NCBI GenBank assembly: GCA_029547145.1
Contig: JAKPPV010000006.1
Span: 1-64,000 of the forward strand
DNA from: Methanobacteriota archaeon
Lineage (GTDB): Archaea > Halobacteriota > Methanomicrobia > Methanomicrobiales > Methanospirillaceae
Length of the DNA: 64,000 nucleotides
Reading direction: 5' to 3'
In this document: in pieces, positions 1 to 64,000 of the stretch
How positions within the stretch are numbered: the first letter of the stretch is position 1
How the letters are laid out: every line of letters starts with the position of its first letter
Made by a program: the position numbers and the translations under genes
The notes under the pieces: generated by a model
Database searches by the model: none
What the model saw: only the letters and a program-made list of their open reading frames with translations
What the model was told of the DNA's origin: nothing

Positions 1-2892
1 TTCTTCGTCTGGGCGGACGGACGGGTCTGCGAGAACATCGAGTTCGTCCGCTGCAAGGCGATCGATGTCGGTTCGACCGGTTTCAACCTGAACGGCATGC
101 GCTCCCCGCGGGTCAACCGGAACATCCGGTTCGAGGACTGCATGGCACTGCGGTGCGGGAACGAGGGCTCGGGCAAGATCTGGGCGGTGGGATTCGACTT
201 CCACGAGGGGGCTGACCTGTACGACCTGTACGTCAACAACTGCCGGGCCGAGGACTGCTGGGAGTCCGGGTTCTACTTCGAACCGAACTTTCGCAACCCT
301 TCGGACCCCAACCCCGCGATCCCGGTGCAGGTGAACAGCCGTGTCCTGAACTGCGTCTCGGTCAACAACGGGTGGCGGAACACCGAGCCGACCCGATTCT
401 ACATGTCCGGGTTCTACCTCTCGAGCGGGGTCACCCTCTCCAACTGCATCGCGATCAACAACCGGAAGAACGGGTTCTGGATCTGGCAGTGTGCCGAGGA
501 CGTCGTCCTGAAGAGCTGCATCGACTCGGGGTCCGACTACGGCTTCCAGCTCAGGACGGGTCAGCGCATCCGGCTCGAGAACTGCTTCTCGAAGAATGCA
601 CGGACCTACGGGCTGTACATGTGGGGTTCGGAGGGAGCGGTCATCTCGAACTTCCAGCTGATCAACCCCAGGAAAACGACCGGCTGCATCTCGATCGGTC
701 TCCGAGAGGACCATCCCGAGGAGTGGTGGCCCGTTCGTGACTCGACGATCGACCTGAGGGCATGGGGTGCCGACCCGAACCGGCTCTTCCTGTATTACAA
801 CGGCGAACGGAACCGGATCACCGTGAACGGTGCGAACGTCGATCCCGTCCCCCTCCTCCCCCTCCCGACGCCGCCGACCACCGTGCCGACCACGCCGGTG
901 GCGACGACGACTCCGGTCCCTTCCACGACCGGCCCCTCCCAGGAACGGACGCCTCCGGAACTTCCGGGCACCTTCCTCGCCGCCGATTACGCCCTGGGCG
1001 GGGAAGGCGTCGCGTACCACGACACGACGGCGGGGAATGCGGGGGGCTTCTACCGGAACGAAGACGTCGATATCGAACGTTCGCCGACGATCGGAGGGCC
1101 GGTCGTCGCGTACACCCGTCCCGGGGAGTGGCTCGACTACATGGTCCAGGCGACGAAGGCGGGCGTGTATGAGCTGACCGTCGTTGTCTCCTCGCCCCAG
1201 GACGGGAGGACCTTCTCGCTCTCGATCGATGGGATCAACTTCGGCCAGTTCTCCGTGCCGAACACGGGCTCCTTCGACTCCTACGCACCGGTCCGACGGC
1301 TGGTCTGGATGAGCGCCGGACCTCACCGTCTCCGCATCGAGACCCAGGGGTACCACAACATGCACGTGATCCAGGTCTACCCGCCCGGCGAGACACCCGG
1401 CATGCCCGTCGTCCCGACGGGTACACCCATCACCATTCCGGTGACGACGGCAACCCCCCTCCAGACGGTCGTACCGGGTGGCCCGCTCACCACCGGCACA
1501 ACCCTCCCCCGGACCCCCACGCCGACTGCGGCACCGCCGACGGAACACGCGGTGCCCGGTCGGATCGAGGCGGAAGAGTACGATGCGGGGGGCGAAGGCG
1601 TCGCCTACCACGACACCACGCCGGGGAACTCGGGCGGATACCTGAGGCAGGACGACGTGGACATCCGTTTCGACGTGGCGGCAGGGAGCGCGGTGGTCAC
1701 CGGAGTCGAAAGCGGCGAGTGGCTCCGTTACCGGCTGGGAGTCGGGACCGCGGGAGTCTACGCCATCACCTTGCTCGCCGGAACGACGCGGAGCGGCGAG
1801 GCGATCGAGGTACTCGTCGATGGGGCGGTCATGGCGCGCGTTCCGGTCCCGGTATCGAACGACGGGCGGTTCCTCCCCGCGACAGGGTTGATCTACCTCC
1901 AGCGGGGGCAACCGTCCCTGGATCTCCGGTTCACGGGCCGCCCCGAGATCGACGCCGTCATCATCGGCATTCCGGGAGTCCCTTCTGTCACCACCGTCCC
2001 GACGACGTCGGCGACGCCCCCGGTGGGCACCGCCACTGCGACGCCGTCGGTCACGCCATCGCCGACCACGGTCCCCCTCACGACCACCTCTATGATACCG
2101 ACGGTGACGGCGACCACCCTTCTGCCGGTCACGACGCCGACACCCACACCGGCACCGACCGGACTCTCAACGCCGACGCCGACGCTCTCATCCAACCCGA
2201 CACCCACGGTGCCCCTGTCCACCCCCACCGGTGCCCCGCCCACGCCAGCGGTCATCCAGACGACCCCGACGGCGACCGTCACCCCGGTGCCCTCACAGAC
2301 CCCCGTCTCCATTCCGGGTATGGTTCAGGCGGAGAACTGGTCTGCCATGGGGCCGACCACCTCCAGCATCAGCCGGATCAACCCCGTGGGGGTGCAGGGT
2401 GCGGCGATCAGTTCGCGTGTCGAGGATGCATGGACCACGTACAACGTGACCTCGACGAGGACGGGCGTTGCGTCGCTCGTTCTCCGTTTCCGCCCCGTTT
2501 CTGCCGGTGGAACCGAGAGCGGACGTCTCCGCGTGCTGATCGATGATGTGACCTGGATGAACCTGACGGCGAAGGGTGATGCGGGCCTGTTCGTCAACAA
2601 TACCCAGCTCGTCTTCCTGCAGGAAGGTCCGCACCGGGTGCGTCTCGAGATCGGACGGGGTGTCGCCATCGACTACCTCGCATTCGAGCCGGTACTGCCG
2701 GGCGGCAACGGAGCGCAGGTCTCTCCCGCTCCCGCAACCGTCACCCCGAACCTGCCGGCGGTCGAAGGAACGCAGGGAGACGACGGGTCCGGTTCGTCCG
2801 TCAGAACCGGCCCGGGTACTCCGGTGGTCACTCCAACCCCGGTGACGGATGTCGTCAATGCGACATCCCTGTCTCCGGGTATGGACGGGTGA
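1..2892 (+). CDS. Secreted right-handed beta-helix protein with three CBM6-like modules (5' end outside window)
   Basis: The frame is open from base 1, so the N terminus lies outside the window. Codons 1-275 form a parallel beta-helix of the pectate-lyase/NosD type, with repeated short strands containing N-x-C or D-C turns. Three similar carbohydrate-binding-like modules follow, at about codons 319-460, 514-653 and 770-897. The first two share the motif EGVAYHDTT and a G-E-W-L aromatic site typical of CBM6/CBM35. They are joined by long Thr/Pro-rich linkers. The protein ends in another linker with no visible membrane anchor. It is probably an extracellular or S-layer-associated protein that binds or acts on glycans; substrate and any catalytic residues cannot be assigned. 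Confidence 0.85.
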   Translation, partial: FFVWADGRVCENIEFVRCKAIDVGSTGFNLNGMRSPRVNRNIRFEDCMALRCGNEGSGKIWAVGFDFHEGADLYDLYVNNCRAEDCWESGFYFEPNFRNPSDPNPAIPVQVNSRVLNCVSVNNGWRNTEPTRFYMSGFYLSSGVTLSNCIAINNRKNGFWIWQCAEDVVLKSCIDSGSDYGFQLRTGQRIRLENCFSKNARTYGLYMWGSEGAVISNFQLINPRKTTGCISIGLREDHPEEWWPVRDSTIDLRAWGADPNRLFLYYNGERNRITVNGANVDPVPLLPLPTPPTTVPTTPVATTTPVPSTTGPSQERTPPELPGTFLAADYALGGEGVAYHDTTAGNAGGFYRNEDVDIERSPTIGGPVVAYTRPGEWLDYMVQATKAGVYELTVVVSSPQDGRTFSLSIDGINFGQFSVPNTGSFDSYAPVRRLVWMSAGPHRLRIETQGYHNMHVIQVYPPGETPGMPVVPTGTPITIPVTTATPLQTVVPGGPLTTGTTLPRTPTPTAAPPTEHAVPGRIEAEEYDAGGEGVAYHDTTPGNSGGYLRQDDVDIRFDVAAGSAVVTGVESGEWLRYRLGVGTAGVYAITLLAGTTRSGEAIEVLVDGAVMARVPVPVSNDGRFLPATGLIYLQRGQPSLDLRFTGRPEIDAVIIGIPGVPSVTTVPTTSATPPVGTATATPSVTPSPTTVPLTTTSMIPTVTATTLLPVTTPTPTPAPTGLSTPTPTLSSNPTPTVPLSTPTGAPPTPAVIQTTPTATVTPVPSQTPVSIPGMVQAENWSAMGPTTSSISRINPVGVQGAAISSRVEDAWTTYNVTSTRTGVASLVLRFRPVSAGGTESGRLRVLIDDVTWMNLTAKGDAGLFVNNTQLVFLQEGPHRVRLEIGRGVAIDYLAFEPVLPGGNGAQVSPAPATVTPNLPAVEGTQGDDGSGSSVRTGPGTPVVTPTPVTDVVNATSLSPGMDG

Positions 2893-2997
2893 TCCCCGGG
2901 ACGCCCTCTCTTCCTGGGATGCTGCGACGTCCCGAAGGGTTCCAGGAACTTCGAAGTCTACGACAGGGTTATCGGCTCCGCGGATGTATTCCGGTGC

Positions 2998-3834
2998 ATG
3001 AAGCGAGTTGCAGTCCTGCTCGTGCTCGTCCTCCTTCTGATCGGGGCCGGCTGCACCAGCCTGCAGCCACAGTCGACAGTCCCGGCCCCCTCGGAACCGG
3101 GACGGGACATTGCCTCCTCGTCCGGGTCGAACGAGGTCCCGAAGGGCGCGTCCACCCCTTCCTCCGCCGGAGACCTGTCGACCGAACCCCTGCTGATCAA
3201 GAACGCGGACCTCAGGCTGGAGGTGTCGACGCTCGAACCGGCACTTGAACAGGTTCGAGAGGTTGCATCCGAACACAACGGCACGCTCTCCGATCTTGAC
3301 CTCAGGAGCGAGGCAGGAGCGAGGAGGACCGCCACAGCAACCGTGCGGGTCCCGTCGGCACAGTTCGATGCGACGCTGGTGGCACTCCGGCAGGTCGGCC
3401 AGGTCCGGTCGGAGTCTGTCCGATCCGAGGACGTGACCGAGGAGTTCGTCGATCTCCGGGCAAAGAAGGCGGCGCTCTCCGAACAGCTCGTGCAGTACCG
3501 GCGGATCCTGGCCAACACCACGACCGTGGTGGACGTGATCGCGGTCCAGAAGGAGATCGAACGGGTACAGGTCGAGCTGGACCGGACCGAGGGCCGTCTC
3601 CGTTACCTGGAGAGCCGCACCGCGTACTCGCGGATCACCCTCCGGCTCGAGGAGCCCGCCCCGATCGCCGGCGGTGCCCTTCCGTCGATCGTCGAGGTGC
3701 TCGGGGCCGGTGTCCAGGGGTTCTTCGCCGTCCTGGCCGGGATCGTGGTCTTCGTCCTCTCGGTCCTCCCGCTCGTGATTCTCGGCCTGATCGGGTGGCT
3801 GGTCTACCGGCGGTTCCGCTCCAGGGGGACCTGA
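2998..3834 (+). CDS. DUF4349 lipoprotein
   Basis: This is a 278-residue membrane-anchored lipoprotein. Residues 1-18 are a hydrophobic signal with a lipobox ending at Cys19 (IGAGC). Residues about 60-215 match the DUF4349 pattern: a conserved start (LLIKNADLRLEV), a V-P-x-x-x-F-D block and a coiled coil (VQKEIERVQVELDRTEGRL) ending in an A-Y-S-x-I-T-L strand. A transmembrane helix near 245-268 is followed by a basic tail (RRFRSR). The family has no established biochemical role; a role at the cell envelope is inference. It stands alone, 105 bases after the beta-helix gene, and converges on tfuA with no spacer. Confidence 0.85.
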   Translation: MKRVAVLLVLVLLLIGAGCTSLQPQSTVPAPSEPGRDIASSSGSNEVPKGASTPSSAGDLSTEPLLIKNADLRLEVSTLEPALEQVREVASEHNGTLSDLDLRSEAGARRTATATVRVPSAQFDATLVALRQVGQVRSESVRSEDVTEEFVDLRAKKAALSEQLVQYRRILANTTTVVDVIAVQKEIERVQVELDRTEGRLRYLESRTAYSRITLRLEEPAPIAGGALPSIVEVLGAGVQGFFAVLAGIVVFVLSVLPLVILGLIGWLVYRRFRSRGT

Positions 3835-4476
3835 TCAGGTGAAGTGCGCGCGGATGTACTCCAGTGCCGCGAGCGCATCCGCCCGTTTCAGGTCCACGGC
3901 GGACGTCCTGACGAAGGCGGCGAGACGTGCCCGCTGTTCCTCCCCCAGAGGAACGGTCCGGAGCACCCCGCTCCATGTCCTCTCAGGGAAGTACAGGGAG
4001 CGGGCCGCCCGGAGGACCGATTCCGCGTCCTCTGCGGAGACCGTACGGGCCTGGACCGCAGCCTCGAGGGTCGCCCGCATGTTCACCAGGGGCTCGGAGA
4101 GCGCGCACCCCGACTCCGGGTCGTACACGAGGGCGACCTCGTCGTCCGATTCGAGCGCACCGCTCCTGAACCGGTGGTAGACCTCGCCGATGCCGATCAT
4201 CCCCAGGGAGTCGAGCTCTGCCGCCCGGAGGGCTCCCATGCTCGAGGCACCGATCACCACGACACCGGCCCGGAGGGCTCCGAGCACCTCCCGGTGGCCG
4301 ACCGCGCAGTCCTGGAGGAAGACGCCATCGATCAGGCCGATCACCCGCACCCCTTCTGCGGCAGCGGCGGCGATGTCCCCGCGGGCCGCCGGGGGGCGAA
4401 ACTCCGCCTCCGGCAGGATGCGTGTTGCGGTCCCCAGGTCACAACTGGGGCCGAGGAAGACGATGATCTCTGGCAT
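3835..4476 (-). CDS. tfuA: TfuA-like protein, partner of YcaO
   Basis: This 213-residue protein is of the TfuA family. The N terminus (VFLGPSCDL) and the block GVFLQDCAVGHREVLGAL followed by GASSMGALRAAEL are typical of TfuA. In methanogens TfuA works with YcaO to install thioglycine in McrA, the alpha subunit of methyl-coenzyme M reductase, probably helping to deliver sulfide to the phosphorylated amide. The ATG at 4476 lies 38 bases inside the end of ycaO, so translation of the two is probably coupled. Length is normal for the family. It is the last gene of the minus-strand run that begins at 7705. Confidence 0.9.
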   Translation of the reverse strand: MPEIIVFLGPSCDLGTATRILPEAEFRPPAARGDIAAAAAEGVRVIGLIDGVFLQDCAVGHREVLGALRAGVVVIGASSMGALRAAELDSLGMIGIGEVYHRFRSGALESDDEVALVYDPESGCALSEPLVNMRATLEAAVQARTVSAEDAESVLRAARSLYFPERTWSGVLRTVPLGEEQRARLAAFVRTSAVDLKRADALAALEYIRAHFT

Positions 4477-5650
4477 GGCGGCACCGGTCCCCCTTCCGTT
4501 CCGGGTCCATCGCGTAGCATTCGAGCCCGGGGACGATCACCCGGACGACCGGGATCCCGATCTCGGGCCGGGTCAGGTCGACCGCGACGACGCGTTCCAG
4601 CCCCACGGCCCGGAGACGGTCACAGACCAGCCGGATGTCGTCCAGGAAGTCGTTCGTGTCGAGGACCGGGAGGGCTTCCGGTTCGATCGAACGGTCTGCC
4701 TCGAACCAGTAGCGGTTGAGCCGGCGTGCCCGGTCATACCCGATCGCACGCCTGAGGTCTCCGGTCGTCGTATCCTCCCGGGCCCCGTGGATCTGTGTGG
4801 CCCGGCTCTGCGCGACCTCGGTCAGGGCGCGCAGGCAGGCGACCGCCGGGTTCGTGTGCGTTCCCATCCCGATCACGAGCAGGGCCGGGTCGCGAAGAAC
4901 CGGGTCTTCCGCGACGGCGGCGATCGTGGGTATGCCGATGTCGCTCGTGATGTCGCGGAGGATGACCGGTACGTCTGCCTCCTCGAATCGAGCGAGCAGT
5001 CCCTCCACGGTCGGGCTACCGCCGCCCGCGATGGACGCCCCCGCGTCCCGCGTCACCTCAACGAGGGACCATGCATCCCGCTCGACCACCTCTGCGAGTG
5101 CGTGGAAGACCGCCTCCTCGAGGGTGTTCCCGGAGGCGATCCCGTTTGTACTGGTTCGAAAGAGCCGGGGGGTGCCGGACGGGAGGGGGTGGTAGACCGC
5201 GTGGGCGGGTACGAGCACCGGTTCACCCGAGACGAGGTCCAACCCCTCCACCCATGGGAGCGGGGCGTCGGGGTCGGCATGCTCGGGCAGGATCAGGTCC
5301 ACCGGGTCCACCGCGACACCGCCTCCCAGGTCCGAAAAGCGGGCGGTCAGAAGGGAGCGGTCCACCAGCTCCGCGCAGAACCGTTCGATCCCCTCCATGA
5401 CCGCGGAGACGCGGGCTGCGAGCGGTGTCGCCCCCTTGCCGTTGTAGACCGAGATCGCTCCGTCCGCCGCGGTCGGACGAATACACGAGAAGACGGGGAT
5501 TCCGACCCGATCGAGACCGGTGATGTCGGCGATCCGCGTGATCCCGGTGGTCGGTACGACCGCCTCCACCTGCCGGAGCGTCGTCGCGGGGTCGACCGCC
5601 CGCTGCGTCTCGGCCCGGTAGCGCTTGGGGCAGGACCCGAGTGGCTGCAT
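4439..5650 (-). CDS. ycaO: YcaO-domain thioamide-forming enzyme (McrA thioglycine)
   Basis: This YcaO-domain protein has 403 residues. YcaO enzymes phosphorylate a backbone amide with ATP; with TfuA the methanogen enzyme converts a glycine of McrA to thioglycine. Family blocks include SVYNGKGAT, the E-x-x-E signature (SAVMEGIERFCAEL), NGIASGNTLEEAV and ALAEVVERDAW. The ATG at 5650 gives the usual N terminus (MQPLGSCPKRYR); the open frame continues upstream only as antisense-free overlap with nadA. The start lies 2 bases after the nadA stop and the 3' end overlaps tfuA, so the three genes are one transcription unit. The last ~20 residues are arginine/histidine-rich where the frame overlaps tfuA. 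Confidence 0.92.
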   Translation of the reverse strand: MQPLGSCPKRYRAETQRAVDPATTLRQVEAVVPTTGITRIADITGLDRVGIPVFSCIRPTAADGAISVYNGKGATPLAARVSAVMEGIERFCAELVDRSLLTARFSDLGGGVAVDPVDLILPEHADPDAPLPWVEGLDLVSGEPVLVPAHAVYHPLPSGTPRLFRTSTNGIASGNTLEEAVFHALAEVVERDAWSLVEVTRDAGASIAGGGSPTVEGLLARFEEADVPVILRDITSDIGIPTIAAVAEDPVLRDPALLVIGMGTHTNPAVACLRALTEVAQSRATQIHGAREDTTTGDLRRAIGYDRARRLNRYWFEADRSIEPEALPVLDTNDFLDDIRLVCDRLRAVGLERVVAVDLTRPEIGIPVVRVIVPGLECYAMDPERKGDRCRHARDHRLPRPQL

Positions 5651-5652
5651 CG

Positions 5653-6543
5653 TCACCCTCCCGAGATCAGGAGCATGCGCTCGAGGGCGGCACGTGCCCG
5701 TGGAGCGATATCCCCGGGGATCGTCACGACCGGACCCTTTCCTGCGATCGCCGCCTCGATCAGCTCGAGGGTGATCATCTTCATATCGGGGCAGACCAGG
5801 TGGGGCGACGCGGGGATGAACCGCCGGCCCGGGGACGCCTTCTCGAGCAGGGGGATCAGACCCGTCTCCGTCCCGACGATCACCGTCTCTGCGGTCGTGG
5901 CGACCGCGTGCCGGAGCATCCCGGAGGTCGAACCGATGAAGTCGGCCTCCGCCTGGACCTCGGGCGTGGTCTCCGGGTGGACCATCACCTCGGCGCCAGG
6001 GTAGAGGCGACGGCTCTCCCGGATCTCCGCGACCGTCAGGGCATGATGGACGGGGCAGCATCCGGTCTCCGGAACTACGATGATGCGTTTGTCCGTGCGG
6101 GCGGCGACGTGGAGGGCGAGGTTTCGGTCGGGCACGAAGATGACGGTCTCCTCATCGAGGGCATTCACGACCTCCACCGCGTTCGCCGAGGTGCAGCAGA
6201 CGTCTGAGACCGCCTTGACCGCCGCCGAGGAGTTGACGTAGGAGACCACCGCCGCGTCGGGGTGGCGTGCCCGTGCCTCGAGCAGATCGCCGGGGGTGAG
6301 ACGGAGGGCCATCGCGCAGCGGGCAAAGGGTTCCGGATGGATGACGGTCTTCTCCGGGTTCAGGAGCGCTGCGGTTTCTGCCATAAAATCGACGCCGGCG
6401 AGGACGAGATAGGGCGTATCCACGCGGTCTCGGGCGAGGCGTGCAAGCTCGAGGCTGTCGCCGACATAGTCGGCCGCCGCCTGAACCTCGGGTCGGACAT
6501 AGTTGTGTGCGAGCAGAGTCACATCGGGGTGCAGCGTGGTCAC
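5653..6543 (-). CDS. nadA: Quinolinate synthase NadA
   Basis: NadA condenses iminoaspartate with dihydroxyacetone phosphate to quinolinate in NAD synthesis and carries a [4Fe-4S] cluster. The sequence is 296 residues, normal for the short archaeal form. The three cluster cysteines sit in the expected motifs: CTSANA, GCCPVHH and LVCPDMK. Substrate motifs AHNYVRPEVQ, YVNSSAAVKA and HPETTPEV are present. I place the start at GTG 6543, because longer versions read into the spacer and the upstream gene's antisense. It follows the thiouridylase gene by 47 bases and precedes ycaO by 2. The partner L-aspartate dehydrogenase begins at 63583, far away in the window. Confidence 0.93.
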   Translation of the reverse strand: MTTLHPDVTLLAHNYVRPEVQAAADYVGDSLELARLARDRVDTPYLVLAGVDFMAETAALLNPEKTVIHPEPFARCAMALRLTPGDLLEARARHPDAAVVSYVNSSAAVKAVSDVCCTSANAVEVVNALDEETVIFVPDRNLALHVAARTDKRIIVVPETGCCPVHHALTVAEIRESRRLYPGAEVMVHPETTPEVQAEADFIGSTSGMLRHAVATTAETVIVGTETGLIPLLEKASPGRRFIPASPHLVCPDMKMITLELIEAAIAGKGPVVTIPGDIAPRARAALERMLLISGG

Positions 6544-6590
6544 GGATAGATCGCCCTGAGGATCGTGAAGAGCGTGGGCGTGGAGCCGGT

Positions 6591-7511
6591 TTAATGGTTG
6601 TCCCGGTCTGCTCCGAGGAACCCGCAGACGCGGCAGGCCCTCCCCAGCACGGGTTCTCCGCAGTCGGGGCAGGTATCGAGGCACGCGGGGATCACGCGCC
6701 CGTGGAGCCGCGCCTCCAGTTCTTCCTGTCCTTTGACGATACGGGACATCGTACCCGGGGCGATGAGCTCGGCCCGGTGCACCAGTCCCCGTACCCCGGC
6801 GCGGAAGGCGTACCGGGTGTACGGGCATTCAGGAAGGTCGGACGCAAGGTCGTGCAGCAGGGCATAGGAGACCACCTCCTTCTCGGAGAGCCGGGAGAGG
6901 GGCTTGATCCGTCTGACCATCCGCTCCTCGCCCCCATCGGGACGGATGCCCGCGACGCGGTAGAGGTCGCCACGCAGCCAGTTCATCACCACCGACTCCG
7001 CTTCATCGTCGAGGCAGTGTCCGGTGGCGAGCCGGTCCGCCCGGGCATCGCGGGCTGCCTTCTGGAGGAGCAGGCGGCGGAGGACGCCACAGACCGTGCA
7101 GGCCCGCCCCTCCCGACCGATCAGCAGCGTATCCAGGTTCTTGCCGAAGGCCTCCTCGAACGTGACGACCCGGTGCGGGACCGAGAGGCGGGTGGCTAGC
7201 GCGCGTGCCGCGCGGACCGTCTCCTCCCGGTACCCGGCGATCCCCTCGTCGACCGTGATCGCGACGAGATCGATCTCCATCCGGGGTCGGAAGACCGTCG
7301 CGAGGAGGTGGAGGAGGACCGAGCTGTCCTTCCCCCCCGAGAAGGCGACCGCCACCCGTTCACCGGAACCGAGACCTCCCTGCGCCTCGATCGCAGCCCG
7401 CACCGACTCCTCGACCCGGCGTGCGAGGTGGAGATCGCACAGGTGCTCGTGCGTGACCCGGTCGAGATAGACCGCCTCCCCGGGGCAGAAAGAACAGAGT
7501 TGCCCGGTCAT
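6591..7511 (-). CDS. tRNA 2-thiouridine synthetase, NcsA/TtuA family
   Basis: This 306-residue PP-loop ATPase belongs to the TIGR00269 (Ncs6/TtuA) family, which adenylates uridine in tRNA and exchanges oxygen for sulfur. The PP-loop SGGKDSS is at about residues 59-65. An N-terminal zinc knuckle (CSFC, then CDLH) and a C-terminal pair (CPDC, CRVC) flank the catalytic domain. The cysteine in RACTVCGVLRR and the G-H-C-L-D-D motif are the catalytic or cluster-binding sites of the family. Its ATG overlaps the stop of the ubiquitin-like sulfur carrier gene (ATGA), which suggests that carrier is its sulfur donor. Whether the target is U34 (Ncs6-like) or U54 (TtuA-like) is not clear from the sequence. 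Confidence 0.88.
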   Translation of the reverse strand: MTGQLCSFCPGEAVYLDRVTHEHLCDLHLARRVEESVRAAIEAQGGLGSGERVAVAFSGGKDSSVLLHLLATVFRPRMEIDLVAITVDEGIAGYREETVRAARALATRLSVPHRVVTFEEAFGKNLDTLLIGREGRACTVCGVLRRLLLQKAARDARADRLATGHCLDDEAESVVMNWLRGDLYRVAGIRPDGGEERMVRRIKPLSRLSEKEVVSYALLHDLASDLPECPYTRYAFRAGVRGLVHRAELIAPGTMSRIVKGQEELEARLHGRVIPACLDTCPDCGEPVLGRACRVCGFLGADRDNH

Positions 7512-7705
7512 CCGCCGTGGACGATCGGGACGATCCAGAGAGTGTCCTCATCGTTCAACAGGGCGTCGTCCGGAAGCAGGCGACGATCACGGGTCACCAG
7601 TACCTCGCAGGGATTGAACCCGAGGTCCATGAGGAGCCGGTCGAGCCGGCGTCCGGAGTGAGCCTCCTCGCGCCGGCTCCTGTCCGGGAGTATGAGATGG
7701 ACCAT
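7508..7705 (-). CDS. Ubiquitin-like sulfur carrier protein (ThiS/SAMP type)
   Basis: This 65-residue protein ends in Gly-Gly (PIVHGG), the hallmark of ThiS, MoaD and SAMP sulfur carriers whose C terminus becomes a thiocarboxylate. The segment LLMDLGFNPCEVLVTRDRRLLPDDALLNDEDTLW-like pattern (residues about 24-58) follows the ThiS fold: a helix with L-G, an N-P-x-x-V-L-V strand, and the L-x-D-x-D acidic turn before the tail. The stop codon overlaps the start of the thiouridylase gene by four bases. The gene product is therefore the likely sulfur donor of that enzyme. It is divergent from the moaD gene, a second carrier of the same fold. Confidence 0.82.
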   Translation of the reverse strand: MVHLILPDRSRREEAHSGRRLDRLLMDLGFNPCEVLVTRDRRLLPDDALLNDEDTLWIVPIVHGG

Positions 7706-7903
7706 CCCCAGAGCGTGGCCGTTCCGACCAGATAATCCCTCTCCTCTCGGATGGCACGCGTCTTCCGCCGGAGACCATGCACCGCCGGTCCTGAGGAGCA
7801 GGGTTCCGACCGATGATGGATGGGAACCCCTCAGGAAGGTATAGAGGGATGGAGCACCCACCTCAACCGGGGAGTGGATCGCTCCTCCGGAGAGAGAGCG
7901 GAT

Positions 7904-8179
7904 ATGAAGGTACGGGTCAGGTTCTTTGCACAGTTCCGGGAGCGGTATGGGGGGACTCACGAGATCGATCTCCCGGAGGGGGCCACGCTCCTGGAGGCTG
8001 TTCGCCACGTGATCGGAAGAGAGCGCGACGAGGACTCGGTGATGGACCGGGACGATCGGCTCCGGGAGTTCGTGATCCTGATGAAGAACGGTGTCAGGAT
8101 CGAGCAGGAGGAAGTGCCGACCATCAATCTCGAGGACGGGGACGAGGTCGCCGTCTTTCCGCCCGTGGCAGGTGGTTGA
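7904..8179 (+). CDS. moaD: MoaD-type molybdopterin synthase small subunit
   Basis: This 91-residue protein has the MoaD/ubiquitin fold: MKVRVRFFAQFRE at the N terminus, E-I-D-L-P-E-G-A-T-L, and a C-terminal acidic strand DGDEVAVFPPVAGG ending in Gly-Gly. The Gly-Gly tail is thiocarboxylated and donates sulfur to precursor Z in molybdopterin (tungstopterin) synthesis. A longer version starting at 7820 adds unrelated sequence; ATG 7904 matches the family start. Three bases after its stop comes moaE, its enzymatic partner. Molybdopterin is needed here for formate dehydrogenase and formylmethanofuran dehydrogenase. Confidence 0.9.
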   Translation: MKVRVRFFAQFRERYGGTHEIDLPEGATLLEAVRHVIGRERDEDSVMDRDDRLREFVILMKNGVRIEQEEVPTINLEDGDEVAVFPPVAGG

Positions 8180-8182
8180 GAG

Positions 8183-8617
8183 ATGACCGGACTGGAGTGC
8201 CGGGTTGCGATCCAGGAGGAAGAGGTCCCGATCGACGAGCTGCTCGCAGAGGCGCGGAGGGGTGGCGTCGGCGGCATCGTACTCTTCGATGGAATCGTCC
8301 GCGACGATGACTGCGAGGCGATGGAGGTCGAGGCCTATACCGACGTGGCCCTTGCCGAACTGCAGCGGATTGCGACCGACGTGGGTGTGCGGCACGGGGT
8401 GGTGTATGTCGCGGTGATCCACCGAACCGGCCGTATCCCGGTGGGCAACGACCTTCTCGTGATCGTGGTGGCCGCCGCCCACCGGGAACAGGCCTTCGCC
8501 GCCTGCCGGGAGATCCTCGAGGCGATCAAGGCCGGCGTGCCGATCTGGAAGAAGGAGTGTGCAACAGGGAACGATCGGTGGGTCCGCGGTGAACACTGGC
8601 CCGTCACCGGTGACTGA
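8183..8617 (+). CDS. moaE: Molybdopterin synthase catalytic subunit MoaE
   Basis: MoaE forms a heterotetramer with MoaD and adds two sulfurs to cyclic pyranopterin monophosphate. The 144-residue protein shows the family blocks: GGIVLFDGIVRDD, LEVEAYTD-like (residues 50-56), HRTGRIPVGND and the catalytic-lysine region PIWKKECATG near residue 120. It starts three bases after moaD and is probably translationally coupled. A Cas6-like gene follows after only nine bases, an unusual neighbour. Confidence 0.95.
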   Translation: MTGLECRVAIQEEEVPIDELLAEARRGGVGGIVLFDGIVRDDDCEAMEVEAYTDVALAELQRIATDVGVRHGVVYVAVIHRTGRIPVGNDLLVIVVAAAHREQAFAACREILEAIKAGVPIWKKECATGNDRWVRGEHWPVTGD

Positions 8618-8626
8618 TAAAAGGAC

Positions 8627-9340
8627 ATGCGACTGCTGCTGCATCTGATGGCCGAAGAACGTCCGGAGTCCGAAAAGAACCGGCGTGAAGGCATTGCCCG
8701 CCACCTCGCGGACCTCCTGGCAAGGGAGTGGCGCTCCGATCTGCCGGGCGGGGCCAACCCGATCTACTGCTTCTCCAACCTCTTCCCGCCGGGCGAGGTG
8801 CAGCCCGGAGAGCGGAGGCGTCTTCTCGTCGCCTCGCCGAACCCCGGGATCATCCGTGCACTCGCCCGGCAGGTGACCAGGTACAGGGAACCCCTACGGG
8901 TCCACGGGATGGCCTTCCGCCCCGAACGATCTGAGATCTTCTCCATCCGGCTGGAACGGGCAGGGATCCGCCTCACCACGGCCACACCGATCCTGCTCCG
9001 GGTCCCGTCACCGGAGGGGAGCAGGGGTTCAGTCCCCTGGGCGCCCCCGATGCCGGAGGAGGAGTTTCTCCAGGTGCTGAACCGGCACCTTGTCCGGCGC
9101 TTCAATGCATACCATGCAACGCGCATCGACGAGGGGACCGTTCTCATCGCGGAAGGAAGACTGCTGCGAGCGACGCGGAGCGGGAGCATCCCGACGTCCT
9201 ACTGGGAACTGCGTTCCGGACGCCTCACCTCTTCGGCTCAGCGGGTGCTTGCGTTCTCCATCGACGCCGGTTTCGGTGAACGTGTCCGGCAGGGTTTTGG
9301 CTTCGTCAATGTCTCCCGGAGACCCGGATCCGGTCCGTAA
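8627..9340 (+). CDS. Orphan Cas6-like CRISPR RNA endoribonuclease
   Basis: This 237-residue protein has the two-ferredoxin-fold architecture of Cas6. The N terminus is a hydrophobic strand (MRLLLHLM) and a helix. The middle has YCFSNLFPPGEV and TATPILLRVP, as in Cas6 family members. The C terminus carries the diagnostic glycine-rich loop (GFGERVRQGFGFVNV). Cas6 cuts repeat RNA to make crRNAs. No CRISPR array or other cas gene is in the window, and the gene lies nine bases after moaE with AAGGA upstream of its ATG. It may serve arrays elsewhere in the genome or have another RNA target. The catalytic histidine cannot be assigned by eye. Confidence 0.75.
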   Translation: MRLLLHLMAEERPESEKNRREGIARHLADLLAREWRSDLPGGANPIYCFSNLFPPGEVQPGERRRLLVASPNPGIIRALARQVTRYREPLRVHGMAFRPERSEIFSIRLERAGIRLTTATPILLRVPSPEGSRGSVPWAPPMPEEEFLQVLNRHLVRRFNAYHATRIDEGTVLIAEGRLLRATRSGSIPTSYWELRSGRLTSSAQRVLAFSIDAGFGERVRQGFGFVNVSRRPGSGP

Positions 9341-9567
9341 CGTGGTTGACGGGACCGGACGATCGCCGGTCCCCGTTCGATTCGGAGCGTCCTCACCGGT
9401 GGATGGTGCGTCCTCTCCGCAGAGTGGGAAGGACGGGGACCGATGAACCGAAACGTTGATTACCAGTCCAATTTTAATTCTGGTTGCCGCTTGCGCCCGA
9501 CGGCGAATCCCGCGACCGATCTCCTGATCGTTCCCTGGTTGCCCTCGTGCCGGGATGTGAATGGAGT

Positions 9568-9867
9568 ATGAACAGACTCGAAGAGCGCGACCGCTCCTTC
9601 GCAGAGACGGTTGCGCAGGAATGGCTGGCTCGGGTGTCGATGATCTACACCCAGACGATTCGTGAGATCGAGGACAGTGCAGCGCTGGGTCCGGATAAAC
9701 ATCCGCTCTACCCGTCTCTGGTTGCCATCAACCAGACGAAACAGTATATCACGGCCTTTGCGCGACACGCCGACGAATCGGACCGCATGGACCTTGCCGC
9801 CGCGATCGGCTCGCTCATGATCGCCCTGGACCACATCGAGTCCGTCGTCCTGCGCGATTCTGCCTGA
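9568..9867 (+). CDS. Hypothetical helical protein
   Basis: I do not recognise this 99-residue protein. It is predicted mostly alpha-helical and acidic, with no cysteine, signal or membrane segment. I chose ATG 9568, which follows GGAG; the open frame extends to 9484 but that part looks non-coding (Arg/Ser/Pro-rich). An A/T-rich TATA-like stretch (ccaattttaattc, near 9467-9480) lies about 90 bases upstream and supports independent transcription. Confidence 0.6.
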   Translation: MNRLEERDRSFAETVAQEWLARVSMIYTQTIREIEDSAALGPDKHPLYPSLVAINQTKQYITAFARHADESDRMDLAAAIGSLMIALDHIESVVLRDSA

Positions 9868-10075
9868 CCGACCTGTCTCCTTCGCACCGGGTCTGTGTCC
9901 GACCCCGGGAGATACGGCGAACCGCTGTCCCCGTGTTCTGGAGTGCAGACCTTTCTTCGGCTCCCCTGCGCTGAGGTGTGCCCGTCTCCACGGTGGGGAG
10001 GAGCCGCGCTCCCGACACCTTCACGTCAGAATACCGGCGAAAAGCTCTTACGCCTCCCTGCATCAGTAGGTTGGT

Positions 10076-10408
10076 ATGGCAGAGCAACGCGGAAGGTTTG
10101 TGAAGGGCCGGTGGGTGGAAGAACCTGAAGGGCCGGGATCGACCGGGGGTCCGTCGCTGGAGGATGCAAGCGAAACCCGGGAAGGGGCCGGTGACACCGC
10201 CGAGAGCCGGTTCGAGGCGGAGGAACTGATCGCCCAGGCGACCTCCTCGGTCGCCCGCGCGGTCGATGACGTACTTCGAGCCGCCCAGCACCTGATCGTG
10301 ACCAGGGAGGGCCATCAGTACATCGAGAGCCAGGTGAACCGGGCAGGTTCGGCCCTCTCCGACGTGCTCCGCGAACTGACAAGCCGGCTCGACCTCAAGA
10401 ACCGCTGA
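10076..10408 (+). CDS. Small conserved-looking hypothetical protein
   Basis: I do not recognise this 110-residue soluble protein. The first ~45 residues are polar, Gly/Glu-rich and probably disordered, beginning with MAEQRGRFVKGRWVEE. Residues 45-108 form an amphipathic helical region (AVDDVLRAAQHLI and ALSDVLRELTSRLDLKNR). GGTTGGT precedes the ATG. It stands alone between two non-coding gaps. There is no basis for a function. Confidence 0.65.
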   Translation: MAEQRGRFVKGRWVEEPEGPGSTGGPSLEDASETREGAGDTAESRFEAEELIAQATSSVARAVDDVLRAAQHLIVTREGHQYIESQVNRAGSALSDVLRELTSRLDLKNR

Positions 10409-10877
10409 ACGTCTCCCTCCCGGGCAGATCTTCAGAACGATCGCAGGGTCCCGGGCCGGTCCCTCCTCTCTGCACCGATGGATGGTGGTTGCATGCCGCC
10501 CCAGGTGGCGATGGGTGGTGGTGAGCGCGCGTCCTTCCCTGGACACACCCGATCCCGCCCGTATCGACGGGTCGCATCGGAACGAAGGAGGTCTCATCAT
10601 CGTCGTCGAAGGACCCCGATACCGGGTGGCGGCGAACGGTCTGTTCTCCCCCCCACCATCGCCTGTCGCGGGCCGCTCCGCGTCTCTCCCGCCCCCCTCC
10701 CCCGGAGTGGCGTTGCCCATGCCCCGGGACCATCCGGATCGGTCCCGGAAAGTCAGGCGGCACGGGATTGTATTGGCACGCTATCTCGGTCGCCGGCGAA
10801 GGCCTGTTCACAGCCGATTCGGCCTGTTCTCGCACCGTTTTTCCCTGATGAATCAATAGGAAAGGTATTTACTGACG
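10409..10877 (+). other. Intergenic region, no gene seen
   Basis: This is 469 bases without a credible gene. Open frames on both strands are Arg/Pro/Ser-rich and lack ribosome sites. The last ~25 bases are A/T-rich (aatcaataggaaaggtatttactg) and probably carry the promoter of the next gene. Confidence 0.5.
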
Positions 10878-12035
10878 ATGCCGACATCTGATCACGGTAC
10901 GACCGTGGGTGAGGGCGTGGCGGAACGCGCGGAGGGCGAGGGGCCGGTTGACACCGTCGGGTTGGCGGCGACGGATCGTCCGGAGCCAGGAAACCGGAAG
11001 GCATCGGGAGGGCACGGAGGGGTTCCCGTGGCGACGCCGACCCCCTCGTTCGCGGAGATGCAACGGCGGGAAGCCCTCCTCTCTGCCGGACGCGTCCTCT
11101 CCCGGAGTATTGCCCGGGGCGAGGAGGTCGCTCTGCTCATCGACCAGGCCCTCATCCGTCTCCGGGATGCGGGGGGGTACCGATCGATCATCTTCGTCCC
11201 GGGGGAGGACGAACCGGTTCGCAAAACCGGGGCAGAGACCGGCACCGGTTATTTTCCGGTCGAGGTGAACGGGCACCGGCACGGAACGATCATCGTATCG
11301 GTGGATTCTTCCCATCGATGGGACGCATGGGAGGTCGAGTTCCTCGAGGAATGCGCCGACGATGTGGCCCTTGCCTTTCACCTGCAGCACCTCGAACGCG
11401 TCCGCCAGGAGACCCTCCTGCGCCTGGTCGAGAGCGAGGAGCGGTTCCGTCAGGTCTTCCACCAGACCAACGACGCGATCCTGCTCTATGACGTCAGCGA
11501 CGAGGGTCGTCCCCCGAGGTGTCTCGAGGCGAACGAGCAGGCCTGCCGGTGGTTCGACTCGTCGCTCGAGGAGCTGCGGCGGCGCTCGCCCGGGGAACTG
11601 CCCCTCTCATGCACTGTTCCAGGCCCCGCACCCTGGGATCGGCCCGAACCCGGGCCCTACCGGTTCGACGCCCAGATCCGGCGTCAGGACGGGGGGACGA
11701 TGACGGTGGCGATCAGCCTGCATCGGTTCAAACTTCTCGGTCAGATGGTGATGCTCCTCGTTGCGCGGGATGTCTCCGAGGAGCGCCGGCTCGAGCACGA
11801 GCAGGCGGCATCGCTCGAGCAGATCCAGCAGAACATGGAGCAGTTCCAGATCCTCAACGACCAGATCCGCAACCCGGTCCAGGTGATCATCGGTCTCGCC
11901 GACCTGGAGGGTGGCGAGTTCTCACATCAGATCATCCTGCAGGCCCGCGAGATCGACCAGATCGTCCGGCAGCTCGATATCGGCTGGCTCGAGTCTGCAA
12001 AGGTCTCATCGTACCTGCGCCGGTATGCGATCTGA
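10878..12035 (+). CDS. GAF-PAS sensor protein with a kinase-like dimerisation helix but no ATPase domain
   Basis: This is a 385-residue cytoplasmic signalling protein. Residues 1-58 are low-complexity. A GAF-like domain spans about 70-170, followed by a PAS domain at about 180-300 (ESEERFRQVFHQTNDAILLYD, then a PAS C-terminal R-D-V-S-E-E-R). Residues 310-375 resemble a histidine-kinase dimerisation helix pair (NDQIRNPVQVIIGLADL), but the usual phospho-acceptor histidine is absent and no HATPase domain follows. Such truncated sensors are common in Methanomicrobiales and may act by protein-protein contact. The true start could be later, for example Met60 after GCGGAG. Confidence 0.75.
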   Translation: MPTSDHGTTVGEGVAERAEGEGPVDTVGLAATDRPEPGNRKASGGHGGVPVATPTPSFAEMQRREALLSAGRVLSRSIARGEEVALLIDQALIRLRDAGGYRSIIFVPGEDEPVRKTGAETGTGYFPVEVNGHRHGTIIVSVDSSHRWDAWEVEFLEECADDVALAFHLQHLERVRQETLLRLVESEERFRQVFHQTNDAILLYDVSDEGRPPRCLEANEQACRWFDSSLEELRRRSPGELPLSCTVPGPAPWDRPEPGPYRFDAQIRRQDGGTMTVAISLHRFKLLGQMVMLLVARDVSEERRLEHEQAASLEQIQQNMEQFQILNDQIRNPVQVIIGLADLEGGEFSHQIILQAREIDQIVRQLDIGWLESAKVSSYLRRYAI

Positions 12036-12109
12036 GCTCGTATCGCCTGAGGTGGATCTCCTCCCTCGCCCGGCAGGGCCGGATCGCTCCCTGCTGCCTC
12101 TCTTCGAAA

Positions 12110-13381
12110 CTACAGGGAAAGCGAACCCCCGAGGACGATCTGGACGAAGACCCCCGCCAGAAAGATCAGAAGACCGAGCCCGGCGAGCGGCAGGGTATAC
12201 CGGAGGACGACCCGGAACGGTTCGTCTCCCGTGGTCCGCTGTACCAGCCAGAAGAAGGGATCGGTCACGTAACTGACGACGCAGGCGCCCCCACCGACCA
12301 TCAGAACGAACGCGATGGGATCGAGCGCTGCTGCCACCCCGCTCCCACCCAGGATCTGGGAGACGAGCACCGCCGTCACGACCCTGGACCCCTGGATCGA
12401 CTGGACCAGTGCCGCGATCAGGAACGGGATCAGCACGATCGGCACCCACCCGGTGAGCGCGGTGAGCGCCCCTTCGGTGATTCCGGACAGAACGATCACG
12501 GTCCCGAGGGCACCGGCGCCGGTCAGGTCGAAGATGATGAGGCCCGCGTGTCGCGTCGCATTCGTCACCGTCGCATCGCGGAGGCCCGGAGGCACAAAGC
12601 ATAGTGCGGCGCCGGCTCCCGCGAGCATGACCAGGTTGATCAGGGCGGCGTGAGAGACCCCTCCCGCGAGCCCGGTGACGACGGCGGCAAGGATCACAAG
12701 AAACGGAACCCAGGCAACAAGATGCAGTCGGGGACCGTCGGCTTCCTTCTCCGCAGACTCCCGATCTGCTGACCGTCGTACCCGCAGACGAACGACCAGC
12801 ACGAGCAGCAGGACGAGGAGGAAGGAGAGAGGGATCGCGATCGAATCGTACCTGACGGGATCGATCCCGGCCCCCGCCCCTTCAACCAGCGGGATGATGA
12901 CCGGCGTCGGGTATACCAGGGCGTAGCTGAGGACCGAGGAGATCGCGGCGAGATAGAGAAGGGTCTTCTTTGTTGTATCGTCCTCTCCGAGGGCCGCGAG
13001 GATCGGTTCGAGCGTCACATAGGCGGTGATGCAGCAGGTAAACGGGACGGCGAGCGCATACCCGAGCAGCCCTGCGGCGGCATAGGGGTCGGCGGCGTAT
13101 CTCCTGACGTCCGTGGCGATCGAGGCGATCCCCCCCGTGACGTCCAGGGACTTCGCAATGATGGCACCGCAGAGGATGATCAGCCCGAAGGCGGAGAATG
13201 TATGTCCAAGACCGTCCACGATCCCCCCCACCGTCCGATCGATCCCGAGCCCGGAGAGCAGACCGAAGACGAGCGCCCCGCCTACGAGGGTGAAGAACGG
13301 AAAGAACCGGCGGCGATGGCTGGCGATGGAGACGAGGCCGAGCACCAGGAAGAGGGAGGCAAAGAGCCAGATGGGGTCCAT
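12110..13381 (-). CDS. GntP-family permease
   Basis: This is a 423-residue integral membrane protein with about 12 hydrophobic segments. The pattern of the N-terminal half (GLGHTFSAFGLIILCGAIIAKSL, then VTGGIASIA) and of the C-terminal half (AALVQSIQGSRVVTAVL, GGGACVVSYVTDPFFW) resembles the gluconate:H+ symporter (GntP/CitM-like) superfamily. The substrate is probably a small carboxylate but cannot be named. It is on the same strand as fdhD, 45 bases downstream of it, and may be in the same transcript. Confidence 0.75.
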   Translation of the reverse strand: MDPIWLFASLFLVLGLVSIASHRRRFFPFFTLVGGALVFGLLSGLGIDRTVGGIVDGLGHTFSAFGLIILCGAIIAKSLDVTGGIASIATDVRRYAADPYAAAGLLGYALAVPFTCCITAYVTLEPILAALGEDDTTKKTLLYLAAISSVLSYALVYPTPVIIPLVEGAGAGIDPVRYDSIAIPLSFLLVLLLVLVVRLRVRRSADRESAEKEADGPRLHLVAWVPFLVILAAVVTGLAGGVSHAALINLVMLAGAGAALCFVPPGLRDATVTNATRHAGLIIFDLTGAGALGTVIVLSGITEGALTALTGWVPIVLIPFLIAALVQSIQGSRVVTAVLVSQILGGSGVAAALDPIAFVLMVGGGACVVSYVTDPFFWLVQRTTGDEPFRVVLRYTLPLAGLGLLIFLAGVFVQIVLGGSLSL

Positions 13382-13426
13382 CCTGTGTCCGCCTGACCTT
13401 TCATCCGCCAGGCGGGATAACCGTTC

Positions 13427-14131
13427 TCATTTCGAAAGACGTTCCGGATGGGCATGGCAGGAGAGGACCCCCCCGCCACCGCTGCTGCAGAGTGCAAGAC
13501 CGGTCCGTTCGGCAAGCTCGACGGCCAGCCCGGTGACCGGACCGGTCGACACGAGGACAGGAACGCTTGCCAGCACAGCGCTGCGCACCAGCTCGGCCGT
13601 CGCCCGGTGGGAGACCGCTGCGACCCGTCCACCACCGGGGAGGTCCCCGTTTAATACCCCCTCCCCAATCACCCGGGCCAGTGCCGTTGCGAGCCCGAGG
13701 TCGTCGCTCTCGAACCACCGCCCGCCCACCGTCTCGAGGGCAGCGGAGAAGAGGCCCGCGGGCGGATCGGAGATCCGGTCGAGCGCCTCCTCGACCTCCT
13801 GGAAGGGTATGGGCGGGGTGGAAGGAAGCGGAGCGAGCCGGCGTTCGATGACCCGGGTCACGGCCCCTCCACAGCCCGTGAGGGTCCCACGACGGGGGAC
13901 CACCACCCGGAACGGGTCGGTGGTGAGTACCCGGACCACGCCTTCCTCCTCGAGCACGGATTCGATCTCCGCGCGGGACCGGATCACCTGCCCGCCGAGG
14001 AGAAGACCCACGACGAGCGCGGGCAGGCGGTCGGGCACGGTCATGATGTCGAGATGGTGCCGTCCGTTCAGGTAGACAGAGACGAGCGTCTCGTCGAGGA
14101 GACCGGTTCCGGGCTCAGGCACCATGCGCAC
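13427..14131 (-). CDS. fdhD: Formate dehydrogenase accessory sulfurtransferase FdhD
   Basis: FdhD takes sulfur from a cysteine desulfurase and transfers it to the Mo/W-bis-MGD cofactor of formate dehydrogenase. The 234-residue protein has the family blocks L-D-E-T-L-V-S-V, P-D-R-L-P-A-L-V-V-G-L, the cysteine loop (TGCGGAV, near residue 88), the E-S-D-D-L-G-L region and a C-terminal STGPVTGLAVELAERTG. Bacterial FdhD carries a CxxC pair; here only one cysteine is visible in the loop. Its start overlaps by 17 bases the cysteine desulfurase fusion gene upstream, which gives a direct sulfur-supply context. Confidence 0.92.
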   Translation of the reverse strand: MRMVPEPGTGLLDETLVSVYLNGRHHLDIMTVPDRLPALVVGLLLGGQVIRSRAEIESVLEEEGVVRVLTTDPFRVVVPRRGTLTGCGGAVTRVIERRLAPLPSTPPIPFQEVEEALDRISDPPAGLFSAALETVGGRWFESDDLGLATALARVIGEGVLNGDLPGGGRVAAVSHRATAELVRSAVLASVPVLVSTGPVTGLAVELAERTGLALCSSGGGGVLSCHAHPERLSK

Positions 14132-16760
14132 ACTCCTCTACGCCGGCAAGCAGCGTCTCGATGTCCGCCGCGTTCGAGTAACAGTGGAGGCTCGCCCGGA
14201 CCGTTCCACCGGGAAGTCCGAGCCGGCGCATCAGCGGTTCGCAGCAGTGGAGGCCCGATCGGACCATCACGTTCAGCTCGTCGGAGAGGTACTGGGCGAC
14301 CTCGTGGGGATGGAACCCGTCGACCGTGAATGATACGACCCCTATCCTTGTTTCCGGGTCGAAGGGTGCGAAGACGCGGACCCCGTCGATCCCCCGCAGG
14401 TCATCGATGAGGCGCGTGGTGAGCCGCTCCTCGCGGGTCCGGACGGCGTCCATGCCGATGGAGGAGAGATAGTCCACCGCGGCTCCCAGGCCGATCGCAC
14501 CCGCGATGTTCGGCGTGCCCGCCTCGAACCGCGCGGGGCCCGGGGCCAGGACCCACCCGTCCTCGCTGACCAACTCGACCGCCCCTCCGCCGAGGAGCAG
14601 CGGCTCGGGCACGGGCTCCCGCATCCAGAGCACCCCTGTTCCGGTCGGCCCGAGCATCTTATGCCCGGAGAAGGCGAGGTAATCGATGCCAAGGCGTTGC
14701 ACGTCCACCGGGAGGTGCGGGACCGACTGCGCCCCGTCGACGAGGAGGAGGGCACCCCGTTCACGGCAGATCCGGCCGATCTCCTCGATCGGCGTGATGG
14801 TCCCGACCGCGTTCGAGGCATGCGTCACCGCGACCAGCCGCGTCCTTTTGTCGATCGCCGCCTCGAGAGCCTCGATATCGAGGAGAAGGTCGTCGCCGAT
14901 GTCGATCACCTCCACCTCCACACCCCGGGAGCGGAGGCGGAGCCAGGGAAGGAGGTTGGAGTGGTGTTCGAGCACCGTCGTCACGACACGGTCGCTGGGT
15001 TGCCAGGAGAGACCTTGGGCCACGATCCCGATCGCCTCCGTCGAGTTCCGGGTGAAGACCGTCGTGCCTCCCCTGCCGTTGATGAACAGTTCCACCTTCT
15101 CACGGGCGTGCCAGTATCTCTGGCTGGCGAGTTGCGCCAGGCGGTGGACGCCCCGCCCGACGTTCGAGCGGTAGTGCCGGTCGAACTCCACCATCGCGTC
15201 GATCACCGGGCCCGGGGAGAGGCTCGTCGCCGCAGAATCCAGGTAGACGGTATCGCCGAGGATGGGAAAGTCTCTCCGGGGTGCCGCACCCGATTCAGAC
15301 ACCTCGTCTTGCACCGGGCCCGCCGTCACCTTCCCACTCACGGGAGGGGACGAACTGCGGATCGGGGCGAGCTCGCCATCCGGTGTCATCTCAAGGCCAT
15401 GCTGACGGCAGAGCTCGGCCATCTTCTTCGGGAGGACCTTCCACCGCCAGAGCCCCCATGATACGAACTCCCCGGGAAGACCTCTGGCGCGGGCGTACCC
15501 GGCAAGGAATGCATCCCAGCGGCCTGCAAGCTCGGGGTGGATCCGGCGCACCTGTTCCTGCTCCGCCTCGAGCATCGCGGGGCAGAGGTAGCATCCGAGC
15601 CGCTCGAACCCCTGCGCGTAGAGCGGGTTCACCGGGAGTCCCCTCCACCAGATGTAGAGCCAGACCTCGAGAGCCCGCCAGTGGCGGATCGGTGAGACGT
15701 TCAGCTGAAGGGGGTTGTTCGGGTTCTGGCTCGTCTCGTCCAGGCCGGCCCGGTTCCAGGACTCGTACCACCGGTTCCCCTGGATCGTGACGCAGGGGCC
15801 GATGGTGGCGAGGTGACGCTTCAGTGGATGGAGCTTGAGGAGCTTGCAGCACCAGCGGTTGTCCTTCCCGGGAGGGCCAGCCCGTTCGGCGGCCAAAAAG
15901 AAGTCTCCGCCCTTCTCGATCACGAGCACACCCATCGATCGGACGAAGTCGAGCGTCTCCGGGAATTCGAGGCCCGTGTCGATGAAGAAAGCCTCGCTCA
16001 CGCCGGCCTTCCGGGCAAGGGCGAGCACTGCCGTACTGTCCTTCCCGCCCGAGAAGGAGACGTTCGTGCGCGGGCGGTCACCGAGATGGGCCCGTATCGT
16101 CCGTACCGCCTGCCGTTCCAGATTCTTGAGGTGGAGCCGGTTCCGGTCGACCACGATCTCCCACCCCGGGTCCGGAAACCGGGTTGACTGCACCGCGACC
16201 AGTTCCCGCACGCGCAACCACCCGTCGGCAAGCTGTCCGGTGCCGTACCGCCCCCGGTAGTGGACGATCACGGGACCGTCGGGCTCGCTGGTGCTGATCC
16301 TGACCCTCTTTCCCCCGAGCCGGACCTTTGAACCGGTGAACTTCGGGTCCCGATCCAGGTCGATCACACCCTTCGTCGCTGCTCCGATCAGCCCGGGGAG
16401 GGCCCCGGGTTCCGGATCGAACCGGTGGGTCCGGGTGACCGGGTCGAAGGAGAGCCAGCCGAACCGCGTGCCGTTCGCGATCACCAGCTCGTTCCGGTCG
16501 AGTCCCCCCGTCTTGTTTAAAAGAAGCACCCGCGGGACGGGGACGTCTCCGAACCGCGCCCGGACGAGCCCCGCGATCAGGTCGTAGTCGGCCTTCAGGG
16601 CGGGCCTCACATCATAGGGCTCGAGGAGCGGAATGGAGACGCCTTCATGGCCGGACGCGCAGATCCGGCCGAGCAGGGGGACGTTGCAGTCCGGACACCA
16701 GTAGAGCGTCTTCTTCACGTGCGGATCGATCGCTCTGCCCCTTTCCCGTTCGCGCCGCAT
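14115..16760 (-). CDS. PAPS-reductase-like / cysteine desulfurase (SufS-type) fusion protein
   Basis: This 881-residue protein joins two enzymes. The N-terminal half (about 1-480) starts with a zinc-like knuckle (CPDC...C) and a PUA-like segment, then a PP-loop domain of the PAPS reductase family (SFSGGKDSTAVLAL near residue 240, RWCCKLLKL, and GCYLCPAMLEAE near 390), as in archaeal MJ0973-like proteins. The C-terminal half (about 495-881) is a class V aminotransferase of the SufS/Csd type: PLP lysine Lys701 in SGHKMLGPTG and catalytic-loop cysteine Cys839 in SGLHCCEP. It probably generates persulfide from cysteine. The downstream fdhD overlaps its end by 17 bases, so sulfur is probably passed to FdhD; the PP-loop half has no known substrate. 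Confidence 0.9.
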   Translation of the reverse strand: MRRERERGRAIDPHVKKTLYWCPDCNVPLLGRICASGHEGVSIPLLEPYDVRPALKADYDLIAGLVRARFGDVPVPRVLLLNKTGGLDRNELVIANGTRFGWLSFDPVTRTHRFDPEPGALPGLIGAATKGVIDLDRDPKFTGSKVRLGGKRVRISTSEPDGPVIVHYRGRYGTGQLADGWLRVRELVAVQSTRFPDPGWEIVVDRNRLHLKNLERQAVRTIRAHLGDRPRTNVSFSGGKDSTAVLALARKAGVSEAFFIDTGLEFPETLDFVRSMGVLVIEKGGDFFLAAERAGPPGKDNRWCCKLLKLHPLKRHLATIGPCVTIQGNRWYESWNRAGLDETSQNPNNPLQLNVSPIRHWRALEVWLYIWWRGLPVNPLYAQGFERLGCYLCPAMLEAEQEQVRRIHPELAGRWDAFLAGYARARGLPGEFVSWGLWRWKVLPKKMAELCRQHGLEMTPDGELAPIRSSSPPVSGKVTAGPVQDEVSESGAAPRRDFPILGDTVYLDSAATSLSPGPVIDAMVEFDRHYRSNVGRGVHRLAQLASQRYWHAREKVELFINGRGGTTVFTRNSTEAIGIVAQGLSWQPSDRVVTTVLEHHSNLLPWLRLRSRGVEVEVIDIGDDLLLDIEALEAAIDKRTRLVAVTHASNAVGTITPIEEIGRICRERGALLLVDGAQSVPHLPVDVQRLGIDYLAFSGHKMLGPTGTGVLWMREPVPEPLLLGGGAVELVSEDGWVLAPGPARFEAGTPNIAGAIGLGAAVDYLSSIGMDAVRTREERLTTRLIDDLRGIDGVRVFAPFDPETRIGVVSFTVDGFHPHEVAQYLSDELNVMVRSGLHCCEPLMRRLGLPGGTVRASLHCYSNAADIETLLAGVEECAHGA

Positions 16761-16839
16761 TCACCCAGGATGGGACGGCAAAGGTAGATAAAGCGAGTGA
16801 TGCTCCCCTGTGGAGGGACGGTTCCGGAAGGAGGCCGGA

Positions 16840-17088
16840 TCAGGAGTCCTTTCCGGAGGGCTGTGTATTCGTCAGCCGCCCGTAGACCTCGTCGCCGAGG
16901 CATTCGCGGGCATACCGGCACCACTGGACACACGACTGGACATCATTGAGGATCTCGAAACCGCAGGCGCTGCAGACGACCCTGCGGTCGTTCGAGAAGA
17001 CCTCGATCTCCTCCCCGCAACGGGGACAGTGGCGGATCTCCAGGGTTGGGGTGCGGATCTGGGCCGCCCCGGGGCACCGGTCGAACAT
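16840..17088 (-). CDS. Small zinc-ribbon protein
   Basis: This 82-residue protein has a CPRCG...CSACG zinc ribbon at residues about 21-43, followed by FEILNDVQSCVQWCRYARECLG, a Cys-rich helix conserved in small archaeal and bacterial proteins of unknown role. It has no membrane segment. It lies 39 bases downstream of the coiled-coil gene on the same strand. The conserved second cysteine trio (SC..WC....C) suggests a second metal or Fe-S site, which is inference. Confidence 0.8.
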   Translation of the reverse strand: MFDRCPGAAQIRTPTLEIRHCPRCGEEIEVFSNDRRVVCSACGFEILNDVQSCVQWCRYARECLGDEVYGRLTNTQPSGKDS

Positions 17089-17127
17089 CAGTATATCACC
17101 AGCTCCTCTTTGGAGCGCCTCACCGGT

Positions 17128-17424
17128 TCAGAGGCTCGACCGCCTGACGCTGCCATCCGGGACTCTGTGGAGCGCCACATCGAGGGCTCCCTCGAGTGCA
17201 TCCAGTCGATTGGAGAGACGGGTGAGTTCGGCCCGCATCTCTTCGATGCTCCCGACGAGCGTCGTGCCGACATGGTCCTCGAGAGCCGACTGGTGAAGGT
17301 CGATCTCGCTGAGCACCTGCGCCAGCAGTTCGATCCCCTCGCCGATCCTGGCCTGGGAGCGTACCATCTCGTCGCATCGCTCCTGGAACCGGTCGAACCT
17401 CTTTTCGATAGAATCGTTCTCCAT
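17128..17424 (-). CDS. Coiled-coil hypothetical protein
   Basis: This 98-residue protein is almost wholly helical with heptad-like hydrophobic spacing (EELLAQVLSEIDLHQSAL-type pattern, residues ~25-75). No family is recognised. The frame is open to 17493, but a TATA-like stretch (ttaaaacc on the minus strand, near 17458-17466) lies within that extension, so I place the start at ATG 17424, after GGCGGAG. It may form a small operon with the zinc-ribbon gene downstream. Confidence 0.6.
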   Translation of the reverse strand: MENDSIEKRFDRFQERCDEMVRSQARIGEGIELLAQVLSEIDLHQSALEDHVGTTLVGSIEEMRAELTRLSNRLDALEGALDVALHRVPDGSVRRSSL

Positions 17425-17507
17425 GCTCCGCCTGCACTGCACCCGTGGCATCCAATCGGTTTTAATGGTATTGTCCCTCGCCTGTTGTGGCACCGGTATG
17501 GGCTGAT

Positions 17508-17861
17508 TCAGTCCGATAGGGAGAGGTGGATCTGCGCGATGACCCAGGTGTGACCGGTCCCGCGCAGCACTGCGGAGAACCAGCCCGCCCGTTCCGGTGG
17601 GTCCTCTGGGAACAACCGTGCGATGACCCAGGCGACGGTCCCTTCGGCCCTCACCACCACCCGGTCGAGAGCGAACGGTGCGGGAAGGTTCCCGATGAAC
17701 TCGGATGGAGAGGCGTAGCGTACCGGGGCCCCGGGGAGGACGGCTGAGAAATCCGGGTCGATCAGCGTGACGATGGAGCCCGGTTCGCCGGAATGGAGTG
17801 CGTCGGTGAACCGAGCCAGAATCTCAAGGATCTGCTCCTCCGTCTGTCGAGAGATGGCCAT
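17508..17861 (-). CDS. SnoaL/NTF2-like domain protein
   Basis: This 117-residue protein fits the cone-shaped NTF2-like fold (SnoaL_3 type). It begins with a helix (EEQILEILARFTDALHSG), has the D-P-D-F-S block, and ends with the typical strand W-V-I-A-Q-I-H-L-S. Members include small hydrolases, isomerases and ligand-binding proteins; no active-site assignment is possible. ATG 17861 (MAISRQTEEQ) is preferred over longer versions that run through the A/T-rich divergent promoter shared with the histidine kinase at 17982. Confidence 0.75.
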   Translation of the reverse strand: MAISRQTEEQILEILARFTDALHSGEPGSIVTLIDPDFSAVLPGAPVRYASPSEFIGNLPAPFALDRVVVRAEGTVAWVIARLFPEDPPERAGWFSAVLRGTGHTWVIAQIHLSLSD

Positions 17862-17924
17862 TGTCAGTACATACCGGAACCGTTCAGGATTATGATTCCG
17901 GTCCCGGCGGGTCCAAAGATTCCG

Positions 17925-17950
17925 AATATTTAATAGTATCCAGGGGTATT
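17925..17950. promoter_or_regulatory. Divergent TATA region
   Basis: The stretch ccgaatatttaatagtatcc is a marked A/T island in a G/C-rich background, between divergent genes starting at 17861 (minus) and 17982 (plus). It is about 35-50 bases from the plus-strand start, the right spacing for an archaeal TATA box. Confidence 0.5.
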
Positions 17951-17981
17951 CCTTCATCATCCTGTCCCCCGTGGCTCTTTC

Positions 17982-20900
17982 ATGCCCCGCCTCCTCGCGA
18001 TCAGACCGGAAGAAGGGCTCGACCCACTGCTCCAGGCGCTCCGAGCAGATGGATTCGAGGTGACCATCGCGGGGGATTATCCCGACCTTCTGGAGACGCG
18101 AACCTTCGACGTGGTCCTCGCCCCCTCCCCGAAACCGACGACGTCGACCGTCGATCCGGACGACGGGCCGGTCCGGCTCGTCAGTACCGGCATGGAAGCG
18201 GACCCCACGGGTTGGGCAGCCTGCATCGCCGGGATCTGCAGGGAACACCGCAGGAGACGTCTCTTATCCCGTATCCTCGAGACATCCCCCGATCTCGAGG
18301 CGTGGATCGGAACCGGGGGCGAGTGCGAGTACATCTCCCCGTCGTGCGAGGACCTGACGGGGTATCAACCGGAGGCGTACCGGGCGGATCCCTCCCTGCT
18401 GGTCAGGACCATCCATCTCGAGGACCAGGAACGTGTCCGTCTGTCCCTCCTGGACCGGACGGTGGCGCAGAGTCTCTGTTGCCGGCTGGTCACCCGGAGT
18501 GGCGAGGTCCGGCGGATCGTGCACCGGGTGGTCCCCTGCCAGGACGAGCGAGGCGAGCCCATCGGGATCCGGGTCCACCAGCAGCGGGCGCCCGACGAGG
18601 ATCCGGGCCAGGAGATCCAGCGGCTCAGGAACCTGCTGGGCCAGACAGAGGCGGACCGTGCTCTCCTTTCAGCGGTGATCGAGTCACTCCCGGTCGGCGT
18701 GATCGCCACCGGTGGGGAGGGAGAGCTGCTGGTGGCGAACCCGGCAGCGGTGCCGTACCTCGAGCAGGTACGGGGTGCGACGCTCCCGGCGGAGGTGTAC
18801 ATCGGTCACTACCGCGAGCTCGAACGGCAGGTCCGGGGACCCGACGGCGGACCCCTCTACCTCCATCTCAGCGCCGGTCCTCTCACGCGGACCGGTCACC
18901 GGATCTTCGGCGCGGTCGGTGCGATTCACGACGTCACCCAGGTGCGCGCGGCGGCACAGGCGCGCAGAAGGGAACTGGCCGAAGCCACGCAGCAGCTCTG
19001 GCGGCTCGAAGGTGAGAACGCGGACCTCGCCGGGAAGGTGAAGGCGCTGGAAGAAGAGGTTGCCACCCAGAGGGATGCCCTCGCACGGGCGGGGGGAACC
19101 GCGATGTCGGACGTGAAGGGCCCCAAAGAGGCATGGGCGGAGTGGGTCACCCCCGCGATCCTCGATGCGATGCCCGACCAGGTATGGATCCTCGACGAGG
19201 CACTTCGCGTGCTGCACGTCAACGCGGCAGGTGCCGACGCCGTACGTCGCCGCCGAGAGCGCGTGATCGGGGAGCCCTGGACCGGTCTTGGGCTGTCCTC
19301 CTCCCTCGAGCGCGAGATCGAAAGAAAGGTGACCCGCGTCTTTGCCGCACAGGCCGGGCAGACCGGCGTCTGGACCGACGGGGTGGAGGGTGTCCCCCAG
19401 TTCTTCCAGTATTCGGTCTGGCCGCTCCGGGAAGGCACGGAAACGACCAGCGTCGTGGTCACGATCCGGGACGGCTCCGTGATGCGGGGATTCCTCGAGT
19501 CCACGGAACGATCGACCTTGCGACTTTTTCGCCTGCACTTCATCCTGAGAGCGATCCTTGACCAGATGCCGATCGGGATCGTCATCGCCGAGGTCCCTTC
19601 CGGCCGGGTGCTCTTTCAGAACCCCGGATTCGCGGAGATCTGGGGTGAAGGAATCCCCACCCCGTCGTCCATCACCGAGTACGGAACCTGGACCGGCACC
19701 GGGCCGGACAGGGTGCCATACACCCCCGAGACCTGGCCGCTTGCACGATCGGTCCGCACGGGGGAACGGGTCGTCAACGAGGAGGCCGAACTCTGCCCAA
19801 CGGGAGGTGTACCCCGGATCTACAGCATCTGTTCGGGTCCGGTCCACGACGAGAACGGCAGGGTGTACGCGGCTGTCTCGACCTTCATCGATGTCACCGA
19901 CCGTCGGAGGGCCGAGATGGCAGTCCGGGCGAGCGAGGAACGGCTCAGTCTGGCGGCGCGGGCGATCCCCCAGGTCTTCGCCATCTACGACCGTAACGGT
20001 CGGTACCTCTTCGTGAACGGGGTCGGGCTCCGGTTGCTCGGTCGGGAAGAGGACGAGGTGCTGGGTCGGACCGATGCGGAGGTCTTCGGGTTCTCGCACC
20101 GGCCCCCGTACTGCCGCCTGCTCGAGGAGACGGTCAGGTCGCTTCTGCCCCAGCACGGAGAGGTGGTCATCTCCGGAGCTGATGATAAGAAGCATAGCCT
20201 CTCCGTCTCGTGCCTGCCTCTCGTCCAGCAGGACGGTGTCTGCAACGAGGTCCTGCTGATCGGCCACGACACGACCCGTGAGAGGAGTGCCGCCCGGGCT
20301 CTCGAGGGGTACGCAGATGAACTGAAACGGTCGAACGAGGACCTGCAGCAGTTCGCCTACGTCGCAAGCCATGACCTGCAGGAGCCGCTCAGGTCGGTGA
20401 TCAGTTTCGTCCAGCTCCTCGAGCGACGGTATCGGGGACGCCTCGACAGGGACGCCGACGAGATCATCAACTTCATCACGGAGGGCGGCATGCGGATGCA
20501 GGCGCTGATCAACGACCTCCTCGCCTTCTCACGGGTGTCGACACGCGCCGAGCCCTTTTCCGTCTTTCCTCTCGGCGACGCCGTCCACGACGCCCTGCTG
20601 GATCTCCGTGCGGCGATCGAAGAGAGTGGTGCGGTCGTTCACTGCGGACCGATGCCTCCCGTCTGGGGTGACCGGAGCCAGATGGTCCAGGTCTTCGTCA
20701 ACCTCATCAACAACGCGATAAAGTTTGCCCGGTCGGATGTTCCACCGGAGATCCGGATCTCAGCGATCGCCGGGTCCGGGATGTGGCATATCCGTGTCGC
20801 CGACAACGGGATCGGGATCGAACCCGAGTACTTCGAACGGATCTTTGTGATCTTCCAGCGCCTCCACACACGGGACGCCTACCCGGGCACGGGGATCGGC

Positions 20901-21266
20901 CTTGCGATCGTGCGCAAGATCGTCGAACGGCATGGAGGACGGGTCTGGCTCGAGTCCGTCCCGGGGGAGGGGTCGGTCTTCCATTTCACATTACCCGACA
21001 CCCCGCCGGAGCTCTCGGGGACAGGCACGACCGCACGTCGGGAGGATCCCATCCTGTATTCCGAGCCGCTCACATCCCATCCTCCCCGATCAGGACGGGA
21101 GCGACACGCGACGCTCGAGCAGGTGGGCCCCGATCGTCGTAAGGGTGACGAGGAAGAGATAAACGAGGCCCACCACGAAGAAGGTCTCGTTGTAGGTAAA
21201 GTACCGGGTGGCGACCATCTTGCCGGCCCCGGTGAGCTCGATCACCGTGATCATGTAGGCGAGTGA
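17982..21266 (+). CDS. Multi-PAS sensor histidine kinase
   Basis: This is a 1094-residue cytoplasmic kinase. Residues 1-95 look like a degenerate receiver. Five PAS domains follow, at about 100-210, 225-330, 390-500, 520-650 and 655-770, with a coiled coil at 330-375. The HisKA helix contains the phospho-acceptor His797 (YVASHDLQEPL). The HATPase domain at about 895-1005 has intact N (NLINNAIKFA), G1 (DNGIGI) and G2 (GTGIGLAIV) boxes. No membrane segment is visible. The kinase core ends near residue 1008; the last ~85 residues are polar and their final 177 bases are antisense to the permease gene ending at 21090, so that tail may be an accident of an open frame. No response regulator is adjacent. 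Confidence 0.88.
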   Translation: MPRLLAIRPEEGLDPLLQALRADGFEVTIAGDYPDLLETRTFDVVLAPSPKPTTSTVDPDDGPVRLVSTGMEADPTGWAACIAGICREHRRRRLLSRILETSPDLEAWIGTGGECEYISPSCEDLTGYQPEAYRADPSLLVRTIHLEDQERVRLSLLDRTVAQSLCCRLVTRSGEVRRIVHRVVPCQDERGEPIGIRVHQQRAPDEDPGQEIQRLRNLLGQTEADRALLSAVIESLPVGVIATGGEGELLVANPAAVPYLEQVRGATLPAEVYIGHYRELERQVRGPDGGPLYLHLSAGPLTRTGHRIFGAVGAIHDVTQVRAAAQARRRELAEATQQLWRLEGENADLAGKVKALEEEVATQRDALARAGGTAMSDVKGPKEAWAEWVTPAILDAMPDQVWILDEALRVLHVNAAGADAVRRRRERVIGEPWTGLGLSSSLEREIERKVTRVFAAQAGQTGVWTDGVEGVPQFFQYSVWPLREGTETTSVVVTIRDGSVMRGFLESTERSTLRLFRLHFILRAILDQMPIGIVIAEVPSGRVLFQNPGFAEIWGEGIPTPSSITEYGTWTGTGPDRVPYTPETWPLARSVRTGERVVNEEAELCPTGGVPRIYSICSGPVHDENGRVYAAVSTFIDVTDRRRAEMAVRASEERLSLAARAIPQVFAIYDRNGRYLFVNGVGLRLLGREEDEVLGRTDAEVFGFSHRPPYCRLLEETVRSLLPQHGEVVISGADDKKHSLSVSCLPLVQQDGVCNEVLLIGHDTTRERSAARALEGYADELKRSNEDLQQFAYVASHDLQEPLRSVISFVQLLERRYRGRLDRDADEIINFITEGGMRMQALINDLLAFSRVSTRAEPFSVFPLGDAVHDALLDLRAAIEESGAVVHCGPMPPVWGDRSQMVQVFVNLINNAIKFARSDVPPEIRISAIAGSGMWHIRVADNGIGIEPEYFERIFVIFQRLHTRDAYPGTGIGLAIVRKIVERHGGRVWLESVPGEGSVFHFTLPDTPPELSGTGTTARREDPILYSEPLTSHPPRSGRERHATLEQVGPDRRKGDEEEINEAHHEEGLVVGKVPGGDHLAGPGELDHRDHVGE

Positions 21267-21746
21267 CGAGTACTTGATCAGGTAGACGAATTCGTTCACG
21301 AGTCCCGGAATGGAGCGGCGCATCGCCTGCGGGAGGATGACATGGCGAATCACCTGCGCCCGTGACATCCCGAGTGCCAGCCCCGCGGTGAACTGTCCCT
21401 CCTTGATCGACCGGATCGATCCACGGATATACTCCGAGTCGTACGCCGAGTTACAGAAGATGAACCCGAGCACCGCGGCGACGAACGGCGAGAGAGAGAT
21501 CCCGACGGAGGGAAGCCCGAAGTAGAGGATGAAGAGGAGGAGCAGGAGCGGACATCCCTTGAAGAACGTGACGTACGCCCGGCAGAGATACTGGACCGGT
21601 CGATTGCCGTAGACCCGCCCGACCGCCACCGCCGCCCCGATGAGGACACCGAACGGGGCGGTGCATGCGATCAGCCCGAGGGTGACCACGAATCCGCCCC
21701 AGAGCGCGGGGAGGAGGATCTCGACGATGAATGCGATCTGGTCCAT
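21090..21746 (-). CDS. Polar amino-acid ABC transporter permease (second permease)
   Basis: This 218-residue permease is of the HisM/GlnP type with about five transmembrane helices. It has the EAA loop (GLALGMSRAQVIRHVILPQAMR) that contacts the ATPase, and an N-terminal L-W-G-G-F-V-V-T-L-G motif. ATG 21746 (MDQIAFIVEIL) is the family-like start; the start lies 14 bases downstream of the ATPase stop. It probably forms a heterodimer with the permease at 22503. Confidence 0.92.
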   Translation of the reverse strand: MDQIAFIVEILLPALWGGFVVTLGLIACTAPFGVLIGAAVAVGRVYGNRPVQYLCRAYVTFFKGCPLLLLLFILYFGLPSVGISLSPFVAAVLGFIFCNSAYDSEYIRGSIRSIKEGQFTAGLALGMSRAQVIRHVILPQAMRRSIPGLVNEFVYLIKYSSLAYMITVIELTGAGKMVATRYFTYNETFFVVGLVYLFLVTLTTIGAHLLERRVSLPS

Positions 21747-21759
21747 GGATGCCTGTACC

Positions 21760-22506
21760 TCACAGTTCGGCGAAACGCCCGGCGAACTGGCGTGTCCGCT
21801 CGAAGTTCGGGCTCGTCGCCAGTTCCGCCGGAGAGCCGGACTCGAGGATCCTCCCGTGCTCCATGAAGAGGAGCTCGTCCGCGATGGAGAGGGCAAAGCG
21901 CATCTCGTGGGTGACGATCAGCATCGTCATCCCGGCGCGGGCGAGGCTCCGGATCACCTCGAGCACCTCTCCGGTCAGCTCGGGGTCGAGGGCGGAGGTC
22001 GGCTCGTCGAAGAGCATGACGTCCGGATCCATCGCGAGGGCCCGGGCGATCGAGACGCGCTGTGCCTGCCCTCCGGAGAGCTGGGCCGGGTAGTGGTCGG
22101 CACGGTCCTCCATTCCGACCCTCCTCAGTTCGAAGAGGGCCTTCTCACGTGCCTCGTTCTCCTTCATCCCCTTGACCTTGATCAGCGCGATCTCGACATT
22201 CCGGACCGCGGTGAGGTGGTCGAAGAGGTTGAAGTTCTGGAAGACCATCCCGATCTTGGCCCGGTACTGGTTGATCTTCGCCCCGGCGTGGGTCACCTCC
22301 TCGCCATGGAGATAGACACGCCCCGCGTCCGGGACGATCAGCTGGTTGATACAGCGAAGCAGGGTGCTCTTGCCCGTGCCCGAGGGGCCGATGAAGACCT
22401 TGGTCTCACCCTTCCGTACCGTGAAGGAGACTCCTTTCAGGACCTCGGTGCTACCGAAGGACTTGTGGAGCCCCTCGACCCGGAGTATGATATCATCGGT
22501 CGTCAT
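21760..22506 (-). CDS. Polar amino-acid ABC transporter ATP-binding protein
   Basis: This 248-residue ATPase of the GlnQ/HisP group couples ATP hydrolysis to amino-acid import. Walker A is GPSGTGKST, the signature is LSGGQAQRVSIARAL, Walker B is DVMLFDEPTSALD and the H-loop is VTHEM. ATG 22506 overlaps the stop of the upstream permease gene (ATGA). It sits between the two permease genes. Confidence 0.96.
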   Translation of the reverse strand: MTTDDIILRVEGLHKSFGSTEVLKGVSFTVRKGETKVFIGPSGTGKSTLLRCINQLIVPDAGRVYLHGEEVTHAGAKINQYRAKIGMVFQNFNLFDHLTAVRNVEIALIKVKGMKENEAREKALFELRRVGMEDRADHYPAQLSGGQAQRVSIARALAMDPDVMLFDEPTSALDPELTGEVLEVIRSLARAGMTMLIVTHEMRFALSIADELLFMEHGRILESGSPAELATSPNFERTRQFAGRFAEL

Positions 22507-23186
22507 GTCCAATTGCTCCCGGACTCGAACCCGGGCACGGACACCCGCCGCTCGAGCAGATGGAGGGCTTTCATTCCAGCGTAATTCAGGATCAGGTAGA
22601 GACCGGCGCAGGCGAGGTAGATCGGCATCGCGATGTATTCGGTCGAGACGATCACCGAGGCGCGCGTCAGGAGCTCGGCCACCCCGATCGCATAGCAGAC
22701 GGAGGTGTCGGTCAGCACGGTCGGGTACTCGTTCGACCACCCCGGCAGGGCGATCAACAGCGCCTGGGGCAGGACGATGTGCCGGATCGCCTGAGTACGG
22801 CTCATTCCGAGCGAACGGGCTGCCGTCATCTGTCCCTCGTCGATCGAGAGGATCGCTCCCCGGAAGATCTCCGCCTGATAGGCACCTCCGTGCAGCCCGA
22901 GGACGAGCGCACCGACGACGAAGGGGGAGACGTCACCCAGGCCGATCGCAGGAAAGATCCCGAAGTAGAACAGAAAGAGGAGGACCAGGAGCGGAAGCCC
23001 CCGGAAGAACCAGATGTAGACATTGATCAGGAAGGCGACCGGCCGGGAGCCGTAGACCTGGCCGATCGCTGCCGGGAGTCCGATGATGAACCCGACCCCC
23101 AGGGCGGAGAGCACGAGTCCGAGGGTCGCGATGATACCGGTAACGAGGAACGGAAGCCAGTCGATGAGGATCGCGGAGAGGTCCAT
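22503..23186 (-). CDS. Polar amino-acid ABC transporter permease (first permease)
   Basis: This 227-residue inner-membrane permease of the HisM/GlnP family has the EAA loop (ARSLGMSRTQAIRHIVLPQAL) and about five hydrophobic helices. ATG 23186 (MDLSAILIDWLPFLV) fits the family; a longer open frame upstream is hydrophilic and covers the spacer. It lies 121 bases downstream of the binding-protein gene and overlaps the ATPase gene by four bases. Two different permeases in one operon indicate a heterodimeric channel. Confidence 0.92.
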   Translation of the reverse strand: MDLSAILIDWLPFLVTGIIATLGLVLSALGVGFIIGLPAAIGQVYGSRPVAFLINVYIWFFRGLPLLVLLFLFYFGIFPAIGLGDVSPFVVGALVLGLHGGAYQAEIFRGAILSIDEGQMTAARSLGMSRTQAIRHIVLPQALLIALPGWSNEYPTVLTDTSVCYAIGVAELLTRASVIVSTEYIAMPIYLACAGLYLILNYAGMKALHLLERRVSVPGFESGSNWT

Positions 23187-23307
23187 GTCGAGTCCCTGGT
23201 GCGGGCCACAGTTACGGCCGGAGTACGTGGAGGGGGGTGGCCAGGTGCCGCCCCGGTTGCTGTGTGCAGGTATTCGGTTTGATAGTATTTGATGGCTCGG
23301 GGCCGGT

Positions 23308-24105
23308 TCAGACACCCTCGAGCTTGTACTTCTGCTTGAGCTCGTTCCAGTAGGGATCCTTCATGAGCATATCGAGACCCCTGTTCATCGTCTCGAGGAG
23401 CTGCGTGTCCTCCTTCCGGATCGCGATCCCGTATTCCTCGTTGGTGTCGATCTCGTGGATGATCTTGACGTCCTTGTCCCTGATGATATCGACCGTCGGG
23501 GGTTTGTCGTATACCGTGGCGTCCACCTGCCGGTTGGTCAGGGCGGTGATTGCGAGCGGGAAGTTGTCGAATGACTTGAGGTTCGCCGCCGGCATCCTGC
23601 CCTTCGCGATCAGCTCGTTCTGGACCCACATCTCGCCTGTGGTACCACGCTGGGAGCCGATCACGACCTTGCCGGACATGATGTCGTCCATCGTGATCGT
23701 CGAGTCGGAACGGACCGCGACCGACTGGTTGATCTTGAGGTACGGCTTGCTGAACGCCACCTGGGCGGCACGCTCGGGCGTGATCGTCATACCGCTGTAA
23801 ACCATGTCGATCTTCTTCGCCAGGAGCGCCGGTATGATGCCATCCCAGGCAACGGCCTGGAATTCGACCTCGAAGCCGCTCTTATTCGCGATCCACCGGG
23901 CGGAGTCGACATCGAAACCGGCGAAGCTGCCGTCCTTCTCGGCGTATGAGTACGGCGGATACGCCCCGTCGAGCCCGATGATGTATTTCGACTTCAATCC
24001 GGTCTGGTTCGTTTGGTTTGTGGCAGGGTTTGATCCCGTGCAGCCTGCGAGGAGGACGCACCCTGCCAGAAGCAGAACCAGGAATCCGATGAGTGTTCGT
24101 TTCAT
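23308..24105 (-). CDS. Amino-acid ABC transporter substrate-binding lipoprotein
   Basis: This 265-residue family 3 solute-binding protein is exported and lipid-anchored: hydrophobic signal 1-21 and lipobox LLAGC with a Cys at 22. Ligand-binding blocks are GLDGAYPPYSY, GFDVD, DMVYSGMTITPERA, the S-Q-R-G-T-T-G phosphate-type loop and ATVYDKPP. It probably binds a polar or charged amino acid. It is the first gene of a four-gene operon. The ATG at 24105 has no clear ribosome site; a strong TATA box lies about 100 bases upstream. Confidence 0.95.
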   Translation of the reverse strand: MKRTLIGFLVLLLAGCVLLAGCTGSNPATNQTNQTGLKSKYIIGLDGAYPPYSYAEKDGSFAGFDVDSARWIANKSGFEVEFQAVAWDGIIPALLAKKIDMVYSGMTITPERAAQVAFSKPYLKINQSVAVRSDSTITMDDIMSGKVVIGSQRGTTGEMWVQNELIAKGRMPAANLKSFDNFPLAITALTNRQVDATVYDKPPTVDIIRDKDVKIIHEIDTNEEYGIAIRKEDTQLLETMNRGLDMLMKDPYWNELKQKYKLEGV

Positions 24106-24157
24106 AAAGGCAAATTTTGTGTTTCGAACAAAAAAGGCTTATGAATTTCCGGCCGAT

Positions 24158-24168
24158 ATGTCTGACAT
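24158..24168. promoter_or_regulatory. Short palindrome in the leader of the ABC operon
   Basis: ATGTC-T-GACAT is a perfect 11-base palindrome. It lies just downstream of the predicted transcription start of the amino-acid transporter operon, a position suited to a repressor. It could be chance. Confidence 0.3.
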
Positions 24169-24200
24169 GATACCCAGCGGCCAAATTGCATAATTAGAAA

Positions 24201-24212
24201 ATTATAAATATA
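24201..24212 (-). promoter_or_regulatory. TATA box of the amino-acid ABC operon
   Basis: The minus strand reads TATATTTATAAT, an excellent archaeal TATA box in an A/T-rich stretch (24180-24220). It predicts a start of transcription near 24177, leaving a leader of about 70 bases. Confidence 0.65.
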
Positions 24213-24693
24213 CGTAATGCATAGCAGGAGTTGCCCCTCTGGATGGATCGAGGTACCGGGGACACGAACGATCGGGCGATATTCGTCATCGAACGGTCGC
24301 ACGGACTCCGGTGTTCGGCGGCATGGGACCCCTTCCGAAAGGTCCCGGATCCTGCGGCAGGGATTCGGTACGGCCTGGTCATTCGGAGACTGCGTCGTCG
24401 AACAGGAGATGCCGGGCAGCAGAACACACCATTGGGCGTGATGGTGTGGAGATATGCACCGGAACAAAATAGAAAATCCGTCCTGGGGCACCCTTCTCGA
24501 AACTGGCCCTTCTTGCGATGCTGTGAACCCCGGTGTCTGCCCCCGGTGAGGTGGACGGGAGCAGGCACCCGGTTATCAAGTCCCTCGTTATTCGACGGAT
24601 GTCGGTCGATTGCATCGACCGTGCGGGCAGACGAAGAGGTGGCGACGGTGCCGATGACCGGACCCCGTTCGGGGGCCTTCCAGGAGGATCGGT
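24213..24693. other. Intergenic region, no gene seen
   Basis: Together with the promoter zone this gap separates two convergent-to-tandem minus-strand genes. Open frames here are Arg/Ser/Pro-rich, lack ribosome sites and resemble no family. I see no RNA gene. Confidence 0.5.
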
Positions 24694-25281
24694 TCAGGGA
24701 ACCTGGCCCCGAAGGACGTCCCGTAACTCCTGGAGGTACTCCCCCCGCGAGAGGCTCCCTTCGGGGAACGGGCAGTCCGGGTCGTAGACCTGTTCGATGA
24801 CCGGGTCGCTCGGGAGCAGGTGGTCCAGTTCGACCCCGGATCGTTCGACCGCGCGTACGAGGGCCTCCCGAAAGAGGCCGATGCAGTAGGCGACACGACG
24901 GTCGTAGAGCCCCCGAGTCCTGTCGAGGAAACGGGCGAGCCTGTAGGTCTCGATCTCGAGAAAGTCCCTTCGGACCCTGGGGTCACGGACATTTCCGAGC
25001 ATGTACTGGTAATGGGCGAAGGGGTACATGAGCTCGAGTTCGGCGGGAACGATGCCGCATGTCCCGAAGACGATCACCTGGTACCGGCCCGTCGGGAGCA
25101 CCTCGTCGAAGACCCGGTGAAAGAGGCGGTGGCTCGGGCTCGTGCTGTACGGCTTCCTCACGGCGCACGGGATGAAGACCGCGAGATGCCGCGGCATGAG
25201 CCGGTACTCTTCGGTCACCCACCGGAACGCTTCTTCGAACTCCGGCCGGTAGAACGGCGGATCGAGCAGGGGAGGCGTCAT
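24694..25281 (-). CDS. Stand-alone DUF5591 (archaeosine-synthase catalytic-type) protein
   Basis: This 195-residue protein matches the DUF5591 domain found in archaeosine synthase ArcS. The signature is PCAVRKPYSTSPSHRLF, with VIVFGTCGIVPAELELMYPFAHY further on. In ArcS this domain adds lysine to preQ0 at tRNA position 15. Here there is no TGT or PUA domain, so it is a stand-alone version with unproven activity. I chose ATG 25281, preceded by GGTGGTG; Met at 25311 is possible. It is divergent from a radical SAM gene. Confidence 0.75.
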   Translation of the reverse strand: MTPPLLDPPFYRPEFEEAFRWVTEEYRLMPRHLAVFIPCAVRKPYSTSPSHRLFHRVFDEVLPTGRYQVIVFGTCGIVPAELELMYPFAHYQYMLGNVRDPRVRRDFLEIETYRLARFLDRTRGLYDRRVAYCIGLFREALVRAVERSGVELDHLLPSDPVIEQVYDPDCPFPEGSLSRGEYLQELRDVLRGQVP

Positions 25282-25340
25282 CACCACCGATCGTGTCTGA
25301 GACGCCGGCATTTCAGGTTTCCGATCCCTCGACGAATAGA

Positions 25341-25352
25341 TTGAATAAAACT
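25341..25352 (+). promoter_or_regulatory. TATA box of the radical SAM operon
   Basis: The sequence ttgaataaaact lies 24-35 bases upstream of GTG 25376. It predicts a transcription start within a few bases of that codon, so the first gene has a very short leader. Confidence 0.5.
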
Positions 25353-25375
25353 CCTTGCGAATTGAATGGTGGACG

Positions 25376-26107
25376 GTGATACGACTGCCGATCAACTTTG
25401 GAGGATTTGTATCGGTCAGCACGGTTGATTGGCCTGGTCGGGCCGTCTGCACGGTATTCTTCAGGGGGTGCCCGGTCCGGTGCTTCTACTGCCAGAACGC
25501 ATCGCTGCTGTCGGGCAGCGATATGCGCGACGAGGAGGAGATCGCCGGGATGATCGCCGCAAGTGCCCTCGTCGTCTCCGGTGTCGTCTTCTCCGGTGGT
25601 GAACCCACGATGCAGGGAGACGCCCTCGCATACCTCGCCCGCGAGAGCCACCGGATGGGACTCGTTGTCGGGGTCCAGACCAACGGCGTCTACCCCCGGG
25701 TGCTCGCCCGGCTGATCGACGAGGGGCTCGTCGATCGCGTCGCCCTCGACATCAAGGCCCGCTGGGAGCGGTACGCACGCCTCTTCGGGGTCGATCTCAC
25801 CGGACAGGTCAAGGAGTCGCTTGCCCTCTGCCGGAGGGCGTACCTGGAGGGGCGCCTGCCCGAGTTCGAGGTGGTCGTCACCCTCTTTAGGGGGTACGAG
25901 GACGAGGTCGCATCGATCGCCCGGGAGACCGCCGGGGTACCGCTCGTGCTCCAGCAGGGGGTGCACGGGGAGATCAAACCCCTCAGCTTCGGCGAGCTTG
26001 CGGCCATCGCCGCAGGGTTGGGGCGACCGTGCCGGATCAGGACACGAGAGAGCGGTGAGCAGGTGTATGAGGCTGATAGGAGTGGTGGGACTGCCGGGAA
26101 GCGGTAA
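25376..26107 (+). CDS. Anaerobic ribonucleotide-reductase-activating-type radical SAM protein
   Basis: This 243-residue radical SAM enzyme belongs to the NrdG/pyruvate-formate-lyase activase group, which makes a glycyl radical on its partner. The cluster motif is RGCPVRCFYCQN (C-x3-C-x2-C). The S-G-G-E-P SAM motif and the T-N-G-V-Y block are present. A reading from TTG 25355 is possible; GTG 25376 fits the promoter and the family N terminus (IRLPINFGGFVSVSTVDWPG). It overlaps the next gene by 41 bases. The target reductase is not in the window. Confidence 0.82.
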   Translation: MIRLPINFGGFVSVSTVDWPGRAVCTVFFRGCPVRCFYCQNASLLSGSDMRDEEEIAGMIAASALVVSGVVFSGGEPTMQGDALAYLARESHRMGLVVGVQTNGVYPRVLARLIDEGLVDRVALDIKARWERYARLFGVDLTGQVKESLALCRRAYLEGRLPEFEVVVTLFRGYEDEVASIARETAGVPLVLQQGVHGEIKPLSFGELAAIAAGLGRPCRIRTRESGEQVYEADRSGGTAGKR

Positions 26108-26615
26108 GGGTGAGTTCTCGAGATGCGCCGCCGGGCTCGGCATCCCGGTGCTCGTCATGGGTGATGTGATCCGTCGCGTCGCCGCCGAGCGAGGGTTGCC
26201 GCCCGAGGACGAAGTGCTTGGACGGATCTCGGGCGAGCTGCGAGAACGGTTCGGAAGAGGTGCGATCGCCCACCTGATGCTCGACGATATCCGTCGCCAG
26301 CAGGCCCCGGTCGTGCTGATCGACGGCATCCGCTCGGACGCCGAGGTTGACGTCTTTCGTTCCGCCGTCCCCGGGTTCACCCTGATCGGGGTCGAGTCCT
26401 CGTTTCCGACCCGGCTCGGACGGCTCTCCGCGCGGGGAAGGGCGGATGACCTGGCCGATGCGGACGGGCTCCGCCGGAGGGACGAACGCGAACTTGGATG
26501 GGGGCTTGGAACCGCCCTGTCGGGCGCCGAAAGGACCCTGGTGAACGAGGGCAGTCTGGAAGAGTTCTGTAAAAAGGTCCGGAATCTCCTCATCGAGCTC
26601 CGGGAGACCGCATGA
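26067..26615 (+). CDS. Dephospho-CoA-kinase-like P-loop kinase (UPF0200)
   Basis: This 182-residue nucleotide kinase has the P-loop GLPGSGKGEF at residues 7-16, a MGDVIRR block, the IDGIRSDAEV motif and a lid region (RGRADDLADADGL). It matches the archaeal UPF0200 family of adenylate-kinase-like enzymes, whose substrate is not established. GGTGA lies eight bases before the ATG. It overlaps both neighbours (41 bases upstream, ATGA downstream). Confidence 0.85.
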   Translation: MRLIGVVGLPGSGKGEFSRCAAGLGIPVLVMGDVIRRVAAERGLPPEDEVLGRISGELRERFGRGAIAHLMLDDIRRQQAPVVLIDGIRSDAEVDVFRSAVPGFTLIGVESSFPTRLGRLSARGRADDLADADGLRRRDERELGWGLGTALSGAERTLVNEGSLEEFCKKVRNLLIELRETA

Positions 26616-27382
26616 GGGGACCCGTCTTCTTCTCCTCCTCGGCGAAGGTGACCGCCCCGCCCGACTGGGTCTACGACCTGCAGGCAGCCGGTTTCGACGG
26701 ATGGGAGATCGTGGCGGAGGGTGACTACCGCCTGGACCACCCCCCGGGACTCGCCCGGATCCGCGAGCTGATCGAGACCACCGGGCTCCGGGTCACGGTT
26801 CATGCCCCCTACGGCGATCTGAACTGTGCATCGCTCAACTACCCGATCCTGCGAGAGTCCGTTCGTCAGGTCACTGCCTGCATCAGAGCGGCGTCCGAAT
26901 GGACCGACCGGGTCGTCCTCCATCCGGGATATCTCTCGCCGCTCGCGAAACTCGACCCCGAACGGGCGTGGACGACCCAGAAGGAGGCGCTCCGCGAGAT
27001 CGGGCGTTTCGCCGCAGACCACGGGGTCCTCGCCTGCCTGGAGAACATGATCTCCGTCCGGGAGTTCCTCTGCCGCGACCCCGGCGAGCTGCTTGGAATG
27101 ATCGAGGGGATCGAGGGCATCGGTGCCTGCTTCGACCTGGGACATGCGCACACGGTCGGGGTCGTGCAGGAGTTCGTGGACCGGATCGGGCGGGCGGACC
27201 ATCTCCATCTCCACGACAACCACGGCGTGTCGGACGAGCACCTCGCGGTGGGTGACGGCACGATCGGGTACGACCTGGTGGGCCCCGGGATCGCTGCGGG
27301 GTTCCGGGGGATCGCCGTGGTCGAGGGCCGCTCGGTGGAGGAGGGGCGCCGCTCTCTCGGCGTCATCCGGAGGTGGGGCTGA
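26612..27382 (+). CDS. Sugar phosphate isomerase/epimerase-type TIM-barrel protein
   Basis: This 256-residue protein has the xylose-isomerase-like/AP-endonuclease-2 TIM barrel. Metal-site motifs are present: TVHAPYGDLN, VLHPGYL, ENM (glutamate), DLGHAH and HLHDNHG, with a final E near 240 (VVEGRS). It is likely a divalent-metal enzyme on sugars or DNA ends; the substrate is unknown. It starts with an ATGA overlap and its stop overlaps the rnz start (TGATG). Confidence 0.85.
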   Translation: MRGPVFFSSSAKVTAPPDWVYDLQAAGFDGWEIVAEGDYRLDHPPGLARIRELIETTGLRVTVHAPYGDLNCASLNYPILRESVRQVTACIRAASEWTDRVVLHPGYLSPLAKLDPERAWTTQKEALREIGRFAADHGVLACLENMISVREFLCRDPGELLGMIEGIEGIGACFDLGHAHTVGVVQEFVDRIGRADHLHLHDNHGVSDEHLAVGDGTIGYDLVGPGIAAGFRGIAVVEGRSVEEGRRSLGVIRRWG

Positions 27383-28323
27383 TGGCCGGCGAGACTCTCC
27401 AGGTCTACTTCCTCGGCACCGCCGGGGCGCTCCCCACCGTGCACCGGAACCCCGCCTGCTTCGTGATCCGGCGCGGTTCGGACACGCTCCTCTTCGACTG
27501 CGGAGAGGGTGCCCAGCAGCAGATGATGCGTGCGCAGACCGGGTTCGGCGTGGACGCGGTCTTCATCACGCACTGGCATGCGGACCACTTCCTCGGGCTG
27601 TTCGGGCTCGTCCAGACGATGGCCTTCAACGGGCGCGAGGCACCGCTCCCCCTCTACGGGCCCGACGGGGTCGGGGAGATCGTCCATATCATCGAGCATC
27701 TCTCGACCGCGACGATGAAGTTCCCGGTGATCGGGCATGTGCTCCGGCCCGGGGACGAGGTCGCGTTCGACGGTTATCGCGTCCGGGCCTTCGCAACCCG
27801 CCACGGGATGCAGTCTCTCGGGTTCGTGCTCATGGAGGACGGACGGCCCGGGCGTTTCGACCGGGAGGGGGCGATCGCCCTGGGCGTCCGCCCGGGCCCC
27901 CTCTTCGGTCGCCTTCAGCGCGGCGAGACGGTCACGGTGAGCGTGAACGGCGAGGAGCGGGAGATCCGTCCCGAGCAGGTGCTCGGCCCGGCAAGGCCCG
28001 GACGGTCGGTTGCCTACACGGGCGACACACGGTTCGTCGATCTCCTTCGCGCCGGAGTTCCCCGGGGTGTCGACCTCCTGATACACGACGCGACCTACGA
28101 CGATGCGGACCGGGAGCGGGCAGCGGAGGTCCACCACGCGACTGCAGGCGAGGCGGGGGAGGCAGCGACCCGTGTCGGCGCCCGCCGGCTCGCCCTCGTC
28201 CACCTCTCGTCGAGGTACCCGTCGACCGCGGGCCACCTCAGGGACGCGACGAACGCCTTCTCCGGCGAGGTGCTCGTTCCGGACGACCTCGTGATGATCG
28301 AGATTCCGTTCCAGGATCGGTGA
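27382..28323 (+). CDS. rnz: Ribonuclease Z (tRNA 3' processing)
   Basis: RNase Z cleaves the 3' trailer of tRNA precursors. The 313-residue protein has the metallo-beta-lactamase motif THWHADHFLGL, F-L-G-T-A-G-A-L-P-T at the start, the A-Y-T-G-D-T strand, H-D-A-T-Y-D and the H-L-S-S-R-Y motif. GGAGGTG lies just upstream of ATG 27382; an earlier GTG at 27373 is less likely. Its last 86 bases overlap the convergent YgiQ-type gene. Confidence 0.96.
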   Translation: MAGETLQVYFLGTAGALPTVHRNPACFVIRRGSDTLLFDCGEGAQQQMMRAQTGFGVDAVFITHWHADHFLGLFGLVQTMAFNGREAPLPLYGPDGVGEIVHIIEHLSTATMKFPVIGHVLRPGDEVAFDGYRVRAFATRHGMQSLGFVLMEDGRPGRFDREGAIALGVRPGPLFGRLQRGETVTVSVNGEEREIRPEQVLGPARPGRSVAYTGDTRFVDLLRAGVPRGVDLLIHDATYDDADRERAAEVHHATAGEAGEAATRVGARRLALVHLSSRYPSTAGHLRDATNAFSGEVLVPDDLVMIEIPFQDR

Positions 28324-30115
28324 CGCGCCCGGGTACAAGACATCTCCACGCCCGACCGATCAGATCGGTCCGGCCCGCACTCCGGAGCCCCTCCTCGACG
28401 AGGTGGTGCTGGCGTGGGTCCCGGTAGTGGAGGATCGCCCGCTGCACCCGTTTCTCCCTTCCCTTCGGGACGTGCACCCGTTCGTCCGTGTACGGGTCCA
28501 GCCCGCTCGCGTAGATGGCGGTGGAGAGCGTCATCGGTGTCGGTGTGAAGTCCTGCACCTGCTCGGTGTAGAGGCGGTGGTCCCGGAGGTATTCGGCGAG
28601 GGTGATCATGTCCTCTACCGTGCATCCGGGGTGGCCGGACATCAGGTAGGGGATGAGGTACTGGCGCTGACCCACGGAACGCTGCATCTCCTCGAACCGG
28701 GCACAGAAGGCGTCGAAGACCGCCCGGGGTGGCTTTCGCATCCGGGCCGTGACCGCATCGACGACATGCTCCGGTGCAACCTTGAGGTGTCCGGAGACGT
28801 GGTGGCGGCAGACGGTCTCGAGGTATTCGGGTTCTGCGGCGAGTGCCAGGTCATGCCGGATGCCGGAGCTGATAAAGACTTTCTTCACCCCTGGCACCTC
28901 CCGGAGGCGCGAGAGGAGTTCAAGCTGCTGGGCATGACTCTTCCGAAGAGAGGGGCAGTCAGGCCCGCAGCGGCGATCGGGGCAGGCGCCTGTCGTCGAC
29001 CAGCGGGGGCAACTGAGGCCGAACATGTTGGCGCTCGGTCCTCCGACATCCTGGATCACGCCGCGAAACTCCCGCATCCGCGCCATGCGTTCGGCCTCGC
29101 GGACGATGGATTCGACCGTCCTCGACTGGACGATCCGGCCCTGGTGGCAGGAGATCGCGCAGAAGGCGCAGTCACCGAAGCAGCCTCGGTGGGTCGTGAT
29201 CGAGAACCGCACGGGTTCGAGCGCGGGTACGGGCAGGGTGTACGAGGGGTGCTGCCGGCGGGTGAACGGCAACTCGTAGATTCGGTCGAGCTCGGCGGGG
29301 GCGAACGGGTGCGGGGGTGGGTTCTGGACGACCACGGTCTTGGGATGGGGCTGCGCCATCGGGCGGGCGGAATACGGGTTCATTCCGGCGGCGATCATCG
29401 CGTGCGTACGGGAGAAGAGGGTGAGATCGGCACGCACCGCGTCGAGCGATGGCAGTTCGACCACACCGTCAGCTATCGATCCCCTCCACTCCCTGGGGGC
29501 GCACCGCCATGCCGTACCCCGGATGTCGCGCAGGTCCCGCGCCTCCTCGCCTGAATCGAGCCGGCGTGCGATCTCGACCACCTGCCGCTCGCCCGGACCG
29601 TACACGAGGATCTCCGCCGGTGCGTCGGCCAGGACTGAACCACGGATCGTATCGGACCAGTAGTCGTAATGGGCGAATCGGCGGAGCGACGCCTCGATCC
29701 CCCCGAGCACCACCGGTGTGCCCGGGAAGAGGGCGTGAACCCGGTCGGCGTAGACCAGGACCGCCCGGTCGGGTCGGGAGGGTACGCCTCCTGGCGCATA
29801 GGCGTCGCGGGAGCGGCGTCTCAGGTTCGGGGTGTAGTGGTTCACCATCGAGTCGACCGCCCCGGAGGTGACCGACACGAAGAGCCTGGGCCGACCGAGC
29901 CGGAGAAGGTCATCCGTCCCCGCCACGGGCAGGGTGCAGACGCCGACGGTGAACCCGGCATCCCAGAGGACCCGCCCGATCACCGCGGTTCCGAAGGACG
30001 GGTGGTCGATGTAGGCATCCCCCGAGACGAGCAGCACGTCGATCTCGTCGATCCCAAGGCGATCGAGCTCGCGGCGGCTCATGGGTAGGAACTCCGGCTG
30101 GTCGAGTGGTGTCAT
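28238..30115 (-). CDS. YgiQ-family radical SAM protein (UPF0313)
   Basis: This 625-residue protein is of the YgiQ family. The N-terminal cobalamin-like segment has [22 protein letters not shown], and the radical SAM motif is CFGDCAFC near residue 315. Further blocks are [20 protein letters not shown] and [13 protein letters not shown]. Function is unknown. The family domain ends near residue 595; the last ~28 residues (Arg-rich) are antisense to rnz, which is odd and may be non-functional. It is divergent from the double rubredoxin gene. Confidence 0.9.
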
Positions 30116-30145
30116 CCGATCCGCTGATCCTGTGCACCATCAGCA

Positions 30146-30156
30146 GGTATAATACC
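30146..30156. promoter_or_regulatory. Palindromic TATA element between divergent genes
   Basis: GGTAT-A-ATACC is a perfect palindrome and contains a TATA core on both strands. It lies 36 bases upstream of the rubredoxin start and 31 bases from the YgiQ start, so it could serve both genes. Confidence 0.5.
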
Positions 30157-30192
30157 GGGGGACGGCTACTACTCGTCACCAGGAGGACTTCA

Positions 30193-30576
30193 ATGGCTGT
30201 ACGACGATTCAAGTGCAGGTTCTGCGGGTATATCTACTCCCCGCTCCGTGGCGAACCGAGGCAGGGGATCCCGCCCGGCACCGAGTTCGAAGACCTTCCC
30301 GATACCTATGTCTGTGCCCTCTGCGGGGTCCAGGGTAAGGGGAAGATCGGGGCGTGGGCGTTCGAGGAGTGGGTCCCGACCAAGTACATCTGCCGGTACT
30401 GCGGATACGTCTACGATGAAAAACGCGGCGAACCCCACCGGGGAATCCCGCGCGGTACAAAGTTCGAGGACCTGCCCGACGACTATACCTGCCCGGTCTG
30501 CGCGATCGACGACCGGCTCACCGAGCGGTTCGGGAAGGTGACCAAGGAGGCGTTCTCCCCGCTCGACTCGGACTAA
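30193..30576 (+). CDS. Double (tandem) rubredoxin
   Basis: This 127-residue electron carrier has two rubredoxin domains in tandem. Each has a CxxCGY knuckle (CRFCGY; CRYCGY), a G-I-P-x-G-T-x-F-E-D-L-P core and a second C-x-x-C (CALCG; CPVC) for one Fe(Cys)4 site. They are joined by ~20 residues around [18 protein letters not shown] precedes ATG 30193 at six bases. Rubredoxins serve oxygen or superoxide detoxification; no partner reductase is adjacent. Confidence 0.93.
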
Positions 30577-30859
30577 AACCTCTGCGACTTTCGATCCGAA
30601 CCGCAGGACGGGGATATACCTCTCCGGGAAGTCTCCATCCCCGTCCTGTTCTCTCCCCCCGCCGCCGGAAACCGGCGAACCCGGAGGATCCGATCGATCG
30701 TCCCTCCCGGGGATGAATGGAGCGTCGGCGGGACCGATCCATTTGTTCGCCCCTCCCCGAGATGTGCGCCGATACCCTGCTGCGCCTGCGACGACCGAGA
30801 GGTTGTCCCCCCTGGTACGACCCGTTCCGGTGCGACGCGGAACCGATTGCACCGTTCTC

Positions 30860-33800
30860 TCATCCGTTCGGCATCGTCCGGATATAACGCCTGACGGTGA
30901 CGAGCCCCGTCTTCACCTCAGTGTCCTCCCCGAAGCTGTTCCTGACGAGGAGCGTGACCGTGTAGGTCCCCTCGCTGGTGTACCGGTGTTCCGGGTTCTG
31001 CTCGTGGGAGGTCGCACCGTCACCGAAGGACCAGACCCGCTGCTCGGGGTACCCGACCGAGGTGTCGTTGAACCGGACGCTGAGCGGCGCCGTGCCGGAG
31101 ACGCCGTTCCCGTCGTAGACGACCGGGAAATAGGTCTCCCCTCTCGCCTGGTGGACGATGAAGTTCGCCACCGGTTTCGAGGGGGCGGTGCCCCAGACGG
31201 TGATGAACTTTCGCTCGGTCTTCGAGACCGGTCCCAGTCCGTTCTCGGCGACCAGGGTGACCGTGTAGATGCCGGGTTCCGTGTAGGTATGCACCGGGTG
31301 CTGTTCCGCCGATGTCGCACCGTCGCCGAACGACCAGGACCAGCGGGTCGGGTGCCCGGTCGACTCATCATGGAACCGCACGGTGTACGGGGCCATCCCC
31401 GCCCGTCCGTCGACGCCGATCGCGGGGATCACCGGAACGGGGGTCGGTACCGCCGTCCACGGTGCGAGCGGGAGGGTGTCCACGTTTCCCTCGCCGATCG
31501 TGTAGGGCAGGTCGCAGAACCCGTCGTGGTTGTCGTCAATCGTCACGTTCGAGAAGCCCGGTCCACCGATCCTCCCGTAGTAGTTGCCGCCGATGGACGG
31601 TCCGCCGATGATGTTGGTCGCGGCGATCGGCTGGCTCTGCCAGGTATTCGGCCGGGAGTCGGGGGAGAGGTCGACCGGTGGCGTGCCGATCAGGACGTTG
31701 TTGACGATCCTGTTCTCCTTCGAGGAGGTGAGGCGTATCGCACTCTTTTCGCTCCTGACCTGGTTGTTCGAGAGCGTGTTCGCGTCCGCGCCCGGGAAGA
31801 GCGCGATCCCGGTCCAGTCGTTCTTCTCGACCGTGTTGCCGGTGATCCGCGTCTCCCTTGCTCGCTCCAGGCGCAATCCGACCGAGTTCCCTGTGAGGGT
31901 GTTCCCCGTCAGGGTACAGCGGTCCGAGCCGTTCACGTGAACCCCCGCCCCGCCGTTCGAGGCGAACCTGCCGTCCGAGACGCTCGACCCGGGAGAGGCG
32001 TCGACGAGCACCCCGGCGTAGTCGTTGCCGTCCGCGCGGCAACCGGCGATCGACGTGCGGTCGGATCCGACCAGATCGAACCCGTAGGTGCCGTTCGAGG
32101 CGATGCATGACTGGAGGAGGACGTCGGGGGACCCGACGACCGCGATCCCGTATCCCGGAACACTTATGTTTCGATACGAGTCCGGAATATCCCCGGGGAT
32201 AGTGACGTTGAAACCGGTCGAGTTGGACACGTTCAACCCCGAGATCTTTATACCAGAACTTTGCTCGACCCTGAGCCCCACCCCGTTCTTGAAGGCTTCA
32301 CCATGGTCCACCTGCGTGCCCGAGGACCCGTCTACCACATGCACTCCGAACTGTTTGTTGTCTCTTGCCGTGTGGTTGGTGACAACGCTCCCCTGGTCCC
32401 GGGTGAGGTGGACGCCGAAGTCGTTCTCGTTCGTCCGCGAGTCCCGGACGACGCAGTTGGCCGACTGACCGAGCGTGATCCCGTACTTATTCTGATGCGC
32501 GGAGACGTTCAGGACGATGGATTCCGTCACCTTCTCGAACGAGACGCCTGCGAGGGTGTTAGACCCGGTCGTCGAGTCCTCGATCCGGACCGCCCGCGAT
32601 TCGAGCACGGCAACCCCAAAGTCGTTGCTATCGGTCGTCACGTCGTGGACGGTCGAGCCGTTCGTCCCGAAGAGGTGTACCCCGGTGTGGCAGTTCGAGA
32701 CGGTCAGGTTCCGGATCGTCACGTTCTCCTGGCCCGAGACGAGGATCCCGTTGCTGTTCGCGGATCGCGACCCGGTGACCGAATACCCGCCGCCGTCCAG
32801 GATCACGTTGGATGACCGGATCTCGATCCCGGTTGCCGCCCCGCCGAGGGTGATCGGGCCCTCGAGCCGGTAGAGGCCCGGGCTCGCGATCACGGTCGGT
32901 CCCGTCACCGGGAAGTAGGGCTCGTTCCAGGGTGGGGCCAGGGGGTACGGGTCCCGGTTCAGGGCGCCGACTTCATACGGGGTGTCGCAGTACCCGTCGC
33001 CGTCACGGTCGGGGACCAGGTCAGAGAACCCTCGCCCGTCGGGGGACCCGTAATAGTTGCCCCCGATGCTCTTTCCACCGATGATGTTCGGCCCGGGCGC
33101 CGGGTCGAGGTGCCAGGTGTTCGCCCGGATCGTGCCCTGGAGGGCGGTGTTGTTCCAGTTGATGAGGGCGTTGTCCGCGATGAGGTTCTCTCCCGAGGAG
33201 ACCAGGTCGATCCCGGAGATCGTATTGTTCCCGATGTGCGATCGGGTGATCCGGTTGGCATCCGATCCCGAGAGATACAGCCCCCAGAGGTTCTCTTCGG
33301 CGGTGACGTTCTCAATCGCGTTGTGCGACGACCCCTCGAGGAGGAGGACGCCGCCCTGCTCGTTACCCCTCGCCGTCACCGAACCGACGCGTACCGTGCT
33401 GGAGCCCGCGAGGACCACGCCGTAGGCATTTCCCACGGCATTGATCCGGTCGATCCCGCTGTCGCGGACCGAGCGGTACGATGTTCCGAAGTACCATCCC
33501 TGCACCGTGAGGTTCGCGATCCGGACCCCCGAGAGCGGCATCGAGGTGTTGTAGGCGAGGATGCCGTAGGTGTGGGGACTGCCGGCACCGCCGCTCCTGG
33601 TCCCGGTGAGCCGGTACCCGGCTCCCTCGATCTCAACGTCGGACGAGCGGATCTCGATCCCGATCGCGGTATTCGCCTGGATATCGTTGAAGAGACGGTA
33701 GCGTCCGGGCTCCGTGATCACGACCGGGCCGGTGATCGGGATGTACCCAGCGGAGGCGTTCCGCCCGTGGAGGGGGTACTGATCGACGTTCCCTTCAGCG

Positions 33801-36565
33801 AGGTTGTACGGACTGTTGCAGATCCCGTTTTCATCGTCATCGGGCGTGATCTCCGAGAACCCGGTGCCGTCGGGCTTCGCCCAGTAGTTCCCGCCGATCA
33901 GCCTGCCCCCGATGATGTTCTGCCCGATCGAGAGATTGACACTCCAGCTGTTCGGCAGCGTTCTGCCTTCGAAACCCGCGTTCCCCGTGTTGTTCAGGTA
34001 GTTGTTCGCGATCGTGGAGTTCCCGGCGGAGAAGAGGGTGATGCCGGAGATCAGGTTGCCCTCCACCCGGTTCGAGATCACCCGGTTCCGCTCGGAGGAG
34101 GAGAGGTACACGCCCCAGTTCTGGCGATCCGCACGGTTCCCGAAGAGGATGTTGCCGTCGGAAGCGGCGAGCAGGAGGATGCCCCCCTGGCGGTTATCGG
34201 TCACGTCGCAGGCGTGGACCAGGTTTCCGGTGGAGGACTGGAGGAGGATGCCATAGGTGGTTCTCCGGACCGTCACCTGGTCGATCCTTCCCCCGTGCGT
34301 ATTCCAGAACGAGCACCCGTAGTAGAAGTTCTCGATCGCCAGGTTGGCGACCAGCACGTTCGAGAGTGACCCGTCGCGACGGTAGGCGGAGACCCCGTAG
34401 GTGTTGAAGAGTCCGTTGCCCGAGATGGTGTGACCGTTCCCGTTCACGATCACGTCCGGGGAGCGGATATCGATGGCGACGAGCGCGTCGGTCGCGACGA
34501 TGTCGTTCTGGAGCTGGTAGTATCCCGGTTCGGTGATCACGATCGGTCCGGTGATCGGGCGGACGTTGGATGGAGGAACCGGAATCGGCGGGACGGGCGG
34601 CACGATGGTCGAAGTGGGAAAGGGTGTGGGCGTCGGCGTGACGGTGGGGGTGACGTTGCCCGTGGGCGTCACGGTCACGGTCACGTTCGGTGTGGGGGTC
34701 ACCGTTACGGTCACGTTCTGGGTTCCGGTCGCCGTTGGTGTCGGCGCGGGCGTCGTCCCCGTCGGCACAACGGTCGTGACGGTGACCGGTGGCGTGGTCG
34801 GTCTTGTCGTCGGGACCGTGTAGGTCGGTTTCGTGGTTGGCGGGGTGGTCGGGCCCGGGGTGGTGGTGGGGGTCGGGGTCCCCGTCACGGGCGGATACCA
34901 CCTCACCAGGGGGAGGGCGTCGGTGTTCCCGGGGGCGAGTTCAAGGAGATCGTCGCAGATTCCGTCGCCGTCCATATCGGGATGGGTCTCGGAGAATCCC
35001 TTCCCGTCCGGCTGACCGTAGAAGTTTCCGCCCAGGTTCGGCCCTCCCACGATATTCTTGCCCGGTGTCTTCGCCGTGTTCCAGGTGTTCGGCAACGGGT
35101 TCCAGAAGTAGACGTTCAGGTCGTTGGAGAGGAAGTTGTTGGTGATGCGGTTGGCCTGCGCGCTCGAGAGCCCGATGCCATACTGGCGGGAGTCCCTGAT
35201 CCGCGAGTCGCTCACGACGCAGTCCTCGCAACGGGCGAGGATCACCCCGTACATGAACCCGGTGATCGAGACACCCGAGATCCGGACGTTGCGGACCACG
35301 TCTCCATAGGGGTGCATCACCTTCACCCCGCCCATCCCCCGTCCCGCACCGGAGAGGACATGATTGTTGCCGTTCAGGACGACATCGGAGCACTCGATCA
35401 CGATCGTCTCGGTATCGGACGAGGTGCTGGTGATGTCGTTGACGATGGCATACTCGCCGGGATCCCGGATCACCGTGGGTCCCGAGATCGGGACGGGCGT
35501 CACCCCCGGGGTGGGTGACCCGGTGGGGGGCAGGGTCGGAGTCTCCGTGGGCGGAATGGTCGGAGTCTCCGTGGGTGGGGGGGTTGGAGTCTCCGTGGGC
35601 GGTATGGTCGGGGTCTCCGTGGGGGGAGACGGGGTCGGGGTGTCGGTCGATGCCGGCGTCGTCGAAGGGGGTGGTGGCGCCACCGTCGTCTCTGCCGGTG
35701 TCACGGACTCCGCTGCCAGCGGAAGCTCGTCCCGGTTGCCGTCCGCGAGGAGGTACGGCAGGGTGCAGATCCCATCACCCCGGTCTGGCGTCAACTGGGA
35801 GAACCCGTTCCCATCGGGACGGAGCCACAGGTTTCCGCCGAGGACAGACCCCCCGGCGATGCTCGAACCGCCGGATGCCGGCTGGTTCCAGGTGTTCGGG
35901 CGAGGCGCATCCCCGAAGATAACGTTCCGGGTGTTTTCAAACCGGTTGTTCGAGACGCTGTTCTGGCCGGATCCGTAGAGGTAGAGCCCCGCCTCGGAGT
36001 TGCCGGTGATGACGCAGTCCCGGATTGACGCACCGCTCGAGGAAGCGAGAGCGATGCCGTATCCGTTACCGGTGCAGCGGGCGGAAGTGATGACCGTGCC
36101 GTCCGCTCCCTGGTTGACGCCGATACCGATCTGGTTTCCCGATGCCGAGACGCGCTCCACGCGGCAGCCCGTCGCCCCGACCAGGTAGACCCCGTACCAG
36201 CATCCCTCAACCGTCAGGTCGCGGACGACCACGTTCTGGGGAGGCGTAGCGGCGTTCGCGACGTGGATCCCGGCCGTATCGCGGTCCCTGCCGGGGCCCC
36301 TGATACGGTGCCCGCCGCCTTCGATCACCACATCGGAGGACGAGATGGTGAGCACCGCCACCCCGTTCGTGGCGGTGATGTCTGCGGTCACGCGGTAGAC
36401 CCCGGGCTCGCTGATCACTGCGGGACCGGAGATGTCGACCGCTGCGGCGGCGGAGAAGAGGGCGAGGACGGCGAAGATCACTAGGGCATGCGACCACAGG
36501 CAGCGGAGGATTGGATGCCGGCAGACGACCGGGGATCGATCGGGGTCCAGACGATACCTCCTCAC
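30860..36565 (-). CDS. Giant secreted five-module beta-helix (NosD-like) protein with two C-terminal PKD domains
   Basis: This 1901-residue exported protein begins (GTG 36565) with a basic stretch and a hydrophobic signal at about 26-43 (LVIFAVLALFSAAAA). Five homologous modules start near residues 44, 357, 668, 942 and 1217, each opening with a G-P-x-V-I-x-x-P-G-x-Y-R motif, running through a right-handed beta-helix and ending in I-I-G-G-x-x-x-G-G-N-Y, then G-F-S and a D-x-D-G-D-G-x-C-D calcium-like loop. Two Thr/Pro linkers follow modules 1 and 2. Two PKD domains occupy about 1710-1790 and 1799-1895 (WSFGDGATS). There is no C-terminal anchor. It is probably a surface or matrix protein; NosD-like binding of metal or sugars is inference. 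Confidence 0.92.
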   Translation of the reverse strand: MRRYRLDPDRSPVVCRHPILRCLWSHALVIFAVLALFSAAAAVDISGPAVISEPGVYRVTADITATNGVAVLTISSSDVVIEGGGHRIRGPGRDRDTAGIHVANAATPPQNVVVRDLTVEGCWYGVYLVGATGCRVERVSASGNQIGIGVNQGADGTVITSARCTGNGYGIALASSSGASIRDCVITGNSEAGLYLYGSGQNSVSNNRFENTRNVIFGDAPRPNTWNQPASGGSSIAGGSVLGGNLWLRPDGNGFSQLTPDRGDGICTLPYLLADGNRDELPLAAESVTPAETTVAPPPPSTTPASTDTPTPSPPTETPTIPPTETPTPPPTETPTIPPTETPTLPPTGSPTPGVTPVPISGPTVIRDPGEYAIVNDITSTSSDTETIVIECSDVVLNGNNHVLSGAGRGMGGVKVMHPYGDVVRNVRISGVSITGFMYGVILARCEDCVVSDSRIRDSRQYGIGLSSAQANRITNNFLSNDLNVYFWNPLPNTWNTAKTPGKNIVGGPNLGGNFYGQPDGKGFSETHPDMDGDGICDDLLELAPGNTDALPLVRWYPPVTGTPTPTTTPGPTTPPTTKPTYTVPTTRPTTPPVTVTTVVPTGTTPAPTPTATGTQNVTVTVTPTPNVTVTVTPTGNVTPTVTPTPTPFPTSTIVPPVPPIPVPPSNVRPITGPIVITEPGYYQLQNDIVATDALVAIDIRSPDVIVNGNGHTISGNGLFNTYGVSAYRRDGSLSNVLVANLAIENFYYGCSFWNTHGGRIDQVTVRRTTYGILLQSSTGNLVHACDVTDNRQGGILLLAASDGNILFGNRADRQNWGVYLSSSERNRVISNRVEGNLISGITLFSAGNSTIANNYLNNTGNAGFEGRTLPNSWSVNLSIGQNIIGGRLIGGNYWAKPDGTGFSEITPDDDENGICNSPYNLAEGNVDQYPLHGRNASAGYIPITGPVVITEPGRYRLFNDIQANTAIGIEIRSSDVEIEGAGYRLTGTRSGGAGSPHTYGILAYNTSMPLSGVRIANLTVQGWYFGTSYRSVRDSGIDRINAVGNAYGVVLAGSSTVRVGSVTARGNEQGGVLLLEGSSHNAIENVTAEENLWGLYLSGSDANRITRSHIGNNTISGIDLVSSGENLIADNALINWNNTALQGTIRANTWHLDPAPGPNIIGGKSIGGNYYGSPDGRGFSDLVPDRDGDGYCDTPYEVGALNRDPYPLAPPWNEPYFPVTGPTVIASPGLYRLEGPITLGGAATGIEIRSSNVILDGGGYSVTGSRSANSNGILVSGQENVTIRNLTVSNCHTGVHLFGTNGSTVHDVTTDSNDFGVAVLESRAVRIEDSTTGSNTLAGVSFEKVTESIVLNVSAHQNKYGITLGQSANCVVRDSRTNENDFGVHLTRDQGSVVTNHTARDNKQFGVHVVDGSSGTQVDHGEAFKNGVGLRVEQSSGIKISGLNVSNSTGFNVTIPGDIPDSYRNISVPGYGIAVVGSPDVLLQSCIASNGTYGFDLVGSDRTSIAGCRADGNDYAGVLVDASPGSSVSDGRFASNGGAGVHVNGSDRCTLTGNTLTGNSVGLRLERARETRITGNTVEKNDWTGIALFPGADANTLSNNQVRSEKSAIRLTSSKENRIVNNVLIGTPPVDLSPDSRPNTWQSQPIAATNIIGGPSIGGNYYGRIGGPGFSNVTIDDNHDGFCDLPYTIGEGNVDTLPLAPWTAVPTPVPVIPAIGVDGRAGMAPYTVRFHDESTGHPTRWSWSFGDGATSAEQHPVHTYTEPGIYTVTLVAENGLGPVSKTERKFITVWGTAPSKPVANFIVHQARGETYFPVVYDGNGVSGTAPLSVRFNDTSVGYPEQRVWSFGDGATSHEQNPEHRYTSEGTYTVTLLVRNSFGEDTEVKTGLVTVRRYIRTMPNG

Positions 36566-36611
36566 AGTCCCGCTCCCGGCGGAACCAGCATACCCTGTAC
36601 TTGCATCGCGG

Positions 36612-36622
36612 GGTTATATCAG
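36612..36622 (-). promoter_or_regulatory. TATA box of the giant surface-protein gene
   Basis: The minus strand reads CCTGATATAACC about 50 bases upstream of GTG 36565, the right distance for an archaeal TATA box with a leader near 25 bases. Confidence 0.5.
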
Positions 36623-36664
36623 GGTATGTCCGGGCTCCCGGAGGGGGGAAAAAGGGTTACGGTC

Positions 36665-38707
36665 TCAGCGGAACCGCTGCCAGAGGATCCGGCCCATCAC
36701 CCGGAAGGTGAAGTCGAGCTCGTCGAAGGACGGGATCTGGTGGTCACGGAGGATCCTGCGCCCGCGCTCCATCGAGTCCCCCCCGAGCAGTGCGCCTACG
36801 ATCATCCTGTCCGTCTGCTCCGAGAATCGGACGATCTGGTTCGCAAGCTCCTCGGAGGAGAGGACGAGGTTCGGGAAACCGACGATGAAGGCGATGTCCC
36901 AGATCTCGTCGTGGTCCGCGAGCAGCTCGAACGTCTTCTGGAACCGCCGGCTCGTCGCATCCCCGAGCAGGTCGATCGGGTTGTTCTTGTTCCAGAACCC
37001 GGGGAGGAACTCGTTCATCCCGTCGATCAGATCGGACGGGAGGTCGATCAGCTCGATCCCATACCGCTCGGCGTAGTCCGACGAGAGCACGGCGAAACCA
37101 CCGGCGTTTGTAATCACGACCGCGCGCCTGCCCCGGGGGTACCCCTTCGGCGATGCGCACATCTCCGCCACCTGGAACGCACCGGTCAGGGTGTGGACGG
37201 GTATGACCCCCGAGCGCCGGAAGGCCTCCATGTAGACGTCGTAGGAACCGGAGAGGGAGCCCGTATGGGACGAGGCGGCCGCCTGGCCCCTCGTGGAGGA
37301 CCCGGATTTGATCGCAACGACGGGCTTCTCGCGGGCGACCTCCTCGACCACCTTCATGAAGGCCTTCCCGTCCCTGATCTCCTCGATGTACAGGATCACG
37401 CCCCTCGTCCTGGGATCGCGCTTCACCCAGGTGAGATAATCCAGAAAGTTGAGGTCCGCCTGGTTCCCAACCGAGACGACCGCCGAGAAGCCGATACCCT
37501 CCGCCAGCGACCAGTCGACCACGGTGTTGATGATCGCGCCCGACTGCGAGATGAACGCGATCGTGCCGGGCTTCGGGGACTCGTGCACATACGTGGTGTC
37601 GAGGCCCCGTGGCGGGACGATCAGACCGAGGCAGTTCGGACCGACGATCCGGGTTCCGTAGCCCTTCGCGATCGCCAGTACACGCTCTTCGAGGGCCCTG
37701 CCCTGCTCGCCCATCTCCCTGAACCCGGCGGTGATCACCACCACGACAGGAACCCCCTTCTGACCGCACTCCTCGATCACCATCGGGACGAAGCTGGCGG
37801 GGACCGTAACCACCGCCATGTCGACCGGCGCAGGGATGTCTTTTACCGAACGGTAGGCCCTGAGCCCCTGTATCTCGCTGCGCTTGTTGTTCACCGGATA
37901 GAGCTGCCCGGGAAACTGGAGCAGGTTGTGCATCACCGCGTATCCCATCTTGCTCGAGTCCGAGGATGCCCCGATCACGGCGACCGATCGGGGGTTGAAG
38001 TACTCGAGCGGAAGCTCTACCCGGTCCTCAACCACCTCCATCGGAGGCTGATCATCGATGATCACGCGGGCATCGACCGCGAGGCTCCCCTGTTCGTAGA
38101 GACGGAGCGGATTGATATCGAACTCCACGACGGTCTTTTCCTCCTCGAAGAAACGGCTGACCGCCATGATCGCCCTGACGAGTCCCTCCTCGTCGCGGGG
38201 CTTCATCCCACGATACCCGGCGATCAGGGGATAGGCGTTGATCTCGCGGACCATGTCCCTGCACTCCCCCTCGGTGATCGGGAGGATGCGGAGGGTCACG
38301 TCCTTCATCAGCTCGACCAGCGTGCCCCCCATGCCGAAGGTGAGGACTTTTCCGAAGGCGGGATCGGTCTTTCCGCCGATGATCAGTTCGAGGCCCGGTG
38401 CCGCCTGTTCCTCGACGATCACTCCCTGGATCTCGGCATCGCGGTTGTACTCCCTGGCAGAAGCGACGATCTTTGTGAACGCCGCCGCTGCCTGGTCCCT
38501 GGAGCCAACCCCGATCACCACACCGCCCGCATCGGACTTATGGATGATCTGCGGCGATATGACCTTCATCACGACGGGAAACCCGATCCTCTCCGCCGCC
38601 TCCCCTGCCTGTTCGGGTGAGCTCACTCTCTCGTAGGCCGGAACCGGCACGCCATACGTTCGGAGCAGATCATACCCCTCCGCCTCACTGAGCATTCTTC
38701 GGGCCAT
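36665..38707 (-). CDS. ADP-forming acyl-CoA (acetate-CoA) synthetase, fused subunits
   Basis: This 680-residue enzyme interconverts acyl-CoA, ADP and phosphate with acid, CoA and ATP. It carries the beta ATP-grasp domain first (about 1-225: ERIGFPVVMKVISP, HKSDAGGV, FGMGGTLVEL) and the alpha half after it: CoA-binding NPRSVAVIGAS near 235, IVGPNCLG, SQSGAI and the phospho-histidine loop ASSHTGSLSG near 500. The reversed beta-alpha order in one chain is a known variant. In methanogens it probably handles acetate or a longer acyl-CoA; the substrate is not readable. ATG 38707 is the start. Confidence 0.93.
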   Translation of the reverse strand: MARRMLSEAEGYDLLRTYGVPVPAYERVSSPEQAGEAAERIGFPVVMKVISPQIIHKSDAGGVVIGVGSRDQAAAAFTKIVASAREYNRDAEIQGVIVEEQAAPGLELIIGGKTDPAFGKVLTFGMGGTLVELMKDVTLRILPITEGECRDMVREINAYPLIAGYRGMKPRDEEGLVRAIMAVSRFFEEEKTVVEFDINPLRLYEQGSLAVDARVIIDDQPPMEVVEDRVELPLEYFNPRSVAVIGASSDSSKMGYAVMHNLLQFPGQLYPVNNKRSEIQGLRAYRSVKDIPAPVDMAVVTVPASFVPMVIEECGQKGVPVVVVITAGFREMGEQGRALEERVLAIAKGYGTRIVGPNCLGLIVPPRGLDTTYVHESPKPGTIAFISQSGAIINTVVDWSLAEGIGFSAVVSVGNQADLNFLDYLTWVKRDPRTRGVILYIEEIRDGKAFMKVVEEVAREKPVVAIKSGSSTRGQAAASSHTGSLSGSYDVYMEAFRRSGVIPVHTLTGAFQVAEMCASPKGYPRGRRAVVITNAGGFAVLSSDYAERYGIELIDLPSDLIDGMNEFLPGFWNKNNPIDLLGDATSRRFQKTFELLADHDEIWDIAFIVGFPNLVLSSEELANQIVRFSEQTDRMIVGALLGGDSMERGRRILRDHQIPSFDELDFTFRVMGRILWQRFR

Positions 38708-38817
38708 GGTATCTTTATCCTATACCATGACAATTTTCGTTGATTGACGTATAATGTTTCGTATATCGTGGGAAAGCGGACCGGTCCTGAAGACCAAATA
38801 GTGACGAATATCCGCTT

Positions 38818-39660
38818 TCAGGCGGCGAGCTCGCGGACCTTCGCGATATTGCCGGCTCCGTCACGCCGCCCGTCTTCCGGGGTCTCACAGATGAAGGGGA
38901 GTCCAGAAAGTTCAGGGCGGTGGAGAAGGAGGCGGAACCCCTCCTCGCCGATCGCCCCGAGACCCACGTGCTCGTGGCGATCGAGCCCGGAACCGAGTGC
39001 GCCCTTCGAGTCGTTGCAGTGGACCAGTCGGAGGCGGGTCAGGCCGATCGTCTCGTCGAAGAGGGCGAGTATCTCCTCGATTCCGTCCCGGGTGCGCAGT
39101 TCGTAACCGGCAGCAAAGGCATGACAGGTATCAAAGCAGACTCCGAGCCGGCTCCCGCAGTCGCAGGCACCGAGGATCCGCGCGATGGAGTCGAGTCGCG
39201 AGCCCACGCTGTTCTTCTCCCCGGCGGTATTCTCCAGCAGGAGCATCACGCCCGGCGGCGCCTCTCCCACCACCCGGTCGAGCGCGGCGATGACGCGTGC
39301 CTCACCCGCCTCGTCGCCCGCTCCCTGGTGGTGCCCGAGGTGCGTGACGACGTAGGGAATCCCGAGTGCTGCGGCCCGCAGAAGCTCTTCCTGCAGCGCG
39401 GACACGGACCGTTCGAAGAGGTCGTCCTTCGGCGTGGCGAGGTTCGGAAGGTAGGGCATGTGATCGAAGGTGGGTGCGATGCCGGATGTGGCCAGCGCCT
39501 CGCGGAAACGGATGGCATCCTCCTCTTCGAGCGGTTTGGCAGCCCATCCACGCGGGTTCCGGGAGAAGATCTGGAACGTGTCGCACCCGCTCTCCTGTGC
39601 CCGTAACACCGCCCGATCGATGGAACCGGCGATCGAGACATGCACTCCGACCTTCACCAT
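38818..39660 (-). CDS. nfo: Endonuclease IV
   Basis: Endonuclease IV cleaves DNA at abasic sites in base-excision repair. The 280-residue TIM-barrel protein has the three-zinc motifs: GVHVSIAGS, VTHLGHH, LENTAGE, VCFDTCHAFAAGYE, HCNDSKGALGSGLDRHE, and a final ICETPEDGR. ATG 39660, after AAGGA, is preferred over a start seven codons earlier. It converges on the tRNA-Ala gene. A second base-excision enzyme, endonuclease III, lies 2 kb away. Confidence 0.95.
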   Translation of the reverse strand: MVKVGVHVSIAGSIDRAVLRAQESGCDTFQIFSRNPRGWAAKPLEEEDAIRFREALATSGIAPTFDHMPYLPNLATPKDDLFERSVSALQEELLRAAALGIPYVVTHLGHHQGAGDEAGEARVIAALDRVVGEAPPGVMLLLENTAGEKNSVGSRLDSIARILGACDCGSRLGVCFDTCHAFAAGYELRTRDGIEEILALFDETIGLTRLRLVHCNDSKGALGSGLDRHEHVGLGAIGEEGFRLLLHRPELSGLPFICETPEDGRRDGAGNIAKVRELAA

Positions 39661-39773
39661 GCGAAGTTCCTTCAGGTACATGTGGGCCAGAGACGGGCAT
39701 CAGCGTTTCCCCCCTGCCATAAACGGGGTTCGGCAATTCTTAAATGCTCAACCGACCTAAAGAGTAAGGCAAC

Positions 39774-39845
39774 GGGCCGATAGATCAGGGGTAGATCGCT
39801 ACCTTGGCATGGTAGAGGCCGCGGGTTCAATTCCCGCTCGGTCCA
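39774..39845 (+). tRNA. tRNA-Ala (GGC)
   Basis: The 72-base cloverleaf has acceptor GGGCCGA/TCGGTCC with the G3-U70 wobble that specifies alanine, D stem GATC/GATC, anticodon stem CTACC/GGTAG with loop TTGGCAT (anticodon GGC) and T stem GCGGG/CCCGC around TTCAATT. There is no intron and no encoded CCA. TTCTTAAAT 35 bases upstream is the likely TATA box. Confidence 0.95.
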
Positions 39846-39998
39846 TGTTCCCGTCCGCTCCGCTCTCCTGTACGACGTTCGGGATGATGCCTGTCCTGCC
39901 ATTCTCGAACCTCAGCTCTTCTCTGCGATCTCCTCAGGAGAGTCTCCCGTGATACCAACTGTTTTACCTCTCCTGGCCCACAGTACCCCTGATCTACC

Positions 39999-40628
39999 GT
40001 GGGCTTGAGAGAGGTGCTGATCCCGCAGGACCGGGTCTTCTTCGACCTGTTTGAGGAACTCGCAAACATCGTGGTGGAGGCTGCAGACCTCCTCGTGCGG
40101 TTCACCGGCGCCGGGCTCAACCCGGTCGCATGCTGTCCGCAGATGAAGGATCTGGAACATGCAGGAGACCTGGTGACTCACCGAATCTACCATCACCTGA
40201 ACCGCACGTTCATCACCCCGCTGGAGCCCGAGGAGATCTCCCGCCTCGCCTCGGTGCTCGACGACGTCCTGGACTGCGTCGAGGGCTCCGTGCAGAAGAT
40301 GCGTGTCTACGGGGTCGAGGAGTCCGACGACGTGATGCGGCAACTTGCCAAGCTGATCCAGCTCTCGACGGTGGAACTCCAGGGTGCGATCCAGGGACTC
40401 CGCGAGCTGAAGGATGCCGGGAGCGTGAGTGCACGGGTCATCGAGATTAACCGTCTCGAGAATCTTGCCGACGATGTGCTCGGGCATGCCTTCATGGACC
40501 TGTTCAAGACCAACGATCCGATCCGGATCCTGAAGTACAAGGATATCTACGAGGAGCTCGAACGGGCGACGGACCGGTGCGAGACCGTCGCGAATATGAT
40601 CTCGGATATCGTGATCCGGCATACCTGA
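39999..40628 (+). CDS. DUF47 (PhoU-like) phosphate transport accessory protein
   Basis: This 209-residue all-helical protein matches the DUF47 family (MGLREVLIPQDRVFFDLFEELA at the start; LEHAGDLVTHRIYHHLNRTFITPLEPEEI; GKALE-type N-R-L-E-N-L-A-D motif near 150). DUF47 proteins are usually encoded with PiT permeases and are thought to regulate them. The start is GTG 39999. Its partner pit gene lies convergently downstream, 63 bases away, instead of in the same operon. Confidence 0.93.
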   Translation: MGLREVLIPQDRVFFDLFEELANIVVEAADLLVRFTGAGLNPVACCPQMKDLEHAGDLVTHRIYHHLNRTFITPLEPEEISRLASVLDDVLDCVEGSVQKMRVYGVEESDDVMRQLAKLIQLSTVELQGAIQGLRELKDAGSVSARVIEINRLENLADDVLGHAFMDLFKTNDPIRILKYKDIYEELERATDRCETVANMISDIVIRHT

Positions 40629-40691
40629 CGGAGGAGTCCGCACCCGCCATTCCTCCATCTCTCTTCCATCTCCTGATGGAATGTACCCGGG

Positions 40692-41726
40692 TCAGAAGAA
40701 GAGCGACAGTCCCAGATAGGCGAGAAATCCAATCGTCGCACTCGCCGGAATCGTCAGGATCCACGCCCCGACGATGTTGCGGGCGATCCCCCAGCGCACC
40801 GCGCCGGGTCCCTTTGTCGAACCCACCCCCATGATCGCCGAGCTGATGATGTGGGTGGTGCTCACCGGGATGCCGGCGACCGACATGGCGACGATCGTCC
40901 CAGCACTCACCGTCTCCGCGGCAAATCCGTGGACCGGTCGGAGCCTGGTGATCTTGTAGCCCATCGTCTTCACGATCCGCCATCCACCCGAGAAGGTGCC
41001 GAGGGCGATCGCGGCGTGCGCGGCGAGGATCACCCAGAACGGAACGGGAAGGTGGTTCGGGTCGACCTCCGTGCCGAAGTACCCGATACTGAAGAGGAGC
41101 GGGGTGATGATCCCCATCGTCTTCTGCGCATCGTTCGTGCCGTGGCTGAAGCTATACCCGGCAGCCGAGACGAGCTGGAGTCGCCGAAAGTACCTGTCTG
41201 CAACCTCGCGGGGCTGGTTCCGGGTCAGCCGGATCACCAGGACCATGAAGAAGAACCCGGCGATCAGTCCGATGATCGGCGAAAGCACCATGAACTCTGC
41301 CACCACGATGACCGTCGAGATCTTCACGGCGGCGATCCCCGCGGCGGCGATGCCAGCACCAGCGAGCCCCCCGATCAACGCGTGGGACGACGAGGTGGGG
41401 AGACCGATGAACCAGGTGATCAGGTTCCAGGAGATCGCACCGATCAGTGCCGAGAGGACGATGTACGGAACGAGATCGGTCGAAACATGGTCGAGGTTGA
41501 CGATCTTGCTGATCGTGCTCGCCACCGCGACGCCGAACCCGAAGGCGGCGATGAAGTTGAAGAACGCGGCAAAGGCGACTGCCTGACGAGGCGAGAGCAC
41601 CCGCGTCGAGACGACGGTCGAGATGGAGTTCGCCGAATCGTGGAACCCGTTTGTAAAATCGAAGAGAAGGGCGATACCGATGATCAGGACGATCAGTTCG
41701 ACGGGGGTACCCGGCATCGTATGCAT
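40692..41726 (-). CDS. pit: Inorganic phosphate transporter PiT
   Basis: This 344-residue membrane permease of the PiT family imports phosphate (as metal phosphate with a cation). The two signature repeats are present: FTNGFHDSANSISTVV (residues ~24-39) and SFSHGTNDAQKTMGII (~200-215), with PTSSSHALIGGLAGA and PVSTTHIISSAIMGVG. About 10 transmembrane helices are visible. Met1 and Met4 are both possible starts. It is convergent with its DUF47 partner. Confidence 0.95.
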   Translation of the reverse strand: MHTMPGTPVELIVLIIGIALLFDFTNGFHDSANSISTVVSTRVLSPRQAVAFAAFFNFIAAFGFGVAVASTISKIVNLDHVSTDLVPYIVLSALIGAISWNLITWFIGLPTSSSHALIGGLAGAGIAAAGIAAVKISTVIVVAEFMVLSPIIGLIAGFFFMVLVIRLTRNQPREVADRYFRRLQLVSAAGYSFSHGTNDAQKTMGIITPLLFSIGYFGTEVDPNHLPVPFWVILAAHAAIALGTFSGGWRIVKTMGYKITRLRPVHGFAAETVSAGTIVAMSVAGIPVSTTHIISSAIMGVGSTKGPGAVRWGIARNIVGAWILTIPASATIGFLAYLGLSLFF

Positions 41727-41828
41727 ATTCTGTCAGGAGACCTCATCAAGGATCGGTTCTCCTCCGTCTCAGGGGCTCCGGATGGGAGGGGGTGGACGGG
41801 CCGAACTTTGGCCCGTCCGGGTCACGGA

Positions 41829-42482
41829 TCACCCCTGGGGGGGGCATCCCTCCCGCGTGAAATACCGGCAGAACCGGGAGATGGGACAGACCCCGCAGCG
41901 GGGGCGGCGTGCGGTACAGACGGCACGCCCGTGCGCGATCAGCAGATCGGTCAGGGCCCCCCACCGTTCGGGGGAATGACAGGCCATCAGGTCGCGCTCG
42001 ACCCGGATCGGATCCGAATGATCGGTGTACCCGATCCGCCGGGCGAGGCGCAGAACATGGGTGTCGACGGCAACGCCCTCGTTCTTTCCGAAGGCGTGGA
42101 AAAGGACGATGTTCGCCGTCTTTCTTCCGACACCCGGGAGCCGGACCAGTTCGTCCATCGTGTCCGGCACCCTCCCCCCGAACTCATCGACCAGCATCCG
42201 GGCCGCGCCGAGCAGGTGACGGGCCTTCGCGTGGTAATACCCGGTCGGTCGGATGAGCGCCTCGAGCTCGAGGAGATCAGCCTGCGCGAGTGCCAGGGGT
42301 GTCGGGTAGCGGGAGAAGAGGGGGGCGCGAAGTGCCCAGACCTGCGCATCGGTGGTCTGGGCAGAGAGGATCGTCAGGACGAGCACCTGGAACGGGTCCG
42401 AGAAGAAATCCTGGGGATTGCAGGCGTGCGGATAGGCCTCTTCGAGGATCGATAAGATACAGGAGCAGGTGGCGGCGTCCAC
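41829..42482 (-). CDS. nth: Endonuclease III
   Basis: Endonuclease III is a bifunctional DNA glycosylase/AP lyase. The 217-residue protein has the helix-hairpin-helix LPGVGRKTANIVL with the catalytic lysine, the aspartate in VAVDTHVLRLARR and the C-x6-C-x2-C-x5-C cluster site at the C terminus (CTARRPRCGVCPISRFC). The frame continues into tRNA-Pro, so the start must be GTG 42482, three bases after the tRNA ends; no ribosome site can be placed. This suggests transcription with the tRNA and release by tRNA 3' processing. Confidence 0.92.
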   Translation of the reverse strand: MDAATCSCILSILEEAYPHACNPQDFFSDPFQVLVLTILSAQTTDAQVWALRAPLFSRYPTPLALAQADLLELEALIRPTGYYHAKARHLLGAARMLVDEFGGRVPDTMDELVRLPGVGRKTANIVLFHAFGKNEGVAVDTHVLRLARRIGYTDHSDPIRVERDLMACHSPERWGALTDLLIAHGRAVCTARRPRCGVCPISRFCRYFTREGCPPQG

Positions 42483-42485
42483 GAA

Positions 42486-42560
42486 TGGGGTAGGGCAGAT
42501 TCGAACTGCCGTCAAAGCGTCCCAAACGCTCTAGGATGGACCAGGCTACCCTACTACCCC
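42486..42560 (-). tRNA. tRNA-Pro (TGG)
   Basis: The 75-base cloverleaf has acceptor GGGGTAG/CTACCCC, D arm GGGT/ATCC around AGCCTGGTCC, anticodon stem GAGCG/CGCTT with loop TTTGGGA (anticodon TGG, G37) and T stem GGCAG/CTGCC around TTCGAAT. There is no intron and no CCA. It lies between pyrH (63 bases upstream) and nth (3 bases downstream). Confidence 0.95.
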
Positions 42561-42623
42561 GCGCCCTGAACGGTTGGCGTCGAAGGGGGAAAAGGATTCT
42601 TGTCGGGTTGGACCGACCCGTGG

Positions 42624-43325
42624 TCAGAGGGGGAGCGGTCGATCGATCCCATCCGCGACGATGGTCCCGATGAACCGGCCAGAGAAGACCGCATCCTCGA
42701 TCCTGGAAGGATCCCGCCCCTCGAGGACGATCATCGGGCAGCGGGAACGCTCCACGACCTTGGCGGCGACCAGGTCGATCACCGTGTTCGAGCCGGCGTT
42801 CATCCGCTCCCGACCGACGAGTTCGAGGAGCTCTCCCGGTGTCATCGTCTCGTACCGCCTCGCCGTCGGGTCGCGTTTCGGGTCAGAGGTGAAGATCCCG
42901 GGGACCGAGGTCGCATTGATCAGCAGGTCGGCACCGATCTCCTCCGCGAGGACGGCGGCAACCGCGTCGGTCGTCTGACCGGGTGTGACCCCTCCCATCA
43001 CGACGATCCTGCCCGAGAGACCGGCAACGCGGGCGTCGGTATAATTCTCCGGGACCCGGGGATATGCGGCACGTCCCAGCGCCGCGACGAGGAGACGGGC
43101 GTTCAGTCGCGTGACCAGGATCCCGACTTCGTCGAGCGTTGCCTCGTCGACCCCGAGCGCACGGGCGCACCCGATGTACCGCCGCGCCTCGCCGCCGCCG
43201 ACGACGACGTAGACCTGGAACCGTTCCGCCAGGCGGACGAGGGTCGCCGCGTAGGAGGCGAGCGCGTTGGTCTCGAGTGAGGGGACCAGGATCGATCCGC
43301 CGAGGGAGAGCACGATCGTCTTCAT
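42624..43325 (-). CDS. pyrH: UMP kinase
   Basis: This 233-residue amino-acid-kinase-fold enzyme phosphorylates UMP to UDP. Motifs include VLSLGGSILVP, VVVGGGEARRYI, GGVTPGQTTDAVAAVLA, LLINATSVPGIFTSDP and MNAGSNTVIDLVAAKV, typical of archaeal PyrH. GGAGG lies six bases before ATG 43325. It is divergent from the small zinc-ribbon gene and heads a run that includes tRNA-Pro and nth. Confidence 0.95.
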   Translation of the reverse strand: MKTIVLSLGGSILVPSLETNALASYAATLVRLAERFQVYVVVGGGEARRYIGCARALGVDEATLDEVGILVTRLNARLLVAALGRAAYPRVPENYTDARVAGLSGRIVVMGGVTPGQTTDAVAAVLAEEIGADLLINATSVPGIFTSDPKRDPTARRYETMTPGELLELVGRERMNAGSNTVIDLVAAKVVERSRCPMIVLEGRDPSRIEDAVFSGRFIGTIVADGIDRPLPL

Positions 43326-43402
43326 GCCCGGCCTCCGGGCTGTCGCGAGAAAGCCGACATCTGAGGAATTAATGGCCTTGGAGACCTGATATACCTGTTG
43401 CG

Positions 43403-43549
43403 ATGTTCCGCTGTCCCTCCTGCGGGTCCCGTGATATCTACCCGGTCGCCGGCGGGTATCTCGGCTCGATCTATCTCTGCCACGCCTGCGGGTACCGCGG
43501 GTCGCTCGTCATCGAGGACGATCCTCCCGACGGGGAGGAACGGGATTAA
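43403..43549 (+). CDS. Small zinc-ribbon protein (48 residues)
   Basis: This tiny gene encodes 48 residues with a complete zinc ribbon: CPSC near residues 4-7 and CHAC at 26-29, followed by GYRGSLVIEDD and an acidic tail. A TATA-like gatatacct lies about 15 bases upstream, so the mRNA may be nearly leaderless. The AmrS-like gene starts 37 bases after its stop. The ribbon is transcription-factor- or ribosomal-like; its role is unknown. Confidence 0.72.
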   Translation: MFRCPSCGSRDIYPVAGGYLGSIYLCHACGYRGSLVIEDDPPDGEERD

Positions 43550-43586
43550 TATAGGTCCGGCACCGATCCGGGTGATCGATGGGCCT

Positions 43587-44606
43587 ATGCACGAGGCAGC
43601 ACTGTATACGCAGAATCCCGACGGGACCGTGACCTGTCGGCTCTGCAACCACGGGTGCCGGATCGCGGACGGACGGAGCGGGCGCTGCGGCGTCCGCCAG
43701 AACCGGGACGGTCGGCTCTACGCGGCATCGTTCGGACGGATCTCCGCCGAGCACATCGATCCGATCGAGAAGAAGCCGCTCAACCACTTCCTCCCCGGGA
43801 CACTCTCCTATTCGCTCGGTTCGGTCGGTTGCAACTTCTCCTGCACCCACTGCCAGAACTGGCAGCTCTCGCGTTCGGCGGCATCGCTCTTCTCGCTTCC
43901 CTACCTCTCTCCGGAGGAGGCGATCCACCGGGCGCTCGATGCGGACGCATCCTCGGTCTCCTGGACCTACAACGAACCGACGATCTCGTTCGAGTACACC
44001 CTCGAGATGGGGAGGCGTGCGCATGAGGCGGGGCTCGGTACGGTCTACGTCACCAACGGGTACATGACGATCGAGGCGCTCGAGGCGCTCGCACCGGTAC
44101 TGGATGCCTTCCGCGTCGACATAAAGGCCTTCGACGATGCGTTCTACCGCGAGATCTGCAGGGCCCACCTCGAGCCCGTTCTCGCCTCGACCGAACGTGC
44201 ACGCCAGCTCGGTATGCACGTCGAGACGGTGACACTCGTCATTCCGGGCCTGAATGACAGTCCCGAGGAGATCGACGGGTTGATCCGCTGGGTGATCGAC
44301 CATCTGGGTGATGCCACCCCGATGCACTTCACCCGGTTTCACCCCGACTACCAGATGCAGGACCGGCCGGCGACACCGATCGCCACCCTGGAACGCATCT
44401 ACGAGCGCGCACGCGAACTCGGACTTCTCTTTCCGTATCTCGGCAACGTCGGCGGACACCGGTACGAGAACACGTGGTGTCCCCGGTGCGGTGCCCTCCT
44501 GATCGAGCGGCGGCTGATGCACGGGCGCCCGACCGGAATCGAGGACGGACGCTGCCGCACGTGCGGCGAGGTGATCCCGGTTGTCCGGAGGATCCCCCGG
44601 TCCTGA
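43587..44606 (+). CDS. amrS: AmmeMemoRadiSam-system radical SAM protein (AmrS)
   Basis: This 339-residue radical SAM enzyme matches the AmrS/PflA-like COG1180 family. An N-terminal Cys motif (CRLCNHGCRI) precedes the cluster site VGCNFSCTHCQNWQ (C-x3-C-x2-C). SWTYNEPTI and a C-terminal zinc pair (CPRCGALL, CRTCG) follow. Members work with AmmeMemo partner proteins in an unknown modification; none is adjacent. ATG 43587 lies after GGTGATC. The next gene overlaps its end by 26 bases. Confidence 0.88.
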   Translation: MHEAALYTQNPDGTVTCRLCNHGCRIADGRSGRCGVRQNRDGRLYAASFGRISAEHIDPIEKKPLNHFLPGTLSYSLGSVGCNFSCTHCQNWQLSRSAASLFSLPYLSPEEAIHRALDADASSVSWTYNEPTISFEYTLEMGRRAHEAGLGTVYVTNGYMTIEALEALAPVLDAFRVDIKAFDDAFYREICRAHLEPVLASTERARQLGMHVETVTLVIPGLNDSPEEIDGLIRWVIDHLGDATPMHFTRFHPDYQMQDRPATPIATLERIYERARELGLLFPYLGNVGGHRYENTWCPRCGALLIERRLMHGRPTGIEDGRCRTCGEVIPVVRRIPRS

Positions 44607-45084
44607 GGAGCACCGGTTCCTCGTGGACCGGATGCTCGGCACGCTCGTCCGCTACCTGCGGTTCCTCGGGTACGATACCCGTTCGGCCACCGAGATCGGA
44701 CCCGGGGGGGCGGAGGAGGACAACCTGCTCCTTCGGCTCGCGGTGGAGGAGGGCCGGATCCTCCTCACCCGTGACCGGGAACTCGCCCGTCGGGGAGGGA
44801 TCCTGGTTCCCGAGGACGATGTCCTGGACCAGGTGGCGGCGCTCGCCCGGGCGGGACTGGTCGAGCCGGTGCTCCGGCTCGACCGCTGTTCGCGTTGCAA
44901 CACCCCCCTGCGCCCGGCGACCCGAAAGGAGGCAGACACTGCCCCTTTCGTTGCCGGAAGGGACGAAACACGCTTCCTCTGGTGTCCCGCCTGCCGACGC
45001 CTGTACTGGTCGGGTTCGCACGTCGACCGGCTCACCGAGCGGCTCGACCGGGTTGCCAGGATGGTCCACCACTCCCGGAGATGA
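44581..45084 (+). CDS. Mut7-C RNAse-like PIN domain protein with zinc ribbon
   Basis: This 167-residue protein matches the Mut7-C (DUF82) family of PIN-related predicted RNases. The N-terminal block VDRMLGTLVRYLRFLGYDT carries the first acidic residue; E-D-N-L-L and ILLTRDREL follow. A zinc ribbon (CSRCNTPL...CPACRRLYW) closes the domain. The TTG at 44581 is preceded by a near-perfect GAGGTGATC, so I take it as the start, inside the amrS gene. Confidence 0.85.
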   Translation: MSGGSPGPEEHRFLVDRMLGTLVRYLRFLGYDTRSATEIGPGGAEEDNLLLRLAVEEGRILLTRDRELARRGGILVPEDDVLDQVAALARAGLVEPVLRLDRCSRCNTPLRPATRKEADTAPFVAGRDETRFLWCPACRRLYWSGSHVDRLTERLDRVARMVHHSRR

Positions 45085-45173
45085 GACCGGCGTCAACCTA
45101 TATACCGGGGAGCCCGTATCTACTGTGCGTCATTCAGCGCTGATCGGTCGATCGGAGGATGTCGGGGGTGCAG

Positions 45174-47306
45174 ATGGGAAGAGATGGTGTGCCGGAAGAC
45201 GCGAGGGCGGAGCAGGATCTCTTCATTAACCGGGAGCTGAGCTGGATCGAGTTCAACCGCCGCGTTCTGGAGGAAGCCCTCGATCCGTCGCACCCTCTCC
45301 TCGAACGGGTCAAGTTCCTTGCGATCTTCGGCAACAACCTGGACGAGTTCTTCATGGTGCGGGTCGCAGGGCTCCAGCGCCAGCGGAACGAGGGGGTGAT
45401 CGAGACGCCCCCCGACGGCTTGACCCCCGAGCGCCAGCTCGCGGAGATCCGAGCTGCGCTCGAACCGCTGCTGAGGCGGGCAGAACGATGCTGGGCCGAC
45501 GACCTGGTCCCGGAGCTCGAACGGGCAGGCATCGTGATCCGCCGGATGGCGGACCTGGACGAATCCATGCGCGGGTACCTCCGTGGGCTGTTCGAGTCGG
45601 AGGTCTTCCCGGTACTCACACCACTCGCCTTCGACACCTCCCACCCGTTTCCCTTCATCTCGAACCTCTCGCTCAACCTGGCGGTGGTGGTCCGCGATCC
45701 CGAATGCGGCGATCGGTTCGCCCGTCTCAAGGTCCCCGTCGGGGTATTTCCCCGTCTGTTGGAGCTCCCTCCCGGACCGGAGGACGGGCGGCGCGAGTTC
45801 GTCTTTCTGGAAGACCTGATCGCGACTCACCTGGACCTGCTCTTTCCCGGGTTGCGGGTGGTCGCCTCGTACCCCTTTCGGATCACGCGGAACGCCGACC
45901 TGGAGATCGAGGAGGACGAGGCGGACGACCTGCTCACCGCGGTGGAGGAGTCGGTCGAACTCCGGCGAATCGGCGCACCCGTTCGGATCGAGGTAGATCG
46001 CGCGATCCCCGAGGGGCGGTGCCGTTTCATGGCCCGACACCTCGGGATCGGCACCGATCAGATCTACCGGGAGCACGCCCCGATCGGGCTCTCGGACCTG
46101 ATGCAGCTCGCCTCCCTCCCTCTTTCCGGGCTCCGTGACCCCCCCTTCCATCCTGCGGTCCCCCCGGCGCTCGCCCCCGGTGCGGACATCTTCGCTGCCA
46201 TCCGGAAGGGCGACGTCCTGCTCTACCATCCGTATGACTCGTTCGCTCCCGTCATCTCCTTCCTGCAGCAGGCGGCCCGGGATCCGGACGTCCTCGCCAT
46301 CAAGATGACCCTGTACCGGGTCGGCCAGAACGCCCCGGTCGTCGATGCCCTGATGGAGGCGCGTGAGCACGGCAAGCAGGTGACGGCGGTGATCGAGTTG
46401 AAGGCCCGGTTCGACGAGGAGAACAATATCGGGTGGGCCCGTGCCCTGGAACGTGCCGGGGTCCATGTCGTCTACGGGCTCCTCCATATGAAGGTTCATG
46501 CCAAGGTCTGCATGGTCGTCCGCCGGGAACGGCAGGGGATCGTCCGCTATATCCATCTCGGAACCGGCAACTATAACGCCTCATCCGCGCGGATCTACAC
46601 GGACCTGGGCCTCTTCACCTGCAGGCCCGCGTGCGGGGCAGACGTCTCCGACCTCTTCAACTACCTGACCGGGTATGCGCGGATCGACCGCTATCGCGAG
46701 CTCCTGGTGGCCCCCGTCACGATCCGTGACGGAGTGCTGGGACGGATCGAACGGGAGATCCGGCGGCACCGGGAGCACGGAGACGGGTTCATCGCCTTCA
46801 AGATGAATGCGCTCGTCGACCGGGAATGCATCGCGGCTCTCTACCGGGCTTCACAGGAAGGGGTCCGGGTCGATCTTCAGGTTCGCGGGATCTGCTGCCT
46901 CCGTCCCGGACTGCCGGGCATCTCGGATCGGATCACGGTCACCTCGATCGTCGGGCGGTTCCTCGAACACGCCCGGATCTACTACTTCCGGAACGGGGGT
47001 GACGAGGACGTGCTGGTCGGCTCCGCCGACCTGATGCCGCGCAATCTGAACCGGCGGGTGGAGATCCTCTTCCCCCTGATCGACCCGGCGGTACGGCAGG
47101 CGGTCGTGGAACAGATCCTGATGGTCCACCTCCGTGACACGGCGAAGGCACGGTTCCTCCGTCCCGACGGCACCTACGGGCGTGCCGTACCGACGGAGGG
47201 GGAACCGCCCTTCGATTCCCAGGCATGGATGATCGAACACCGGGGGGAGTGGTTCACCCCAAACTCGTGCGGTGACATCGTCCCGAAGACGCGGGAGGCG
47301 TTCTGA
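45174..47306 (+). CDS. ppk1: Polyphosphate kinase 1
   Basis: Ppk1 makes polyphosphate from ATP reversibly. The 710-residue protein has all family blocks: NRELSWIEFNRRVLEEA, NNLDEFFMVRV, HPYDSFAPV, IKMTLYRVG, and the two catalytic histidines, His442 (MKVHAKV) and His599 (LEHARIYYF), equal to E. coli 435 and 592. GSADLMPRNLNRRVE and DLMPRN close it. ATG 45174 follows GGGGGTG; ATG 45159 is possible but has GGAGG directly adjacent. A TATA box (tatatacc, 45098-45107) precedes it. First gene of a five-gene polyphosphate operon. Confidence 0.97.
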   Translation: MGRDGVPEDARAEQDLFINRELSWIEFNRRVLEEALDPSHPLLERVKFLAIFGNNLDEFFMVRVAGLQRQRNEGVIETPPDGLTPERQLAEIRAALEPLLRRAERCWADDLVPELERAGIVIRRMADLDESMRGYLRGLFESEVFPVLTPLAFDTSHPFPFISNLSLNLAVVVRDPECGDRFARLKVPVGVFPRLLELPPGPEDGRREFVFLEDLIATHLDLLFPGLRVVASYPFRITRNADLEIEEDEADDLLTAVEESVELRRIGAPVRIEVDRAIPEGRCRFMARHLGIGTDQIYREHAPIGLSDLMQLASLPLSGLRDPPFHPAVPPALAPGADIFAAIRKGDVLLYHPYDSFAPVISFLQQAARDPDVLAIKMTLYRVGQNAPVVDALMEAREHGKQVTAVIELKARFDEENNIGWARALERAGVHVVYGLLHMKVHAKVCMVVRRERQGIVRYIHLGTGNYNASSARIYTDLGLFTCRPACGADVSDLFNYLTGYARIDRYRELLVAPVTIRDGVLGRIEREIRRHREHGDGFIAFKMNALVDRECIAALYRASQEGVRVDLQVRGICCLRPGLPGISDRITVTSIVGRFLEHARIYYFRNGGDEDVLVGSADLMPRNLNRRVEILFPLIDPAVRQAVVEQILMVHLRDTAKARFLRPDGTYGRAVPTEGEPPFDSQAWMIEHRGEWFTPNSCGDIVPKTREAF

Positions 47307-47331
47307 CGTTCGGTTTGGCGGAGGTAAGACC

Positions 47332-48411
47332 GTGACGATCTGTGACGAAACGGCATACTGTGTGTATCTCGCCGAACGGGTGCTCAGTGTCGTTCCCCTG
47401 CTCGAAAAGGAGATCCCGGGCGTGCGCGGGGGTGGTGACATCGAGCACATACACCGGATGCGGGTGGCGAGCCGCCGAATCCGTGTGGCACTCGGTCTGC
47501 TCGATGGGTGTCTCGGGGTCCGGGAATTGCGCCGCATGCGCCGCTCGGTGAGGGGGGTGACGCGGGCGCTCGGCGCGGCGCGGGACGCCGACGTGCAGAT
47601 CGCCTTCCTGACCTCGTATGCCGCTCAGCTCCCTGCCGGCGGGAGTTCCGACCCGATTGCGGATCGCCCTGCGGACGGTCGGGAGTCCGTCGTGGGGAGT
47701 GTGAACGGGAGTGCCATCCTTTCGTTCCCGCCGCCAGGTTCAGTGAGCAGGACTGGAATTCGGTGCCTGCTCCTGCGGCTCGTCCAGGAACGGGAGGCGC
47801 TCCAGCCCGGGGTGATCCGGGCGCTTGACCACCTGGAGAGATCGGCGGCGCTCACCCGGATCACGGAACGGCTCCGGCACCGGATGGAGAGGTGGCGTCG
47901 CGAGGCGGGTTCGATGGCCTGCGCCCGCACCATCCTGTCGGTGGCCCGGAGGACGGTCGCGCTTCGCATCGACGAGCTCGTTGCCCTCGCCCCTGCGCTC
48001 TCCGATCCCGGGCGGCGCACCGAGCACCATGCGATGCGGATCGCGGCCAAACGTCTCAGGTACACGATCGAGGCCTTTGCACCACTCTTCGAGGACGGGC
48101 TCCGGACCGAGCTGAAGGCGGTCAAGGACCTCCAGGAGGTGCTGGGGGAGCTCCATGACTGCGATGTCTGGATCGACCGGTTACCCCGGTTCCTGGAGGA
48201 GGAACGGGCTCGCGCCCTCGCCTACTTCGGCAACGAAGGCCTCTATCCCAGGATCGAGCCGGGCGTGATCGCGCTCTATGAGGACCGCCGTACCGAGCGG
48301 GTCCGCATCCACGGAAAGGCGCTTTCCGCCTGGAGATGGCTCGAACGCGGGCGGTTTCCTGAACGGCTCCTGGAAAGGTTCCCGTTGCCGGAGAAACGGA
48401 CGGAGGCCTGA
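47332..48411 (+). CDS. CHAD domain polyphosphate-binding protein
   Basis: This 359-residue all-helical protein is a CHAD domain, known to bind polyphosphate through conserved histidines and basic residues. The two halves show the repeat pattern: IHRMRVASRRIRVALGL near 45 and HAMRIAAKRLRYTIEAF near 245. There is no CYTH partner domain. GTG 47332 follows GGAGGTAA. It lies 25 bases after ppk1 and 1 base before the next gene, so it is part of the polyphosphate operon. Confidence 0.92.
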   Translation: MTICDETAYCVYLAERVLSVVPLLEKEIPGVRGGGDIEHIHRMRVASRRIRVALGLLDGCLGVRELRRMRRSVRGVTRALGAARDADVQIAFLTSYAAQLPAGGSSDPIADRPADGRESVVGSVNGSAILSFPPPGSVSRTGIRCLLLRLVQEREALQPGVIRALDHLERSAALTRITERLRHRMERWRREAGSMACARTILSVARRTVALRIDELVALAPALSDPGRRTEHHAMRIAAKRLRYTIEAFAPLFEDGLRTELKAVKDLQEVLGELHDCDVWIDRLPRFLEEERARALAYFGNEGLYPRIEPGVIALYEDRRTERVRIHGKALSAWRWLERGRFPERLLERFPLPEKRTEA

Positions 48412-48412
48412 C

Positions 48413-49012
48413 ATGGCGACACCCACCCCGGGGCTCGTCGAGGCGGTGAGGGCAAGTCCGCTGCTCGGAGGCACCGATCAGGTGCACGCCGAGCAGGTGA
48501 CCCGCCTCGCGCTCCAGCTCTTCGATGCCCTTGTCCCTCTCCACCGCCTCGGTATGCCGGAGCGTAGCCTGCTCGAGGCGGCCGGTCTCCTCCACGACAT
48601 CGGTTGGCGCTTCGGAAGAAAGGGTCACCATCGCCGGAGCTGCGAGCTGATCCGGGATGACCGGACCCTCCCGCTCGGACCGGAGGAACGCGTGATCGTC
48701 GCACTCGTCGCACGGTTCCATCGGCGGGGACTACCCGATCCCGGGCGGCACCCGCTGTATGCCACGCTCGATCCGTCCGCACGGATGACGGTCTGCTGGC
48801 TCGGCGGTATCCTCCGCCTCGCGGACGGGCTCGACCGGTCCCACCTGCAGGAGGTGGGGGAGGTGCGGTGCGAGCTTCTACCGGAGACGATCCGGATCCG
48901 TTGCTGCACGCGCGTGCCGGTGGAAGAGGACCGGTCCGCCTCGTTTCCAAAGGCCGACCTGCTCGAGGCGACGAGCAGGCGGCGGTGCGAGCTGACGTGG
49001 GAGCGTGCCTGA
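48413..49012 (+). CDS. HD-domain phosphohydrolase, related to the Ppx C-terminal domain
   Basis: This 199-residue HD protein has V-H-A-E-Q-V, the HD pair LLHDIGWRFGRKGHH, VALVARFHRR and ILRLADGLDRSHL. It is clearly homologous to the C-terminal half of the next gene (HTDQV...LVHDCGTF...LLRLAESLDRTH), so the two are a duplication. GGAGG lies six bases before ATG 48413. It probably acts on polyphosphate or a phosphorylated nucleotide such as (p)ppGpp. Confidence 0.9.
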   Translation: MATPTPGLVEAVRASPLLGGTDQVHAEQVTRLALQLFDALVPLHRLGMPERSLLEAAGLLHDIGWRFGRKGHHRRSCELIRDDRTLPLGPEERVIVALVARFHRRGLPDPGRHPLYATLDPSARMTVCWLGGILRLADGLDRSHLQEVGEVRCELLPETIRIRCCTRVPVEEDRSASFPKADLLEATSRRRCELTWERA

Positions 49013-50574
49013 TGGGAGAGACCGTCGGGTTCCTCGACATCGGGACGAACTCGATCCGCCTTCTCGTTGTCCGTATCGGCATCGGGGGTTCTTTTTCGGT
49101 CCTCTCGGAGCAGAAGGCGACGATCCGGCTCGGTGCGGGTGAGTTCGGCGCCGACGGTTCACGCGGGCGGCTCTCGGCGGCGGCGATGGACCGGGCGGTC
49201 GTCGTCGCCCGGCGGTTCGCGGACCTCGCCCGGTCCTTTCATGCCGGCGAGATCGTCGCGGTGGCGACGTCGGCGACACGGGACGCACGCAACCGCGCGG
49301 TCTTCCTCGAGCGCCTCCGCGATGAGGCGGGACTCGACGTCCACGTGGTCTCGGGCCCGGAGGAGGCGCGCCTGATCCATCTCGGGGTCACAAGCGGCCT
49401 TGCGCTCGGCGCCGAACCGGTTCTCGTCGTCGACATCGGCGGAGGAAGCACGGAGCTCGTCGTTGGCGACGCCTCCTCGCACCGGTACGTCGCAAGTGCC
49501 CGTCTCGGCTCCATCCGCCTCGCCTCTCTCCATCCCCCGCGGCACCCGGACGGGGTATATACCCCTGCCGAGTACCGAACGCTCTGCGAGCACTGCCGCT
49601 CGGTCCTCCTCCGTCCCCTCGAGGGACTCGCCCCGCACCGGTTCGATCGGGTGCTCGGGGCATCAGGCACGATCCAGAACCTCGCCGAGATCGCCGGGCG
49701 GCTTGCGGACCCGGGGTCAAAGGGCCCCTTTCATTCCATCACGCGGGACGGTCTTGCGCGGACGGCACGGCATCTTTTCGCCCTCACTCTCGAGGAGAGG
49801 CGGGGCGTACCGGGGATCAACCCCGATCGAGCCGATATCATTGTGCCTGGTGCGGCGATCCTCGAGACGATCGTCGAGCAACTCGGGGTCGGGTCGGTGA
49901 CGGTCACCCGTCGAGGACTCAAGGAGGGGCTTCTCTTCGACTACCTCTCCCGCCACGGGCACCTCCCTCCGCAGGGCACCTTCTCCGTCCGGGAAGAGTC
50001 GGTCAACCGTCTCCGTCGCGTCTGCGGGTGCGCGGAGGCGCACACGGATCAGGTCCGCTCGCTTGCCCGCCAACTCTTCGACTCCGGGAGGGAGGTCGGC
50101 CTTCACCGTCTCGGCGCTCCGGAGCGCGAACTCCTTGAGTATGCAGCACTCGTGCACGACTGCGGGACCTTCATCTCGTTCTCGAACCACCACCAGCACT
50201 CGCAGTACATCATCACCAACGCCGAGCTGCTCGGGTTCGATGAGCGGGAGGTGATGCTCCTGGGAACCATCGCCCGGCTCCACCGGAAGAAGTTCCCAGC
50301 CCGGAGGAGCGCGGTTCTCTCCTCCGTGCCGGAGCACGACCGACCCACCGTCCTGGTCCTCGCCCTCCTTCTCCGGCTCGCGGAGAGCCTCGACCGGACC
50401 CATGCGGGGCTCGTGAGGTCGGTCTCCTTCAAATGTGCGGGTGGGGGCGTCCGGCTCCTGATCGCGAGCGACGAGGACTGCCACCTGGAACGGTTCGCGA
50501 TCGAGGAGCAGCGGGGGCCCTTCCGACGGGTCTTCGGCCTGCCGCTCGAGCCGGTCATGTCGACGGGGGACTGA
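49012..50574 (+). CDS. ppx: Exopolyphosphatase/guanosine pentaphosphate phosphatase (Ppx/GppA) with HD domain
   Basis: This 520-residue enzyme degrades polyphosphate (or pppGpp). The sugar-kinase fold gives FLDIGTNSIRLLV at the start, ATSATRDARN, GPEEARLI and the phosphate-binding VVDIGGGSTELV near 140. From about 310 an HD domain follows (LVHDCGTF, NHHQHSQY), homologous to the preceding gene. It starts with a TGATG overlap after the HD gene and ends seven bases before a small membrane-protein gene. Confidence 0.95.
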   Translation: MGETVGFLDIGTNSIRLLVVRIGIGGSFSVLSEQKATIRLGAGEFGADGSRGRLSAAAMDRAVVVARRFADLARSFHAGEIVAVATSATRDARNRAVFLERLRDEAGLDVHVVSGPEEARLIHLGVTSGLALGAEPVLVVDIGGGSTELVVGDASSHRYVASARLGSIRLASLHPPRHPDGVYTPAEYRTLCEHCRSVLLRPLEGLAPHRFDRVLGASGTIQNLAEIAGRLADPGSKGPFHSITRDGLARTARHLFALTLEERRGVPGINPDRADIIVPGAAILETIVEQLGVGSVTVTRRGLKEGLLFDYLSRHGHLPPQGTFSVREESVNRLRRVCGCAEAHTDQVRSLARQLFDSGREVGLHRLGAPERELLEYAALVHDCGTFISFSNHHQHSQYIITNAELLGFDEREVMLLGTIARLHRKKFPARRSAVLSSVPEHDRPTVLVLALLLRLAESLDRTHAGLVRSVSFKCAGGGVRLLIASDEDCHLERFAIEEQRGPFRRVFGLPLEPVMSTGD

Positions 50575-50581
50575 GGGAACC

Positions 50582-50767
50582 GTGTACTTCCCCATCCGGC
50601 ACCTGACCCCCCGCCGGCTCGCCGTCTTCGCGATCGTGGAGACGCTGGTCGCCGCCGTCCTGGCAGGGGTGACTGCCGTGATCTACCCGCCTGGGTTTGC
50701 GACCATGCTCCTCCTCCTCGCCGCGATGACGTTGATCACGATCGTGCTTCTGGTCACCGGCTCCTGA
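50582..50767 (+). CDS. Small two-helix membrane protein
   Basis: This 61-residue protein has two transmembrane helices (about 13-33 and 38-58) after a short basic start (RHLTPRRL). GTG 50582 is preceded by GAGGGAACC. It is the last gene of the polyphosphate operon. No function is recognised; an association with a polyphosphate complex at the membrane is inference only. Confidence 0.65.
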   Translation: MYFPIRHLTPRRLAVFAIVETLVAAVLAGVTAVIYPPGFATMLLLLAAMTLITIVLLVTGS

Positions 50768-50933
50768 CCCCCTTCCGGGGCCGGGTCATCCCGTCACGGG
50801 GCGCACCCGGGATCCGGATGGCCTCCTACCAGGATGATCTTCCATGCTCCCTCCTCCTCCACATCCCTGCCCTGTCGGACTCCTGATCGGACCGGTGCCG
50901 GATGAGGAACGGGGTGGAGTGGTCCGATACCGC

Positions 50934-51455
50934 TCACCCGTCGGACTCCAGGGTGAATCGCCAGGCGCAGTACTCGCCGGGGGGGTGGGGATCGGGCGGG
51001 GCGTGGAGGCACTCGACCCGGATCCGGGGGTCGACCTCGCGGGCGAACGCGGAGAATTCGGCCCGGTGCATCTCCCTGCAGACATACTCCCCGAGCCCCC
51101 GGCGAAGCCGGGCCTCCTGGGACGGACAGGATGGGACCGTGATCCGGACCTCGTCCACCTCCTCCTCGATCGTGTAGCCGACGATGATCGCCCAGGGAAA
51201 GAGCCGCAGTGTCTCGACGAAACCGGCAAGGCCCGTCCGGTCGATCCCGAACCTCCGGCGGAGAGCCCGCGCGGCCATACCGGCGATACGGCCCCAGACG
51301 CGTTCGTTCATCTCCTCCGCCGACTCCTGCCCGGACGCCTCAGCCGTCTCGATGAACCAGAACGCATCAACGACCCGGTAGTGCCAGAGGAGGAAGTCGA
51401 GATACTCGCGCAACTCCTCGCGGTCCATCCGGTCCAACCTGGACTCTCTCCCCAT
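50934..51455 (-). CDS. Conserved-looking hypothetical protein coupled to PolB2 (DUF6125-like)
   Basis: This 173-residue soluble protein resembles the DUF6125 family of archaeal and clostridial proteins ([22 protein letters not shown], then EMNERVWGR). A strand-rich C-terminal half has cysteines near 114 and 131 ([15 protein letters not shown]). No catalytic role is established. It starts six bases after the PolB2 stop, and the stop codon lies inside its GGTGA ribosome site, so the two are translationally coupled. Confidence 0.75.
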
Positions 51456-51461
51456 CTGTCG

Positions 51462-53513
51462 TCACCATGGCATGGTCACCTCTCCCATGGATATAGGTTC
51501 CCGCAGGGGGATGCCGGACCTGCTCCGGACTGATACTCCCGCCGCCACCTCGTGCCATGCCTTCTCGAGCAGACGGCGGTAGTGGGCCCGATCGGCGGAC
51601 TTCGCCTCCCACGCGCAGTCCGCCAGTCCGGCACGTGCATCGGTCACCACGTACCGGATGGTCATACCCGGGGCGACGTCCACGCCGGCGCGACGGTACG
51701 CCTCCACCGCACCTCTCTCAGGGCATCGGCGCGTGTAGTTCGTGGTCGAGATCCGGCGGGAGAGGACGAGGTCCTCGATCGGTGCGGATGCGAGCCCGTC
51801 GCGGTATGCCGCGTACAGGTCACGGAGCGCGGGATAGAGCGAACGGACGCCGGCGATCGAGCGTTCGCGCCCCATCATCGCGAGCGCCTCGTGCTGGAAC
51901 CGCTGGATATACGCCGGGCAGTCGTGTCGTCGCGCCATGATCCCCCTGACCTTCACCCCGCCATCCCGGAGCCGGCCGTAGTACCAGGTGTAGGCGCCCG
52001 TCCCGTCCCGCTGCGGGAGGAAGACCACCCAGTCGAAGACCTCGACCTCGGTCCGGTATCCGCTTTCGGCCTCGATCGCCGCCTTCAACTCCGCGATGGG
52101 TTCGCCCTGAACGAAGAGGCAGTCCGTGATCCCGTGGAGGACCCGGAACCCGCGGACCTCCGCCGTCTCCTTTGCCGCGATGAGCGCCTCGCGGGCGTGA
52201 CGGGTGATCGCCTCGTGGACGTCGACCCGGCCGAACCGGGCGTTCTTGTACCCCGTATACCCGAAGCAGGTGACGAGCATCCACTTCAGAACCGAGTCCA
52301 CGCCCGCGATCGCCGCGTCCGTCCGCTTTGCCCGCTTCGTCTCGAGCCGGAGCTCGAGGAGGGGCGAGAGGCAGGCGGCGAGGAACCCGGGACGGTCGGG
52401 TGCGTCGATCGTCTCGGGCGAGAGGTTGTGCCGGACGATGATCGAGGGGTAGAGCGAGGTGAAGTCTACCTGGTAGACGTGCTCATGTATCCCCGGCACC
52501 GGCTGGAACATCATTCCGCCCCGGTCGGCGGCCCGCAGCGCCGCAACCGTCTTGACCCGTTCGGTATCGATCTTCTTCCAGGGGATCGCGATCCCGCGGG
52601 AGAGGGCGGTGTAGACCTCGAAGGCGGAGACGAGCGTCCCGGGCGTGAACCGCGCGGTCCGGTTCGGAGAGAGACCCGTGATCCGGGCGGCGATCAGGAC
52701 GCCCTGGAGCCCCCCTTCACGGTGGACGAAGGACTGTCCGGTGTCGATCAGCAGCCGGCCCGCAGGGACCATCGCCTTCGGCCGGTGGTACATCCGCCCG
52801 TAGGAGAAGTAGGAGCGCGAGTCGAGGGTGACGTACCGCCCGTTCCGGGAGAGCGTCGCCTGGATGCCGTGCATCCGGGCCGCAGCGAGGAGCCGCTCCG
52901 TCCAGGTGTCGGCGTTTGGGAAGAGGACGACGTCGGGGTCGATGGTCTCCACCAGGCCGAAGAGGTCTCCAATGACGGTGGGCTCGTCGCCCTCGAGCCG
53001 CCGGCGCCGGCCGTCGACGTTCAGCGTGCAGCCCGTCACCCCGGACGCACGGGACGGATCTCCGTCGACGGTGAGCTCCAGTACGGTGAGGTCCTGGTCG
53101 AGCCAGAACGAGAACCGGCTCTCTCCCGGGCCGGTGCAGGTCAGCAGGCCGTTCTCGGCGAGGTATCTCTGGTCCCGCCGGACATCCACGTTGTAGCACC
53201 GTGCTGCATACCGCGTCTGCCTGAGGACCGCTGCGGCCACATCCCGTCCCGCCCCGACCCTCCAGCCCTCCTCCTCCCCGTGGATGGTCCGGACCATGAC
53301 CGGCTCGACCTCGAAGGAGTCTTCGAGGGCGGCGACCAGATCCCAGTGGCGGAACGGTTCGGGGAGGGTGAGGAGGAACGAGGGCGGGCAGTGCCGGTAC
53401 TCGACCGTACCGCCGGGACCCCACAGCACGACCCGGTCGCGTTCAACCGTGGTGTCGAGTATCCACACCCTCACCCACCCCCGTACAGTGTCCGCTGCGT
53501 CATCGTTTCCCAC
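51462..53513 (-). CDS. Archaeal family B DNA polymerase paralogue with degenerate active site (PolB2-like)
   Basis: This 683-residue protein is family B polymerase-like, at the short end of the family. Motif A is present (DFTSLYPSII, Asp350). Motif B is weak (LKWMLVTCFGYTGYK, Asn replaced). Motif C reads GITDCLF around Asp464, instead of the usual D-T-D-S pair, so one metal aspartate is replaced by Ile. The exonuclease I site also departs from D-I-E (LELTVDGD). This fits the published idea that archaeal PolB2 proteins are inactivated and structural. GTG 53513 follows AGGA. It is coupled to the downstream DUF6125-like gene. Confidence 0.8.
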   Translation of the reverse strand: MGNDDAADTVRGWVRVWILDTTVERDRVVLWGPGGTVEYRHCPPSFLLTLPEPFRHWDLVAALEDSFEVEPVMVRTIHGEEEGWRVGAGRDVAAAVLRQTRYAARCYNVDVRRDQRYLAENGLLTCTGPGESRFSFWLDQDLTVLELTVDGDPSRASGVTGCTLNVDGRRRRLEGDEPTVIGDLFGLVETIDPDVVLFPNADTWTERLLAAARMHGIQATLSRNGRYVTLDSRSYFSYGRMYHRPKAMVPAGRLLIDTGQSFVHREGGLQGVLIAARITGLSPNRTARFTPGTLVSAFEVYTALSRGIAIPWKKIDTERVKTVAALRAADRGGMMFQPVPGIHEHVYQVDFTSLYPSIIVRHNLSPETIDAPDRPGFLAACLSPLLELRLETKRAKRTDAAIAGVDSVLKWMLVTCFGYTGYKNARFGRVDVHEAITRHAREALIAAKETAEVRGFRVLHGITDCLFVQGEPIAELKAAIEAESGYRTEVEVFDWVVFLPQRDGTGAYTWYYGRLRDGGVKVRGIMARRHDCPAYIQRFQHEALAMMGRERSIAGVRSLYPALRDLYAAYRDGLASAPIEDLVLSRRISTTNYTRRCPERGAVEAYRRAGVDVAPGMTIRYVVTDARAGLADCAWEAKSADRAHYRRLLEKAWHEVAAGVSVRSRSGIPLREPISMGEVTMPW

Positions 53514-53644
53514 CGGTCCTGCCCTGCCATCACGGGAGCCGACAGGGTACTCGGCCGGTCGGATATTTGAGAACGGTCCACGCGGCGAAAAAGTGACGGG
53601 AGGTGGGGACAGCGAGCGCGTCCCGGGCGTGGTGCGGGGACGGT

Positions 53645-54046
53645 CTACTCGGTCGTCTTTCCGTCGAAGTGCTCTTCGTTCTCGAGGGCCTCTTTCCGCG
53701 TCCGGTGGACGGTCCCGTCCAGGTGCTCCGGTGGCCCGTAGATGGTGTATAACTTGAGGTTCGCCGTCTTCGACGTGTTCACGACGTTGTGCATCGCTCC
53801 GCTCGGGACGATCACGCCGCTGCCATCCCGTACCGCCGTCTCGACTCCGTCGATCACGACCATGCCCTCACCCTCTTCGAACCGGAAGAACTGGTCGACA
53901 TCGTCGTGCACCTCCATGCCGATCTCCTCACCAGGAGGGAGGCTCATGAGGACGAGCTGGGTGAACCTGCCGGTATACAGCACCCGTCGGAAGTCCGTGT
54001 TCTCGATCGTTGCGGTCTCGATATCGGTGATGAATCCTTTCTTCAT
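53645..54046 (-). CDS. Cupin-domain protein
   Basis: This 133-residue single-domain cupin has the two motifs G-x-x-x-G-M-E-V-H-D-D-V-D-Q-F-F near residues 40-55 and G-A-M-H-N-V near 85. It probably binds a metal through two His, a Glu/Gln and a His. Substrate is unknown; small bacterial relatives are often annotated as cupin domain or mannose-6-phosphate isomerase-like. GGGAG lies nine bases before ATG 54046; a longer version runs into decayed sequence. Confidence 0.85.
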   Translation of the reverse strand: MKKGFITDIETATIENTDFRRVLYTGRFTQLVLMSLPPGEEIGMEVHDDVDQFFRFEEGEGMVVIDGVETAVRDGSGVIVPSGAMHNVVNTSKTANLKLYTIYGPPEHLDGTVHRTRKEALENEEHFDGKTTE

Positions 54047-54183
54047 GCAGGCAGCTCCCTGTTTTCGACCATTCTGAGATGGCTGATGCACCGTGGGCCC
54101 GGGAGACATTTCATCCTTTGCCTCGAGGACCCGGACGGTCGGGTCCCGAATTCGTCCCACTCACGCAACCACCTCCGTGTGCG

Positions 54184-54411
54184 CCCGAAGGTTCGCTCCG
54201 GGGGCAGTCGTTCAACGAAGGCGGTTTCGGGCACCGTACGGTCCGGACTGGCACTTGGTGTGTTCCTGTTCTGCCAATCGACGAGATCGTCCATGGAAAA
54301 GCCAGCCTCGATCGACCGGTCGGTCTCCCAGAAATGGCGTTTGATCGTTCCGTTCGTCTGCGGATGGTGCCGCCTGACGAGGGTGTGCCGGAGGGAGTCG
54401 TGTTTCCGTGA
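54184..54411 (-). pseudogene. Remnant of a DDE transposase/integrase
   Basis: A ~75-residue fragment of an integrase-core transposase (IS481/IS3-like) is readable: RRHHPQTNGTIKRHFWE, then MDDLVDWQNRN and ETAFVERLPPERTFG. These match the end of the DDE domain, with the catalytic glutamate region H-P-Q-T-N-G-x-I-x-R. The N-terminal two-thirds and both inverted repeats are missing, so the element is dead. Confidence 0.75.
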
Positions 54412-54556
54412 ACCGTCCGAAGACATGGTGCCGGACCCCGGGGCAAGCTCGGGTGCCGCGCACTCGATTGAGATCGTCATCCCCGCCCCGGACGGTGTCA
54501 TCCGTGCGGGCCGGTTCCGCCGTCTCGCCGAGGGGCCCTGCACGAAGTCCCTGTAT

Positions 54557-54928
54557 TCATTCCTGACTGAAGATGCAGTCAAAATTGCCCGGGGCCTGAC
54601 GGACAGGGACGGCCCATAGGACTGCCCGGAAGATCGGAACGATCACGCCGTTGCCTTCAGCGAACGACTGATGGAGCACCCCGAAGAAGAGTATCCGGAC
54701 GATCAGGAGATTGCTCGATTTCCAGAACGGCACTCCCCCTGCTGCCTTCGAATGTCCCTTGATGTATATCGCTCCAAGGAGAAGAACGACCGCGATCCCG
54801 TTCGTGGTCAGTCATGCGAGCGCCATGTCAACGAACTGCGCATCCGACACCTCCCACGGAAGTCGATCGAACCGGTGAGCGATCATTGTGGCGAGCCCAA
54901 GCCCGATCGGAACCAGAACTCTTCCCAT
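54557..54928 (-). pseudogene. Stop-interrupted membrane-protein ORF
   Basis: From ATG 54928 (after GGGAGAGGGGG) a frame encodes MGRVLVPIGLGLATMIAHRF and continues to a TGA at 54812-54814. The same frame resumes immediately (TTNGIAVVLLLGAIYIKGH, then LLIVRILFFGVLHQSFAEG) to a stop at 54557. The pieces together give ~122 residues with two or three hydrophobic helices. I read this as a gene with one nonsense mutation. The family is not recognised. It lies beside the transposase remnant. Confidence 0.45.
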
Positions 54929-55569
54929 TGCCCCCTCTCCCCGTGGGGCAGATCGGACCCGGTCGGCACCGCCGGATTGTCGGGGGTCGATCTGACCATT
55001 CACGCACCCGCGCGTTTCACCGGTTGGACCCGGTTCGACGCCGATCCAAGCTGCCGCGAGGGACCGTTGTCATTCCCGGGCAGCGTCCGACGCCGGAGGG
55101 GCACCGCTCGAGGAGCACCACGCGGGCGATCCTTCGGCGCCCGGACGGAGTGTACTTCGTTTCCGGGAATGACGGGTACCCGTTCTCGATCGTAAGGAGC
55201 ACGAACGTACAGGAACCATGACGGGGCAGTGCCTGTGGTTCTGCCGGTTCGGCCCGCCTCGAACGCTGGAGATGGACTGCGGTGCATGCAGGCCCGTCTG
55301 GAGATCGCCGGCGGTCATCTCGTGGATGGGCCGGTGACGAGACGTCACTCGGCGTTGAGCCGGAATCGGCATGCCTGTATGCGCGTGGAGTGGAGGTGCC
55401 TCGTGGCCCGCTGTTCGTCGATCTGACTCAACCGGCATCGTCTGGTCGTCCGCAACGAGCCCTCCTCCGGCAAGCGCACGCCGACAGGCTCGCGGAGGGG
55501 CGATGCAGCACTGCTCAGGGGAGAGAGGCGAATGATGAGGGTTTGAGGAATGTATACGAAGTTCGCGTA
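54929..55569. other. Gene-free stretch, probably decayed
   Basis: This 641-base stretch has no credible gene on either strand. Open frames are rich in Arg, Ser and Pro and overlap each other. With the two pseudogenes to its left it forms a ~1.4-kb decayed zone bounded by tRNA-Gln. Confidence 0.5.
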
Positions 55570-55572
55570 TAC
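55552..55572. repeat. Inverted repeat at the 3' end of tRNA-Gln
   Basis: GTATACG-AAGTTCG-CGTATAC is a perfect 7-base inverted repeat with a 7-base spacer. It overlaps the last three bases of tRNA-Gln. It may be a processing or termination hairpin, or the scar of an integrase attachment site. Confidence 0.5.
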
Positions 55573-55642
55573 CCCCGCCCAGATTCGAACTGGGGTCGTC
55601 GGATCCAAAGTCCGGCATGATTGACCGCTACACTACGGGGGT
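55570..55642 (-). tRNA. tRNA-Gln (TTG)
   Basis: The 73-base cloverleaf has acceptor ACCCCCG/CGGGGGT, T stem CCCAG/CTGGG around TTCGAAT, and anticodon loop CTTTGGA (anticodon TTG) on stem CCGGA/TCCGA, with a C-A mismatch in the top pair. There is no intron or CCA. Confidence 0.93.
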
Positions 55643-56076
55643 ATGAGAGTGCCTTTCCGGGTGCGATCCTCCTTCCCGGACGATCGGTTCAGAGGTACCG
55701 GGGGCACGTACTATTCAACGACGGAGTATATGGGCATACTCCAAGACGCACATCCATTCGTCCTGGTTCCGATCCATCCGGTATGCGTCATGCACCCGGT
55801 GCCGCTCGCAGGATCCCGTTCACCCCGGGGGATCGCCCCCGTACGATTCAACGTGACCCCCTTCCTCCCTTCTGGAAGGTCCAGCCCGAAAGGAAAAGGA
55901 TCCTTCGAGAATAGGAGAATGGGAATGTAAATATCAATAATTCTGAAATAATTATTCATTCTTGCCATATGGAAAACACAATATTTATATCGCACCAATC
56001 GAATTAATCGCTGTCGAAGTCATGTACTGTTCGTTCCACCCGTAACATATTCATGACTGCGATGGAAGGTATCACC
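55643..56076. other. Intergenic region upstream of the PKD gene
   Basis: No gene is seen in these 434 bases. The last 150 become strongly A/T-rich, in contrast to the G/C-rich surroundings, and contain the promoter of the PKD gene. Confidence 0.5.
55981..55990 (+). promoter_or_regulatory. TATA box of the PKD-protein gene
   Basis: ATATTTATAT predicts a transcription start near 56012 and a leader of about 65 bases before ATG 56077. Confidence 0.6.
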
Positions 56077-57195
56077 ATGATATGGAAGAATGGTCTGGTT
56101 ACCGCACTCCTCCTCGCGCTGCTTGCGCTCGTGGCAGTTCCGGTGGGGGCGGTACCGGTTAACGACAACCGTCTCCCGGCAGACTTTGTTGCAAACGTCA
56201 CCGTCGGTCCGATCCCGCTTGCGGTGCAGTTCACCGGGATCTCTTCTCAGAGCGTCAGCGGATGGAGCTGGTCCTTCGGTGACGGGACGTTCTCACGGGA
56301 GCAGAACCCGGTCCATGTCTATCGCCGGGCCGGCGCCTACACCGTGCGCCTGGTCGTCACGGAGGGGAGACGAACGGGCCAGGTGGTGAAGTCGCATTAC
56401 ATCAGGGCCTTCGATCCGAATGCGCTTCGCGCAAATTTCACGTCGAACGTGACCGGAGGACCGGCACCGCTCACGGTCCGGTTCACCGACACCTCGACGG
56501 GGTCCCCTCTGCGGTGGTCCTGGCAGTTCGGTGACGGCACCAGTTCTTCCGAGCAGAACCCCGTGCACACCTATGCACGGGCTGGCCGTTACACGGTCGT
56601 GTTAAAGGTCGAGAGGGACCTTCCACAGAATGCAAAACGCACTGATGTCAAGGTCGCGGTCCAGCTGATCAAGGTCACCGATCCCAACCGTCCGGTCCCG
56701 TCCTTCACCGTCAACCAGACCCGCGGCACCCTCCCGCTTGCGGTCCAGTTCACCGACACGTCGACCGGGCCGATCGTCAGGTACCAATGGCGGTTCGGAG
56801 ACGGGGCGACGTCCACCGACCGGAACCCGGTGCACGTCTACACCCGGGCGGGTACGTATACCGTCCGGTTGACGACATGGTCCGCCACGTCCTCGGCGTT
56901 CGTCGAGAAGAAGAAGCTCATCACGGTCCTGCCGCTTCCCAGGCCCCAGTTCACCTCCAACGTCACTGCCGGTCCGGCCCCACTCGCGGTGCAGTTCAGG
57001 GATACCACGAGTGGTATCGACGCCCGGTCATGGTCGTGGTCCTTCGGAGACGGGAAGACATCGAACGAGCAGAACCCGGTCCATGTCTTCTCCCGCGCCG
57101 GAAGCTACCGCGTGACCCTGACGATCGTCACCGCGGGTGGTCCGGTCACCACATCGGTCCCGCGATACATACTCGTGAAACCATCACGTCGGTGA
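56077..57195 (+). CDS. Secreted protein with four PKD domains
   Basis: This 372-residue exported protein has a signal peptide (MIWKNGLVTALLLALLALVAVPVGA) and four PKD domains at about residues 35-115, 117-212, 214-290 and 293-370. Each has the G-P-x-P-L-A-V-Q-F core and a W-S-F-G-D-G motif followed by N-P-V-H-x-Y. There is no anchor or catalytic domain. PKD proteins are common on methanogen surfaces and mediate protein contacts. GGAAGGT lies six bases before ATG 56077; ATG 56053 lacks a site. Confidence 0.92.
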   Translation: MIWKNGLVTALLLALLALVAVPVGAVPVNDNRLPADFVANVTVGPIPLAVQFTGISSQSVSGWSWSFGDGTFSREQNPVHVYRRAGAYTVRLVVTEGRRTGQVVKSHYIRAFDPNALRANFTSNVTGGPAPLTVRFTDTSTGSPLRWSWQFGDGTSSSEQNPVHTYARAGRYTVVLKVERDLPQNAKRTDVKVAVQLIKVTDPNRPVPSFTVNQTRGTLPLAVQFTDTSTGPIVRYQWRFGDGATSTDRNPVHVYTRAGTYTVRLTTWSATSSAFVEKKKLITVLPLPRPQFTSNVTAGPAPLAVQFRDTTSGIDARSWSWSFGDGKTSNEQNPVHVFSRAGSYRVTLTIVTAGGPVTTSVPRYILVKPSRR

Positions 57196-57410
57196 GACCG
57201 CGTCCAACATCCCCTTTTTCGTCTGTCTCCCGGCCGGGTGCCGGCACTCGCGGGGTGCCCCCGTCCGTCAGAACGAAGGAACCTTGCCCCTTCGCTCCTT
57301 CAACCGTCGTTGATGTACCGGCGGGAAGCGGTCGCGTCGGGTTTCGTCCTTTCGGGATCCTGGATGACGGAAATCCCGTCTCCTCCCGCTCCGGCCTGTG
57401 GGGGGGGTTC

Positions 57411-58661
57411 TCATCGGTCCGAACGCCGCATCCGCACCGATGCGGCGTGGGCAAAGAGTCCCTCTGCGCCGGCGATCGCCTCGATCGTATCGCCGATCCG
57501 TTCGATCCCGCTCCGGCTGATCAACTGGACCGTCGAGGCCTTCGTGAAGTGGGCGACGTTCAGTCCTGAATAGGTGGCGGCGTACCCCGCGGTGGGCAGC
57601 ACGTGATTCGTCCCCGAGGCGTAATCGCCCGCGGCGACCGGTGCGTACGGCCCGACGAAGATCGACCCGGCATTCTTCACCTCGGTCAGCACCGGCAGCG
57701 AGTCCTCGACCATGATCGAGAGGTGCTCGGGGGCGACCCGGTCCATCGCCCCGATGGCCGCGTCGAGATCGGGGACGACCAGGTACCCCGAGTGCGCGAG
57801 TGCCTGGAGGATGGTCTCCCGCCGCGGAGCGGCGTTGAGCTGCCGTTCGACCTCCCGTTGCACGCGCTCCACAAGGGGTTCGTCGGTCGTGACCAGGATG
57901 CAGGCCGCATCGGGGTCGTGTTCTGCCTGCGCCAGTATATCGCCCGCGATGTACGCGGGGTTCGCCGAGCGGTCTGCGATGATCCCGATCTCGCTCGGAC
58001 CGGCGGGAAAGTCGATCTCCGCGTACTCTCGCAGCAGCATCTTCGCCGCCGTCACGTAGGCATTCCCCGGTCCGACGATCTTCCGGACGGGACGGATCGT
58101 TTCGGTCCCCAGCGCCATCGCCGCTATCGCCTGGGCGCCGCCGATCCGGTAGATCTCCGTCACGCCGACGGTATCGAGGGCGACGAGCGTGAGCGGCAGG
58201 ATCGGCGGAGGCGAGCAGGCGCACACCTCAGGAACGCCGGCGACCCGCGCCGGGATCGCGTTCATGAGCGCCGTCGAGGGGTACGCTGCCCGCCGTCCCG
58301 GGACGTACAGGCCGGCGCGGTCGATCGGCGTCGTCTTGACTCCGAGCACGATCCCGGGCTCGACCTGTTCGAGCCAGAGGTCGCGCTCCTTCTGCCGCTC
58401 GTGGAACCGCGTGATACGGTCCTTCGCCTCGACGATTCGCTGAAGGAGCGCGTCGTCCACCTGGTCGTACGCCGCCTCGATCTCCTCTCTTGATACCATG
58501 ACCGAGTCGATCTCGGGCTCGTACTTCCTCGCCATCCGGAGAAGGGCGGCGTCTCCTTCGCTACGGACGAGATCGATGACCTTTGCAGCGGACTGTTTTG
58601 CCTCGTCGAGGTTCGAACGGCGCTGCCGCAACCACGTCTCAACATCAAGCGCCTGGAGCAT
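57411..58661 (-). CDS. hisD: Histidinol dehydrogenase
   Basis: HisD carries out the last two oxidations in histidine synthesis, using two NAD. The 416-residue protein has family blocks: PGRRAAYPSTALMNAIPARVAGV, RIGGAQAIAAMALGTETI, VGPGNAYVTAAKMLL, DFPAGPSEIGIIAD, LAQAEHDPDA and the zinc/catalytic APEHLSIMVED and GPYAPVAAGDYASGTNHVLPT. It stands alone here, divergent from the HTH-PAS gene. ATG 58661 has no clear ribosome site. Confidence 0.97.
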   Translation of the reverse strand: MLQALDVETWLRQRRSNLDEAKQSAAKVIDLVRSEGDAALLRMARKYEPEIDSVMVSREEIEAAYDQVDDALLQRIVEAKDRITRFHERQKERDLWLEQVEPGIVLGVKTTPIDRAGLYVPGRRAAYPSTALMNAIPARVAGVPEVCACSPPPILPLTLVALDTVGVTEIYRIGGAQAIAAMALGTETIRPVRKIVGPGNAYVTAAKMLLREYAEIDFPAGPSEIGIIADRSANPAYIAGDILAQAEHDPDAACILVTTDEPLVERVQREVERQLNAAPRRETILQALAHSGYLVVPDLDAAIGAMDRVAPEHLSIMVEDSLPVLTEVKNAGSIFVGPYAPVAAGDYASGTNHVLPTAGYAATYSGLNVAHFTKASTVQLISRSGIERIGDTIEAIAGAEGLFAHAASVRMRRSDR

Positions 58662-58811
58662 ACGGAGAGGGTTTCACGCCGACGACGATAAGGATGCACC
58701 CTTCGACGGCCCGGGGTCTGTCCGTACGGAAAAGAAGATGCTCTCCAGGGTCGATCAACTACTCACCTCAGGGCGCGGACAGACGCGAACCGCCCTCGCG
58801 GGGGTTATGAA

Positions 58812-60626
58812 ATGACAGAAGAGAGGACCTCCGACAGCGAGATCCCTGCCAGGATTATCGATCTATTACGACAGTACGACCCCCGGGCCCTGCCCATCCT
58901 GACCATTGCCAACAGGCTCGGCATCGATCGCAAGACCGCTTCCAAGTATCTTGAGCTTCTGGCCCAGAGCGGCGACATCAGCATGCAGCGGTTCGGTCAG
59001 AAGAAGCTCTTTCGGGTCGCGCGGCGCAGGATATCGCTCCCGGCAGTGCTCGACAGGTTGCACGACGCGGTCATGGTCCTCGATGACGAGCTGATCATTC
59101 GCATGGTGAACGCGAGCCTCCTCTCCACCTTTGAAATCCATCCTTCCTCCACGCTCGTCGGGGTTCCACTCTTCGACCTCAACCTTCCGATCTTCATCGA
59201 ACCTTCCGTCCGGGAGAACATCCGGCTCATCAGCGCGGGACAACCCTTCCTGCCCGAGATGCAGCTGATCGAGGGGAGGTCGGACCGCATCTTTCTCGTC
59301 GAGTTCGACACCATCGGATCGATCGACGGTCGACCGGACATCATGATCAGTCTGCGCGACATCACGGCCCTGAAGAAGGCTGAGACCGACCTGAGGGCGT
59401 CGGAGAAGAAGATTGCCGCTCTCTTCGAGTCGATCCCCGGGGGGATCATCATGTTCTCCTCGGATGGGGCCATCCTGAATGCGAACAATGCCTCGCTGCG
59501 GGTTCTTGGACTGCATACGCTCGCCGATCTGAGGAATGCGAGCGTCTTCGACCTTGCCTGTTACCGGGACAAGCTGCCGTCGCTGATCCGCGCTGGAAGG
59601 ACGACTGAGACAGAGCTCGTCTGCGACTTCGATAAGCTCCGCGTCGAGCGCGGAATCGAGAGCACGAAGAGTGGTGTTGCGTACTTCGAGGTGGTCTTCA
59701 CGCCGATCCCGTCCGAACGGGGTGGAGTTTCACGTGAGTACGCCATCCTCTTCAAGGATATCACCGCCAAGAAACAGGCGGAACGGGAGCTCCGTGACCG
59801 CCTCGAGGGGATCTCCAGCAGTCTGCCGGGAATGACCTACCAGTTCTACGCACGGGACACGGGCGAGTGGGGGGTCTACCATGTCGACCCCCGTTCGGAG
59901 GCGATCTTCGGTCTCCGCGTCGAGCCACTGAAGGACTGGTTCCAGCGGTTTTCCGCGTGCATCGCCCCCGAGGACAGGAACCGGTGGGAGGAGTCAATCC
60001 GGGACGTGATCCGTCGCGTTGCTCCGTGGGACTTCGAGGGGCGGTTCATCAAGCCCTCCGGTGAGGAGATGTACCTCAGGGGGTCGTCGCAACCGATCCG
60101 AATGAAACACGAAACGGTCTGGAACGGAATTTTCTTCGATGTCACGGACCGGAAGAAGACGGAGGAGGCGTTGAAGGTCAGCCATTTCCTCGAGACGAGG
60201 TACCGGTCCTTCTTCGAAGACACCTGCAACGGCGTGCTGATCTACCAGCCGATTGAAGGGGGTGCAGACTACCTGATCAGGGATGTGAACCGCGTCACCG
60301 CCGAACTCCTCCGCATGAATCGTGCCGATCTCATCGGGCGGCGCCTCTTTGAGGTGTTCCCCGAGCTCCCTGATCCGGACATTCGTGACATGCTCTATCG
60401 TGTGCTCACCACGGAAGAGCCCGAGGTCGTCCCGCCGCTCCGGTACCGCGACAGGGACGATTTCCCCTGGATCTCCCACTACGTCTTCAAGCTCCCCTCG
60501 GGCGAACTCGCGTCCTTCATGATCGACGTTTCGGACGTTCTCGAGCACACCTCGGACCGTGACATCCTGTCGGATCGGTCCTCCTCACCCACCTGCCGCC
60601 GCCCAGATTCCTGGCTGGAATCCTGA
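58812..60626 (+). CDS. Winged-helix/multi-PAS signalling protein
   Basis: This 604-residue cytoplasmic protein has an N-terminal helix-turn-helix (about 20-65: PILTIANRLGIDRKTASKYLELL), then four PAS domains at about 78-190, 200-320, 330-455 and 470-590 (for example ALFESIPGGIIMFSSDGAILNANN). There is no kinase, cyclase or GGDEF output, so it is probably a DNA-binding sensor. This HTH-PAS layout is frequent in Methanomicrobiales. GGGGG lies six bases before ATG 58812. Target genes are unknown. Confidence 0.85.
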   Translation: MTEERTSDSEIPARIIDLLRQYDPRALPILTIANRLGIDRKTASKYLELLAQSGDISMQRFGQKKLFRVARRRISLPAVLDRLHDAVMVLDDELIIRMVNASLLSTFEIHPSSTLVGVPLFDLNLPIFIEPSVRENIRLISAGQPFLPEMQLIEGRSDRIFLVEFDTIGSIDGRPDIMISLRDITALKKAETDLRASEKKIAALFESIPGGIIMFSSDGAILNANNASLRVLGLHTLADLRNASVFDLACYRDKLPSLIRAGRTTETELVCDFDKLRVERGIESTKSGVAYFEVVFTPIPSERGGVSREYAILFKDITAKKQAERELRDRLEGISSSLPGMTYQFYARDTGEWGVYHVDPRSEAIFGLRVEPLKDWFQRFSACIAPEDRNRWEESIRDVIRRVAPWDFEGRFIKPSGEEMYLRGSSQPIRMKHETVWNGIFFDVTDRKKTEEALKVSHFLETRYRSFFEDTCNGVLIYQPIEGGADYLIRDVNRVTAELLRMNRADLIGRRLFEVFPELPDPDIRDMLYRVLTTEEPEVVPPLRYRDRDDFPWISHYVFKLPSGELASFMIDVSDVLEHTSDRDILSDRSSSPTCRRPDSWLES

Positions 60627-60936
60627 ACCGAATTCATCGGTTTCATCTCACTTCTACCCGTTCCCAGGCGGATGCCATCCGGGAGAACGACCTTCCGGAA
60701 ACCCGGGAGGTGCCCGGATGCCAGGTGCCTTGCGCATGATGCGACCACTTCGGTACCCCTCCCGTGCTGTGCCCGCCCCGGTGCGATGGATTCGGAAAGA
60801 GCCCCGGAGCACCCCCTCCTTCCAACCACCATCTCTAAAAGTACTATTTATTATTTGCAGTCAATTGGGCCACAGTAAATCGTGATTTTAAGTGCTGACT
60901 TTGTCTAGATCACCTCTGTAAAGAAATGGTGAAGCG
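60627..60936 (+). other. Intergenic region with npdG promoter
   Basis: There is no gene in these 310 bases. A strong TATA-like stretch (ctatttattattt, 60844-60856) lies ~85 bases before the npdG start, so the leader is roughly 55 bases and A/T-rich. The rest is G/C-rich and featureless. Confidence 0.6.
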
Positions 60937-61617
60937 ATGAAGGTAGCAATCATCGGCGGAACCGGCGGGCAGGGCCTCGGCATTGCCACGCGGTTCGTAC
61001 AGGCGGGCGAAGACGTGACCATCGGCTCCCGAACGGTCGAAAAGGCCGAAGCCGCTGTGGAGAAGGTGAAGCACCTGCTCGGCGAGGTGAAGAACGTTGC
61101 CTCTGCAGCGAACCCGGATGCGGCGAAATGGGCCGACGTGCTGGTGCTCACGGTGCCGCTCGCAGCCCAGAAAGAGACACTCATCTCGATCCGGGAGGGG
61201 GCTGTTGGCAAACCTCTGCTCGATGCAACGGGACCACTGGAGTCCTGTATCGGCGGTTCTGCCTCAAGGTACATCGATCTCCCCGAGGGATCGGCGGCGC
61301 AGCGTGCGCAGGCGATTCTTCCGGAGGCGAAGGTGATCTGTGCGTTCAACAACATTTCGCAGTCATGGTTTATGCAGCTCGACGAGGCCATCGACTGCGA
61401 CTGTCTGATCTGCGGTGACGACAGAGATGCGAAGGCCCTGGTCACCCCGTTGATCGAGAAGATCCCCGGTGTCCGGGTCATCGACTGTGGACCACTTGAG
61501 CGGGCGTGCATCATCGAAAAGATCACGCCCCTGCTGATCGGACTCAACATCCGGAACAGGTGTCAGTTCGGTGGCATTCGGGTGACCGGGCTCGAAAAGG
61601 GCCGGGCCTGTTCGTAA
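60937..61617 (+). CDS. npdG: NADPH:F420 oxidoreductase (F420H2:NADP oxidoreductase)
   Basis: This 226-residue enzyme transfers hydride between NADPH and coenzyme F420. The N-terminal Rossmann fold (MKVAIIGGTGGQGLGIATRF), SRTVEKAE after strand 2 (NADP preference), the DATGPLESC segment and VICAFNNISQSWF are typical. GGTGAAGCG precedes ATG 60937. It is followed after 48 bases by an NADP-dependent alcohol dehydrogenase gene, so NADPH made from alcohols can be converted to F420H2 for methanogenesis. Confidence 0.95.
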   Translation: MKVAIIGGTGGQGLGIATRFVQAGEDVTIGSRTVEKAEAAVEKVKHLLGEVKNVASAANPDAAKWADVLVLTVPLAAQKETLISIREGAVGKPLLDATGPLESCIGGSASRYIDLPEGSAAQRAQAILPEAKVICAFNNISQSWFMQLDEAIDCDCLICGDDRDAKALVTPLIEKIPGVRVIDCGPLERACIIEKITPLLIGLNIRNRCQFGGIRVTGLEKGRACS

Positions 61618-61665
61618 CGATTCGTGAACACCTCACATGAAAAAAAGACTGTACAGAGGATACCC

Positions 61666-62736
61666 ATGAAAGCATTTGTCATGAAAAAGATCGGAGAAGT
61701 CGGCTGGATCGAGAAGGATCGCCCCGCATGCGGCCCGAACGATGCGATCTGCCGGCCGCTCGCACTTGCACCGTGCACCTCGGACATCCATACCGTCTGG
61801 GAGGGTGCCATCGGAGAGCGCCACAACATGGTCCTTGGTCATGAGGCCCTCGGGATCGTCGACGAGGTCGGGAGCGAGGTCAAGGACTTCAAGCCCGGAG
61901 ACCGGGTGATCGTCCCGGCAATTACTCCCGACTGGGGTGAGGAGGCGGAACAGCGTGGGTTCCCGTCCCAGACGACCGGGGTTTGCGGCGGCTGGAAGTT
62001 CTCTAATTTCAAGGACGGCGTCTTCGCCGAGTTCTTCCACGTCAACCAGGCGGACGCCAACCTCGCGTCCCTTCCCGATGGTATCTCTCTCGAGGCAGCT
62101 GTCATGATCCCCGACATGCTCAGCACCGGGTTCATGGGAGCCGAGAACGCACACATCCCGCTCGGCGGCACGGTGGCGGTCTTCGGCATCGGTCCGGTCG
62201 GGCTCTGTGGTATTGCAGGCGCAAGACTCCTCGGTGCCTCGCGTATCTTCGCGGTCGGCACCCGGCCAAAGCCCGTCGAAGTGGCGAAGAAGTACGGAGC
62301 GACCGACATCATCAGCTACAAGGACGGCAATACCGTCGACCAGATCCTCAAGGCGACCGACGGAAAGGGTGTCGACTCGGTGATCGTCTCCGGTGGAGGA
62401 CCGGATATCATGGTCGAGGCGGTCGAGGTGGCAAAAGCAGGCGGGACGATCTCGAACAACAACTACTTCGGTAGAGGGATGTTCGACAGGGACTATCTCC
62501 CGATCCCGCGGGTCGGGTGGGGATTCGGCATGGCGAGCAAGAACATCATCACCGGGCTCTGCCCTGGTGGAAAGGTTCGGATGGAGCGCCTCGCCGATCT
62601 GGTGAAGTACGGGCGGATGGACCCGGGCCTGATGGCGACCCACATCTTTCATGGCTTCGACAAGATCGAAGAGGCCCTTCTGATGATGCGGAACAAGTCC
62701 GGTGACGTGATCAAGCCCGTAGTCATCTGTGACTAA
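61666..62736 (+). CDS. adh: NADP-dependent secondary alcohol dehydrogenase (zinc type)
   Basis: This 356-residue medium-chain dehydrogenase is close to the clostridial/Thermoanaerobacter NADP-dependent enzyme. Catalytic zinc ligands match by number: Cys37 (APCTSD), His59-Glu60 (GHEALG) and Asp150 (IPDMLS). The cofactor site has GIGPVG (174-179) with Gly198, Arg200 and Tyr218, which mark NADP specificity. Blocks GWKFSNFKDGVFAEFFHVN and GLCPGGKVRMERL follow. Preferred substrates are likely 2-propanol, 2-butanol or ethanol. AGAGGA lies five bases before ATG 61666. Confidence 0.95.
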   Translation: MKAFVMKKIGEVGWIEKDRPACGPNDAICRPLALAPCTSDIHTVWEGAIGERHNMVLGHEALGIVDEVGSEVKDFKPGDRVIVPAITPDWGEEAEQRGFPSQTTGVCGGWKFSNFKDGVFAEFFHVNQADANLASLPDGISLEAAVMIPDMLSTGFMGAENAHIPLGGTVAVFGIGPVGLCGIAGARLLGASRIFAVGTRPKPVEVAKKYGATDIISYKDGNTVDQILKATDGKGVDSVIVSGGGPDIMVEAVEVAKAGGTISNNNYFGRGMFDRDYLPIPRVGWGFGMASKNIITGLCPGGKVRMERLADLVKYGRMDPGLMATHIFHGFDKIEEALLMMRNKSGDVIKPVVICD

Positions 62737-62812
62737 AGTGGGGTTGAAATACCGGATCATTGGTGCTGCAGCAATCAAATCACTCATCCTCGTGTCGTCT
62801 ACAGGGTCGATC

Positions 62813-63208
62813 ATGGAACCATACGATATCCCCGGGGTTTTCGAGGGTGGGGGGATCCACCTTCCCGGTCATTTTCTTCGGGCGGAAGAGGCATCCTGGT
62901 ATCCCCATCCCGAATGGGACGGGGTGTTCATACAGGACCTCGTGACAGCAGGCAAGACAAACGGTGCGTTCAGCTGTCATCTTGTCCGGGTGACGCGGGG
63001 ATCGGAAGCTGCGGATCACGCCCACTCGGTGCAGTGGGAGTTGAACGTCCTCCTTGCCGGAACCGGCTTCATGGTCCTCGATGGAGAGGCGCTCTCCCTC
63101 GACCGTACCGGGCAGACGTTCGCGACACCTCCTCGGATCAGGCATGCGGTGCGAGCCGGCGATGTCGAGCTCTCTCTTCTCGCACTCTTCATCCCGGCGC
63201 TCACCTGA
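62813..63208 (+). CDS. Cupin-domain protein
   Basis: This 131-residue cupin has the first motif near residues 66-82 (DHAHSVQWELNVLLAG) and the second around R-I-R-H-A-V. It has no DNA-binding domain. GGTCGATC lies directly before ATG 62813. It follows adh by 76 bases on the same strand and may be co-transcribed; its substrate is unknown. A hairpin 11 bases after the stop may end the transcript. Confidence 0.75.
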   Translation: MEPYDIPGVFEGGGIHLPGHFLRAEEASWYPHPEWDGVFIQDLVTAGKTNGAFSCHLVRVTRGSEAADHAHSVQWELNVLLAGTGFMVLDGEALSLDRTGQTFATPPRIRHAVRAGDVELSLLALFIPALT

Positions 63209-63218
63209 TGGGCGTCAT

Positions 63219-63237
63219 CCCCTCCCGTGGGGAGGGG
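63219..63237 (+). terminator. Hairpin after the cupin gene
   Basis: CCCCTCCC-GTG-GGGAGGGG is a perfect 8-base stem with a 3-base loop, 10 bases after the cupin stop. There is no T-run after it, so it may be a structural end rather than a classical terminator. Confidence 0.45.
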
Positions 63238-63582
63238 TAGGTCGCCCGTCCTGTTTCTGGTCAATGGGTGACAGGAGGGTTCTGGGGAGTGGCGGGAATG
63301 GGGCTGGAGGGGGCGAATGGAACGATCCGATAGTTTGAGACCGTATGTGATGAACAGGATGACGCGATCAGGAGATACCCCATCCATCGATGGAGTGATG
63401 AGAAAATTTTTATCGACAGAGGCGGGCTCCGGATGGCCCTCTCTCCCCGGAAGTATACTGATCCTGTCGAGTACCGGAATCCCCGAATCTCACGAGAGAC
63501 GAAAGAGAGGACTCAAGACTGTGGATAGATCAGGGAGCATCTGGCACAACTTTGGACGAAGCGAACATCAACGGAGTGAGCG
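63238..63582 (+). other. Intergenic region upstream of nadX
   Basis: No gene is seen. A TATA-like A/T stretch (aaaatttttatcg, 63403-63415) lies about 170 bases before the nadX start and is the likely promoter. Confidence 0.45.
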
Positions 63583-64000
63583 ATGATTCAACAGGCCCGG
63601 AAGACGGGGCGAGTACTGGCGATACCAGTATCAGGAGCAGCACAGATCGGCTATCCGGATATCAGGGTTCCCCTGCTCAGGATAGGACTGCTGGGATGCG
63701 GTGCGATCGGTCACCTGATCGCTTCACATGCGGAGGGATTCGAGATCACAGTCCTCTACGACGAGGTACCCGATCGCGCCAGGGAACTGGCGGAGCAATC
63801 GGGAGGGGTCGCCTGTCAGTCCTTCGATATGTTCCTTGACGCAGAGATCGACCTCGTCGTCGAGGCGGCATCGGTCGACGCCGTCCGGATACACGGGAGA
63901 GCGGTGCTCGAGGCTGGAAAGGACCTCGTCGTGATGTCCGTGAGCGCTCTCGCCGATCCCGTTCTCTGCGAGCAGCTCCGCCGGGCGGCGCTTTCATCAG
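63583..64000 (+). CDS. nadX: L-aspartate dehydrogenase (3' end outside window)
   Basis: The first 139 residues show the NAD-binding start of NadX (LRIGLLGCGAIGHLIASHAEG near residues 31-51) and the substrate-side block VVEAASVDAVRIHGRAVLEAGKDLVVMS. NadX oxidises aspartate to iminoaspartate, the substrate of NadA. ATG 63583 follows GGAGTGA. It gives an N-terminal extension of about 30 residues (MIQQARKTGRVLAI) compared with typical family members, which start near the Rossmann strand; no other in-frame ATG or GTG is available. The gene runs off the window. Confidence 0.88.
   Translation, partial: MIQQARKTGRVLAIPVSGAAQIGYPDIRVPLLRIGLLGCGAIGHLIASHAEGFEITVLYDEVPDRARELAEQSGGVACQSFDMFLDAEIDLVVEAASVDAVRIHGRAVLEAGKDLVVMSVSALADPVLCEQLRRAALSS

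Follow-up and report, generated by a model that had tools for sequence, protein, structure and literature searches.

The DndA-DndC/BrxP systems combine a cysteine desulfurase and a PP-loop protein from the PAPS-reductase family. DndA supplies DndC with sulfur, just as IscS supplies ThiI, and DndC, TtuA and NcsA activate and sulfurate their own nucleic acid substrates. In E. coli, the desulfurase IscS hands sulfur to FdhD, in which the loop cysteine Cys121 is essential, for the sulfuration of Mo-bisPGD (PMC10609526). Some FdhD proteins have no loop cysteines and M. maripaludis apparently has no desulfurase, and the route of sulfuration in these cases was left open (PMC10609526). The solved desulfurase that is nearest to the one treated here (E 3e-104) is PDB 5b7s, in our reading ToCDS of Thermococcus onnurineus (PMC5426080), which we take to be TON_0289, the protein encoded at the end of the formate dehydrogenase/hydrogenase cluster TON_0261-0289 (PMC4463584). 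According to its authors, the physiological role of ToCDS is not understood (PMC5426080).

The window, a stretch of 64,000 nucleotides from a Methanospirillaceae archaeon (contig JAKPPV010000006.1), contains a gene that resembles all of these and differs from each of them. The likely sulfur route would be that of E. coli, but the desulfurase is of the SufS type and is fused to a PP-loop protein, and the FdhD has one loop cysteine. ToCDS stands alone, whereas the desulfurase of the window is fused. In contrast to DndA-DndC/BrxP, no DNA defense genes were seen in the annotated part of the flanks of the fusion gene, and the similarity to DndC is weak. A survey published in mSystems in 2024 reported a CysH-SufS fusion, "cluster 536", to be exclusive to Methanomicrobiales (PMC11237513), and its description and taxonomic range, as given in the accessible text, indicate that it is the same fusion. 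The accessible text labels the N-half CysH, mentions FdhD zero times, and contains neither the cysteine pattern nor the ferredoxin swap nor the loss events reported below. The fusion as such is already known; judged by the literature searched, the FdhD partnership and the way in which the halves come apart are new. We regard it as reasonably probable that the C-half donates persulfide mainly to the adjacent cysteine-type FdhD, and that the N-half is an ATP-using PP-loop sulfurtransferase with a separate role.

Architecture and distribution of the fusion gene

The open reading frame at 14115-16760 on the minus strand, which runs from ATG to TGA and encodes 881 amino acids, is a real gene. As the initial annotation had proposed, one chain carries a PP-loop half and a SufS-type desulfurase half, with Pfam domains PAPS_reduct (PF01507, residues 233-395, 15576-16064, E 3.5e-35) and Aminotran_5 (PF00266, residues 505-870, 14151-15248, E 2.3e-123), both on the minus strand. 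The first domain contains the PP-loop SGGKDS (237-242) and the cysteine pairs C304-C305 and C390-C393, predicted ligands of a [4Fe-4S] cluster. It is preceded by zinc-ribbon-like cysteines at the N-terminus (C22, C25 and C34; 16641-16697, minus strand), the fourth position of which is C36 in most relatives and S36, with H38 nearby, in the window protein. The second domain has the fold of class-V aminotransferases and the residues H600, D675, Q678, K701, C839 and R855; K701 and C839 align with the PLP lysine and the persulfide cysteine of solved SufS-type chains. The top-scoring NCBIfam models are SufS TIGR01979 for the C-half, with 402 bits below the cut-off of 475, and, for residues 15-506, PRK13795, an archaeal family that likewise scores below cut-off. 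A full-length AlphaFold model, based on a thin alignment, had a pLDDT of 68.6 and was left out of the analysis.

The downstream gene fdhD (13427-14131, minus strand) indeed overlaps the end of the fusion gene, by 17 nt. Its product matches PF02634 (E 3.4e-23) as a divergent paralogue (82 bits) and has a single loop cysteine in the motif TGCGG. It is followed by a gene for a GntP-family permease (12110-13381, minus strand).

The full-length fusion is present in 77 of the 120 sampled genomes of the order Methanomicrobiales with 55-64% identity, and in partial form in two more, although relatedness of the genomes, which are not independent, inflates this and every other count given here. The named relatives all belong to Methanomicrobiales, including Methanoregula and Methanoregulaceae. 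An alignment of 26 fusions shows no variation in the PP-loop or at C304, C305, C390, C393, K701 and C839. With full-length copies in 77 genomes, the fusion is due neither to chance nor to an assembly error, the latter a concern of the initial annotation.

The desulfurase half and FdhD

The other concern raised at the outset, an inactive desulfurase, finds no support in the window copy, in which the predicted catalytic residues are intact and signs of degeneration are absent; degeneration was found in five relatives, which are treated below. A gene for fdhD lies within about 1.5 kb of 46 of the 77 fusions, in all six families. The arrangements are diverse: seven fdhD genes are downstream and five upstream on the same strand, 30 are convergent and four divergent. 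The gene order fdhA-fdhB-fdhD-fusion, with the fusion gene convergent, is found in three genomes (G004, G034 and G046). Stand-alone desulfurases of the same clade are located about 30-85 nt before fdhD in many genomes (e.g., G002, G015, G022, G025, G031, G033, G036, G069, G074 and G096).

The FdhD proteins encoded next to this desulfurase share the loop motif [S/T/A]GCGG. The cysteine is present in 56 of 56 FdhDs adjoining the fusion or a same-clade desulfurase, and the copies of genus g22 agree. Among the genomes with inspected FdhD loops, a cysteine-type FdhD occurs in 66 of 67 with the desulfurase, and in the sole exception, G029, the desulfurase is encoded on its own and the only type of FdhD is Cys-less. 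Conversely, in all 16 genomes that have a single FdhD and no desulfurase of this clade, it is Cys-less. Thus, two kinds of FdhD are found in a single order, one that bears the cysteine and goes with a dedicated desulfurase and one that is Cys-less and occurs where this enzyme is missing, which makes the sulfuration question left open by PMC10609526 testable in close relatives. The family contains some irregular members: in the cysteine-type FdhDs of G054 and G042 (L233 and L235), the family match is interrupted by stop codons close to the C-terminus, and in genus g22 a single frame of about 510 amino acids encodes two FdhDs in tandem (L193, G042:C1:229409-230788).

Several genomes represent natural experiments. 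In G117, which belongs to the same genus as the source of the window, about 0.18 kb stand in place of the roughly 2.1 kb of the window that hold the desulfurase half and fdhD. The gap is flanked by the N-half and by the gene for the GntP permease, both of which were kept; the N-half is an intact open reading frame with its own stop codon, and a Cys-less FdhD is the only one found. The five relatives with a degenerate fused desulfurase (G002, G038, G061, G020 and G026) have an arginine in place of K701, and D or G in place of C839 in the three in which that region is readable, while the N-half motifs are intact. An intact separate desulfurase is encoded beside a cysteine-type FdhD in G002, G038 and G020; G061 and G026 are too fragmentary for a separate desulfurase to be read. 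The reading frames of the degenerate halves (L252-L256) are still open. In G029, the N-half and the desulfurase are encoded by neighboring but separate genes. The joint loss, the dead fused copies and the split genes indicate that desulfurase and FdhD behave as one unit, from which the N-half is separable.

The adjacency of fdhD, the cysteine pattern, the joint absence, the degenerate copies, and the ferredoxin tail that replaces the desulfurase in other archaea (see below) point to FdhD as the most likely recipient of sulfur from the desulfurase. The link between the two that was initially proposed is thus strongly supported, also by the switching of partners. The SufS-type half would form a persulfide on C839, and the main recipient of this persulfide would be the loop cysteine of the neighboring FdhD. 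The charged FdhD would then sulfurate the Mo/W-bis-pyranopterin cofactor, either that of formate dehydrogenase or that of a related Mo/W enzyme. An additional role of the PP-loop half in the sulfuration of FdhD, which had also been suggested, is unsupported, since this half keeps its integrity both in genomes that lack the desulfurase together with fdhD and in those with a dead fused desulfurase, and is also found bare or with a ferredoxin tail, without this desulfurase.

In a midpoint-rooted desulfurase tree, which includes the relatives L038 and L039 but not the window protein itself, the majority of the stand-alone enzymes fall outside the clade of the fused ones. Therefore, the desulfurase probably existed as a single gene before the fusion.

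The PP-loop half and its relatives

The motifs of the N-half are strongly conserved: SGGKDS and all of C304, C305, C390 and C393 are present in 111 of 111 N-half sequences. The N-half thus combines SGGKDS with cysteines that could hold a [4Fe-4S] cluster, as do the PP-loop sulfurtransferases TtuA, NcsA and DndC-like proteins, but its invariant quartet is arranged in the ligand pattern of APS reductases. In Foldseek, a structure model of the N-half (pLDDT 84.9) matched APS reductase 2goy (E 4e-9), TtuA (1e-7) and NcsA (3e-6). The TM-scores, taken over the entire query, are about 0.3, so that the match is limited to the PP-loop domain. Based on these features we infer that the N-half is an ATP-using [4Fe-4S] PP-loop sulfurtransferase, which looks as if its job is separable from that of the desulfurase. 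By analogy with DndC, TtuA and NcsA, it would most likely activate and sulfurate a nucleotide or RNA; it may accept persulfide from the fused desulfurase, yet would not depend on it. Literature searches revealed no functional name for it.

Outside the order, the N-half is longer by about 120-157 residues, which contain two ferredoxin motifs of the form CxxCxxCxxxC. These archaeal PRK13795-type proteins (NF010366) share with the fusion the zinc-ribbon-like start, the PUA-derived region, the PP-loop and the cysteine quartet, but have two [4Fe-4S] ferredoxin motifs where the fusion has the desulfurase. In other archaea of the phylum, genes for the ferredoxin type (L118 5176-7391 and L119) adjoin genes for a GltD/SudA-like flavoprotein and a DHODB-type Fe-S/NAD subunit. 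Residues 112-200 of the fusion protein (16161-16427, minus strand) form a divergent domain that appears to be related by profile to the PUA region of distant paralogues. The profile link runs only through the ferredoxin-type relatives, some of which group with PUA paralogues. A clear PUA or RNA-binding domain in the fused N-half was rejected, because Pfam PUA was found only in a distant paralogue and the direct profile comparison fails (0.2%). A distant bare paralogue of the N-half is also present in most genomes of the order, and both distant paralogues that were scanned have a clear PUA domain (three were examined in detail).

In a tree of 111 N-halves, 79 fused rows group with 10 bare ones with a support of 97, seven bare genes are the sister of this group, and the ferredoxin type is outside, although the tree has long branches and at least one "bare" row is cut off by the end of its contig and another by a stop codon (L136 and L150). 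The simplest reading of this topology would be a single fusion that was later lost or split several times. Most of the bare genes of the sister clade (L075, L079-L085) are located near grpE-dnaK-dnaJ and a purH-like gene. A more far-reaching scenario, which we put forward tentatively as a possibility, is that the N-half family would represent an archaeal enzyme, so far undescribed, that sulfurates RNA or nucleotides. In the ancestor of Methanomicrobiales, a ferredoxin-tailed lineage might have gained a desulfurase instead, yielding a one-chain, DndA-DndC-like machine, the desulfurase of which doubles as the dedicated donor of the cysteine-bearing FdhD class.

The retention of a single fusion event across most of the order would also be in agreement with a chain that is mainly a self-contained thiolation machine, in which the desulfurase supplies the PP-loop half and the link to FdhD is secondary. 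The structural matches to TtuA and NcsA and the results of PADLOC, namely BrxP of phosphorothioation BREX as the top match of the PP-loop half (1e-35) and SspA/DndA as matches of the desulfurase, point in the same direction; other dnd, ssp or brx genes are absent among the annotated neighbors of the fusion. However, such a machine is hard to reconcile with N-halves that stay intact when the desulfurase is missing or dead and that are bare or ferredoxin-tailed elsewhere, and the stand-alone desulfurases are mostly paired with fdhD rather than with N-half genes. Therefore, we regard it as unlikely.

A true PAPS/APS reductase that acts in sulfate assimilation, as the CysH label used in the accessible text of PMC11237513 implies, is very improbable. 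The PAPS-reductase assignment of the initial annotation holds for the fold (PF01507; 2goy as the top match, itself a [4Fe-4S] enzyme) and for the CC...CxxC ligand pattern, but not for the function: the PP-loop of ATP pyrophosphatases is intact, while in the aligned 2goy it is altered to SGAED, and the nucleophile motif of CysH, C-terminal ECG[LI]H, was found in none of the 111 sequences, also in the relaxed form CG[LIVM]H. In addition, the zinc-ribbon-like start and the putative PUA-derived domain are foreign to CysH. The N-half thus marks a widespread archaeal sulfur enzyme that has been published as CysH, a label unsupported by its motifs.

Other sulfur donors and possible clients

Cysteine desulfurases are not rare in this order. 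The source genome also contains an IscS-like gene next to IscU, and according to published counts 30 of 32 Methanomicrobiales have SufS homologues (PMC8351635), so that the initial remark that methanogens often lack these enzymes fails here. A gene for SufE was absent from the genome; SufE is not used by every SufS enzyme.

The FdhD-directed role of the desulfurase need not be exclusive. Seven fusions are beside thiM-thiE and 24 beside neither thiM-thiE nor fdhD, 16 of the latter in one genus, and two desulfurases that stand alone are followed by a ThiF/MoeB-like gene, which makes other clients possible and indicates that FdhD need not be the sole one. FdhA is present in genomes both with and without the desulfurase module, which rules out that formate dehydrogenase accounts for the distribution of the desulfurase and shows that the module is not essential for this enzyme. 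It would thus be accessory, or would additionally serve another Mo/W enzyme. A general supply of sulfur for Fe-S clusters, thiamine and pterin, with the proximity of fdhD as mere inherited gene order, fits the thiM-thiE and ThiF/MoeB-like neighbors but is highly doubtful, because inherited order alone would not predict four fdhD arrangements, the cysteine correlation and the joint absence, and because the genome has a separate IscS-IscU pair and no SufE.

At L040, L041, L043, L052, L053 and L056, thiM-thiE are directly 3' of the fusion gene on the same strand. In the window, genes for a MoaD/ThiS-like protein and MoaE are located at 7820-8617, about 5 kb from the fusion gene on the other strand, and moaE is adjoined by a gene similar to the C-terminal part of Cas6 (8627-9340; PF01881, E 2e-8).
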